Assembly: GCF_000568255.1 (NCBI RefSeq)
Contig: NZ_KK037166.1
Span: forward strand, 2,958,588 to 2,994,790
DNA length: 36,203 bases
Reading direction: 5' to 3'
Source of the DNA: Kutzneria sp. 744
Lineage (GTDB): Bacteria > Actinomycetota > Actinomycetes > Mycobacteriales > Pseudonocardiaceae
Part shown: positions 1 to 36,203 of the stretch, piece by piece
How the letters are laid out: each line of letters opens with the position of its first letter
Position numbering within the stretch: position 1 is the stretch's first letter
Program-made: the position numbers and the translations under genes
The notes under the pieces: generated by a model
Told to the model about the DNA's origin: nothing
The model's input: only the letters and a program-made list of their open reading frames with translations
Database searches by the model: none

Positions 1-1
1 G

Positions 2-1948
2 CCGCAGCAGCTGCTGAGCCCGCCGCGCGCCTTCGTGGGCCGCACGACGGAGCTGGCGCGGCTGGACGAGGCCGGCGCGGTGGTGGTCGTGTCCGGCGCG
101 GGCGGCATCGGCAAGACCTGGCTGGCGCTGCACTGGGCGCACCGCGACGCCCACCGCTTCCCCGACGGGCAGCTGTACGTCAACCTGCGGGGCTTCGACC
201 CGTCTGGACAGCCCGTGAGCCCGGAACGGGCACTGCGCGGGTTCCTGGAGGGCCTCGGCGTGTCGTCCACGGCCGTGCCGAGCGAGGTGGAGTCGCAGGC
301 GGCGCTGTACCGGAGCCTGCTGGCCGGCCGCCGCATGCTGGTGCTGCTGGACAACGCCGCCGATTCCGCGCAGGTGGTGCCGCTGCTTCCCGGCTCGACC
401 AGCACGGTCATCGTGACCAGCCGGGATCAGCTCACGGGCCTCGTCGCCTCGCACGGCGCGCGCCGCCTCACCGTGGACACGCTGCCGCCGCGGGATGCCC
501 GAGCACTGCTGGCCGCGCGCATCGGCGCGGACCGCGTGGCCGCCGAGCGTGACGCCGTGACCGAACTGGTGGACAGCTGCGCCGGCATGCCGCTGGCGCT
601 GAGCATCGTCGCCGGCCGCGCGCAGGCGTACCCCGCGTTCCCGCTCGCGGCGCTGGCCGCCGAGCTGCGTGAGGCCCGGCTCAACGCCTTGGACGAAGAC
701 GACCCACTGGCCAGCGTGCGTGCCGTGCTGTCGTGGTCGACCGACGCCCTCAAGCCGCCGGAGGCGCAGCTGTTCGCGCTGCTCGGGCTCGCGCCGGGGC
801 CGGACATCAGCGCGCAGGCGGCCGACGCGCTGATCGGGGCCGACGCCAGCCGTGCACTCCGCGCGCTGGAACGGGTGTCGCTGGTACAGCAGAACTCGCC
901 GGGCCGCTACCGCATGCACGACCTGGTGCGACTGCACGCCGCCGAGCAGGCCAAGAGCGACCGCGACGCGGCGCTGGACCGCCTGATCGGCTACTACACG
1001 CACGGCGCCTACGCGGTGGAGCGCGCGCTGTTCCCGCACCGCGCGCTGCCGGTGCTCGCGCCCGTGCCAGAGGGACCGATCGCCTACGCGCCGCCGGACG
1101 ACGATGCTGCGTGGGCGTGGTTCCACGCCGAGCACGCGTGCCTGGCCGGCACCGCGCGACTGGCGATGCGGCGCGGCCAGTATGCCGTCGTGTGGCAGCT
1201 GGCCTGGTTCCTGGCGCCGCTGCGTTGGCGGCAGGGCTACCTGGACGACGACTTCGACGGGTGGCGGCTCGCGCTGGCCGCCGCGGAACACATCGACGAC
1301 ACCGCCGTCCGCGCCCACGCCTCGCGCGGGTTGGGCCGCGCCTGCGTGCAGTTCCACCAGATCGACGAGGGCATCGGTCACCTGCAACGGGCGCTGGACC
1401 TGTTGGCCGACACCGATCTCGCGCTCGAACGGGCGATCGTGCACAGCGCCACGGCCAACGCGTACTCCACGGGCCGGCGCTACGCGGAGGCGCTGCCCCA
1501 CGCCCGGCAGGCCCTCGCCCTGCTGGAGCCGCTCGGCCAGCCGGTGCTCACGGCCCAGGCCCGCAGCCAGGTGGGCGAGACCCTGGTCCGGCTGCGCGAG
1601 AACGAGGCCGGCCGGGCGCTGCTGGAGCAGGCGGTCACGGTCTTCCGTGAGCACGGCGACGTGGACAGCGAGGCGATCACGCTGTCCAACATCGCCATCA
1701 GCCTGGACCAGAGCGGCCGACCGGCCGAGGCGCTCGCGCTGTTCGCGACCTGCCGCGGGCTGTACACGACGAGCGGCAACCACTATCACCTGGCCGACAC
1801 GCTGGACCGCAGCGGCGACATCCTGCTGGCGTTCGGGGACATCGACGCCGCGGCCGAGTGCTGGCGGGAGGCGGTCGTGCTGTTCGCCACCACCCACCAG
1901 CGCGAGTTCGCCGAGCGGATCAAGGGCAAGCTGACCGATCTCAGCTGA
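2..1948 (+). CDS. AfsR/SARP-family regulator, NB-ARC and TPR part (5' end outside window)
   Basis: The reading frame is open from the first bases, so the gene starts before the window; the GTG at 35 is an internal codon, because the codons before it (PQQLLSPPRAFVGR) match the linker that joins the N-terminal DNA-binding/BTAD region to the ATPase domain in AfsR-type proteins. Visible are a Walker A loop GAGGIGKT (nt 95-118), a LVLLDN Walker B-like strand, a VTSRDQL stretch and a GMPLAL motif of the NB-ARC (STAND) fold. About 300 C-terminal residues then look like TPR helices (repeated ALxLLEPLGQP, AEALPHARQALALL and AEALALF patterns). Such proteins are cytoplasmic transcription activators of secondary metabolism. 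The BTAD domain is not visible, so assignment to the SARP family is inferred from the ATPase/TPR part. The 3' end overlaps the antiporter gene on the other strand by 8 bp. Confidence 0.88.
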   Translation, partial: PQQLLSPPRAFVGRTTELARLDEAGAVVVVSGAGGIGKTWLALHWAHRDAHRFPDGQLYVNLRGFDPSGQPVSPERALRGFLEGLGVSSTAVPSEVESQAALYRSLLAGRRMLVLLDNAADSAQVVPLLPGSTSTVIVTSRDQLTGLVASHGARRLTVDTLPPRDARALLAARIGADRVAAERDAVTELVDSCAGMPLALSIVAGRAQAYPAFPLAALAAELREARLNALDEDDPLASVRAVLSWSTDALKPPEAQLFALLGLAPGPDISAQAADALIGADASRALRALERVSLVQQNSPGRYRMHDLVRLHAAEQAKSDRDAALDRLIGYYTHGAYAVERALFPHRALPVLAPVPEGPIAYAPPDDDAAWAWFHAEHACLAGTARLAMRRGQYAVVWQLAWFLAPLRWRQGYLDDDFDGWRLALAAAEHIDDTAVRAHASRGLGRACVQFHQIDEGIGHLQRALDLLADTDLALERAIVHSATANAYSTGRRYAEALPHARQALALLEPLGQPVLTAQARSQVGETLVRLRENEAGRALLEQAVTVFREHGDVDSEAITLSNIAISLDQSGRPAEALALFATCRGLYTTSGNHYHLADTLDRSGDILLAFGDIDAAAECWREAVVLFATTHQREFAERIKGKLTDLS

Positions 1949-3194
1949 CCGCCGCCGGTTCGGCCAGCGGCACTCCTCTGCGCAGATCGGCGCGGTCGAG
2001 CCAGCTCAGCACCCAGGTGGTCATGGTGGTGGTGATCAGCGCGACCAGCACCAGCACGGTGAACAGCTCCGAGTTGACGATGCCGGCCGACAGGCCCACG
2101 TTCAGCGCGATCAGCTGCATCAGGCCGCGGGCGTTCATCAGCGCGCCGATCCGGCTGGCCACCGGCCCCGGCTCGCCCAGCGCCCGGGCCGCGGCCCAGC
2201 AGCCGCCGAACTTGCCGCCGATCGCCACCACCACGCAGACCGCGGCGAAGATCAGCAGGGCCGGGTCGGTGAACAGACCGAACTTGGTGTTCAGGCCGGA
2301 GTAGGTGAAGAACAGCGGCACGAACACGATCCGGATCACCGGACCGATGGTCTCCACGACCTTCTCGGACGTCTCGGTGCGCGGCATGGCCATGCCGACG
2401 CAGAACGCCCCGAACACCGCGTACAGGCCGATCTCGCCGGTGAACCAGGCCCCGGCGAACAGCACCGCGACGGTGACCATCAGCCGAACCTCGTTCGACA
2501 GCTTGGGTGTGCCCAGGGCCCAGGCCAGCAGCCGTCGCACCACGGTGGCCATCAGCACGCCGAAGATCACCACGCCGATCACCGCCACCAGCAGCGGCTC
2601 GGCCCGCCCCGAGGACAGCGCCAGCACGAGGGCCAGCAGGATCCAGGCCACCACGTCGTCGATCGCGCCGCAGGCCAGCGCGATGGAGCCGTGCCGGGTG
2701 GCCGAGATGCCGCGCTCGGTGATGATCCGGGCCAGCATCGGGAAGGCGGTGATGGCCAGCGCCACGCCGACGAACAGTGCCGCCACGAACGGGGGCACGC
2801 CGGGCTTGAAGATGTTCACGCTGCCGTTGGCGGCGAAGGTGATGCCCACGCCGAGGGCCAGCGGCCCGACGATGCCGGCGATCGACACGACCGTGGCGGT
2901 GCGGCCCGCCTTGGGCGGCCGGTTGGTCATGAACTCGTGGCCCGCCTGGTACATCAGGCCGACCAGGCCGATCTGGCCGGCCACGTTGAGCACCGGCCGC
3001 AGCGCCTCCGGGAACAGGAATTCCTCCGTGCCCGGGCTGATCAGGCCGAGCAGCGACGGCCCCAGCAGCACGCCGGCGATCATCTCGCCGACCACCGCGG
3101 GCTGGCCCACCTTGCCCATCAGGTAGGAAACCAGCCGGCAGAACAACAGTATGACCACGACCGCGATGAAGAATTTCGACGCGAACTCGCTCAT
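1941..3194 (-). CDS. Cation:proton antiporter, Kef/CPA2 family
   Basis: A 417-residue polytopic membrane protein with about twelve hydrophobic segments, starting MSEFASKFFIAVVVILLFCRLV. Residues such as GQPAVVGEMIAGVLLGPSLLG near the N-terminus and the ACGAIDDVVAWILLA segment with its Asp-Asp pair are typical of the CPA2 (Kef/NapA) fold, where the acidic residues exchange protons for Na+ or K+. The family KTN/TrkA regulatory tail is absent. The start ATG overlaps the P450 stop as ATGA, and a strong GAGGGGGG Shine-Dalgarno lies just upstream, so translation is coupled to the P450. It is the last gene of the four-gene operon; exporting a product, or balancing ions or pH for the redox enzymes, are both possible. 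The ion is not predictable from the sequence alone. Confidence 0.93.
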   Translation of the reverse strand: MSEFASKFFIAVVVILLFCRLVSYLMGKVGQPAVVGEMIAGVLLGPSLLGLISPGTEEFLFPEALRPVLNVAGQIGLVGLMYQAGHEFMTNRPPKAGRTATVVSIAGIVGPLALGVGITFAANGSVNIFKPGVPPFVAALFVGVALAITAFPMLARIITERGISATRHGSIALACGAIDDVVAWILLALVLALSSGRAEPLLVAVIGVVIFGVLMATVVRRLLAWALGTPKLSNEVRLMVTVAVLFAGAWFTGEIGLYAVFGAFCVGMAMPRTETSEKVVETIGPVIRIVFVPLFFTYSGLNTKFGLFTDPALLIFAAVCVVVAIGGKFGGCWAAARALGEPGPVASRIGALMNARGLMQLIALNVGLSAGIVNSELFTVLVLVALITTTMTTWVLSWLDRADLRRGVPLAEPAAVS

Positions 3195-4507
3195 GCTCCC
3201 CCCTCGAAGTAGTTCCCGCACATGCGCCGGCGACGAGCGTCCCAGACCATGTACGTGCCGAGCACCAACTGCGTGAGACTTCTGGTGATGTCCTCGCGAC
3301 GGTCCCGCCGACGCATGCGCGCCAACGGTTCCCGCAGCGAAGTCTCGGTTTTCCGGTCGACCAGCAGGCACGGCCCGCGGTGCGGGATCGACCTGGTGTG
3401 ACTCACCGAGGACGCCAAGGCGAAGCGCCGCAGCACTTCCCGCGCCACCGCCCGCATGCTCACCGGCGCGACCCCGCGGGCCGGGCAGGCCCGGTTGGCG
3501 GTGACGCCGAACGGGATGAAGGTGGTGTCCTTGGGCGACAGGTGTTCCCAGCGGTCCGGGTCGAACTGCTCGGGGCGTTCGAAGCCGCTGTTCTGGTAGG
3601 CCGCGTAGTTGAACAGCAGCACAGATCCACTGTGGACCGTCGTGCCGCTGACCCGGATGTCCTCGGTGGTGATCCGGTGCGCGATGCCGAACAGCGGAAA
3701 CGCCCGCAGCGCCTCGTTGATCACCCGGTCCAGGTAGTCGTCGTCCGCGGGCTCGCGGACCAGCCGGTCCTGCACCTTCTCGTGCTGCGCCACCGCGAGC
3801 AGCAGGTGGGTCATGGCCTCGGACATCTGCACCACGGCCGTGTTGAAGAACGCGCCCTGCAGATACCAGGCCTTCTCGTCCCGGGTGAACAGTTCCGGCA
3901 GCTCGACCGGCACGTCGTCGATGCGCCGCCGCAGGTAGTCGGTGAGCCGGTCGCGGGTGCGCATGTGCCGCAGGCCGGTCGCCTTCAGCGAGGTGACGAC
4001 GTCGTCGGCGTTGGCCACGATCAGGTTGCGAGCGTGTCGTGGGCACGACTCCTGGAACACCAGCTCGTAGTAGACCTCGGCCCAGATCGGCATCATCAGG
4101 TCACGCAGCCGGACTTCGGTCATCTCCTTGCGGGGCAACTCGTCCAGCACTCTGGCCGCGCAGCGCCGGGAGAGCTCCTCGATCTGCGGCTTCGGCACGG
4201 CCAGCACGTGACGGGAGGTGCGCGCGGCCTGGTCGTAGCGGGGACCGGCCTCCAGGTGTTCCTGGTGCACCTGCGGTCCCGGCGCCAGCCAGTACCAGAA
4301 CAGGTCCGACAGGCCCGCGCCCTCGCTGCGGCCATGGGCGGCCGGGCTGGCGTAGAGCTCACGGAAGGCCGCCGCGTCGAACCGCTCGCTCGGCACCGGA
4401 ATGCCCTCTTCCCCGTTCACCCGGGCGAAGATCCGCTCCCGCAACGCGACGACCTTGGCGGTGATCACCGCCTCCACCCCTCGCGAGTCCCGCTCCGGGG
4501 CAGCCAT
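3191..4507 (-). CDS. Cytochrome P450 with atypical I-helix and heme loop
   Basis: A 438-residue P450. The K-helix ExxR is seen in INEALRAFP, followed by a PERF-like FERPEQFDPDRW, and the heme thiolate loop reads FIPFGVTANRACPARG. Two features are odd. The I-helix segment reads GAFFNTAVVQMSEAM, so the usual acid of the acid-alcohol pair (A-G-x-D/E-T) is replaced by Asn. The heme loop has eight residues from Phe to Cys instead of seven and lacks the second conserved Gly. There is also a basic C-terminal tail of about 60 residues beyond the usual end. Start choice is uncertain: the ATG at 4507 overlaps the upstream oxidase by 43 nt and has no clear Shine-Dalgarno, while an in-frame GTG at 4468 would give a GTGA overlap but sits only 2 nt after GGAGG. 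No ferredoxin or reductase gene is near. Oxidation of a small molecule is likely; the substrate is unknown. Confidence 0.9.
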   Translation of the reverse strand: MAAPERDSRGVEAVITAKVVALRERIFARVNGEEGIPVPSERFDAAAFRELYASPAAHGRSEGAGLSDLFWYWLAPGPQVHQEHLEAGPRYDQAARTSRHVLAVPKPQIEELSRRCAARVLDELPRKEMTEVRLRDLMMPIWAEVYYELVFQESCPRHARNLIVANADDVVTSLKATGLRHMRTRDRLTDYLRRRIDDVPVELPELFTRDEKAWYLQGAFFNTAVVQMSEAMTHLLLAVAQHEKVQDRLVREPADDDYLDRVINEALRAFPLFGIAHRITTEDIRVSGTTVHSGSVLLFNYAAYQNSGFERPEQFDPDRWEHLSPKDTTFIPFGVTANRACPARGVAPVSMRAVAREVLRRFALASSVSHTRSIPHRGPCLLVDRKTETSLREPLARMRRRDRREDITRSLTQLVLGTYMVWDARRRRMCGNYFEGGA

Positions 4508-5571
4508 GTGTTGAGTTCATGACTGCCCGAGCGCGGGACACGCGGGCTACGGCGGACCAGGTTGGCGTCGAGCTCGGGGAGGGTCTTGGCGCCGAGCAGG
4601 GCCATCGCCGTGGTCAGCTCCTCCCGGAACTCGTCCAGCACGGCCCGCACCCCGTCGGCGCCGCCGGCGGCCAGTCCCCAGACCGCGGGCCGGCCGATGC
4701 CGACGGCGTCCGCGCCGAGGGCAAGCGCTTTCACCACGTCGATGCCCCGCCGCACGCCGCCGTCCACGATCAACGGCACCCGCCCCCGCACGGCGGCGGC
4801 GATCTCCGGCAGCACGTCGATCGTCGCCGGCACGGTGTCCAGCTGGCGGCCGCCATGGTTGGAAACCATGATCGCGTCCACCCGGTGCTCGACGGCCAGC
4901 GCGGCGTCGGCCGGATGCAGGACTCCCTTGAGCACCAACGGCAACGACGTGAGCTGCCGCAGCCAGGCGATATGCTCCCACGACAGGCCCGCGAACATCT
5001 CGATCGACCGGGCGGTCCCGCTGTCGTCGACCATGTTCTCGCAGCGCAGGCCCTCGGGCAGGTCGTGGAAACCGTTGCGGCGGTCCCGATCCCGGATGCC
5101 GAAGGCCGGCGAGTCGGCGGTGACCACCAGCGCCCGGCAGCCGGCCGACTCCGCCCGCTTCACCAGGTGCTCGGTGAAGGCCAGGTCGGACTGCATGTAC
5201 AGCTGGAACCACAGCGTCGCCCCGGCCCGGGCGATGCGTTCCACGGCCGTGGTCGCCGCCATGGAGACGATCATCACGACACCGCAGGAGGCGGCGGCGC
5301 GAGCCGTCGCCACCTCGCCGTCGACGTGGGCGAGCCGGTGGAAAGCCGTGGGCGACAACACGATCGGCAGCCGACTGCGCATGCCGAGCAGCATCGTCGT
5401 CGGATCCGGCTCGCCCACCGCCCGCAGCACCCGTGGCAGCAGTTCCAGCTCCGAGTACGCGGCGGTGTTCGACCGCAGCGTCGACTCCTCGCCGGCCCCG
5501 CCGGCGAAGAAGTCGTAGTGCGCGTCCGGAAGCCGTTGCCGGGCAAGGGCCTCGAAGTCGGCCGCGCTCAT
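4465..5571 (-). CDS. FMN-dependent alpha-hydroxy-acid oxidase/dehydrogenase
   Basis: A 368-residue TIM-barrel flavoprotein of the glycolate oxidase/lactate oxidase/hydroxymandelate oxidase family. It shows the N-terminal YDFFAGGAG with the active-site Tyr near residue 19, a WFQLYM strand, an FMN-contacting LVLKG Lys, the catalytic SNHGGRQLD (His and Arg), and the phosphate-binding IVDGGVRRG and GIGRP segments. These enzymes oxidise (S)-2-hydroxy acids to 2-oxo acids and pass electrons to O2 (giving H2O2) or another acceptor. The start ATG at 5571 overlaps the FMO stop as ATGA. The last 20 or so residues (after LVRRSPR) look like an extra tail, and their codons overlap the start of the P450 gene. 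Substrate and electron acceptor cannot be decided here. Confidence 0.93.
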   Translation of the reverse strand: MSAADFEALARQRLPDAHYDFFAGGAGEESTLRSNTAAYSELELLPRVLRAVGEPDPTTMLLGMRSRLPIVLSPTAFHRLAHVDGEVATARAAASCGVVMIVSMAATTAVERIARAGATLWFQLYMQSDLAFTEHLVKRAESAGCRALVVTADSPAFGIRDRDRRNGFHDLPEGLRCENMVDDSGTARSIEMFAGLSWEHIAWLRQLTSLPLVLKGVLHPADAALAVEHRVDAIMVSNHGGRQLDTVPATIDVLPEIAAAVRGRVPLIVDGGVRRGIDVVKALALGADAVGIGRPAVWGLAAGGADGVRAVLDEFREELTTAMALLGAKTLPELDANLVRRSPRVPRSGSHELNTWLPRSGTREGWRR

Positions 5572-7118
5572 GTTAGCTGTGCCGCCAAGAACTTGACCAA
5601 CGGCTCCACGTGAGCCGCCGGCTTGTCCCACTCGTTCTCCAGGTTCTCGGCCACATGGTGCTCGCCGAGCTGCTCGCCGCCGCGCCAGTGCCGGATCACC
5701 GGGTGCAGGTAGGCGGCGTCGAAAGCGGCCCCGGCGTCGTTCTGCCTGGTGCGCTTGACCGTGATGTCGAAAGGGTCGACCTTGTCGTGGTCCGGCCCGT
5801 ACTCCAGGGTGACGACGAAGGTGTCCTTGCCCTGCCCGAAGTTCTGGTCGTGCACGAAGCCGACCGGCAGCTCCTCGTAGTAGCGGGCGGTGTCGCCGTC
5901 GGCCACCACCACGTCGCCGATCACGTCGAACTGCTGCCACAGCGCGGAAGAGCGGTTCACGCGAGCCAGGATCGCCGCGGTGATCGCCTCCGGCGTGCCG
6001 GCGTGCTCGGTGCCGGGCCACTCCACGCCGTGGTACTTGCGCTCCAGGATCCGGTGCAGCGCGCGGACTCCGTAGCGGAAGCCGTGGATGAAGCCGCTGG
6101 TGCCGTGCTTGAAGTCGCGCTGCTGGGTGATCGTGCCGGCGAAGTGCAGGCCCGGCACCGAGCTCGACTCGAACTCGCTGGTCTGCTCGGGGAAGCGGTC
6201 GTCGATGACCATCTTCGGCGCGGCCCCGCCGATGTACGGCTCGGCGTCGAAGCGGAAGCCGGTCGCGCAGATCACCCGGTCGTAGTAGATCTCCTTCACG
6301 ATCTCGTCGGCCCGCACGAAGCTGAACGCCACTCGGTAGCCCTGGCCGTCGCGCTCGATCTTCAGCACGGCGCCGTCGAGGATGGCGTTCTGCGACTTGA
6401 GCTGGTAGGTGTCGAGGAAGTTGTTGTTGACAGCCCGCAGATGGCCGACGTAGTGCGTCTTCCAGGCCAGCTTGACGCCGGTGCGGGCGGCCACGTGGAT
6501 CACCGCGGCCGTCGGGATCAGGTTCTCCGCGGTCTCGAACGCGGAGTTGCCGGCGCCGATGATCAGCACCCGCTGGTTGACGAAGTCACGCCGGTCCACC
6601 GACACCGTGGCGTACTGCTCGGCCAGCTCGATGCCCTCGATGGGCGGCACGTTGGGCCGCTGCGCGACGCCGGTGGCCGACACGACCCGGCGGGCCCGGT
6701 AGGTGACGCCGTGCTCGTCGGTGGCGACGAAGTCCCCGTCCCGGTCCACGCTGGTGATCCGCGTGCCGTAGGCGATGCGCAGCTCCGAGGCCTTGGCGAA
6801 GTCCTCCAGGTAGCGCACGTACTCGCGGGCCGGCGGGAAGTACTCGTCGGTGTACCTGGTGAACAGCAGGTCCGGATCGTCGGACAGCACCGAGTTCCAG
6901 TCCATCCGCAGGTTGAACTCCGGGTCGTCGGAGCCGGTGTGGGGCTTGTTGCTGGAGATCAGCGTGCGGTGGCGGGGAAAAACCGTGAACGAGGTGCCCG
7001 CGCCCGGCCCGGCCTCGACGATCAGGTACGCCCGGCCGGCTTCCTTGAGGTGGCGGCCCATCTGCAGGCCCGCGGGCCCGGCGCCGATGACCAGGTAGTC
7101 GAGGATCTCGTCGGACAC
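5568..7118 (-). CDS. FAD-dependent monooxygenase (flavin-containing monooxygenase-like)
   Basis: The GTG at 7118 is chosen because a GGAGG Shine-Dalgarno lies 7 nt upstream; it gives 516 residues. An FAD-binding GAGPAG is at residues 12-17 after a YLVI strand, an SATGV motif at about 147-151, a second Rossmann motif for NADPH (GAGNSAFETAENL, from about 188), and a late CATGF motif. That two-Rossmann order is typical of flavin-containing/N-hydroxylating monooxygenases. About 130 C-terminal residues with a distinctive acidic, beta-rich sequence follow the core. It is the first gene of the operon and is transcribed away from the MarR-GNAT regulator, with a 222-bp shared spacer. It probably oxygenates a nucleophilic N, S or carbonyl centre of a small molecule; the substrate is unknown. 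Confidence 0.9.
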   Translation of the reverse strand: MSDEILDYLVIGAGPAGLQMGRHLKEAGRAYLIVEAGPGAGTSFTVFPRHRTLISSNKPHTGSDDPEFNLRMDWNSVLSDDPDLLFTRYTDEYFPPAREYVRYLEDFAKASELRIAYGTRITSVDRDGDFVATDEHGVTYRARRVVSATGVAQRPNVPPIEGIELAEQYATVSVDRRDFVNQRVLIIGAGNSAFETAENLIPTAAVIHVAARTGVKLAWKTHYVGHLRAVNNNFLDTYQLKSQNAILDGAVLKIERDGQGYRVAFSFVRADEIVKEIYYDRVICATGFRFDAEPYIGGAAPKMVIDDRFPEQTSEFESSSVPGLHFAGTITQQRDFKHGTSGFIHGFRYGVRALHRILERKYHGVEWPGTEHAGTPEAITAAILARVNRSSALWQQFDVIGDVVVADGDTARYYEELPVGFVHDQNFGQGKDTFVVTLEYGPDHDKVDPFDITVKRTRQNDAGAAFDAAYLHPVIRHWRGGEQLGEHHVAENLENEWDKPAAHVEPLVKFLAAQLT

Positions 7119-7322
7119 GGTCGTGCCTCCACAGGGACTCGGGCGGCGGCCAGCCCGCGCAGCCTGACCCCCGTTGTTCAAAAAAAGATCAGAGAAACGG
7201 CCGCCGTGTCCGGAAGTTGGCCCAATTCCCCGGTGGCAAACCGGTTTCACGGTTGACAGGTGTTCACATGTTGGGACATGGCGGGCCGATTTTCCAACGT
7301 TGACCGGCATGCCCGGTACTGC

Positions 7323-7341
7323 CTGACTAGAGTCAGAGAAA
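7323..7341 (+). promoter_or_regulatory. Probable promoter/operator of the MarR-GNAT gene
   Basis: A perfect inverted repeat CTGAC-TAGA-GTCAG (7323-7336) covers a TAGAGT -10 box (7328-7333), which ends 7 nt before the ATG at 7341. The position suits autorepression by the encoded MarR protein and a leaderless transcript. Binding is inferred, not shown. Confidence 0.5.
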
Positions 7342-8198
7342 TGGACGCAGGTGTGGTGGCGACGGTCCGGCGGTTCAGCCGCACGGTCACACAGCGGTTC
7401 GGCGCGCTCAACGAGCACTACCTCGGTGGCGCGCGACCGCTGGGCGAAGCGCGGCTGCTGTGGGAGATCGGTGACGGCCGTGACCTCCGGACGCTGCGCG
7501 CGACGCTGGGTCTGGACTCCGGCTACCTGAGCCGGCTGCTGCGCTCGTTGGAGGCCGACGGTCTCGTGACCGTGCAGGCCGACGCCGCCGACCGCCGGGT
7601 GCGAGTGGCCCGCCTGACCACCGCCGGCAAGCGCGAGCGGCGCGCCCTGGACCGCCGCAGCGACGGCGTCGCCGAGGCTGTCCTGGCCCCGCTGTCTCCG
7701 CGCCAGCGGGAACGCCTCGTGGCCGCGATGGCCGAAGTGTCGCAGTTGCTACGCGTCGGGATGGTCGAGGTCGAGGCCGTCGACCCCGGCCATCCCGACG
7801 TGCTGCCCTGCTTCCAGGCCTACTTCGCCGACCTTGCCGTGTTGTTCGAGGACGGCTTCTCGCCGGACGCCGTCCTCCAGCCGGCGATCGAGGTCGTGCT
7901 GCTGGCCCGGCTCGGTGAGGCAACCGTTGGCTGCGTTGCCTTGTACGAGCCGGAGCCTGGTGTGTGGGAGTTGAAGCGCATGTGGGTGGACTCCTCCGCC
8001 CGTGGGCTCGGCCTCGGCCGGCGGCTACTCGCCGAGGCGGAAGCCCTTGCGCGGCAACGAGGTGCTTCGGCGATGCGGCTGGACACGAACCGGTCGCTGA
8101 CCGGGGCCATCGCGCTGTACCGGTCGGCCGGGTTCGAGGAGGTGCCGCCGTTCAACGCCGAGCCGCACGCCCATCACTGGTTCCACAAGGCTTTGTAG
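7341..8198 (+). CDS. MarR-GNAT fusion: winged-helix regulator with acetyltransferase domain
   Basis: A 285-residue protein. Residues about 1-140 form a MarR winged helix: LRATLGLDSGYLSRLLRSLEADGLVTV is the recognition-helix region and DRRVRVARLT the wing. Residues about 140-285 form a GNAT domain with the acetyl-CoA loop RGLGLGRRLLAEAE and a C-terminal AIALYRSAGF. MarR-GNAT fusions are a known bacterial family; the ligand or acetyl acceptor is not known here. The ATG at 7341 is preferred over the longer frame from 7260, because a -10 box and an inverted repeat end just before it. The gene lies divergent to the FMO-oxidase-P450-antiporter operon and is its most likely regulator. Its last 25 bp overlap the end of the opposing ribosomal protection gene. 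Confidence 0.9.
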   Translation: MDAGVVATVRRFSRTVTQRFGALNEHYLGGARPLGEARLLWEIGDGRDLRTLRATLGLDSGYLSRLLRSLEADGLVTVQADAADRRVRVARLTTAGKRERRALDRRSDGVAEAVLAPLSPRQRERLVAAMAEVSQLLRVGMVEVEAVDPGHPDVLPCFQAYFADLAVLFEDGFSPDAVLQPAIEVVLLARLGEATVGCVALYEPEPGVWELKRMWVDSSARGLGLGRRLLAEAEALARQRGASAMRLDTNRSLTGAIALYRSAGFEEVPPFNAEPHAHHWFHKAL

Positions 8199-10003
8199 CC
8201 GCCGAAGTGCGCGGTCAGCACGCCTTCGCCGCCGGTCAGCCCGGGCAGCAGGCGTTGGAACTCCCGTAGCCGGGCCGTGGGCAGCACCGCCTCGATCACC
8301 GCCGTTCCGTTGCCCAGCAAAGGCGTCCGCGGCAGGCCGTCGTGCTTGGTCAGGGTGGACAGCACCATGGTCAGCGACTCCTCGGGAACCTCCAGCTCGA
8401 TCTCCTCCAGCGGCTCGCACACCACGGTTCCCGCTTGCCGCAACGCCTTGGTCAGCACCAGCGGAGTGAGGTCGCGGAAGTCCGCCGCCACGCTGACCGG
8501 GCTGCAATATCCCGTGTGGGTCAACGTGACCACGCAGTCCTGGATCGGCCAGCCGTGCAGACCTTCTTGGAGCGTCGCGTTGACCGTGTCCTCGATGGCG
8601 GTGAGGAACGCCGCCGGCAGTGATCCACGCTCGGCCTCCAGTCGGAAAGCGGCGGCTTCGCCGGGCTCGACCCGCAGCCCGATCGTCGCCCAGTGCACCG
8701 TCTCCCCCATGCTGATCAGCCCGTGTCCCGTGCCGGCGACACGCTCGACGCAGGCCACCCGTGGCGGAGAGAACTCCGCTGTGACATCGAATTCCTCGGC
8801 CAGTCGGGCCGCGATCACCTCGCGCTGCACCTCGCCGTAGAGGGAGACGACGAGGCTGCCGTGGCGGGGGCCGCGTCGCACGTCGATCAGCGGATCCTGG
8901 TCGGCCAGCCGGCTCAGGCCGTCGAACAGCCGGGCCGGGGATTCGGCCGTCACCACGGTTTCCATGGTCGGCAGGCGGAATCGGTGCCGGCCGTCGGCCG
9001 CGTGCACGCCGAGCCGGTCGCCGACCCGCAGGCCCGGAAGTCCCGTGATGCGGGCGATCCCGCCGGCCGGGATCCGCGCCTGCTCACCGTCGACGTCCCT
9101 CACGCCCGTGGCGACACCGGATTCCGTGACCAGAACGCCGGATCGGTCGCGGCGGGCGAAGGTGACCCGGTCACGCGTGGCCAGAGAGCCCGTGAACAGC
9201 CGGGCCACCGCGGACCGGCCCTTGTCGTGTTCCACCGCGAACACCACGCCGTCCAACTCGCCGCTGGTGTCCGGATCGACGGACGGCAACAGGTCCACGA
9301 TCGCCTTGCGCAGGGCCGCAATACCGACTCCGGTGACCGCCGAGCCGAACAGCACCGGATGCACGAGTCCCCGCCGGGCTTGCGCCTGGAGTTCGCGGCG
9401 CAGCAGCGCCGGGTCGATGCCGTCCACATAGGACTCCAAAGCGGCGTCGCTGTGCTCGGCCAGCACCTCGGCCAGCTCCAGGTCGGGATCGAGGTCGACG
9501 ACGTCCGCCGACTTCGTGCCGAGATCCACCGGGCGGTTCAGGGCAATCGCGCCGGGAGTGAGCTTTCGCCGGATGTCCTGGAGCAGGTCCCTGTGCCGAG
9601 CGCCGACCCGGTCGATCTTGTTCACGAACAGGATCGTGGGCACGCCGGCCGATTTCAGGGTGCGCATGAGCACCCGGGTGTGGGCCTGCACACCCTCCAC
9701 CGCCGACAGCACCAGGATCGCGCCGTCCAGCACGCCCAGCGCGCGTTCCACCTCGGCCACGAAGTCCGTGTGGCCGGGCGTGTCGATGAGGTGCACGCGG
9801 CGGTCGGCCAGGGTGAAGGCGGCGACGGCCGAGCGGATCGTGATCCCCCGGCGGCGCTCCAGGTCCATGCCGTCGGTGGTGGTGTCCCCGTCGTCGACGG
9901 AGCCGAGGCGCTCGATGGCGCCCGAGTCGAACAGAAGTCGTTCGGTGAGGCTGGTCTTACCGGCGTCGACGTGCGCGACGACACCGAGATTGAGCATCCG
10001 CAT
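8174..10003 (-). CDS. TetM/OtrA-like ribosomal protection GTPase (EF-G paralogue)
   Basis: 609 residues, a little shorter than the roughly 640-660 usual for TetM/OtrA. The GTPase motifs are intact: AHVDAGKT (10-17), ERRRGITI (49-56), DTPGH (74-78) and NKID (128-131). EF-G-like domains II-V follow, including GYCSPVS in domain IV, the position of the YSPVS loop that reaches the tetracycline site in TetM. These proteins bind the ribosome in place of EF-G and displace the drug. The N-terminus MRMLNLGVVAHVDAGKT aligns with OtrA-type starts, supporting the ATG at 10003. It is a single-gene unit, divergent from the aldo/keto reductase. It could be intrinsic resistance or self-protection; I see no tetracycline biosynthesis genes here. 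Confidence 0.9.
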   Translation of the reverse strand: MRMLNLGVVAHVDAGKTSLTERLLFDSGAIERLGSVDDGDTTTDGMDLERRRGITIRSAVAAFTLADRRVHLIDTPGHTDFVAEVERALGVLDGAILVLSAVEGVQAHTRVLMRTLKSAGVPTILFVNKIDRVGARHRDLLQDIRRKLTPGAIALNRPVDLGTKSADVVDLDPDLELAEVLAEHSDAALESYVDGIDPALLRRELQAQARRGLVHPVLFGSAVTGVGIAALRKAIVDLLPSVDPDTSGELDGVVFAVEHDKGRSAVARLFTGSLATRDRVTFARRDRSGVLVTESGVATGVRDVDGEQARIPAGGIARITGLPGLRVGDRLGVHAADGRHRFRLPTMETVVTAESPARLFDGLSRLADQDPLIDVRRGPRHGSLVVSLYGEVQREVIAARLAEEFDVTAEFSPPRVACVERVAGTGHGLISMGETVHWATIGLRVEPGEAAAFRLEAERGSLPAAFLTAIEDTVNATLQEGLHGWPIQDCVVTLTHTGYCSPVSVAADFRDLTPLVLTKALRQAGTVVCEPLEEIELEVPEESLTMVLSTLTKHDGLPRTPLLGNGTAVIEAVLPTARLREFQRLLPGLTGGEGVLTAHFGGYKALWNQ

Positions 10004-10131
10004 GCGAGAAGGCGTCCTTGGGTGCGAGTGGGCGACGGCGGATGGGGCCTGTCGTCACTCGGCGCACGGAACCTCCCAGGTAGCGGAGTCCGGACGCTAA
10101 CAGCCGATGTGTTCGATCGCATCCGATTTTG

Positions 10132-10144
10132 TAGGCTGGCCGCA
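10132..10144 (+). promoter_or_regulatory. -10 box TAGGCT for leaderless aldo/keto reductase mRNA
   Basis: TAGGCT at 10132-10137 is followed by 6 nt and then the ATG, with no Shine-Dalgarno. This suits transcription starting at or next to the start codon. No clear -35 is seen. Confidence 0.5.
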
Positions 10145-11127
10145 TGGAGCAACGGGTTTTGGGCCGCACCGGTCGTCAGGTGTCCGTCGTCGGGCTGGGC
10201 ACGTGGCAGCTCGGCGCCGACTGGGGTTCGGTCGACGAGGGCGACGCGCTGGCCGTGCTGGCCGCTTCCGTCGAGGCCGGCGTCACCTTCTTCGACACCG
10301 CCGACGTGTACGGCGACGGGCGCAGCGAGCAGCTCATCGGCCGCTTCCTGCGGGAGAATCCCGACTCCGGCGTGGTCGTGGCGACCAAGATGGGGCGTCG
10401 GCAGGCGCAGGAGGTCGAGCGCTACAACCTGGACAACTTCCGCGCGTGGAACGACCGCTCGCGGGCCAACCTGGGCGTGGACACCCTGGACCTGGTCCAG
10501 CTGCACTGCCCGCCCACCGTCACCTACTCCACCGATCGCGTGTTCGACGCACTGGACACGATGGTCGAGGAGGGCCGGATCGCTTCTTACGGCGTGAGCG
10601 TCGAAACTGTCGACGAGGCCCTCGCCGCCATCGCCCGCGAGCATGTCGCCAGCGTGCAGATCATTCTCAACGCCTTCCGCCTCAAGCCCCTGGAGCGGGT
10701 CCTGCCGGCCGCTCTCGACGCCGGCGTGGGCATCATCGCCCGCGTCCCACTCGCCTCGGGCCTGCTGTCCGGCCGCTACACCCACGACTCCGTCTTCGCT
10801 GCCGACGACCACCGCAACTACAACCGCCGCGGCGAGTCCTTCGACGTCGGCGAGACCTTCTCGGGCGTCGACTACGACACCGGCGTCGAGGCCGCCGTGG
10901 AGTTCTCCGCCCTCGTCCCCGCCGGCACCACCCCGGCCCAGGCCGCCCTGCGCTGGATCATCCAGCAGCCCGGCGTCACCACCGTCATCCCCGGCGCGCG
11001 CAACGTCGCCCAGGCCGAGGCCAACGCCGCCGCGGCCTCGGTTCCCGAGCTGGACGCCGACACCCTCAAGGCCATCGCCGAGCTCTACGACCGCCGCATC
11101 CGGCCCCAGGTGCACGACCGCTGGTGA
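10144..11127 (+). CDS. Aldo/keto reductase
   Basis: A 327-residue (alpha/beta)8 NADPH-dependent oxidoreductase. The catalytic tetrad is visible: Asp51 and Tyr56 in FFDTADVYGDGRSE, Lys83 in VATK, and His122 in LVQLHCPP. The C-terminal IPGARNVAQAEAN matches the phosphate-binding region for NADP. Cytoplasmic reduction of aldehydes or ketones is expected; the natural substrate cannot be named. It sits alone between a divergent ribosomal protection gene and the transglutaminase-like gene, with its own leaderless-type promoter. Confidence 0.93.
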   Translation: MEQRVLGRTGRQVSVVGLGTWQLGADWGSVDEGDALAVLAASVEAGVTFFDTADVYGDGRSEQLIGRFLRENPDSGVVVATKMGRRQAQEVERYNLDNFRAWNDRSRANLGVDTLDLVQLHCPPTVTYSTDRVFDALDTMVEEGRIASYGVSVETVDEALAAIAREHVASVQIILNAFRLKPLERVLPAALDAGVGIIARVPLASGLLSGRYTHDSVFAADDHRNYNRRGESFDVGETFSGVDYDTGVEAAVEFSALVPAGTTPAQAALRWIIQQPGVTTVIPGARNVAQAEANAAAASVPELDADTLKAIAELYDRRIRPQVHDRW

Positions 11128-11168
11128 GGACGACTCAGAACAGGGCCTTCCTTGTCGGCCGTCACCCC

Positions 11169-11207
11169 TTGACTCTGACACCGTGTGAGGGCGTAGACCT
11201 GGGACCG
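11169..11207 (+). promoter_or_regulatory. MerR-type promoter with 19-bp spacer
   Basis: TTGACT (11169-11174) and TAGACC (11194-11199) are separated by exactly 19 bp, and a dyad centred on ACAC-C-GTGT (within 11173-11191) fills the spacer. An over-long spacer with a central dyad is the hallmark of MerR-family activated promoters. The start GTG follows 7 nt after the -10 box. No merR gene lies in the window. Confidence 0.65.
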
Positions 11208-12061
11208 TGAACTTCGCGACGCAGAGCCGATTCTCCGATCCCGGCCGGCATGGCGACTGGCTGGACGACACGCCCGCCGACATCGCCGCGCTGCGGGACA
11301 TCGCCTCCGGCCTGGTGTTCCACCACTGGGCCGGCGGCGATCCCACGGCCCATGGCTTCGAGCCGTCCCGCCTGGCCGAGGTCGACCTCCGCTACGCCGA
11401 GGCGATGCTCGGTCGCCTCCGGGAGCTCGATCCCACCCTTTCGGGCGCCCCTCGCCGCCCCACCGACCGCATTCTCGGCTGTTGCCGCGACTTCACCCTG
11501 CTGTACGTCACCCTCCTTCGCCACCACCGCATCCCCGCCCGCACCCGGGTCGGCTTCGCCGACTACCTGCTGGCGGACTGGCACCTCGACCACGTCGTCG
11601 CCGAGGTCTGGGACGGTTCTCGGTGGCGGCTGGTCGACCCCCAGTTCCCCGCCGACAACGCCCTGCCCGTCGACGTCCTCGACGTCCCCCGCGACCGTTT
11701 CCTCGTCGCCCCCGACGCCTGGCGCGCGCTGCGCTCCGGGGTCCTGGATCCTTCCCGCGTCGTCGTCGCCCCCGACCTGGTCGAGCCCTTCCTGCGCGGT
11801 CTCCCCTACGCCCGCCACAACCTGGCCCTCGACATCGCCGCCCTCAACCAGCACGAGATGCTGCTGTGGGACATCTGGGGCGGCATGAACCTCGACCCGA
11901 CCGTCAGCCCGTCCGACGCCTCCCGCGCCGACGAGCTCGCGGCCCTCGCCCCGTCCGCCCTCCAGGCCGCCTTCGCCGACGACGACCTGCGTGTTCCCCC
12001 GGTGATCCAGTCCCTCAGCCCGACCACCCACACCCTGGCCGAGGTCTCCCTGCGGTCCTGA
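11207..12061 (+). CDS. Transglutaminase-like superfamily protein
   Basis: 284 residues. The putative papain-like triad is Cys in LGCCRDFTLLYVTLLR (about residue 91), His in WHLDHVVAEVW (about 127) and Asp in WRLVDPQFP (about 141), in the order and spacing of bacterial transglutaminase-like cysteine proteases/acyltransferases. The rest is helical with no signal peptide or membrane segment, so it is cytoplasmic. The exact reaction is unknown. The GTG at 11207 is supported by the -10 box 7 nt upstream. The promoter has MerR-type geometry, so expression probably responds to a small molecule or stress sensed by a regulator encoded elsewhere. Confidence 0.85.
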   Translation: MNFATQSRFSDPGRHGDWLDDTPADIAALRDIASGLVFHHWAGGDPTAHGFEPSRLAEVDLRYAEAMLGRLRELDPTLSGAPRRPTDRILGCCRDFTLLYVTLLRHHRIPARTRVGFADYLLADWHLDHVVAEVWDGSRWRLVDPQFPADNALPVDVLDVPRDRFLVAPDAWRALRSGVLDPSRVVVAPDLVEPFLRGLPYARHNLALDIAALNQHEMLLWDIWGGMNLDPTVSPSDASRADELAALAPSALQAAFADDDLRVPPVIQSLSPTTHTLAEVSLRS

Positions 12062-12121
12062 TCGGACGGTGTGCCCGCGACAGCTGTTCGACACCGACAC
12101 AGGGTGATGCCGGCGCCGAAC

Positions 12122-12388
12122 CGACGAGCCGCGTGGCGGCATCGGCTCGCTCAGCAGTACTTCATCGACGAGATCTTGTCGTTGATCCAGCTCAACCCGG
12201 CCCCACCGGGATGTCGAAGTGGAGGGCGGGGAGTTCGGCCACTTCAAGGCGATCCGCCCCCGCGCGCAGGTCGTCACGTTCGAACCGACGGACCCGTTCG
12301 CACGGGTGATGCAGCGTGCGTCTTCGGAGCTGTGGCGCGGGCCTCGCAGACGCCTCACCGCCGGCCGAGCATCTACCGTGGGGCTATG
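12122..12388 (+). pseudogene. Probable frameshifted gene remnant of unknown family
   Basis: This 324-bp interval has no intact gene, but two adjoining segments in different frames both show G/C-ending codons and protein-like sequence. The first, to about 12205, reads RLAQQYFIDEILSLIQLNP. The second, from about 12207, reads DVEVEGGEFGHFKAI, RAQVVTFEPTDPFARV and so on through SSELWR. A single indel near 12200-12212 would join them. I do not recognise the family. It could also be a chance pattern in G+C-rich DNA, or a sequencing error in a small real gene. The end of the second frame runs into the next gene's start. Confidence 0.35.
12374..12386 (+). promoter_or_regulatory. -10 box TACCGT for leaderless SDR mRNA
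   Basis: TACCGT at 12374-12379 ends 6 nt before the ATG at 12386, and no Shine-Dalgarno is seen. Confidence 0.45.
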
Positions 12389-12982
12389 AGGATTCTGCTG
12401 GTGGGTGCGACGGGCAAGCTGGGCACGGCGGTGCACGAGGAACTGGCGGCACGCAAGCACGAGGTGGTGACGGTGGCCCGCAGCGGCGGCGACCTCCGGT
12501 ACGACATCACGGATCCGGCGCAGGTCGCGGACATGTACGGCCAGGTGGGCCAGGTGGACGCGGTGGCGTTCACGGCGGGCACGACGCCGTTCAAGCCGAT
12601 CGAAGAGCTGACGCTGGAGGACTACCAGGCGGCGCTGACGGGTAAGGCGCTGGCCCAGGTGAACCTGGTGCGCGAGGGCCTGGGCCACGTGGCCCCGCGC
12701 GGATCGTTCACGCTGATCACGGGCATCCTGGCCCGCGAGCCGATCCGCACGGGGGCGGCGGCGTCGCTGGCCAACGGCGCGCTGGAGGCGTTCGTCCGGG
12801 CGGCGGCGATCGAGATCGCGCCGCGGCGGATCAACGCGGTGAGCCCGAACGTGTTCACCGAGGCGCTGGACGGCTACGGCGAGTTCTTCCCGGGCATGGG
12901 CTCGGTGTCGCTGGCCGACGTGGCCCAGGCCTACGTCCGATCGGTCGAAGGCCCGCAGACGGGCCAGGTCTACGCGCTCTGA
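12386..12982 (+). CDS. Short SDR-fold NAD(P)-binding protein lacking the YxxxK pair
   Basis: 198 residues, shorter than a classical SDR (about 250). It has the N-terminal nucleotide-binding GATGKLG (7-13), a DITD acidic stretch and TAGTTPF in place of NNAG. In the catalytic region (LITGILAREPIRTGAAASLANGAL) the Tyr and Lys of the YxxxK motif are missing. It is therefore either a degenerate or regulatory SDR, or it uses other residues. Proteins with a similar AxxANGALE region are known in the SDR superfamily from general knowledge. The ATG is supported by the -10 box just upstream. The 3' end overlaps the opposing methyltransferase gene by 13 bp. Confidence 0.85.
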   Translation: MRILLVGATGKLGTAVHEELAARKHEVVTVARSGGDLRYDITDPAQVADMYGQVGQVDAVAFTAGTTPFKPIEELTLEDYQAALTGKALAQVNLVREGLGHVAPRGSFTLITGILAREPIRTGAAASLANGALEAFVRAAAIEIAPRRINAVSPNVFTEALDGYGEFFPGMGSVSLADVAQAYVRSVEGPQTGQVYAL

Positions 12983-13773
12983 CCGTCCACACGGGACGCC
13001 TGCACCAGGTAGCCGTGGCCGACGCCGGGGGTGCCCCGGGGAACCTCGGGGTATCCCCACCGCTCGTACGAACTGCCGACGGCGTCGAACAGGGACGTCT
13101 CACACGACCAGCCGTCGAGCAGCGACTCGGGCTCGTCGGTGCCGAACCGCCAGGTCATGCCCAGGCCGGCGAACCGCTCCAGCATGGGCCGCATCGGCGC
13201 ACTGTCCAGAAGGGACTGACCGACGAAGTCGATGAGCAACCGGCTGCCGGGCGCCGACAGCTCGGTGATGCCGTCGATCAGCCGGCGGACGTCCTCGGCG
13301 GTCAGGTACTGGACCAGCCCCTCCACGGTCCATACCGTCGGCCGTGACGCGTCGAACCCGGCGTCCAGAAGGGCGGGCGCCCACGAGGCGGCCAGGTCGA
13401 CGCCGACGCCGTGGCGCTCGCCCAGAGGCGGCGCGGCGATGAGCTCATCCTTGAGCCGCAACACCTCCGGTCGATCCAGCTCGTACACGACGGCGTCCCG
13501 CAGCACGTCGAGCCGATAGGCCCGGGAGTCCATGCCGGCGGCGACGATCACCAACTGCTCGGGACGCAGCGCAGTGAGCCGGTCGTCGAGGAACCTCGTC
13601 CGCACGGCGATGGTGGAGTTCTCGCCGAACTCCACCATCAGTCGGCGGCCGACGTCGCCGGCCAGGCGGTCGGCGAAGGGATCCACGAACAGGTGATCGG
13701 GGCGCCGGGACTCCAGCGCACGCAGCGCCGCGGTCAGCCGGCCGGTGAGGGCGACCTGGTCGAGTTCGTTCAT
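12970..13773 (-). CDS. Class I SAM-dependent methyltransferase (PPM/leucine carboxyl methyltransferase-like)
   Basis: 267 residues. The N-terminal RxRFLDDRL helix and the VIVAAGMDSRAYRL motif I are characteristic of the PPM/LCMT family that is greatly expanded in actinomycetes. ELDRPEVL supplies the acidic SAM-ribose contact, and TVWTVEGLVQYL is the conserved post-II segment. It likely O-methylates a carboxylate or hydroxyl of a small molecule; the substrate is unknown. It converges on the SDR gene. Upstream, a CAGGCT sequence 7 nt before the ATG resembles a weak leaderless -10. Confidence 0.9.
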   Translation of the reverse strand: MNELDQVALTGRLTAALRALESRRPDHLFVDPFADRLAGDVGRRLMVEFGENSTIAVRTRFLDDRLTALRPEQLVIVAAGMDSRAYRLDVLRDAVVYELDRPEVLRLKDELIAAPPLGERHGVGVDLAASWAPALLDAGFDASRPTVWTVEGLVQYLTAEDVRRLIDGITELSAPGSRLLIDFVGQSLLDSAPMRPMLERFAGLGMTWRFGTDEPESLLDGWSCETSLFDAVGSSYERWGYPEVPRGTPGVGHGYLVQASRVDGQSA

Positions 13774-13846
13774 GGCCCCGAGCCTGCCGTCACGAGACCG
13801 AACGAGCCACTGTCAGCGGCATCCCTGACGGAATCCGAAGTACGAC

Positions 13847-13859
13847 TACCCTGTTCTGG
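13847..13859 (+). promoter_or_regulatory. -10 box TACCCT for leaderless Lrp-like mRNA
   Basis: TACCCT at 13847-13852 ends 6 nt before the GTG at 13859. A CTGACG sequence 16 bp further upstream is a plausible -35. Confidence 0.5.
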
Positions 13860-14797
13860 TGGATTCACTCGACCGGCAGCTGGTGCACGCGCTCGGCGTT
13901 GACGGCCGCGCCTCGTTCAGCCGGATCGCCGCGGCGCTGGACCGCTCCGATCGCACGATCGCGCACCGCTACCACCAACTCCGCGCGGCGGGCCTGCGCG
14001 TGATCGGCGTGGTCAACGCCCGCAAAGCCGGCCACGTGGACTGGCTGGTGCGCATCAGATGCGCCCCCGACGCGGCCGCCACCGTGGCCGCGGCCCTGTC
14101 CCGCCGCGACGACACCAGCTGGGTGGCCATCCTCTCCGGCGGCACGGAGATCACCTGCATCACCCGGATCCGCACGGGCGAGGACTACCTGCTGCTGGAG
14201 CGCCTGGCCCGCACGCCCCGCATCAACGGCGTGACGGCGCACTGCATGCTCCGCGAGCTGGCCGGCGTCGGCGGCTGGCCCGGCCGGGTCTCCGAGCTGA
14301 CGAGCGACCAGATCGAGGCGATCCGCCCACCCCACACCGGAGCGGGCCCCGTCGGCGACCTCACCACTCAGGACTGGGCCCTGCTCGGCGCACTGGCCAT
14401 CGACGGCCGCACAACCTACCCGCGCCTGGCCGCAGTGACCGGCTGGTCGGAATCCACCGTCCGCCGGCGCCTGGCCGAGCTGCTGGCGGCCGAGATCCTG
14501 TACCTCGACGTGGACATCGATCCCGCGCTGTTCGGCTACGGCTGTCAGGCGATCATCTGGCTGACTGTGCGGCCGGCCGCGCTGACCACCGTGGCGCAAA
14601 CGCTTGCCGGTCACCGGGAGATCGCCTTCGCGGCCGCCACCACCGGCGCCAGCAACATCTTCGCCTTCCTGGTCGTGCGCGACCTCGACGGGCTCTACGA
14701 CTACCTGGCCGACCGGATCGGCGGCCTGCCGGGCGTGCTCCAGGTCGACACGGCCCCGCTGGGGCGGCAGGTGAAATCCGCCGGCCGGATCGTGTAG
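13859..14797 (+). CDS. Tandem Lrp/AsnC-family transcription regulator
   Basis: 312 residues, about twice the usual 150. An N-terminal winged helix (LDRQLVHALGVDGRASFSRI, SDRTIAHRYHQLRAAGL) is followed by an effector-like domain. A second helix-turn-helix (DWALLGALAIDGRTTYPRL, SESTVRRRLAELLAA) and a second RAM-like domain (IIWLTVRPAALTTVAQTL) come after it. Two fused Lrp units in one chain occur in actinomycetes. Its target is unknown; the DUF899 gene immediately downstream on the same strand is the nearest candidate. The GTG start is supported by the -10 box placement. Confidence 0.9.
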   Translation: MDSLDRQLVHALGVDGRASFSRIAAALDRSDRTIAHRYHQLRAAGLRVIGVVNARKAGHVDWLVRIRCAPDAAATVAAALSRRDDTSWVAILSGGTEITCITRIRTGEDYLLLERLARTPRINGVTAHCMLRELAGVGGWPGRVSELTSDQIEAIRPPHTGAGPVGDLTTQDWALLGALAIDGRTTYPRLAAVTGWSESTVRRRLAELLAAEILYLDVDIDPALFGYGCQAIIWLTVRPAALTTVAQTLAGHREIAFAAATTGASNIFAFLVVRDLDGLYDYLADRIGGLPGVLQVDTAPLGRQVKSAGRIV

Positions 14798-14850
14798 AGA
14801 ATCGCGAACCGGCTCCGACCAAGGGGTGACCGACCCGAAAAGGAGCCGTG

Positions 14851-15465
14851 ATGAAGGTTGTGGAGCCCGAGCAGTGGCAGGCCGCGCTCAAGGAGCTGCA
14901 GGTCCGTGAGCAGGAGCTGGCCGCCGTCCAGGAATCCGTCCGCACCGCCCGCCAGCAGCTGCCGGTGGTCCGCGTGGACAAGAAGTACGTCTTCCGGGGC
15001 GCCGACGGCGAGGTGAGCCTGCTCGACCTGTTCGAGGGCCGTCGCCAGCTCATCGTCTACCACTTCATGTTCGACCCGAGCTGGCAGCAGGGCTGCAAGT
15101 GGTGTTCCTACCTGGTCGACAACATCGGCCACCTGTCGCACCTGCACGTCCGCGACACCACGCTGGCCCTGGTGTCCCGGGCCCAGATCGAGAAGATCCT
15201 GCCGTTCCGCGAGCGCATGGGCTGGACCGTGCCGTGGTACTCCTCGCACGACAGCGACTTCAACGATGATTTCTCGGCGACAGTGGACAAGACGGAGCAG
15301 GGTGGGGCCAGCGTCTTCCTCCGCGAGGGCGACGACATCTACCACACCTACTCGGGCTTCGGGGAGTCGATGGACATGGTCCACACCATCGACAACTACC
15401 TGGACCTCACTCCGCTGGGCCGCGGCAGCAGCATGAGCTGGCTGCGTCACCACGACGGGTACTGA
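14851..15465 (+). CDS. DUF899 (thioredoxin-fold) family protein
   Basis: 204 residues. The N-terminal 45 residues are a charged, probably coiled helix (WQAALKELQVREQELAAVQ). A thioredoxin-like core follows with LIVYHFMFDPSWQQGCKWCSYLVDN, where two Cys are spaced C-x-x-C, then FRERMGWTVPWYSS and a C-terminal YHTYSGFGESMDM, all typical of DUF899. The biochemical role of the family is not established; a redox or peroxide-related function is only suggested by the fold. The ATG at 14851 is preferred over the adjoining GTG because AAGGAG lies 5 nt upstream. Confidence 0.88.
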   Translation: MKVVEPEQWQAALKELQVREQELAAVQESVRTARQQLPVVRVDKKYVFRGADGEVSLLDLFEGRRQLIVYHFMFDPSWQQGCKWCSYLVDNIGHLSHLHVRDTTLALVSRAQIEKILPFRERMGWTVPWYSSHDSDFNDDFSATVDKTEQGGASVFLREGDDIYHTYSGFGESMDMVHTIDNYLDLTPLGRGSSMSWLRHHDGY

Positions 15466-15485
15466 CCGGTCCCGGTTGGACGAAC

Positions 15486-15491
15486 TACCAT
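15486..15491 (+). promoter_or_regulatory. -10 box TACCAT upstream of the hydrolase-catalase pair
   Basis: TACCAT would place transcription start near 15498, giving a short leader that carries a GGGGGG Shine-Dalgarno before the ATG at 15513. A GTG at 15495 is an alternative in-frame start but lies too close to the box. Confidence 0.35.
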
Positions 15492-15512
15492 GGCGTGAAC
15501 CGGGGGGACGCC

Positions 15513-16280
15513 ATGGAGTGGGACATTCGGGTGCACGGCCCGCGCGACGCGGCGGCCTCCGTGCTGCTGCTGTCGGGCGGGCTGAGCACCGCCGAGTTCT
15601 ACGCCGAAGTGGTGGCCAGGCCCGAACTGGCCGGCCTCAGACTGGTCGCCGCCACGCTGCCCGGCCACGGCGGTTCGCCGCCGCCGGAGGATCCGGGCGT
15701 CGAGGCGTGCGCGCACGAGGCCATGAAGCTGGCCACCGAGCACGACTGCGCGGTGGTCCTGGGCTACAGCATGGGCGCCAACGTGGCGCTGGAGATGGCC
15801 GCGACCGAGGGCTTCACCGGCCCGATCGTCCTGCTGGGGCCCAGTTTCTCCGTCCGCGACGAGCTGCTGACGCTGCGCGTGCTCGACCGGCTGGCGCTCG
15901 TGCTGGGCTCGCTGCCGTACCGGATCATGCTGGGGTTCACGGATGTGGCGCTCAGTGCCGCACAACTGCCGCCGGAGCGGCGAAACGTGCTCGGAAACGA
16001 GGTGCGGAAGAACAGTCCGGTCCAGATCAGGCGGCTGATCCGGGCGTATCTGGGCTACCTTCGGGGACACGGGTCCGTCGCCTCGCGGCTGTGTGACACC
16101 GGTGTGCCGACCTGGGTCGTGCACGCCGAACGCGGCGACGGCGGGCTCACCGCGGCCGAGCGCCGCACCCTGACCGCCTCTGCCACCACCACAGTGGTGA
16201 CCGTGCCGGGCACGAGTTGGTTCCTGCCCAACGAGAAGCCCGAGCTGGTCGCCGGCCTGATCCTCGGAGCGCTACCTTGA
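15513..16280 (+). CDS. Alpha/beta hydrolase-fold protein
   Basis: 255 residues. An oxyanion-hole-type LLLSGGLST lies near the N-terminus, LPGHGGS follows strand 4, and the nucleophile elbow GYSMG carries Ser86. The expected C-terminal catalytic His is not obvious: the place where GxxHF normally stands reads PGTSWFLPNEKPE. Hydrolytic activity is therefore uncertain. A GGGGGG stretch precedes the ATG. Its stop codon overlaps the next gene's start as TTGA, so the two are probably co-translated. Confidence 0.85.
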   Translation: MEWDIRVHGPRDAAASVLLLSGGLSTAEFYAEVVARPELAGLRLVAATLPGHGGSPPPEDPGVEACAHEAMKLATEHDCAVVLGYSMGANVALEMAATEGFTGPIVLLGPSFSVRDELLTLRVLDRLALVLGSLPYRIMLGFTDVALSAAQLPPERRNVLGNEVRKNSPVQIRRLIRAYLGYLRGHGSVASRLCDTGVPTWVVHAERGDGGLTAAERRTLTASATTTVVTVPGTSWFLPNEKPELVAGLILGALP

Positions 16281-17179
16281 CCGACCCCGTGACCGTTGTC
16301 GACGCGATGGAGCGGATGTCCGGGCTGCATCCCGGTTTCCGCCGGGCCCACGCCCTCGGCCGCTGCTACGACGCCGTGTTCACCCCGTCCGGCGCGGCCG
16401 CCGCGTACACCACGGCCGCGCACCTGGCGGCCGAGCCGACGCCGGCGATCGTCCGCTACTCCAACACCGCCGGCGATCCGGGCGAGCCGGACGGCGGCGC
16501 CACGGTGGTGCGGGGCATGTCGGTGAAGTTCCTGTCGCCGGAGACGGACCTGGTGTCGCTCAACGTGCCGGTGTTCATGGCGTCCACGCCGGCCAAGTTC
16601 CTGGACATGACCCGGGCGCTGACCGACAAGCCGCGGGACAGCCAGGAGCGGGCCGACGCGGTGATCGCGTTCATCACCGCGAACCCGGAGTCCGTCAACG
16701 CCTTCCAGGAGGCGGCCACCATCCCCGTGCCGGAAAGCTACGCCACCATCCGGTTCTGGGCCCAGCACGCGTTCGTCTGGGTGGGCCCGGACGGCGTGCG
16801 CCGGTTCGTGCGCTACCGCTGGGAACCCGAGGCCGGACTGCGCCACCTGACGGCGGCCGACACCGCCGACTGGGGGCCGGGTCACCTGCTGGACGAGGTG
16901 ACCGAGCGCATGCCGGTCTCCTTCCGCCTCATGGTGCAGTTCGCCGGGCCGGAGGACCCGACCGCCGATCCCACGCAGGCCTGGCCGTCCGACCGGCCGG
17001 AGATCGACACCGGCCGGCTGGAGATCTCGAAACCGGTGGCGGACCAGGAGTTCTGGGACCGGAGCGTGTTCGATCCGACCCGGTTGACCGACGGAATAGA
17101 GCTTTCGGACGATCCCGTGCTGGCGTACCGGAAGCGGGCGTACGCGGAGGGACACCGCCGCCGGGCGGCTGGTCACTAG
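16277..17179 (+). CDS. Catalase-related (small heme peroxidase-like) protein
   Basis: 300 residues, the size of small catalase-related peroxidases rather than full catalases (about 480). FRRAHALGRC carries the distal His (residue 25), IVRYSNTAGDPGEPDGG and VRGMSVKFLSP follow the catalase core pattern, and DPTQAWPSDRPEIDTGRLEI is typical of the small subfamily. I cannot place the proximal Tyr with certainty. The TTG at 16277 is chosen because it overlaps the hydrolase stop (TTGA) and has GGAG 7 nt upstream. It probably disposes of peroxide or uses it to oxidise a substrate. Confidence 0.87.
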   Translation: MTDPVTVVDAMERMSGLHPGFRRAHALGRCYDAVFTPSGAAAAYTTAAHLAAEPTPAIVRYSNTAGDPGEPDGGATVVRGMSVKFLSPETDLVSLNVPVFMASTPAKFLDMTRALTDKPRDSQERADAVIAFITANPESVNAFQEAATIPVPESYATIRFWAQHAFVWVGPDGVRRFVRYRWEPEAGLRHLTAADTADWGPGHLLDEVTERMPVSFRLMVQFAGPEDPTADPTQAWPSDRPEIDTGRLEISKPVADQEFWDRSVFDPTRLTDGIELSDDPVLAYRKRAYAEGHRRRAAGH

Positions 17180-17199
17180 TCGTCCACTGTGGAGTGACC
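17171..17199 (+). promoter_or_regulatory. Inverted repeat, candidate operator of the double TetR gene
   Basis: GGTCACT (17171-17177) and AGTGACC (17193-17199) form a perfect 7-bp inverted repeat with a 15-nt spacer. A second palindrome, TCCAC-T-GTGGA (17183-17193), is nested inside. It covers the expected -35 region of the downstream promoter. The left arm includes the catalase stop codon. A weak terminator stem is an alternative reading, but no T-run follows. Confidence 0.45.
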
Positions 17200-17208
17200 C
17201 ATCTGCGG

Positions 17209-17221
17209 TACGCTGGGCCCA
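17209..17221 (+). promoter_or_regulatory. -10 box TACGCT for leaderless double-TetR mRNA
   Basis: TACGCT at 17209-17214 ends 6 nt before the ATG at 17221, with no Shine-Dalgarno. It sets the start of the gene. Confidence 0.5.
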
Positions 17222-18471
17222 TGCGCGAGACCCGCATCCTGGACGCGGCGGCCGAGGTGTTCGCGTCGCAGGGCCTGTCGGCCACCCTCGCCGACGTCGC
17301 CAAGCAGGCCGACGTCGGTGTGGCCACGGTGTACCGGTGGTTCGCGAGCAAGGACGACCTGGTGCACGGCGTGTACGCGGCGCGGGTGGCCGAGGCCGAG
17401 GAGCTGGCCCGGGTCGCCGCCGTCGCGACCGACCCGTGGACGGGAATGGCCGCGTTCCTGGAGCGCATGGCGGTGGACATCGCCGCCGACAAGGGCTGGC
17501 ACGAGCTGCTCACCGGTTCGTACGCGGAGATACTGGGCTGTGCCCGCACCGGCCTGGTGGATCTGGTCGAGGCCGCCCAGCACCGCATCGCCGAGCACGT
17601 GGCGGCGCTGGTGCTGCGGGCCAAGGAGGCCGGGCAGCTGCGGGCCGACTTCGAGCCGTCCGACCTGATGCCGCTGGCGCTGTCCGTGCAGGCGGCGGGC
17701 GATCTGCGCCAGCGGGCGGTCGGTTTCCTGCTGGACGGCCTGCGGGTGGCGCGGGACCGGCCGAGCACGCTGCCGGCCCCGGTCCAGCGGGACCGGGATT
17801 CGGTTGCCCTGGACCGGATGCGCCGGTCCAGCGCGCGGCCGCCGTTGCGGGGCCGGGAATCCCCGTCGCAGCTGGACGTGATCGTGCGGACCGCGCTGGA
17901 GCTGCTGGACGAGTCCGGTTTCGACGCCGTGACGCTGCGGGCGGTGGCGGCGCGGATCGGCGTGCGGCTGAACACCGTGTCCTGGCACGTGAAGACCAAG
18001 GCCCGGCTGCACGACCTGATGGCCGACGCGGTGCTGGCCGAGATCGACCTGGACGGCCTGCCGGAGGACTGGCGCGAACGGGTCAGCGCCCTTGCGCACC
18101 GTTATCGCCGGGCGCTGTTGTCGCATCGGGACGGCGGCCGGCTGGTCGGCAGCACCTTCGGCGCGGAGCCGGCCACGCTGGCCGCCGCCGACACGCTCGT
18201 GGCCGCGCTGCTGGACGGCGGCCTGCCGGCCCCGGCCGCGGCGTGGACGTGTTGGACGATCATCTACTTCACGTTGGGGCTGGCGCAGGAGGAACAGGGC
18301 ACCCCGGGCACGCTGGCCGACGAGGTGGCCGGCACCGGGCGGTTCCCGTCGCTGGCGCTGGTGCTGCCGCACCTGGCCGACGACGAGTACGAGACCCGGT
18401 TCCGGTTCGGGCTCGACCTCATTCTCGCGTCGACGGCCCGGAATCTGGACGTCGCGGCCTCGCCCGCCTGA
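17221..18471 (+). CDS. Fused double TetR-family regulator
   Basis: 416 residues containing two complete TetR units in one uninterrupted frame. The first begins MRETRILDAAAEVFASQG with the helix-turn-helix TLADVAKQADVGVATVYRWFASKDDL and its ligand domain. A basic linker near residues 185-215 follows. The second begins DVIVRTALELLDESGFDAVTL with RAVAARIGVRLNTVSWHVKTK and a TetR_C-like ligand domain ending RFRFGLDLILA. Single-domain TetR proteins are about 190-220 residues and dimerise; this chain may form its own pseudo-dimer with two different recognition helices. A 29-bp inverted repeat sits at its promoter. It converges on the PaaK-like gene with a 5-bp gap. Confidence 0.92.
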   Translation: MRETRILDAAAEVFASQGLSATLADVAKQADVGVATVYRWFASKDDLVHGVYAARVAEAEELARVAAVATDPWTGMAAFLERMAVDIAADKGWHELLTGSYAEILGCARTGLVDLVEAAQHRIAEHVAALVLRAKEAGQLRADFEPSDLMPLALSVQAAGDLRQRAVGFLLDGLRVARDRPSTLPAPVQRDRDSVALDRMRRSSARPPLRGRESPSQLDVIVRTALELLDESGFDAVTLRAVAARIGVRLNTVSWHVKTKARLHDLMADAVLAEIDLDGLPEDWRERVSALAHRYRRALLSHRDGGRLVGSTFGAEPATLAAADTLVAALLDGGLPAPAAAWTCWTIIYFTLGLAQEEQGTPGTLADEVAGTGRFPSLALVLPHLADDEYETRFRFGLDLILASTARNLDVAASPA

Positions 18472-18476
18472 GGAGC

Positions 18477-19835
18477 TCAGCGGCCGGTTCGGGTGTACCG
18501 GTGCTTCACGCCGACCGGGAAGTACTCGGGGTCGCCGGCCGGCCGCAGCTCCACCTCGGGCAACTGCCGCTCGGCCGGCACGTAGTGGGCGAACTCGCTG
18601 TTCAGCCGGAGCAGCTGGTCCCGGATCGAGACAGCCACCGCATCGACGTCGCCGGTCCTGCCCGGCGCCAGCTCGACGGTGATCCGCAGCCGTCGGTCGC
18701 GATGGTCGTCCTCGACCGCCTCCAGCACGAACTTGCCCGTCACGAAGTCGCTGATGCCCGGCTGCTCCAGGCCGACGGTCACGTTCTCCGGATACACGTT
18801 GGCGCCGAAGAACGACACCGTGAACAGGGACCGCCCGAACACGAAGACGAACGGCAGGTCGTCGCCCTTCGGCGGCTCGAAACCGTTGGCACGGCAGAAC
18901 TCCAGCATCTCGGCGTGCCCGATGACGCCGCCCTCGTCGGCGATGTGGTAGCGGATCAGCGGGATTCCGTTGTCACCACTGAACAGCAGCGTGCCCTCGT
19001 GCGTCTCGAAGTACCGGCTGGCCGGGTCGTACTGCACCAGCGTCGGCAGCCGGGAGTCGCCGAACAGCTCACGGGCCAGGTCCGGGCGGCCGGCCAGAAA
19101 ACGCCTGATGCTGACGGAAAGCGCCGTCTCGTTGCCCAGGACGCCGGCGTCGGCCGTGCCGTACAGCGAGGCCACGTGACGGATCGGGTCCTCGATGGCC
19201 GCCCGCTGCGACACCAGGTCGCGCCACTCCTCGCTGAACACCTCGCCGGCCAGCACCAGTTTGACGTGGTATCGGTCCCAGTGTTCGCCGGAGTCGATGA
19301 CGTCCTTGACGAACGGCGGGTAGCCCAGCAGGACCGTCTGGTCGAAGTGCTGGGCCAGTTCCGGGATCACCCGCAGGATCTCGGCCTTGTTGTTGCCCGG
19401 CGCGACCGTGGTGATCCGGTAGCCCTTGGCCGCCAGGTGCCGCACGCAGGCCAGCGTGAACAGGCCGCCGACCCAGGTGCCCAGCGGGAAGCAGATCACC
19501 GCCAGCGTCGACTTGCCGGCGGCGTCGAAGCCGTCACGGAAGATCTGCTCGAACCGCTCGGTGATGTGGACCTCGTCCTGGACCGACCGGGGCCAGATCG
19601 TGGGCTCCCCGCTCGACCCGGAGGAGACGGCGATCATGTCCAGCGCGTCCAGCCGGCCCTCACGGCACAGCTGCGGCAGCGGATACCGCCGATGGTAGGA
19701 GTTCTTGTCCAGCAGCGGCAGCTCGGCGAATCCGGTCACCTTGGCCGGATCGATCCCGCGCTCGGCCAGGAACTTGCCGTACGCCGGCACCGTCGCGGCC
19801 ACGTCGTGGAACAGCCCCATCGGCTCGTTAATCAC
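18477..19835 (-). CDS. PaaK-like AMP-dependent acyl-CoA ligase/adenylate-forming enzyme
   Basis: 452 residues of the phenylacetate-CoA ligase (PaaK) branch of the ANL superfamily. The phosphate loop reads SSGSSGEPT (71-79), SLYGTADAGVLG matches the A5 region, and a C-terminal lysine in GVKHRYTR is the candidate adenylation Lys. It would activate a carboxylic acid as an acyl-AMP and then pass it to CoA or another acceptor; the acid is unknown. No CoA-pathway genes for phenylacetate are nearby, so a different substrate is likely. The GTG at 19835 is supported by a TAGGGT -10 box 7 nt upstream. Confidence 0.88.
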   Translation of the reverse strand: MINEPMGLFHDVAATVPAYGKFLAERGIDPAKVTGFAELPLLDKNSYHRRYPLPQLCREGRLDALDMIAVSSGSSGEPTIWPRSVQDEVHITERFEQIFRDGFDAAGKSTLAVICFPLGTWVGGLFTLACVRHLAAKGYRITTVAPGNNKAEILRVIPELAQHFDQTVLLGYPPFVKDVIDSGEHWDRYHVKLVLAGEVFSEEWRDLVSQRAAIEDPIRHVASLYGTADAGVLGNETALSVSIRRFLAGRPDLARELFGDSRLPTLVQYDPASRYFETHEGTLLFSGDNGIPLIRYHIADEGGVIGHAEMLEFCRANGFEPPKGDDLPFVFVFGRSLFTVSFFGANVYPENVTVGLEQPGISDFVTGKFVLEAVEDDHRDRRLRITVELAPGRTGDVDAVAVSIRDQLLRLNSEFAHYVPAERQLPEVELRPAGDPEYFPVGVKHRYTRTGR

Positions 19836-19848
19836 TCGGCCGACCCTA
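19835..19848 (-). promoter_or_regulatory. -10 box TAGGGT for leaderless PaaK-like mRNA
   Basis: On the minus strand TAGGGT (19848-19843) ends 7 nt before the GTG at 19835. Its -35 region would overlap the divergent -10 box at 19860. Confidence 0.5.
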
Positions 19849-19859
19849 CCCGGCGGAAC

Positions 19860-19871
19860 TAGGATGAGCTG
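19860..19871 (+). promoter_or_regulatory. -10 box TAGGAT for leaderless small membrane protein mRNA
   Basis: TAGGAT at 19860-19865 ends 5 nt before the GTG at 19871. The two divergent start codons are only 35 bp apart. Confidence 0.45.
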
Positions 19872-20257
19872 TGGCCGGCGCGGCTGTTGCCAACCTGCTG
19901 CTGTACCTCGTGCTGACGATGGTGCCGGCGGCCTTCTGCTGGCTGATCCTCCAGGCCCCTCGGATCATGGACTGGTTCCTCGTGCGCCGCCGCGGTCCCA
20001 GCCCCACCGGGCCCTCCATCCAGTTCCTGGCCCAGCGCCTCCGGCACGTGCATCGCACCCTGCTGGACTTCGAGCCCGGCACGCCCGCCGTCCGCCGCTA
20101 CGCCGCCCGGCAGGCCTACGACGACCTCCTCCGCCAGGCCTGCCACGCCCTGGACATCGACCAGCACCTCGACGACTTCCCCGAAGGCATGGACAAGGAG
20201 ATCGAACGCCTCCGGGTGGAAGAGTCGCTCCGCCGCGCCGGCCTCCACATCCCCTGA
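19871..20257 (+). CDS. Small membrane-anchored protein of unknown function
   Basis: 128 residues. One hydrophobic segment near the N-terminus (VANLLLYLVLTMVPAAFCWL) is followed by a soluble helical, basic-then-acidic tail (RLRHVHRTLLDFEPGTPAVRR, QAYDDLLRQACHALDI, MDKEIERLRVEESL). Topology would leave the tail in the cytoplasm or outside depending on charge; the RRR after the segment suggests the tail is cytoplasmic. I do not recognise a family. The codon pattern is strongly coding, and the GTG start follows a -10 box. It ends exactly where an extragenic repeat begins. Confidence 0.75.
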   Translation: MAGAAVANLLLYLVLTMVPAAFCWLILQAPRIMDWFLVRRRGPSPTGPSIQFLAQRLRHVHRTLLDFEPGTPAVRRYAARQAYDDLLRQACHALDIDQHLDDFPEGMDKEIERLRVEESLRRAGLHIP

Positions 20258-20298
20258 ACCGCGAGTCCCGCTCTCAGGCACCCATACGTCGACTTCCG
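20257..20298 (+). repeat. Extragenic repeat, copy A (diverged)
   Basis: The sequence AACCGCGAGTCCCGCTCTCAG and onward matches copies at 24940 and 33456, best over the first 25 nt and only weakly afterwards. It starts at the last base of the preceding TGA stop codon and fills the space between two convergent genes. Confidence 0.6.
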
Positions 20299-20304
20299 AA
20301 CACG

Positions 20305-22053
20305 TCAGGTGGTGGCTATGTCGTTGGCGGCCACGTAGCCGAAGGTCATGGCGGGGCCGATGGTGGAGCCGGCGCCGGCGTAGCTGTGGCCCATGACGGC
20401 GGCGCTGGCGTTGCCGGCGGCCCACAGGCCGGGGATCACGGAGCCGTCCTCGCGCAGCACCCGGGCCCGGGCGTCGGTGACGAGGCCGCCCTTGGTGCCG
20501 AGGTCGCCGGGCACGATCTTGAAGGCGTAGAAGGGCGCCTCCCACAGCGGGGCGAGGCAGGAGTTGGGGAACACCGCTGGATCGGTGTAGTAGTGGTCGT
20601 AGGCGCTGCGGCCCCGGTTCTGGTCGGCGTCGACGCCGCTGAAGGCGAAGCCGTTGAAGCGGTTGACGGTGGTGCGCAGCGTGGCCGGAGGCACGCCGAT
20701 CTTGGCGGCGAGATCCTCGATGGACCAGGCGTTGACCACCGAGCCCGACTGGTACCAGGCGTCGGGCAGCGGCAGCGCGGGCAGCACGTCACGGAACAGG
20801 TAGCGGTTGCGGTAGTTCTGGTCGGTGATCAACCAGGCGGGAATGTCCGGCGCACCGGGGTTCTTGTCGTACATGACGTGCACGACGTCGCTGTACGGCG
20901 CGGCCTCGTTGACGAACCGCTGCCCGGCCTGGTTGACCAGGATGCTGCCGGGCAGGGTCCGCTCGGCCAGGCAGAAGTACGGCTCGTCGGGCAGCGGAAT
21001 GGCCGGGCCCCACCAGGAGTCCTCCATCAGGTTCAGCGCGGCGCCGAGGCGGTGCCCGGCCTGGATGCCGTCACCGGTGTTCTCCTTGGCCCCCACCGTC
21101 CAATATGTAGTGATCGGCTGCCGCTGGTACTGCACGCGCATGTCGGCGTTGTGCTCGAACCCGCCGGACCCGATGACCACGCCGCGACGGGCCCGCACCA
21201 GGCTCGGAACTCCGTTGCTGGTAACGACAACACCGGTGACGCGGTCGCCCTCGACGTGCAGGTCGGACAGCGGAGTGTTGAGCCACACGGGAACATTGGC
21301 CCCCATGAGCCCGGCGCGCAGACCAGCGGCCAGCGCCTGCCCCATGGTCAACGGCTTCTGCCCGGCGGACGTGGCGGACGTGCCGCGAGCGAGGCAGCCG
21401 GCGGCGACGGCGACGCCCTTTGCGTTGACAGCGGCCAGGTTCAGCCACTTGTACTCGGAGCTGAACACCACGAGCCCGGCCGGCACGGCCAGATACGACG
21501 GGTTCAGGTGGGCGAGCTCGGCCCCGAGCAGGTTGCCGTCGAACATGTCCGGCTCGATGGACCGGCCGTTGGGCATACCGCCGGGCAGCTCAGGGTAGTA
21601 GTCGCTGTAGCCGTCCATGAAGCGGAAGCGCAGCGGACTGTTGTTGAGGACGAAGGAGATCATCGCCGGGCCGTTGTCCAGGAACGCCTTCTGCCGCTCG
21701 GGCGTCGAGCCGTTGCCGACGACGGCGGCCAGGTACTGGGTGGCCTTGGCGTAGGTGTCGGGCACACCGGCCGCGAGCACGACGGGGTTGTTGGGGATCC
21801 AGATCCCGGCCCCGGACCGCGCGGCGGAGCCGCCGAAGGTCGGGGCCTTCTCCACCACCACGCAGCTCAGCCCGCGCTTGGCGGCGGTCAGCGCCGCGGT
21901 CATTCCGGAGGCGCCGGAGCCGACGACGACCACGTCGTACTCGCCGAGCACGGGCAGACTGCTTGCCCCGGCCGGGAAACGACCCAGCAGGGTGGTGGCG
22001 ACGGCGAGACCCGAGCCACGCAGGACCTGGCGGCGCGAGAGGGAGTCGGGCAT
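20305..22053 (-). CDS. Tat-exported FAD-dependent dehydrogenase, 3-ketosteroid-delta1-dehydrogenase/fumarate reductase-like
   Basis: 582 residues from the ATG at 22053, which has GGAGG 7 nt upstream. The N-terminus carries a twin-arginine signal: SRRQVLRGSG, then a hydrophobic LAVATTLLG and a small-residue region ending near ASS. The FAD-binding strand YDVVVVGSGASGMTAAL and GGSAARSGAG follow, and the C-terminus has GHSYAGAGSTIGPAMTFGYVAA, closely resembling the FAD/substrate end of 3-ketosteroid dehydrogenases. The mature enzyme should act outside the membrane with FAD loaded before export. Substrate is uncertain: steroid-like ketones are the family default, but other KstD-like flavoproteins dehydrogenate unrelated compounds. 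No other steroid-catabolism gene is seen. Confidence 0.9.
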   Translation of the reverse strand: MPDSLSRRQVLRGSGLAVATTLLGRFPAGASSLPVLGEYDVVVVGSGASGMTAALTAAKRGLSCVVVEKAPTFGGSAARSGAGIWIPNNPVVLAAGVPDTYAKATQYLAAVVGNGSTPERQKAFLDNGPAMISFVLNNSPLRFRFMDGYSDYYPELPGGMPNGRSIEPDMFDGNLLGAELAHLNPSYLAVPAGLVVFSSEYKWLNLAAVNAKGVAVAAGCLARGTSATSAGQKPLTMGQALAAGLRAGLMGANVPVWLNTPLSDLHVEGDRVTGVVVTSNGVPSLVRARRGVVIGSGGFEHNADMRVQYQRQPITTYWTVGAKENTGDGIQAGHRLGAALNLMEDSWWGPAIPLPDEPYFCLAERTLPGSILVNQAGQRFVNEAAPYSDVVHVMYDKNPGAPDIPAWLITDQNYRNRYLFRDVLPALPLPDAWYQSGSVVNAWSIEDLAAKIGVPPATLRTTVNRFNGFAFSGVDADQNRGRSAYDHYYTDPAVFPNSCLAPLWEAPFYAFKIVPGDLGTKGGLVTDARARVLREDGSVIPGLWAAGNASAAVMGHSYAGAGSTIGPAMTFGYVAANDIATT

Positions 22054-22199
22054 GGCGGGGCCTCCATCGACGGCGAGAGCACGGCCGGGCCCAGCCATGA
22101 TCCCCAATTTCCCGGCCCCGTCGACCAACGCCACACGCTTGGAGCATTCCCTGTGGAGGCAACGCGGCCGAACGACGCAAATGCCGAGTGCCGTTCGGC

Positions 22200-22772
22200 T
22201 TAGCTGTTGTCCTCATATGCCCGGCGCAGCCACGACAGCGCGTCGCCGTCGAGATTGTCCATGGCGGACAACGGGATCCGGAGATTGATGTTCTCGTTGC
22301 CGAGACTCCTGGCCGCTACCAGGCAGCCCTGCGGCGACAGGCCCGGCAGCCGCAGCCCGAGATCGACCCGGGCCCGTGTGGTCGCCTTGACGACGGCGAA
22401 GGTCCGTCGCGGCGACACCAGCGACACGTAGGTCTTGCGCGCCTGAATCGTGACACCGTCGAATCCGCTCGCCGCGGCGACCACGGCGTCGAAGATCGGC
22501 CGCAGTTGCTGGCGATCGGCGTACTGGCCGTCGACCAACTCGTCCGCGGTGGCGAGCAGGAAATCGGGATAACCGAACGCCTCGTACACGAGCAGCATCT
22601 GCGGGTAGCCGCCGACACCCTGTCCGTTGAGCCACGCCCGCAGCGCCGGCTCGTCCGCGAGGCCGGCGGCGGCGATGCGCTCGTTCCACTCCGCCACGCC
22701 GGCGCCGGTCTGCCGCTCCAGCTGGGCGTGGATCCGCGTCCGCATCGACTCCCACGTGCTCATCTCGGACAT
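22200..22772 (-). CDS. DUF4287 and DUF5655 domain protein
   Basis: 190 residues. The N-terminal part (about residues 15-75: GVAEWNERIAAAGLADEPALRAWL, GYPQMLLVYEAFGYPDFL) resembles DUF4287. The C-terminal part (LRPIFDAVVAAASGFDGVTIQARKTYVSLVSPRRTFAVVK) resembles DUF5655. The function is not known for either. It is cytoplasmic with no signal. The ATG at 22772 is supported by a TAGCAT -10 box 6 nt upstream. It lies 146 bp upstream of the flavoprotein gene on the same strand, probably as a separate unit because that gene has its own strong Shine-Dalgarno. Confidence 0.8.
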   Translation of the reverse strand: MSEMSTWESMRTRIHAQLERQTGAGVAEWNERIAAAGLADEPALRAWLNGQGVGGYPQMLLVYEAFGYPDFLLATADELVDGQYADRQQLRPIFDAVVAAASGFDGVTIQARKTYVSLVSPRRTFAVVKATTRARVDLGLRLPGLSPQGCLVAARSLGNENINLRIPLSAMDNLDGDALSWLRRAYEDNS

Positions 22773-22784
22773 GGGGGCATGCTA
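22772..22784 (-). promoter_or_regulatory. -10 box TAGCAT for leaderless DUF5655 mRNA
   Basis: On the minus strand TAGCAT (22784-22779) ends 6 nt before the ATG at 22772. Confidence 0.45.
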
Positions 22785-22805
22785 CGTCCGAGAAGCCGGG
22801 CCCGC

Positions 22806-23846
22806 TCAGCCGATATCGTGCACGATATCCAGTGCCCGGCCCAGGTTTTCCAGCTTGGCGTCCACGGTCTCGCCGGCCGGGTACATGCGCACCAGGTCAA
22901 CGCCCGCGTCCCGCCACACCCGCAAACGCTCCCGCACCATCGCCTCGGTGCCGATCAGCGTCGTCGCCAGCACCATGTCGTCGGTGACGAGCGCGGCGGC
23001 GCCGTCCCGATCGCCGGCCTGCCACCGTTCCCGCACCTCGGCGGCGACCTCGGCCCAGCCCTGCCGGCTGTAGGCGTCGTTGTAGAAGTTGACGCTGGCC
23101 GAACCCATGCCGCCCAGGCTGAACGCCAGCTCCTTCTTGCGGCCGGCGACCATGTCCCGCAGCGCTTCCTCGTCCGCCGCAAACGCGACCTCGGCGCCCT
23201 GGCAGACGTCGAGATCACGCCGCGTGCGCCCGGACTTGGCCAAGCCTGCGTCGAGATGCGTGAAGTACGCGGCCGAGCCCTCCGGCACGAAACTGGTGCC
23301 CAGCCAGCCGTCGGCGATCTCGCCGGTCAGCTCCAGCATCTTCGGCGACAGCGTGGCCAGGTAGATCGGGATGTCCGGGTTGGGCGCGATGGACAGCCGC
23401 ATCGGCCGGATGCCCTCGCCGGCCAGCGGCACGGTGAAGTGCTTGCCGGCAAAGGAGATCTTCTCGCCGGCGAAGGCCTCGCGGATGATCTGCACCGTCT
23501 CACGCATGCGACTCAGCGGCCGGTCGAACGGCACGCCGTGCAGCCCCTGCATCACCTGCGGCCCGGAAGCGCCCAGCCCCAAGGCAAACCGGCCGTCCGA
23601 CAGCTGCGCCAACGTCAACGCCGCCTGGGCGATGGCGACCGGAGTTCGGGTGCCGAGCTGGATAATGCCGGAGCCAAGCCGAATCCGGTCCGTGCGGGCG
23701 GCGAGGAAGCCCAGCACGGACGGCGCGTCCGAGCCCCAGGCCTCCGCGACCCAACAGGTGTCCAGGCCGAGCTTTTCCGCCTCCAGCACGAAATCCAGGG
23801 TGCCGGACCAGTCGCTGGACGCCTCGATCGTCGTCGCGGTGCGCAT
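22806..23846 (-). CDS. LLM-class (luciferase-like, probably F420-dependent) oxidoreductase
   Basis: 346 residues of the bacterial luciferase-like TIM barrel: GLDTCWVAEAWGSDAPSVLGFLAARTDRIRLGSGI, then LSDGRFALGLGASGPQVMQG and IPIYLATLSPKMLELTGEIADGW, all characteristic of actinobacterial LLM enzymes that use coenzyme F420 (or FMN). It would carry out hydride transfer to or from a small substrate in the cytoplasm. The start ATG shares one base with the SRPBCC stop (TGATG), so the pair is translationally coupled. F420 rather than FMN is inferred from family habit only. Confidence 0.92.
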   Translation of the reverse strand: MRTATTIEASSDWSGTLDFVLEAEKLGLDTCWVAEAWGSDAPSVLGFLAARTDRIRLGSGIIQLGTRTPVAIAQAALTLAQLSDGRFALGLGASGPQVMQGLHGVPFDRPLSRMRETVQIIREAFAGEKISFAGKHFTVPLAGEGIRPMRLSIAPNPDIPIYLATLSPKMLELTGEIADGWLGTSFVPEGSAAYFTHLDAGLAKSGRTRRDLDVCQGAEVAFAADEEALRDMVAGRKKELAFSLGGMGSASVNFYNDAYSRQGWAEVAAEVRERWQAGDRDGAAALVTDDMVLATTLIGTEAMVRERLRVWRDAGVDLVRMYPAGETVDAKLENLGRALDIVHDIG

Positions 23847-24355
23847 CACGGGTTCTCCACCCGCTGCTTGATCTGGGCCAGCGTGCCGGTGATGGCGTTC
23901 TCGAACTCCCGCAGCCGGACGAAGACGATCTTCTGTTCCTTGTCCGGCATCCGGTCGATCGCCCGCGACAGTCCGGAACGTGCCGGGCCCAGCTGCATCC
24001 ACTGGGTCAGCTCGGTGCCGCCGTCGCGCGGCTCCAGCGTGAACCGCCACGAGGAAGTCGGGTTCTCCGGGTCCTGCACCGCCCAGCCGAACACGCGCGG
24101 CGGCTCGAACTCGACGATCTGCGAGGTCGTGGCCCACTCCCCCAGCGCCTCGTGCTTGCTCGCGCCGACGAACCGCGCCCCCAGCGCCGGCCCGGCCGCG
24201 TCGTCACACCAGGTGACCTTCTGCAGCTCGTCGCTCATCTCCGGCATCAGCGTGACGTCGGCGACGACCGCCCACACGCGTTCGGGCGGGCCGTCGATCC
24301 AGGTCCGCACCTGCACCGTCGGCTTGTCGGCGTACCTGGCTCCGGTCCACTCCAT
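23846..24355 (-). CDS. SRPBCC (START/polyketide cyclase-like) protein
   Basis: 169 residues of the helix-grip fold: a first strand VQVRTWIDGPPERVWAVVADV, LMPEMSDELQKVTW, the conserved GARFVGASKH, and a long C-terminal helix with LREFENAITGTLAQIKQRVE. Such proteins bind hydrophobic small molecules and some act as cyclases or isomerases. Coupling to the LLM oxidoreductase suggests they act on the same compound. It lies 32 bp downstream of the HxlR gene; that spacer contains a 10-nt sequence also found in the HxlR promoter. Confidence 0.87.
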   Translation of the reverse strand: MEWTGARYADKPTVQVRTWIDGPPERVWAVVADVTLMPEMSDELQKVTWCDDAAGPALGARFVGASKHEALGEWATTSQIVEFEPPRVFGWAVQDPENPTSSWRFTLEPRDGGTELTQWMQLGPARSGLSRAIDRMPDKEQKIVFVRLREFENAITGTLAQIKQRVENP

Positions 24356-24375
24356 GAACGGATGGTCTCTTAGAT

Positions 24376-24385
24376 AGACTCAGCA
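24376..24385 (+). promoter_or_regulatory. Direct repeat AGACTCAGCA, copy 1 (candidate HxlR site)
   Basis: The same 10-nt sequence occurs at 24925-24934. The two copies lie in the two non-coding spacers that flank the HxlR gene, before the SRPBCC gene and before HxlR itself. Binding is inferred. Confidence 0.4.
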
Positions 24386-24387
24386 TG

Positions 24388-24897
24388 TCAACGGTCATCT
24401 TGGGCGGCAAATCTGGCCGCGATGTCGGGTCGGGCGGCCAGCTTCGGCGGGTAGCCGGGGCCCATCCGGTGCCGCACGTCGGCGGCGGTCAGCGGCTCCT
24501 TGCAGTGCCCGCACACCACTTCGGCGTGGGTGTCGTGGCCGCACGAGTCGTGATGCAGCGTGATCGGCGGCCCGGCCTCGTCGGCCAGCCAGCGGTCGCC
24601 CCACGTCATCATCGCGGCCAGCACCTGCCAGAAGTCGCTGCCCTTCTCGGTCAGCACGTAGTCGTGTCGCACCGGTTCGGTCTGGTAGGGCACCTTCTCC
24701 AGCAGGCCTTCGTCGACCAGTCGCCGGAGCCGGTCGACGAGCGTGTTGCGGGCGATGCCCAGCGCCTGCTGGAACTCATCGAAGCGGCGGATTCCGTAGA
24801 ACGACTCGCGCAGGACCAGCGGCGTCCACCAGTCCCCGAGCAGGTCCATGGTGCGGGCGACCGAGCACGGCCAGTGCGCGAACGAGGTCCGTCTCAT
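24388..24897 (-). CDS. HxlR-family winged-helix regulator with C-terminal Cys/His cluster
   Basis: 169 residues. The HxlR-type winged helix runs from about 10 to 105: CSVARTMDLLGDWWTPLVLRESFYGIRRFDEFQ, then GIARNTLVDRLRRLVDEGLLEKV and YVLTEKG. The extra C-terminal part has DSCGHDTHAEVVCGHCKEPL, a Cys/His-rich segment that could bind zinc. HxlR proteins usually sense reactive small molecules and control adjacent enzyme genes; here the SRPBCC-LLM pair is the natural target. The ATG is supported by TAGCAT 6 nt upstream. Confidence 0.92.
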   Translation of the reverse strand: MRRTSFAHWPCSVARTMDLLGDWWTPLVLRESFYGIRRFDEFQQALGIARNTLVDRLRRLVDEGLLEKVPYQTEPVRHDYVLTEKGSDFWQVLAAMMTWGDRWLADEAGPPITLHHDSCGHDTHAEVVCGHCKEPLTAADVRHRMGPGYPPKLAARPDIAARFAAQDDR

Positions 24898-24909
24898 GGC
24901 CTCATGCTA
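24897..24909 (-). promoter_or_regulatory. -10 box TAGCAT for leaderless HxlR mRNA
   Basis: On the minus strand TAGCAT (24909-24904) ends 6 nt before the ATG at 24897. Confidence 0.5.
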
Positions 24910-24924
24910 GTAGGTCCACCAACA

Positions 24925-24934
24925 AGACTCAGCA
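24925..24934 (+). promoter_or_regulatory. Direct repeat AGACTCAGCA, copy 2 (candidate HxlR site)
   Basis: Identical to 24376-24385. It lies about 15 bp upstream of the HxlR -10 box, in the -35 region, which suits autoregulation. Confidence 0.4.
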
Positions 24935-24939
24935 GCAAA

Positions 24940-24983
24940 AACCGCGAGTCACGCTCTCAGACACACCGAAATACGGTTTCGGG
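24940..24983 (+). repeat. Extragenic repeat, copy B
   Basis: It shares GAGTCACGCTCTC and CACACCGAAATACGG with copy C at 33456-33499. It contains a perfect 6-bp stem CCGAAA-TACGG-TTTCGG (24966-24982). This copy lies in the divergent spacer between HxlR and the glycosyltransferase, not next to a stop codon. Confidence 0.7.
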
Positions 24984-25035
24984 CAGCGGTTGTTCGGGCA
25001 AGGGTGGCCGCCCGACCGTCACTGGGCGCCGAATC

Positions 25036-25064
25036 TATTCATCAGATGTGTACTCTAATGAATA
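25036..25064 (+). promoter_or_regulatory. Promoter/operator of the glycosyltransferase-TetR operon
   Basis: TATTCAT (25036-25042) and ATGAATA (25058-25064) form a perfect 7-bp inverted repeat with a 15-nt spacer that contains the -10 box TACTCT (25051-25056). The -10 box ends 7 nt before the ATG at 25064. Such an A+T-rich dyad stands out here. The TetR encoded second in the operon is the obvious candidate ligand. Confidence 0.55.
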
Positions 25065-26185
25065 TGCGAGTTCTACTGTCGAGTATTCCTCAGCACGGCC
25101 ACCTGTTCCCCCTGCTGCCGCTGGCCCGGGCGCTGCGCGCGCAGGGCGACGAGCTGGCGTTCGTGACGGCCGCGGGTGTCGCGCGGGTGCTGAACCTGGA
25201 GAACATTCCGCTGTACGCGGCCGGGCCGATGCCCGACGTGCTCGGCGAGGAGACGACCCGTCGCACCGGGGACAACCCCTTCGTGCACCCGACGCCCCAG
25301 GCCGCCAGGGCGTTCTTCGTGGACGTCCGCGTCGACATGGGTGGCGACGAGGCGCTGGCGGCGGGGGCGGCGTTCCGGCCGGATCTGGTGCTCCGCGAGC
25401 GGTTCGACTACCTCGGCCCGCTGGTGGCGGCCGATCGCGGCGTGCCGATGGCCACGCTGGCGCTGGGCCCGGCGGCGCCGCCGATGCTCCTGGACTTCCT
25501 CGACGACCGGGCCCGGGCCGCCCACGCGGCGCGGGAGCTCCCGATGCCGGCGGACACCTGGTTCCTCGACACCTGCCCGCCCGCGTTGCAGTCGGAAGGC
25601 TGGCAACACCCGGAGGGCTGGCGGGCGCTGCGGCCGGAGGCGCACCGCGGCGGCAGCACGGCGACGCCGCCGAACACCTCGCCGCGGCCGCGCGTGCTGG
25701 TGACCTTCGGAACCTGGTACAACAAGCCGGAAACGCTGGCCCCACTGCTCCGGGAACTGTCCATGATGGACATTGACATCGTGGCGACGCTGGGCCTGGC
25801 CACGGATGCGTCGCAGTACGACGTCGACCCGAGCCGCGTGACCTTCGTCCCGTTCACGGCGCTGGACTCCCTGCTGGAGGGCGTCGAACTGGTGCTCACC
25901 CACGGCGGCGCCGGCACGATGCTGGGCTCGATGTCCCGTGGCGTCCCCATGGTCGTCGTGCCGGCCGGGGCCGACAACTTCATGAACGCGGCGCAGGTCG
26001 CGGCGGCCGGGGCGGGCATCGCGCTGCAGCCGGACGAGGCGACGCCGTCGGCGGTGGCGGACGCGGTGCGTACAGTGTTGGACGAGTTCCGCTACCGCGA
26101 GGCCGCCGCCTCGATCGCCAAGGAGATCGCCGCCATGCCCACGCCCGCCGAGATCGCCGCGGAGTTGAGGTCGGCCGTCAAGTGA
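25064..26185 (+). CDS. MGT-type glycosyltransferase (GT1 family)
   Basis: 373 residues from the ATG at 25064; the in-frame ATG at 25058 is only 1 nt after the -10 box. The N-terminal MRVLLSSIPQHGHLFPLLPLARALRAQGDELAFVT is the acceptor domain of GT-B enzymes (catalytic His in QHGH). The C-terminal THGGAGTMLGSMSRGVPMVVVPAGADNFMNAAQ is the nucleotide-sugar donor motif of the macrolide/UGT family. It is slightly shorter than the usual 390-420. It likely glycosylates a hydrophobic small molecule, as in drug inactivation or natural-product tailoring. The next gene overlaps it as GTGA. Confidence 0.92.
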   Translation: MRVLLSSIPQHGHLFPLLPLARALRAQGDELAFVTAAGVARVLNLENIPLYAAGPMPDVLGEETTRRTGDNPFVHPTPQAARAFFVDVRVDMGGDEALAAGAAFRPDLVLRERFDYLGPLVAADRGVPMATLALGPAAPPMLLDFLDDRARAAHAARELPMPADTWFLDTCPPALQSEGWQHPEGWRALRPEAHRGGSTATPPNTSPRPRVLVTFGTWYNKPETLAPLLRELSMMDIDIVATLGLATDASQYDVDPSRVTFVPFTALDSLLEGVELVLTHGGAGTMLGSMSRGVPMVVVPAGADNFMNAAQVAAAGAGIALQPDEATPSAVADAVRTVLDEFRYREAAASIAKEIAAMPTPAEIAAELRSAVK

Positions 26186-26787
26186 CCGGTGGCCGTCCCT
26201 ACCACTCCCCCCGCCGCGCGCAGGAGGCCGCCGAGACCCGGCGGGACATCGTGCGCGCGGCGGCGGAGTTGTTCGCCACCAACGGATACGCCCGCGTCAC
26301 GGTGGCGGACATCGCCCGGGCGGCCGGCGTCGCGCAGCAGACCGTGTACTCCAGCGCCGGCAGCAAGTCCGACATCCTCGACGAGGTGCTGGCCGAGGCG
26401 ATCCGCAACTCCGGCGGTGACGCGAACCTCGCCGAGATCCGGCTCACCGACGACCTGCCGACGGCGTTGGCCCTGCTGGCCCACGGCACCCGGCTGGGCA
26501 ACGAGTCGCAGGAACAGGCCGTGGACATCATCTTCGGCGCGATGCCGGTGCACGAGAACGCCGCCCAGCTCTGGGCCTTCGCCACCGGCCAGTACCGGGA
26601 GACGCTGGGGCAGATCGCGGAACACCTGCGGGACAAGGGATTGGTCGAGGACGCCGAGCGCACCACGGCGGTGCTGTGGTTCTACTTCGGCCTGCACTCG
26701 TGGCGCTCGCTGGTGCGTGACAACGGCTGGACCTGGGACGACGCCGAAAACTGGCTGGCCCGGCAGGCCCTGGCCGCCCTAGGCTGA
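26182..26787 (+). CDS. TetR-family regulator of the glycosyltransferase operon
   Basis: 201 residues from the GTG at 26182, which overlaps the glycosyltransferase stop (GTGA). The helix-turn-helix reads RVTVADIARAAGVAQQTVYSSAGSKSDIL. The C-terminal part contains SWRSLVRDNGWTWDDAENWLARQA, shared with the TetR at 32841, so the two are paralogues. Co-translation with the enzyme suggests a ligand-relieved repressor of its own operon, acting at the dyad at 25036-25064. Confidence 0.92.
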   Translation: MTGGRPYHSPRRAQEAAETRRDIVRAAAELFATNGYARVTVADIARAAGVAQQTVYSSAGSKSDILDEVLAEAIRNSGGDANLAEIRLTDDLPTALALLAHGTRLGNESQEQAVDIIFGAMPVHENAAQLWAFATGQYRETLGQIAEHLRDKGLVEDAERTTAVLWFYFGLHSWRSLVRDNGWTWDDAENWLARQALAALG

Positions 26788-26793
26788 CTGCCG
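26780..26793 (+). promoter_or_regulatory. -10 box TAGGCT for leaderless AraC mRNA
   Basis: TAGGCT at 26780-26785 lies inside the last codons of the TetR gene and ends 7 nt before the GTG at 26793. This gives AraC a possible promoter of its own. Confidence 0.4.
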
Positions 26794-27437
26794 TGTCGGC
26801 TCTGATCGAGGGGCGCTGGATCGACTCGGCGGCCCTCCCGCTGCCCTATCCGGCCGTCGACCTGCTGGTGTTCGCCGACGGCACGCTGTGGCTCGCCGGC
26901 CCCGAGGTGAGCGTGCGGACGGCCCCGCTGCCGCCGGGCGGACTGGTCGGTCTCCGCCTGCGGCCGGGCGCCTGCCTGTCGCTCGGCGTCGCCGCGGACG
27001 AGGTCCCTTTGGGCGGCATGCCTTTCGGTCGGGTCGAGCCGGGATCTCCGCGGTCACGGATGGCGTCAGCGGTGAAGTTCCTGGACGGTTTTTCCCTTCA
27101 TGACAACGATTTCGCCGTGCAGCAAGCGGTGCGTGCGCTCCAGGACGACCCGACAGCGCGGGTCAACGACCTCGCCGCGACGGTTGGCCTGTCGGAACGG
27201 CAGCTGCGGCGGCGCTTCTCCCTCGCCGTCGGCTTGCGCCCCAAGGCTTACGGGCGAGTCGTCCGGCTCCATGCCGCCCTGCGGCTGGCCCGGTCCGTCG
27301 AACGGCCGTCGTGGGCGGATATCGCGCAGCGGTGCGGTTTCTACGACCAGCCGCACCTGATCGCCGAGTTCCGTGCCGCGACGGGCCAGTCCCCCAAGGC
27401 GCTGCACGGCCGTTTTCTCCAATCCTCGCCGGCCTGA
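26793..27437 (+). CDS. AraC-family transcription regulator
   Basis: 214 residues. The N-terminal 95 residues look like a small beta-rich sensor half (LPYPAVDLLVFADGTLWLAGPEV, LRPGACLSLGV). The C-terminal double helix-turn-helix covers about 115-205: VNDLAATVGLSERQLRRRFSLAVGLRPKAYGRVVRLHAAL and DIAQRCGFYDQPHLIAEFRAATGQSPKAL. It is shorter than typical AraC proteins (about 280), with a reduced sensor domain. It starts 5 bp after the TetR stop. The truncated P450 follows 20 bp later, so it could be in the same transcript. Confidence 0.9.
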   Translation: MSALIEGRWIDSAALPLPYPAVDLLVFADGTLWLAGPEVSVRTAPLPPGGLVGLRLRPGACLSLGVAADEVPLGGMPFGRVEPGSPRSRMASAVKFLDGFSLHDNDFAVQQAVRALQDDPTARVNDLAATVGLSERQLRRRFSLAVGLRPKAYGRVVRLHAALRLARSVERPSWADIAQRCGFYDQPHLIAEFRAATGQSPKALHGRFLQSSPA

Positions 27438-27457
27438 ACCGCGCCAGACTTCGCGAC

Positions 27458-28501
27458 ATGTTCGTACGCAGCCATGCCCTCGTGGACGAGGTGCTCACCA
27501 CGCACGACCTGTTCTCGTCCGACGAGATCCGTTACAGCGCAAGCGAAGTCCCGCACCGCGACAATCCCGTGCTGCACAGCATGTCGGCCATGGACCCGCC
27601 GCGGCACCACGAGTTGCGACGCCTGGTCAGCCGCGCCTTCACGCCACGAACCGTGGACGCCCTGACCCCGTCCATCGAGTCCCGCGCCGCCCGCCTGCTC
27701 GACGAGCTGACGCCGGCGTCCGACTTCATCACCGGGTTCGCCCATCCGCTGCCGATCGCCACGCTGGCCGCCCTCCTCGGCGTGTCCGCCGACCGTGAGG
27801 CGGATTTCGTGCGCTGGACCGACGCGATCACCATGTTCTTCGGCCAACCCGAGGCCCGTCCGGCCTTCGAGTCGGCGGTCTCGGAGCTTCGCGACTACCT
27901 GCGCACGGTTCCGTCGTCCGAGGGCGGCATCGTCGCCGAGCTGAGGGAAAGCGGTCTCACCGCCGACGAGATCGTCAACCTCGCCTCGTTGCTGCTGATC
28001 AACGGCCATGAGACGACGAAGACGCTGCTGGTCAACACGGTGCTGAGCGTGGCCGACCACGTCTCGACGCTGCGGGCCGACCCCGATCTTGTGCCGTCGG
28101 CGATCGAGGAAGTGCTCCGCCTGCGGCCGTCCGCCGGCGGCACCGACCGCTTCGCCACGCGCGCCGGCGTCCTCGGCGGCGAGGCCTTCGCCGCCGGGCA
28201 GCGGATCATCGTCTCCCTGGCCGCCGCCAACCGCGATCCCGCCGTCTTCGACCGGCCGAACGCCTTCGACGTGCGGCGATCCCCCAACCCGCACCTGTCC
28301 TTCGGCCACGGCATCCACTTCTGCCTCGGCGCCCACCTGGCCCGGCGCCAGGCCGTGGTCGCCCTTCGGGCCCTGCTCGCCCGGATTCCCGGCCCCTGGA
28401 CGGTCGAAGGCCTGGTCACGCGGGACAGTCCCGTCGGGACGGACGTGCTCGCGCTGCGCCTGGTGTGGTCCGCTGAGCGGGACCGGCCGGGACGCACCTA
28501 G
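27458..28501 (+). CDS. Cytochrome P450, N-terminally short
   Basis: 347 residues from the ATG at 27458, about 50 fewer than bacterial P450s. It has a canonical I-helix LLINGHETTKTL with the acid-Thr pair, K-helix ExxR in IEEVLRLRP, and heme loop LSFGHGIHFCLGAHLARR with the Cys ligand. What is missing is the first beta sheet and helix A: the protein begins FVRSHALVDEVLTTHDLFSSDE, normally residues 50-60 onward. The open frame runs back to 27311, but only across the end of the AraC gene, and no start codon lies between the AraC stop and 27458. It may be a 5'-deleted, non-functional gene. Its stop overlaps the next gene's -10 box. Confidence 0.85.
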   Translation: MFVRSHALVDEVLTTHDLFSSDEIRYSASEVPHRDNPVLHSMSAMDPPRHHELRRLVSRAFTPRTVDALTPSIESRAARLLDELTPASDFITGFAHPLPIATLAALLGVSADREADFVRWTDAITMFFGQPEARPAFESAVSELRDYLRTVPSSEGGIVAELRESGLTADEIVNLASLLLINGHETTKTLLVNTVLSVADHVSTLRADPDLVPSAIEEVLRLRPSAGGTDRFATRAGVLGGEAFAAGQRIIVSLAAANRDPAVFDRPNAFDVRRSPNPHLSFGHGIHFCLGAHLARRQAVVALRALLARIPGPWTVEGLVTRDSPVGTDVLALRLVWSAERDRPGRT

Positions 28502-28512
28502 GATCAACGGCA
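28499..28512 (+). promoter_or_regulatory. -10 box TAGGAT for leaderless YciO mRNA
   Basis: TAGGAT at 28499-28504 begins with the P450 stop codon TAG and ends 7 nt before the ATG at 28512. Confidence 0.45.
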
Positions 28513-29132
28513 TGGCCAGGTACTTCGACGTGCATCCGGCGAACCCGCAGAAGCGGTCCATCGGCCAGGTGATCGACATCCTGCACGAGGACGGGCTGAT
28601 CGCCTACCCCACGGACTCGTGCTTCGCGCTGGGCTGCCAACTGGGCAACCGCGAGGGCCTCGACCGGATCCGCTCGATCCGCCACCTCGACGACCGGCAC
28701 CACTTCACGCTCGTCTGCCGCGACTTCGCCCAGCTCGGGCAGCTCGTGATCGTGGACAACGCGGTGTTCCGGGCGATCAAGGCGAGCACCCCCGGCAGCT
28801 ACACGTTCATCCTGCCGGCCACCAAGGAGGTGCCGCGGCGGCTCATGCACCCCAAGAAGAAGACCGTCGGCGTGCGCATCCCCGAGCACGTCGTCACCCA
28901 GACGCTGCTGGCCGAGCTGGGCGAGCCGCTGGTCTCCAGCACGCTGCTGCTGCCCGACCAGGAGGAGCCCATGACCCAGGGCTGGGAGATCAAGGAGCTG
29001 CTCGACCACGTGCTCGACGCCGTGATCGACTCCGGCGACTGCGGCACCGAGCCCACCACGGTCATCGACTTCTCCGACGGCACGCCGGAGATCGTCCGCT
29101 ACGGCGCGGGCGACCCCACCCGCTTCGAGTAG
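28512..29132 (+). CDS. YciO/YrdC-family (Sua5-like) protein
   Basis: 206 residues of the YrdC fold. The N-terminal GLIAYPTDSCFALGCQLGNREGLDRI and IRHLDDRHHFTLVCRDFAQLG form the nucleotide/threonine pocket, and PGSYTFILPATKEVPRRLMHPKKKTVGVRIPEH the second half, in the form typical of the YciO subgroup. The related TsaC/Sua5 enzymes make threonylcarbamoyl-AMP for tRNA t6A; YciO proteins are paralogues with weaker or uncertain activity. Its end overlaps the opposing LysR gene by 34 bp, so the two transcripts are complementary at their 3' ends. Confidence 0.92.
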   Translation: MARYFDVHPANPQKRSIGQVIDILHEDGLIAYPTDSCFALGCQLGNREGLDRIRSIRHLDDRHHFTLVCRDFAQLGQLVIVDNAVFRAIKASTPGSYTFILPATKEVPRRLMHPKKKTVGVRIPEHVVTQTLLAELGEPLVSSTLLLPDQEEPMTQGWEIKELLDHVLDAVIDSGDCGTEPTTVIDFSDGTPEIVRYGAGDPTRFE

Positions 29133-29986
29133 ACGGCCTTCAGCGCCGCCCGGACCGCCACCACGCCGGGGCGCCGGTGCGCGCCTTCGCGGGCGCACGT
29201 GTAGATGTGGCGATGTCCGAGCTCCGGCGCGTCGGGCGGCGTGTGCGGCCAGACCAGGTCGGGCAGGATCGCCACGGCGTGGCCGGTTTCCACCAGCCGG
29301 ATGTGGGTGACGATGTCGGTGGAGTCGAAGGCGACGTCGGGTTCGAAGCCGGCCGCGCGGCACAGCGCCCGCGCCCAGCGGCCGCTTTCGGTGTCGGCCG
29401 GTTCGAGGATCCAGCGCTGGTCGGACAGTTGGCTCAGGGAACGGCCGGCCAGGGCGGGCGGCAGGGCCAGGCGCATCGGGTCGGGGCCGACGTCCACACG
29501 GTCGAGGCCGGGCCGCAGCAGCAGGGGGTAGCAGGGATACTCCTCGGCCAGCACCAGGTCGCAGGCCCCGGCGGTGAGCAGGGACAGGGCTCGTTCGGGC
29601 TCGTGTTGGACGGCATCAAGTCGCAGCTTGGGTGCGTCTCGTGCCAGCAGATCCAGCAGTGGTGGCGTCAGCGTGAGCATCGCCGTCTGGAAGGCGGCGA
29701 TGCGGATGACGCCCGTCGGCGCGGTCAGCGAGGCCTCGATCTCGGCCTCGGCCTGCTCCAGACGGTTGAGGACGGCCTCGGCGTGCCGGACCAGGATCAG
29801 CGCCTGCGGGGTGAGCCGGACGCCGCGGCCGACGCGTTCGAGCAGCGGAGCGCCGGCTTCCTTCTCCAGCAGGGAAAGCTGTTGTGACACCGCCGAGCTG
29901 CTGTAGCCCAGGGCCGCGGCCACGGCGGCGAGGGTTCCGCGGGTGTGCAGCTCCTTGAGCAGACGCAGTCGGTGCAGGTCGAGCAT
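29099..29986 (-). CDS. LysR-family transcription regulator
   Basis: 295 residues. The winged helix lies at 1-60 (LHRLRLLKELHTRGTLAAVAAALGYSSSAVSQQLSLLEKEAGAPLLER), and the periplasmic-binding-protein-like effector domain follows from about 90 (GVIRIAAFQTAMLTLTPPLL). It is divergent from the ammonia-lyase/peptidase pair, the usual arrangement for a LysR protein and its target. The ATG is supported by TACCAT 7 nt upstream. The effector is probably the pathway substrate. Confidence 0.93.
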   Translation of the reverse strand: MLDLHRLRLLKELHTRGTLAAVAAALGYSSSAVSQQLSLLEKEAGAPLLERVGRGVRLTPQALILVRHAEAVLNRLEQAEAEIEASLTAPTGVIRIAAFQTAMLTLTPPLLDLLARDAPKLRLDAVQHEPERALSLLTAGACDLVLAEEYPCYPLLLRPGLDRVDVGPDPMRLALPPALAGRSLSQLSDQRWILEPADTESGRWARALCRAAGFEPDVAFDSTDIVTHIRLVETGHAVAILPDLVWPHTPPDAPELGHRHIYTCAREGAHRRPGVVAVRAALKAVYSKRVGSPAP

Positions 29987-29999
29987 GCGACCAATGGTA
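29986..29999 (-). promoter_or_regulatory. -10 box TACCAT for leaderless LysR mRNA
   Basis: On the minus strand TACCAT (29999-29994) ends 7 nt before the ATG at 29986. Confidence 0.45.
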
Positions 30000-30006
30000 A
30001 GAGAAA

Positions 30007-30024
30007 GTGGATGGTATAGGCCAC
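30007..30024 (+). promoter_or_regulatory. Dyad in the LysR divergent spacer
   Basis: GTGG (30007-30010) and CCAC (30021-30024) flank a 10-nt centre, within the 83-bp spacer between LysR and the ammonia-lyase gene. ATGGTA also occurs twice here (29994 and 30011). It is a candidate LysR site, but the arms are short. Confidence 0.35.
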
Positions 30025-30069
30025 GAAAGATCGCTTTTCCTTCACGGTTACGGGCCGCAGACTGGGGAC

Positions 30070-31089
30070 ATGACCGTCTACCGACGCCCGGAAGCCCGGT
30101 TCTGGCGCTGCCCGGCCCCGCCGACCGGCCCCCAGGCCTTCCACCGCGGCCTGCCGGGCTACCAGCCGACGCCGCTGGTCGACGTGCCGAAACTGGCCGT
30201 GGAGCTGGGCGTCGGCCGGGTGCTGGTGAAGGACGAGTCGTCGCGGCTCGGGCTGCCGGCGTTCAAGGTGCTCGGCGCGTCCTGGGGCATCCGGCAGGCC
30301 CTGGTCGACCCCGACGGCCCGCAGACCCTGGACGGGCTTCGGGCTCACGTTTCTGGCCGGGGGATCCGGCTGACGACCGCGACCGACGGCAATCACGGCC
30401 GTGCGGTGGCGCATTTCGCCCGCCTGCTGGGGATTTCCGCCACGGTGTTCGTGCCGGCGGCCGTCGGGCAGCCCGCCGTCGACGCGATCGCCGGCGAGGG
30501 CGCCCAGGTCGTGCGCGTCGACGGCTCGTACGACGAGGCCTGCCGGCTCGCTGCGGCCGCCGACGGGATCCTGGTGCAGGACACGGCTTGGGACGGCTAC
30601 GAGGAGATTCCGACCGCCATCGTCGACGGGTATTCCACGCTGTTCCGGGAGATCGACGTCTCCCCCTCGCTCGTCGTGGTGCCCATGGGCGTCGGATCCC
30701 TGGCCCAGGCGGCGGTCCGGCACTATCGGAGCACGCCCGGAGCCGTCTCGCTGCTCGGCGTCGAACCGACTCACGCACCCTGTGTTCTGTCCAGTCTGGA
30801 CGCCGGCCGGCTCGTCTCCATCGACACCTCCGCCACGGTGATGGCCGGGCTGAACTGCGGAACCGCCTCCAGCACAGCGTTTCCCGACCTACTGGCCGGT
30901 CTCGACTCCGCCGTCGCCGTGCGGGACGAAGACGCCGCGCAGGCCGTCTCCGACCTCAAGGCCCTCGGCGTCAACGCCGGCCCCTGCGGCGCCGCCACCT
31001 TGGCCGGCGTCCGCGCCGCCCGGCCCGTCCTGGACATCCCGTTCGACGGGACCATCGTGTTGATCAGCACGGAAGGACGTCACGCATGA
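30070..31089 (+). CDS. Diaminopropionate ammonia-lyase-like PLP enzyme (fold type II)
   Basis: 339 residues. FHRGLPGYQPTPL at 24-36 is the signature N-terminus of diaminopropionate ammonia-lyase (DpaL/YgeX). The PLP-binding Lys is Lys66 in LPAFKVLGASW, and TTATDGNHGRAVAHFARLLG is the Asn-His phosphate-side loop of the tryptophan synthase beta family. The reaction would split 2,3-diaminopropionate (or a related amino acid such as Ser or Thr) into pyruvate and ammonia. ATG 30070 is preferred over GTG 30007 on family alignment, though its GGGGA is very close. The next gene overlaps as ATGA. Confidence 0.85.
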   Translation: MTVYRRPEARFWRCPAPPTGPQAFHRGLPGYQPTPLVDVPKLAVELGVGRVLVKDESSRLGLPAFKVLGASWGIRQALVDPDGPQTLDGLRAHVSGRGIRLTTATDGNHGRAVAHFARLLGISATVFVPAAVGQPAVDAIAGEGAQVVRVDGSYDEACRLAAAADGILVQDTAWDGYEEIPTAIVDGYSTLFREIDVSPSLVVVPMGVGSLAQAAVRHYRSTPGAVSLLGVEPTHAPCVLSSLDAGRLVSIDTSATVMAGLNCGTASSTAFPDLLAGLDSAVAVRDEDAAQAVSDLKALGVNAGPCGAATLAGVRAARPVLDIPFDGTIVLISTEGRHA

Positions 31090-32186
31090 CCGTCGACGAG
31101 CTGCTGAAGCGCTTGGTGGACATCGATTCCGTCAGCCCGTCCCTGGTTCCCGGCGCCGCCGGCGAGCGGGAGATCGCCGACTTCGTAGCCTCCTGGGCGC
31201 GGGAGGCGGGTCTGGCGGTCGAGGTGTTGGAGGCAACTCCGGGCCGCCCCAGCGTGATCGTCCGCACCACGCGCGGCGGCCCGGGCCGGCGGCTCATGCT
31301 CTGCGGACACCTGGACACTGTTGGTTTCGGCGACTCCTTGACGTCCTATGTGGACGGCGATCGCCTCTACGGCCGTGGCTCGTACGACATGAAGGCCGGT
31401 CTCGCCGCCGCGCTCATCGCCTGCCGTGACGCCAATGTGGACTCCCTGGCCGGAGAGGTCGTCGTCGCCTGCGTCGCCGACGAGGAGTACGCCAGCCTCG
31501 GCGTGCAGGAGGTGCTGACCGTGCTCAGCGCCGACGCCGCCATCGTGTGCGAGCCCACCGAGTCCACCGTCGCCGTGGCGCACAAGGGTTTCGTCTGGAC
31601 CGAGATCGAGGTCGTCGGCCAAGCCGCCCATGGCTCACGCCCCCACCTCGGCGTCGACGCCATCATGCGCACCGGCCCCGTGCTCGTCGCCCTCGACCGT
31701 TTGAACGCCGCCCTCCGCGGCCGTGAGCACCCCCACCTCGGCCCCGGCACCCTACACGCCTCCCTGATCTCCGGCGGCCGCGAGGAATCCACCGTGCCCG
31801 ACCGTTGCGTGCTCACCATCGAGCGCCGCACCCTGCCCGGCGAGACCGTGGCCGACGTCGAGCGTGACGTCACCGAGCTGTTGGCCTCCTGCCAGGCCTC
31901 CGATCCCTCCCTGACCGCGAAGTCCCGCACCACCATGTCCCGCGAGCCCTTCGAGACCGCCGACGACAGCGCGGTCGTCTCCGTCCTGGCCGAGGTCAGC
32001 GGGGCCGAGATCACCGGCGTCAGCTACTGGGCCGACTCCGCCTTCATCTCCGCCGCCGGCATCCCCACCGTCCTGTTCGGACCGGCCGGCGACGGCGCCC
32101 ACGCCGCCGTCGAGTGGGTCAGCATCTCCGACACCATCCGCTGCGCCGCAACCCTCACCGCCACGGCACTTCGCTTCTGCCGCTGA
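31086..32186 (+). CDS. M20-family metallopeptidase (ArgE/DapE/YgeY-like)
   Basis: 366 residues of a two-zinc M20 amidohydrolase. Expected ligands and catalytic residues are visible: His75 and Asp77 in CGHLDT, bridging Asp101 in YGRGSYDMK, the catalytic Glu in ADEEY (133-134), Glu156 in CEPTE, and a late His in GDGAHAAVEWV. The dimerisation insert starts KGFVWTEIEVVGQAAHGSRPH. It would release an amino acid from an N-acyl or dipeptide-like precursor. Translational overlap with the DpaL-like enzyme recalls the ygeX-ygeY pair of Escherichia coli, so the peptidase probably makes the substrate of the lyase. Confidence 0.9.
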   Translation: MTVDELLKRLVDIDSVSPSLVPGAAGEREIADFVASWAREAGLAVEVLEATPGRPSVIVRTTRGGPGRRLMLCGHLDTVGFGDSLTSYVDGDRLYGRGSYDMKAGLAAALIACRDANVDSLAGEVVVACVADEEYASLGVQEVLTVLSADAAIVCEPTESTVAVAHKGFVWTEIEVVGQAAHGSRPHLGVDAIMRTGPVLVALDRLNAALRGREHPHLGPGTLHASLISGGREESTVPDRCVLTIERRTLPGETVADVERDVTELLASCQASDPSLTAKSRTTMSREPFETADDSAVVSVLAEVSGAEITGVSYWADSAFISAAGIPTVLFGPAGDGAHAAVEWVSISDTIRCAATLTATALRFCR

Positions 32187-32190
32187 GGCT

Positions 32191-32751
32191 TCAGGCGTGG
32201 GCGGTCGACAGCTGCGCGGCGGCGTCGGCCGCCTTCTGGGCCGTGGCGGCAGCCTCGCGGGTCGCGCGGCCGCTCAGCTTCCAGCCCACCATGCGCAGGC
32301 CTACCGCCGGCGAGGGCGGGAAAACACCGAGCTGGCCCAGCATCGTGATGTCGTCACGGACCGCCTCGTGCCGGATCACCTTGCCGTCACGGACATCGAG
32401 CACGTGGATCTGCTCGAAGTCGATCTCCTGGCCGGTCGGCGGGACGATCTGGTCGAGCTTGCCTTCGCGGTAGCGGACGAACGCGCCGGTGTGGCGGCCC
32501 TGCATGCGCAGCCGGACCCAGACCTGACCGTCGTTGACCGCCGTGCCCAGCACCGGGAAGCGCAGCTCGCTGAACGCCGACCGCATCCACGCGCTGGACG
32601 CCAGCACCCCTGCCGGCCCCGGGATCGAGCAGGCCGCCGGCGCCACGTCCGCCTCCCGGTTCCGGAAGTCGGCCCCGATCACCTCGGCGGCCAGCCCCGC
32701 GTCGCCCGCCTCCAGGATCCGGAAGACCCCCAGCGCCAGGTCGATATCCAT
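32191..32751 (-). CDS. SnoaL-like/ester cyclase-type protein
   Basis: 186 residues. The NTF2-like fold is suggested by ALGVFRILEAGDAGLAAEVIGADFRNREADVAP at the N-terminus, WMRSAFSELRFPVLGTAVNDGQVWVRLRMQGRHTGAFV in the middle, and FEQIHVLDVRDGKVIRHEAVRDDITMLGQLG near the end, which match SnoaL-like proteins. An alanine-rich helix makes up the last 25 residues. Members range from polyketide aldol cyclases to proteins of unknown role, so no reaction is assigned. It is divergent from a TetR gene that probably controls it, and its stop lies 4 bp from the convergent M20 gene. Confidence 0.85.
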   Translation of the reverse strand: MDIDLALGVFRILEAGDAGLAAEVIGADFRNREADVAPAACSIPGPAGVLASSAWMRSAFSELRFPVLGTAVNDGQVWVRLRMQGRHTGAFVRYREGKLDQIVPPTGQEIDFEQIHVLDVRDGKVIRHEAVRDDITMLGQLGVFPPSPAVGLRMVGWKLSGRATREAAATAQKAADAAAQLSTAHA

Positions 32752-32784
32752 GGGTCACGCACCCCTTCACCCGTGTCGAATGAT

Positions 32785-32810
32785 TTTGAGGTTACACTCG
32801 ACCTATCAAA
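32785..32810 (+). promoter_or_regulatory. Imperfect dyad in the SnoaL/TetR divergent spacer
   Basis: TTTGAGGT (32785-32792) is mirrored by ACCT-AT-CAAA (32801-32810) around an 8-nt centre. This A+T-rich dyad lies between the two divergent genes and could be the TetR site controlling both. Confidence 0.35.
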
Positions 32811-32840
32811 TAGCCAAAGGTGAAGCCATTGGGGGACTCT

Positions 32841-33449
32841 GTGCCGGAGAAGCGGAACTACGTGTCGCCGCTGCGGGAGCAGGCGGCGGCGAGGACGCGG
32901 GAGCTGATCCTCGGCGAGGCGACGGAGCTGTTCGCGGAGCGGGGCTACGGGCGGGTGACCGTGGCGGACATCGCGGCGGCGGCCGGGGTGTCGTCGAAGA
33001 CGATCTTCGCCAGCGTGGGGAGCAAGGCGGACATCCTCGACAAGATCGTGGACGAGGGGGTCGCGGCGTCGGGGTATGAGCAGGCAATGCGGGACATCGT
33101 GGCGCTGGACGCACCGAAGGCGGTCCTCGCGGCGCTGGCCAAGGGCACGCGGGCGGGCAACGAGGGCCAGTTCACGATCCACGAGGCGATCCGCAAGGCG
33201 CTGCCGGCCCACGACGAGGCGGAACACCTGTGGAACCGGGCGATGAACGCCTACCGAGAGGCGCTCAACGCCACGGCCCGGCACCTGCACACCCTGACGG
33301 AGAAGCCTCAGACGTCGGAAGAAGAGACGGCGGGGCTGCTGTGGCTGTGGTTCGGGCCCAACAGCTGGCGCACGCTGGTCGTGGACAACGGCTGGACCTG
33401 GGACCGGGCGGAGCAGACCCTGGCCCGCATCGCGCACGCGGCCCTGTGA
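32841..33449 (+). CDS. TetR-family regulator, paralogue of the one at 26182
   Basis: 202 residues from the GTG at 32841, preceded by GGGGGA 4 nt upstream; a GTG at 32820 is an alternative. The helix-turn-helix is RVTVADIAAAAGVSSKTIFASVGSKADIL. The ligand domain ends NSWRTLVVDNGWTWDRAEQTLARIA, very close to the TetR at 26182. Divergence from the SnoaL-like gene makes that gene and itself the likely targets. Its 3' end faces another TetR gene, with an extragenic repeat between them. Confidence 0.92.
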   Translation: MPEKRNYVSPLREQAAARTRELILGEATELFAERGYGRVTVADIAAAAGVSSKTIFASVGSKADILDKIVDEGVAASGYEQAMRDIVALDAPKAVLAALAKGTRAGNEGQFTIHEAIRKALPAHDEAEHLWNRAMNAYREALNATARHLHTLTEKPQTSEEETAGLLWLWFGPNSWRTLVVDNGWTWDRAEQTLARIAHAAL

Positions 33450-33455
33450 ACTGCT

Positions 33456-33499
33456 CGAAGCCGTATTTCGGTGTGCCGGAGAGCGTGACTCCCGGGGTT
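33456..33499 (-). repeat. Extragenic repeat, copy C
   Basis: Read on the minus strand it begins AACC, contains GAGTCACGCTCTC and CACACCGAAATACGG, and ends CTTCG, matching copy B closely. Its first two bases are the last two of the TAA stop codon of the TetR gene at 33498. It lies between convergent genes. Confidence 0.7.
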
Positions 33500-34058
33500 A
33501 AGCGAGCAGGCCGGTGAGGGCGGCGGAGGCCAGGGCGTCGGCGTCGGGTGGGGACAGGGGGGCGTGGCCGCTGAGGAGGCGGAAGATCAAGGGGCCGAAG
33601 AGAAGGTCGATGGCAGTGTCGACGGACACCGAGGCCTTGACCTCGCCCCGTGACACCGCCCGGTCCCACAGCACGGCCACGGCCTGCCGCCGGCCGTCGA
33701 GGAAGAACTCCCGGAAGAACGGGGCCGCCTCGGGGTCGGCGACGGTGGCGGCGAGCAGCTGGGCGAACACCAGGCCGTGACGCCCGGCGTAGAAGGCGCT
33801 GACGCGACGGACCTGCTCGGACAGGTCGTCACGGGCGTTTCCGCTGTCGGGCAAGGGAATCGCGTCGGTCATCCGGCGGCCGAAGGCCTCGGCGGCGACG
33901 GCGGTGCGGTTCGGCCAGTGCTTGTAGATCGTCGCCTTGGACACGCCCGAACGAGAGCTGATGGCGTCGACGGTGGCCGCCGGCAGCCCACCCTCGTCCA
34001 ACAACGCGATAGTGGCCGCGAGCACGTCGTTGTGCGCGCGGACGCTACGCGGATTCAC
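33498..34058 (-). CDS. TetR-family regulator of the SDR-aldo/keto reductase operon
   Basis: 186 residues from the GTG at 34058, which overlaps the aldo/keto reductase stop (GTGA). The helix-turn-helix is [26 protein letters not shown]. The C-terminal region ([45 protein letters not shown]) matches the TetR_C_16/AcrR-like type. It is third in the SDR-AKR-TetR transcript and probably represses it through the palindrome at 35740-35760. Confidence 0.92.
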
Positions 34059-34882
34059 GCGGCGACCGCCGCGAACTCCTCGTCCGTCAAGGAAATCCGG
34101 CCGGCGGCCATGTTCTCCTCCAGGTGCGCCACCTTGGACGTGCCGGGAATCGGCAGCATCACCGGCGACCGCCGCAGCAGCCAGGCCAGCGCGAGCTGCG
34201 ACGGCGTGGCGCCGTGCGCCTCGGCCGCCTCGGAAAGCGGGCTGCCCGGCCCGGCGAGATCGCCGGTTGCCAGCGGGAAGTACGGAATGAAGCCGATTCC
34301 GTTGGCCTCCGCGTACTCCAGCACATCCTCGCTGGCCCGGTGCACAAGGTTGTACGAGTTCTGCACCGTCGCAATGGGAGTGATCTCCCGCGCCTGCGCG
34401 AGCTGAGCAACACTCACCTCGGACAAGCCGATGTGCCGAACCTTTCCCTCCTGCTGCAATGCGACCAGCTCGCCGACCTGGTCGGCCAGCGGCACGGTCG
34501 AGTCGATCCGGTGCAGCTGCAACAGGTCGATGCGCTCGACGCCGAGGTTGCGCAGGTTCAGCTCCGTCTGCTGCCGCAGGTACTCCGGCCGCCCCACGAC
34601 CGTCCACATCCCGGGGCCGCCGCGGGTGAAGCCAACCTTGGTGGCGATCACCAGATTCGACGGATACGGGTGCAGTGCCTCGCGGATGAGCCGGTCGGCC
34701 ACGTACGGCCCGTACGAGTCGGCGGTGTCGATCAGGGTCACGCCGAGCTCGATCGCCCGTCGCAGCACCCGCCGCGCCTCGTCGGGATCCGCCGGCTCGC
34801 CCCAGACGCCGGGCCCGGTGAGCTGCATCGCGCCGTAGCCCAGGCGGTCCACCGCCAGGTCGCCGCCGATCAGAAACGTCAT
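34055..34882 (-). CDS. Aldo/keto reductase
   Basis: 275 residues from the ATG at 34882; the GTG three bases upstream is less likely because GGAG is 5 nt from the ATG and only 2 nt from the GTG. The tetrad is Asp52 and Tyr57 in LIDTADSYG, Lys82 in IATK and His124 in LLQLH. The C-terminal [14 protein letters not shown] binds the NADP phosphate. The ATG shares one base with the SDR stop (TGATG). It probably reduces a carbonyl in a xenobiotic or stress response together with the SDR. Confidence 0.93.
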
Positions 34883-35727
34883 CACTGCTCCTCGTATGCA
34901 GTGGAAACGGCCAGGTCACGCCACTGCGCCAGCTCGTCGGCGACCTGCGCCAGCTTCGCCTCGACGCGGGCGACGCTGTCGGCCCCGAGCTGCACGCGCA
35001 GCGGCGGCTTCTCGGCGGTCGCGACGGTGATGATCGCAGCCGCCGCCTTCGCCGGATCACCCTGCTGCCGTTGGTTGTACTCGGCCGGGCGGCCACGGGT
35101 CTGCCCGGCGGTGTCCGCGTAGTCCTCGATGACCGTGCCCGCGGTGTGCAGCGAGCTGCCGTCCAGGCTGCGTTGAATTGCTTGGCGAGTCCGGAACATG
35201 CCGGGTTCGACGATGGTCACGTCGATGCCCAGCGGCGCCAGCTCGATGCGTAGCGCCTCGCTCAGCCCCTCGACCGCGAACTTGGTCGAGTTGTAGATGC
35301 CCCAGCCCTGGCTGCTGGCGAAGCCGCCGATCGAGCTGATGTTGATCACACGACCGGCGCGCTGCCGGCGCAGCACCGGCAGCACCGCGCGGGTCACGGC
35401 CAGCAGCCCGAACACGTTGGTGTCGTACACGGCCCGCACCTCGGCGTCAGATGCCTCCTCGACCGCGCCGAGCAGCCCGCGGCCGGCGTTGTTGACCAGC
35501 ACGTCGATGCCGCCGAACCGGTCGACAGCCGCGTCGACCACACGCTGTGCCGCTGCCTCATCGGTCACGTCCAGCGGCAGCGCGAGCAGCCGGTCGGACG
35601 TCAGCGCGGCCCCGATCTCCTCGGGCCGTCGCGCCGTCGCCACCACGTTGTCGCCCTGCTCCAGGGCCTGCCGCGCGATCTCGAAGCCGAAGCCCCGGGA
35701 CGCCCCGGTGACGAACCAGGTCCTCAT
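34882..35727 (-). CDS. Classical short-chain dehydrogenase/reductase
   Basis: 281 residues. The cofactor-binding TGASRGFG spans 7-14, NNAG 79-82, catalytic Ser132 in NISSIGG, and Tyr145 with Lys149 in YNSTK. DVTD and the ATARR after strand 2 suggest NADP preference. The C-terminal extension (about 240-281) is longer than in minimal SDRs. A strong GGAGG lies 5 nt before the ATG. It leads the three-gene operon, behind a promoter that carries a clear operator. Confidence 0.94.
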
Positions 35728-35739
35728 GCCCGCCTCCTC

Positions 35740-35786
35740 AACTGAACTGTACGTTCAGTTTACTTACGAGCCTGCGCGAGAGTCAA
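35740..35786 (-). promoter_or_regulatory. Promoter and palindromic operator of the SDR-AKR-TetR operon
   Basis: On the minus strand TTGACT (35786-35781) and TAAACT (35762-35757) are separated by 18 bp. Overlapping the -10 box and start point is a perfect dyad of AACTGAAC and GTTCAGTT around TGTAC (35740-35760). A near-palindrome centred on ACGT (35745-35760) is an alternative core. Both are typical TetR operators. Confidence 0.7.
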
Positions 35787-35790
35787 CCGA

Positions 35791-35803
35791 TAGGCTCGGC
35801 GCA
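35791..35803 (+). promoter_or_regulatory. -10 box TAGGCT for leaderless trpC mRNA
   Basis: TAGGCT at 35791-35796 ends 6 nt before the ATG at 35803. No Shine-Dalgarno is seen. The divergent SDR promoter lies immediately upstream. Confidence 0.45.
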
Positions 35804-36203
35804 TGACGACGGTGCTGGACGGAATCGTGGACGGCGTGCTGGAGGACCTGGCTCAGCGGCAGCGCGAGCTGCCCCTGGCCGAGCTGAAGGCCCGGGTCGC
35901 CGATGCCCCGCCGGCCCTCGACCCGCTGCCCGGCTTCCGCGCCGACGGCGTGTCCATCATCGCCGAGGTCAAGCGCCGCAGCCCCAGCAAGGGCGCGCTG
36001 GCCGACATCCCCGACCCCGCCAAGCTGGCCGCCGAGTACGCCGCCGGAGGAGCCGCCGCGATCAGCGTGCTCACCGAGCAGCGCCGCTTCGGCGGCTCCC
36101 TGGCCGACCTCGACGCCGTACGGGCCGGGGTCTCGGTTCCCGTGCTGCGCAAGGACTTCATCGTCTCTCTACCAGCTGTGGGAGGCCCGTGCGCACGGCG
36201 CCG
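35803..36203 (+). CDS. trpC: Indole-3-glycerol-phosphate synthase (5' part, with apparent frameshift)
   Basis: The first 120 or so residues are a typical actinobacterial TrpC: a [17 protein letters not shown] start, [14 protein letters not shown] with the catalytic Lys of [23 protein letters not shown], and [11 protein letters not shown]. TrpC converts carboxyphenylamino-deoxyribulose phosphate to indole-3-glycerol phosphate in tryptophan synthesis. After FIVS the frame reads LPAVGG, while the expected [11 protein letters not shown] appears in another frame from 36170. The run GTCTCTCTAC at 36163-36172 thus looks 2 nt short. The gene continues past the window. It is either a sequencing error or a real lesion. 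Confidence 0.85.

Follow-up and report, generated by a model that had tools for sequence, protein, structure and literature searches.

An acid-less P450 family encoded beside a 2-hydroxy-acid oxidase-like enzyme and an NAD(P)H flavoprotein in Kutzneria sp. 744

What serves as the source of oxidant for a P450 that has lost the acid residue of its I-helix? The question is raised by a locus of Kutzneria sp. 744 (GCF_000568255.1, NZ_KK037166.1, 2,958,588-2,994,790), a stretch of 36,203 nt referred to here as the window. The P450 is encoded on the minus strand in a four-gene operon that runs from a flavoprotein through an FMN oxidase and the P450 to a cation:proton antiporter. All three junctions are 4-nt overlaps, including GTGA between the oxidase and P450 ORFs and ATGA between the antiporter and the P450 stop. 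The genes are as follows:

1941..3194, minus strand: cation:proton antiporter (Na_H_Exchanger, 417 aa)
3191..4468, minus strand: P450 of an uncharacterised family (Pfam p450, 425 aa from GTG 4468; alternative start at ATG 4507)
4465..5571, minus strand: FMN-dependent 2-hydroxy-acid oxidase-like protein (FMN_dh, 368 aa)
5568..7118, minus strand: FAD/NAD(P)H flavoprotein (Pyr_redox_3, 516 aa), the first gene of the operon
7353..8198, plus strand: divergent MarR-GNAT gene, a candidate local regulator

The overlapping P450 and flavin-enzyme ORFs of the original prediction are both present, with 66.7 bits for Pfam p450 against a cut-off of 22.8 and an E-value of 1.8e-125 for FMN_dh. The antiporter homologue of one further locus (L083) matches the CPA2 model with a score under that model's cut-off.

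The P450 belongs to the superfamily, possessing an ExxR motif (E252-R255) and a heme-thiolate Cys328 within a P450 fold. Its I-helix contains FFNT at residues 207-210 and V213-Q214 further along, and no Asp or Glu occurs in the window sequence from GAFFNTAVVQ up to Glu217. The predicted absence of the acid extends to the homologous loci examined. Among 114 of these, 112 fit an I-helix pattern that itself demands Asn-Thr, and in none does an acid occur over the 15 positions leading to the conserved Glu; the two remaining loci, inspected separately, also lack it. Asn209 is kept in the window and in 113 of the 114 loci, with Thr in its place in L114. These 115 copies contain repeats and represent 106 distinct P450 match strings. 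Asn209, Thr210 and the heme motif NRxCPA are invariant in 81/81 alignment rows, a conservation that, judged from the alignment, is greater than chance would give.

Whether Asn209 occupies the position of the acid, as was also predicted, depends on the method, although none of the registers considered contains an acid. With the bacterial-type P450s of this genome as reference, HHalign places Asn209-Thr210 on the acid-Thr pair, whereas with five eukaryote-like P450s, and likewise in both MAFFT alignments, Val213-Gln214 falls there. The sequence alone is unable to fix the register because the same methods, applied to CYP152, fall approximately 3 residues off the Arg-Pro register of the literature. 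Canonical P450s have a spacing of 16 between the HP motif and the position presumed to hold the Thr, and CYP152 has 19; in the window P450 it is 16 counted from Gln214 and 20 counted from Thr210. This spacing is indecisive, since CYP152 itself deviates from 16. The acid is also missing in 3 of 24 other P450s examined in the same genome, and its loss by itself is a weak sign.

The P450 shares its fold, ExxR and Cys ligand with the classical monooxygenases but differs from them in the missing Asp/Glu before the I-helix Thr, in the heme loop and in the tail that follows the Cys. Cys328 lies within FGVTANRACPA, and the loop FGVTANRAC is, as predicted, one residue longer than FGxGxRxC (9 versus 8); the comparison covered 24 P450s with a correct frame out of 58 same-genome matches. 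The tail after the Cys spans 97 residues, whereas the median over 25 P450s encoded in this genome is 51; it is helical and extends approximately 45 residues beyond the usual length. A hydrophobic N-terminal segment is found in 79 of the 115 copies, though not in the window copy. Such an N-terminal anchor is typical of reductase-driven P450s.

Of 297 genomes from the taxonomic family of the host, 72 (host counted) contain this P450. The P450 family forms one branch of the tree, with support of 100/100 and a length of 2.33. It is a deeply divergent, uncharacterised bacterial family. In listings of open-licence literature, no description of the operon or its parts was recognised, and a plasmid collection returned four records, one of them a near full-length match. 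The top profile matches of the P450 are microsomal and mitochondrial monooxygenases. With Foldseek, the CYP152 peroxygenases are among the first matches (P450BSbeta, TM 0.66/0.69), but many further P450s have similar scores.

The original prediction proposed an alignment with CYP152, CYP74 and the classical P450s. In comparisons with the two specialised families, the P450 is not a CYP152 and lacks one CYP74 feature. CYP152 (P450BSbeta, SPalpha, OleT) resembles it in the absent acid, the altered heme loop and the early Foldseek match. However, Arg-Pro is present in 15/15 CYP152 comparison rows (chosen with NF053744 up to an E-value of 1e-60; none reaches its curated cut-off), whereas the window P450 has NT or VQ. 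It also lacks the QGGG..GHRC loop, has a longer C-terminal tail and, in most copies, carries the N-terminal segment. It scores 28.9 bits against the CYP152 family model, which has a cut-off of 600 bits, and the two groups lie on separate branches, each with 100/100 support. Membership in CYP152 is thus ruled out by motif, score and tree.

The plant allene oxide synthases of CYP74 resemble the P450 in FNT, which corresponds to FN321T, and in the Asn at Cys-3 and basic residue at Cys-2 (NRxC in 81/81 rows; NKQC in CYP74), a heme likeness that, in so short a motif, may have arisen by convergence. In CYP74, however, FN is followed by Gly-Gly, in contrast to the AVVQ that follows FNT here, and the P450 heme loop is eight columns shorter than that of allene oxide synthase. 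The FN-Gly-Gly pattern was taken from the plant chains compared and is presumably general in CYP74. HHalign against CYP74 gives a probability of 83 over the C-terminal part only. With the Gly-Gly missing and the profile match weak, membership in CYP74 was set aside, and the local likeness was kept as a lead. In PMC13049297, a role is described for Asn321 of allene oxide synthase, and in several of the relatives compared there the Asn is replaced or dispensable.

The gene group is conserved beyond the window. The anticipated pairing of oxidase and P450 is found in 79 of 80 loci on genome contigs, with the oxidase upstream, and the flavoprotein lies upstream of the P450 in 77/80. In a smaller set that includes the window, both are present in 30/30 loci. 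In L077, a sulfotransferase-domain gene lies between oxidase and P450. By tblastn within the 80 loci, a ligase was matched in 46, a response regulator in 58, a histidine kinase in 56 and an ammonia-lyase in 27; the ligase and two-component counts concern large families, and some matches are possibly unrelated. A transporter usually completes the group, but its type varies between loci, and ALDH or DUF6282 genes are present in some.

The P450 is most likely one step of a small-molecule pathway, and the swaps of transporter type and the ALDH and DUF6282 genes fit this reading. It is plausible that its chemistry is non-canonical. In the proposal that we tentatively prefer, the operon enzymes would act in succession on a small acid or an amino-acid-derived substrate, and the FMN enzyme would oxidise a 2-hydroxy acid as a step of the pathway rather than as a dedicated peroxide pump. 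The P450 step would be independent of the normal acid-alcohol proton relay. At the iron, Asn209/Thr210 or Gln214 may position a peroxide, a hydroperoxide or an N-O group, giving isomerase-, dehydratase- or peroxygenase-type chemistry. In its favour are the missing acid and the invariant residues, the likeness to allene oxide synthase, the single long branch, the conserved gene group and the ferredoxin search, which returned nothing. Taken as a whole, this proposal falls somewhat short of an even chance. The points counted against it are the loss of the acid in otherwise ordinary-looking P450s of the same genome, the Thr of L114, the monooxygenase profile matches, the N-terminal anchor, the method-dependent register, the Asn that is replaced or dispensable in relatives of allene oxide synthase, and the conserved flavoprotein as a possible redox partner.

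The flavoprotein, the profile matches and the acid-less P450s of the genome favour the view that the P450 is an ordinary O2/NAD(P)H monooxygenase, with Asn or Gln replacing the acid-alcohol pair. Its electrons would come from the operon flavoprotein, either directly or via housekeeping ferredoxins. The original prediction held that no ferredoxin is encoded nearby and that no partner is needed. On the first part, a pattern search of the predicted ORFs, which had no positive control, returned no ferredoxin-like ORF in the 80 loci. The second part overlooked the flavoprotein. This conserved NAD(P)H enzyme could be the redox partner of the P450, which would in that case be a normal monooxygenase. 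The FxGxxxHxxx(F/Y/W) monooxygenase fingerprint is absent from all 20 flavoprotein sequences, and the first Foldseek match by E-value is a ferredoxin-NADP+ reductase. The model used (pLDDT only 73) resembles FNR, YpdA and putative monooxygenases, but the TM-score to the reductase is low (0.33/0.46) and lies below those to YpdA (0.47/0.72) and to a putative monooxygenase (0.51/0.70). Approximately 190 residues also lie outside the Pyr_redox_3 match. The clusters of two loci (L045 and L077) lack the flavoprotein, of which only 47-49% identical copies are present elsewhere in the genome, and the altered heme loop likewise argues against an ordinary monooxygenase. This account is nonetheless only slightly less likely than the preferred proposal.

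The scheme of the original prediction, in which the adjacent 2-hydroxy-acid oxidase supplies H2O2 to a peroxygenase, is unlikely. Its gene arrangement is nearly constant, and the active-site residues of the enzyme are kept. The best solved single-domain relative is human hydroxyacid oxidase 1 (HAO1; ~322 bits), and Tyr125, Asp153, Lys215, His239 and Arg242, which we take to be catalytic positions, match those of glycolate/hydroxyacid oxidases. Ala76 aligns with an Ala of HAO1 at a position presumably linked to O2 use; that the enzyme uses O2 and releases H2O2 is only suggested by this match. The second Tyr of the HAO1 YDYY motif is replaced by Phe21 and an HAO1 Trp by Ala105, substitutions that suggest a bulkier substrate. 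Against the scheme, Nonomuraea solani (L080) has kept the flavoprotein, P450, antiporter and two-component genes and lost the operon oxidase. Elsewhere its genome offers nothing closer than a family member of 43-44% identity, whereas two control genomes show an 86-87% identical orthologue. The loss was seen in one locus only, and the paralogue may itself be a source of H2O2. The early CYP152 matches are offset by the many other P450s that score similarly, by the separate clade and by the missing Arg-Pro. The alternative raised with the scheme, an isomerase- or dehydratase-type P450, agrees no less well with the CYP74-like FNT and its amide.

A further reading, in which the flavoprotein N-oxidises the substrate and the P450 dehydrates an aldoxime or oxime to a nitrile, is quite improbable. 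The flavoprotein-P450 pairing favours it, as does SsDesB, presumably an N-hydroxylase, at rank 22 of the flavoprotein Foldseek matches, and the ammonia-lyase points to aromatic amino-acid chemistry. However, nothing in the locus points directly to an oxime or a nitrile, the flavoprotein lacks the monooxygenase fingerprint, and a comparable bacterial operon was not recognised in the literature listings. Very doubtful is a P450 powered by hydroxy acid, to which the FMN enzyme would donate single electrons, as flavocytochrome b2 does to its heme, or return H2O2 by oxidising a 2-hydroxy acid that the P450 has made, in a natural, self-sustaining alpha-oxidation couple.

How acid-less P450s obtain their oxidant could be studied in this conserved family, whose neighbours are an NAD(P)H flavoprotein and an enzyme resembling 2-hydroxy-acid oxidases: the source may be reductases, peroxide from a neighbouring enzyme or the substrate. 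If oxidase and peroxygenase do form a natural couple, it would be of use in biocatalysis.

The P450 is encoded in a four-gene operon whose three junctions, read on the sequence, are 4-nt overlaps (ATGA, GTGA and ATGA), and the genes are therefore likely to be translationally coupled:

5568-7118, minus strand, flavoprotein
4465-5571, minus strand, FMN-dependent 2-hydroxy-acid oxidase-like protein
3191-4468, minus strand, P450 (425 aa)
1941-3194, minus strand, cation:proton antiporter

The likely P450 start codon is GTG 4468, with GGGGTGGAGG ahead of it; ATG 4507 is a possible alternative. An N-terminal hydrophobic segment exceeds the hydropathy cut-off in 79 of the 115 P450 copies and is absent from the window copy. 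These copies, window included, comprise 106 distinct match strings, so some are one genome fetched twice.

The I-helix of the window P450, YLQGAFFNTAVVQMSEAM, has no acid ahead of Glu217. A survey pattern demanding Asn-Thr matched 112 of 114 homologous loci, and the 15 residues leading to the Glu contain no acid in any of the 112. The two missed loci were read separately: L023 carries the same FFNT, and L114 carries FGTT, with Thr for Asn and the acid also absent. The latter (GTT for FNT) is a natural variant at a key position. Asn209, Thr210, Val213, Gln214, Ser216 and Glu217 are invariant in 81/81 alignment rows, as are N, R, C, P and A of the heme loop, FGVTANRACPA. This loop is one residue longer than in host-genome P450s, of which 24 with correct framing were examined out of 58 matches. 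Both the missing standard acid and the longer loop were features of the original prediction, and both are borne out.

The further claim that Asn replaces the acid may hold. No acid occupies the position in any register considered (HHalign, MAFFT), but the alignments split over what does. HHalign against bacterial-type host-genome P450s places Asn209-Thr210 on the acid-Thr pair and needs gaps, whereas HHalign against five eukaryote-like host-genome P450s places Val213-Gln214 there gap-free, as do two MAFFT alignments. In PMC5818669 and PMC5377825, the CYP152 Arg-Pro sits at the acid-alcohol pair position. HHalign/MAFFT missed this register by about three residues in a CYP152 control, which limits any alignment-based register; the Foldseek comparison yields no residue pairs. 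Because 3/24 host-genome P450s have Ile or Met at the acid position, absence of the acid alone is weak evidence.

In the AlphaFold2 model of the P450 (46-row alignment, pLDDT 85.3), helix I spans residues 196-228, and residues 379-414 form a long C-terminal helix. There are 97 residues after the heme Cys, compared to a median of 51 in 25 host-genome P450s. Searches of the PDB (phmmer and profiles) returned general P450 similarity only, with microsomal and mitochondrial enzymes on top. The leading Foldseek hits, with TM of about 0.6-0.7, were CYP51, CYP90B1 and several CYP152 structures. A tree was composed of 15 family members, 24 host-genome P450s and 15 CYP152-like rows, picked with NF053744 yet under its curated cut-off. 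The family occupies a single long branch (length 2.33, support 100/100) and the CYP152-like rows a separate one (100/100), contradicting CYP152 membership. Plant allene oxide synthase resembles the family only locally, sharing FNT of the I-helix and the heme motif N-K/R-x-C. According to PMC13049297, allene oxide synthase Asn321 and prostacyclin synthase Asn287 lie close to the iron, but several related enzymes have another residue in place of the Asn or can do without it.

A contig scan found 227 stretches encoding a P450 relative (E up to 1e-3), and the best 80 of these (56-69% identity) were kept. Most come from actinomycetes; the others include Paraburkholderia acidicola, MAG records that carry the labels Candidatus Sulfopaludibacter (L039) and Granulicella (L109), and a contig of 4 kb with the label Melainabacteria (L047). 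In genome surveys, host included, relatives were found in 72/297 genomes of the host's family, 11/200 of its order and 6/396 of its phylum; the family-level survey listed six same-genus genomes with no match.

Among the best 80 of 227 loci, 79 have the oxidase and 77 the flavoprotein; of the three loci where the latter was not found, L072 is a contig end. Both occur in 30/30 loci of a set that includes the window. The proposed survey for an oxidase-P450 pair finds it conserved. In L077, the oxidase and P450 genes are separated by a sulfotransferase-domain gene. By tblastn, the 80 loci also hold a response regulator (58), a histidine kinase (56), an AMP-ligase (46) and an aromatic ammonia-lyase (27). 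At L083:5864-7273 and its homologues, the ammonia-lyase is flanked by two flavoprotein copies; its His-Leu selectivity pair, read by eye, suggests a tyrosine substrate. Where the antiporter is absent, the next gene can encode an MFS transporter, a DUF6282 protein or an aldehyde dehydrogenase. In P. acidicola, a Haem_oxygenas_2 family gene (iron-containing redox enzyme; L038:12634-13398) lies 3' of the antiporter, and L039 has a 52% match to it.

Ordinary reductase-driven catalysis is about as likely as non-canonical chemistry. A ferredoxin-like ORF was not found by pattern in 80 loci, in agreement with the original prediction, but the lack of any nearby partner is not shown, since the flavoprotein may act as a reductase or as a monooxygenase. 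Its best profile matches are flavin monooxygenases and thioredoxin-reductase-like proteins. The monooxygenase fingerprint is missing from 20/20 flavoprotein sequences. With a model of pLDDT 73, the first fold matches were a ferredoxin-NADP+ reductase at TM 0.33/0.46, a putative monooxygenase at 0.51/0.70 and YpdA at 0.47/0.72.

That the oxidase feeds peroxide to the P450, as originally predicted, is one of several live readings. It is favored by the near-constant oxidase-like neighbor, by its active site, which resembles that of human hydroxyacid oxidase 1 (HAO1), and by the ferredoxin search, a pattern search without a positive control. Against it, L080 (Nonomuraea solani) keeps the P450, with the flavoprotein gene leading directly into it and no oxidase between. 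A whole-genome search of L080 did not find the operon-type oxidase. A second search, run with the genomes of L086 and L058 as controls, recovered an 86-87% orthologue in both controls, but from L080 no more than a family member of 43-44% identity, split in two. L045 and L077 lack a clustered flavoprotein and have only 47-49% copies elsewhere in the genome, in other settings. Thus, neither partner is strictly fixed.

Elsewhere in the window are a short catalase-family protein (16289-17179, plus strand), away from the operon; an EF-G-like protein (8174-10003, minus strand) most similar to Otr(A), a tetracycline ribosomal protection protein, at 707 bits, under the family cut-off of 900; and an NB-ARC/TPR regulator similar to part of AfsR (35-1948, plus strand), which may start outside the window edge.

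This P450 family, undescribed in the literature as far as searches show, is real and conserved, with an unusual active-site sequence, and the gene group around it looks like a small-molecule pathway.
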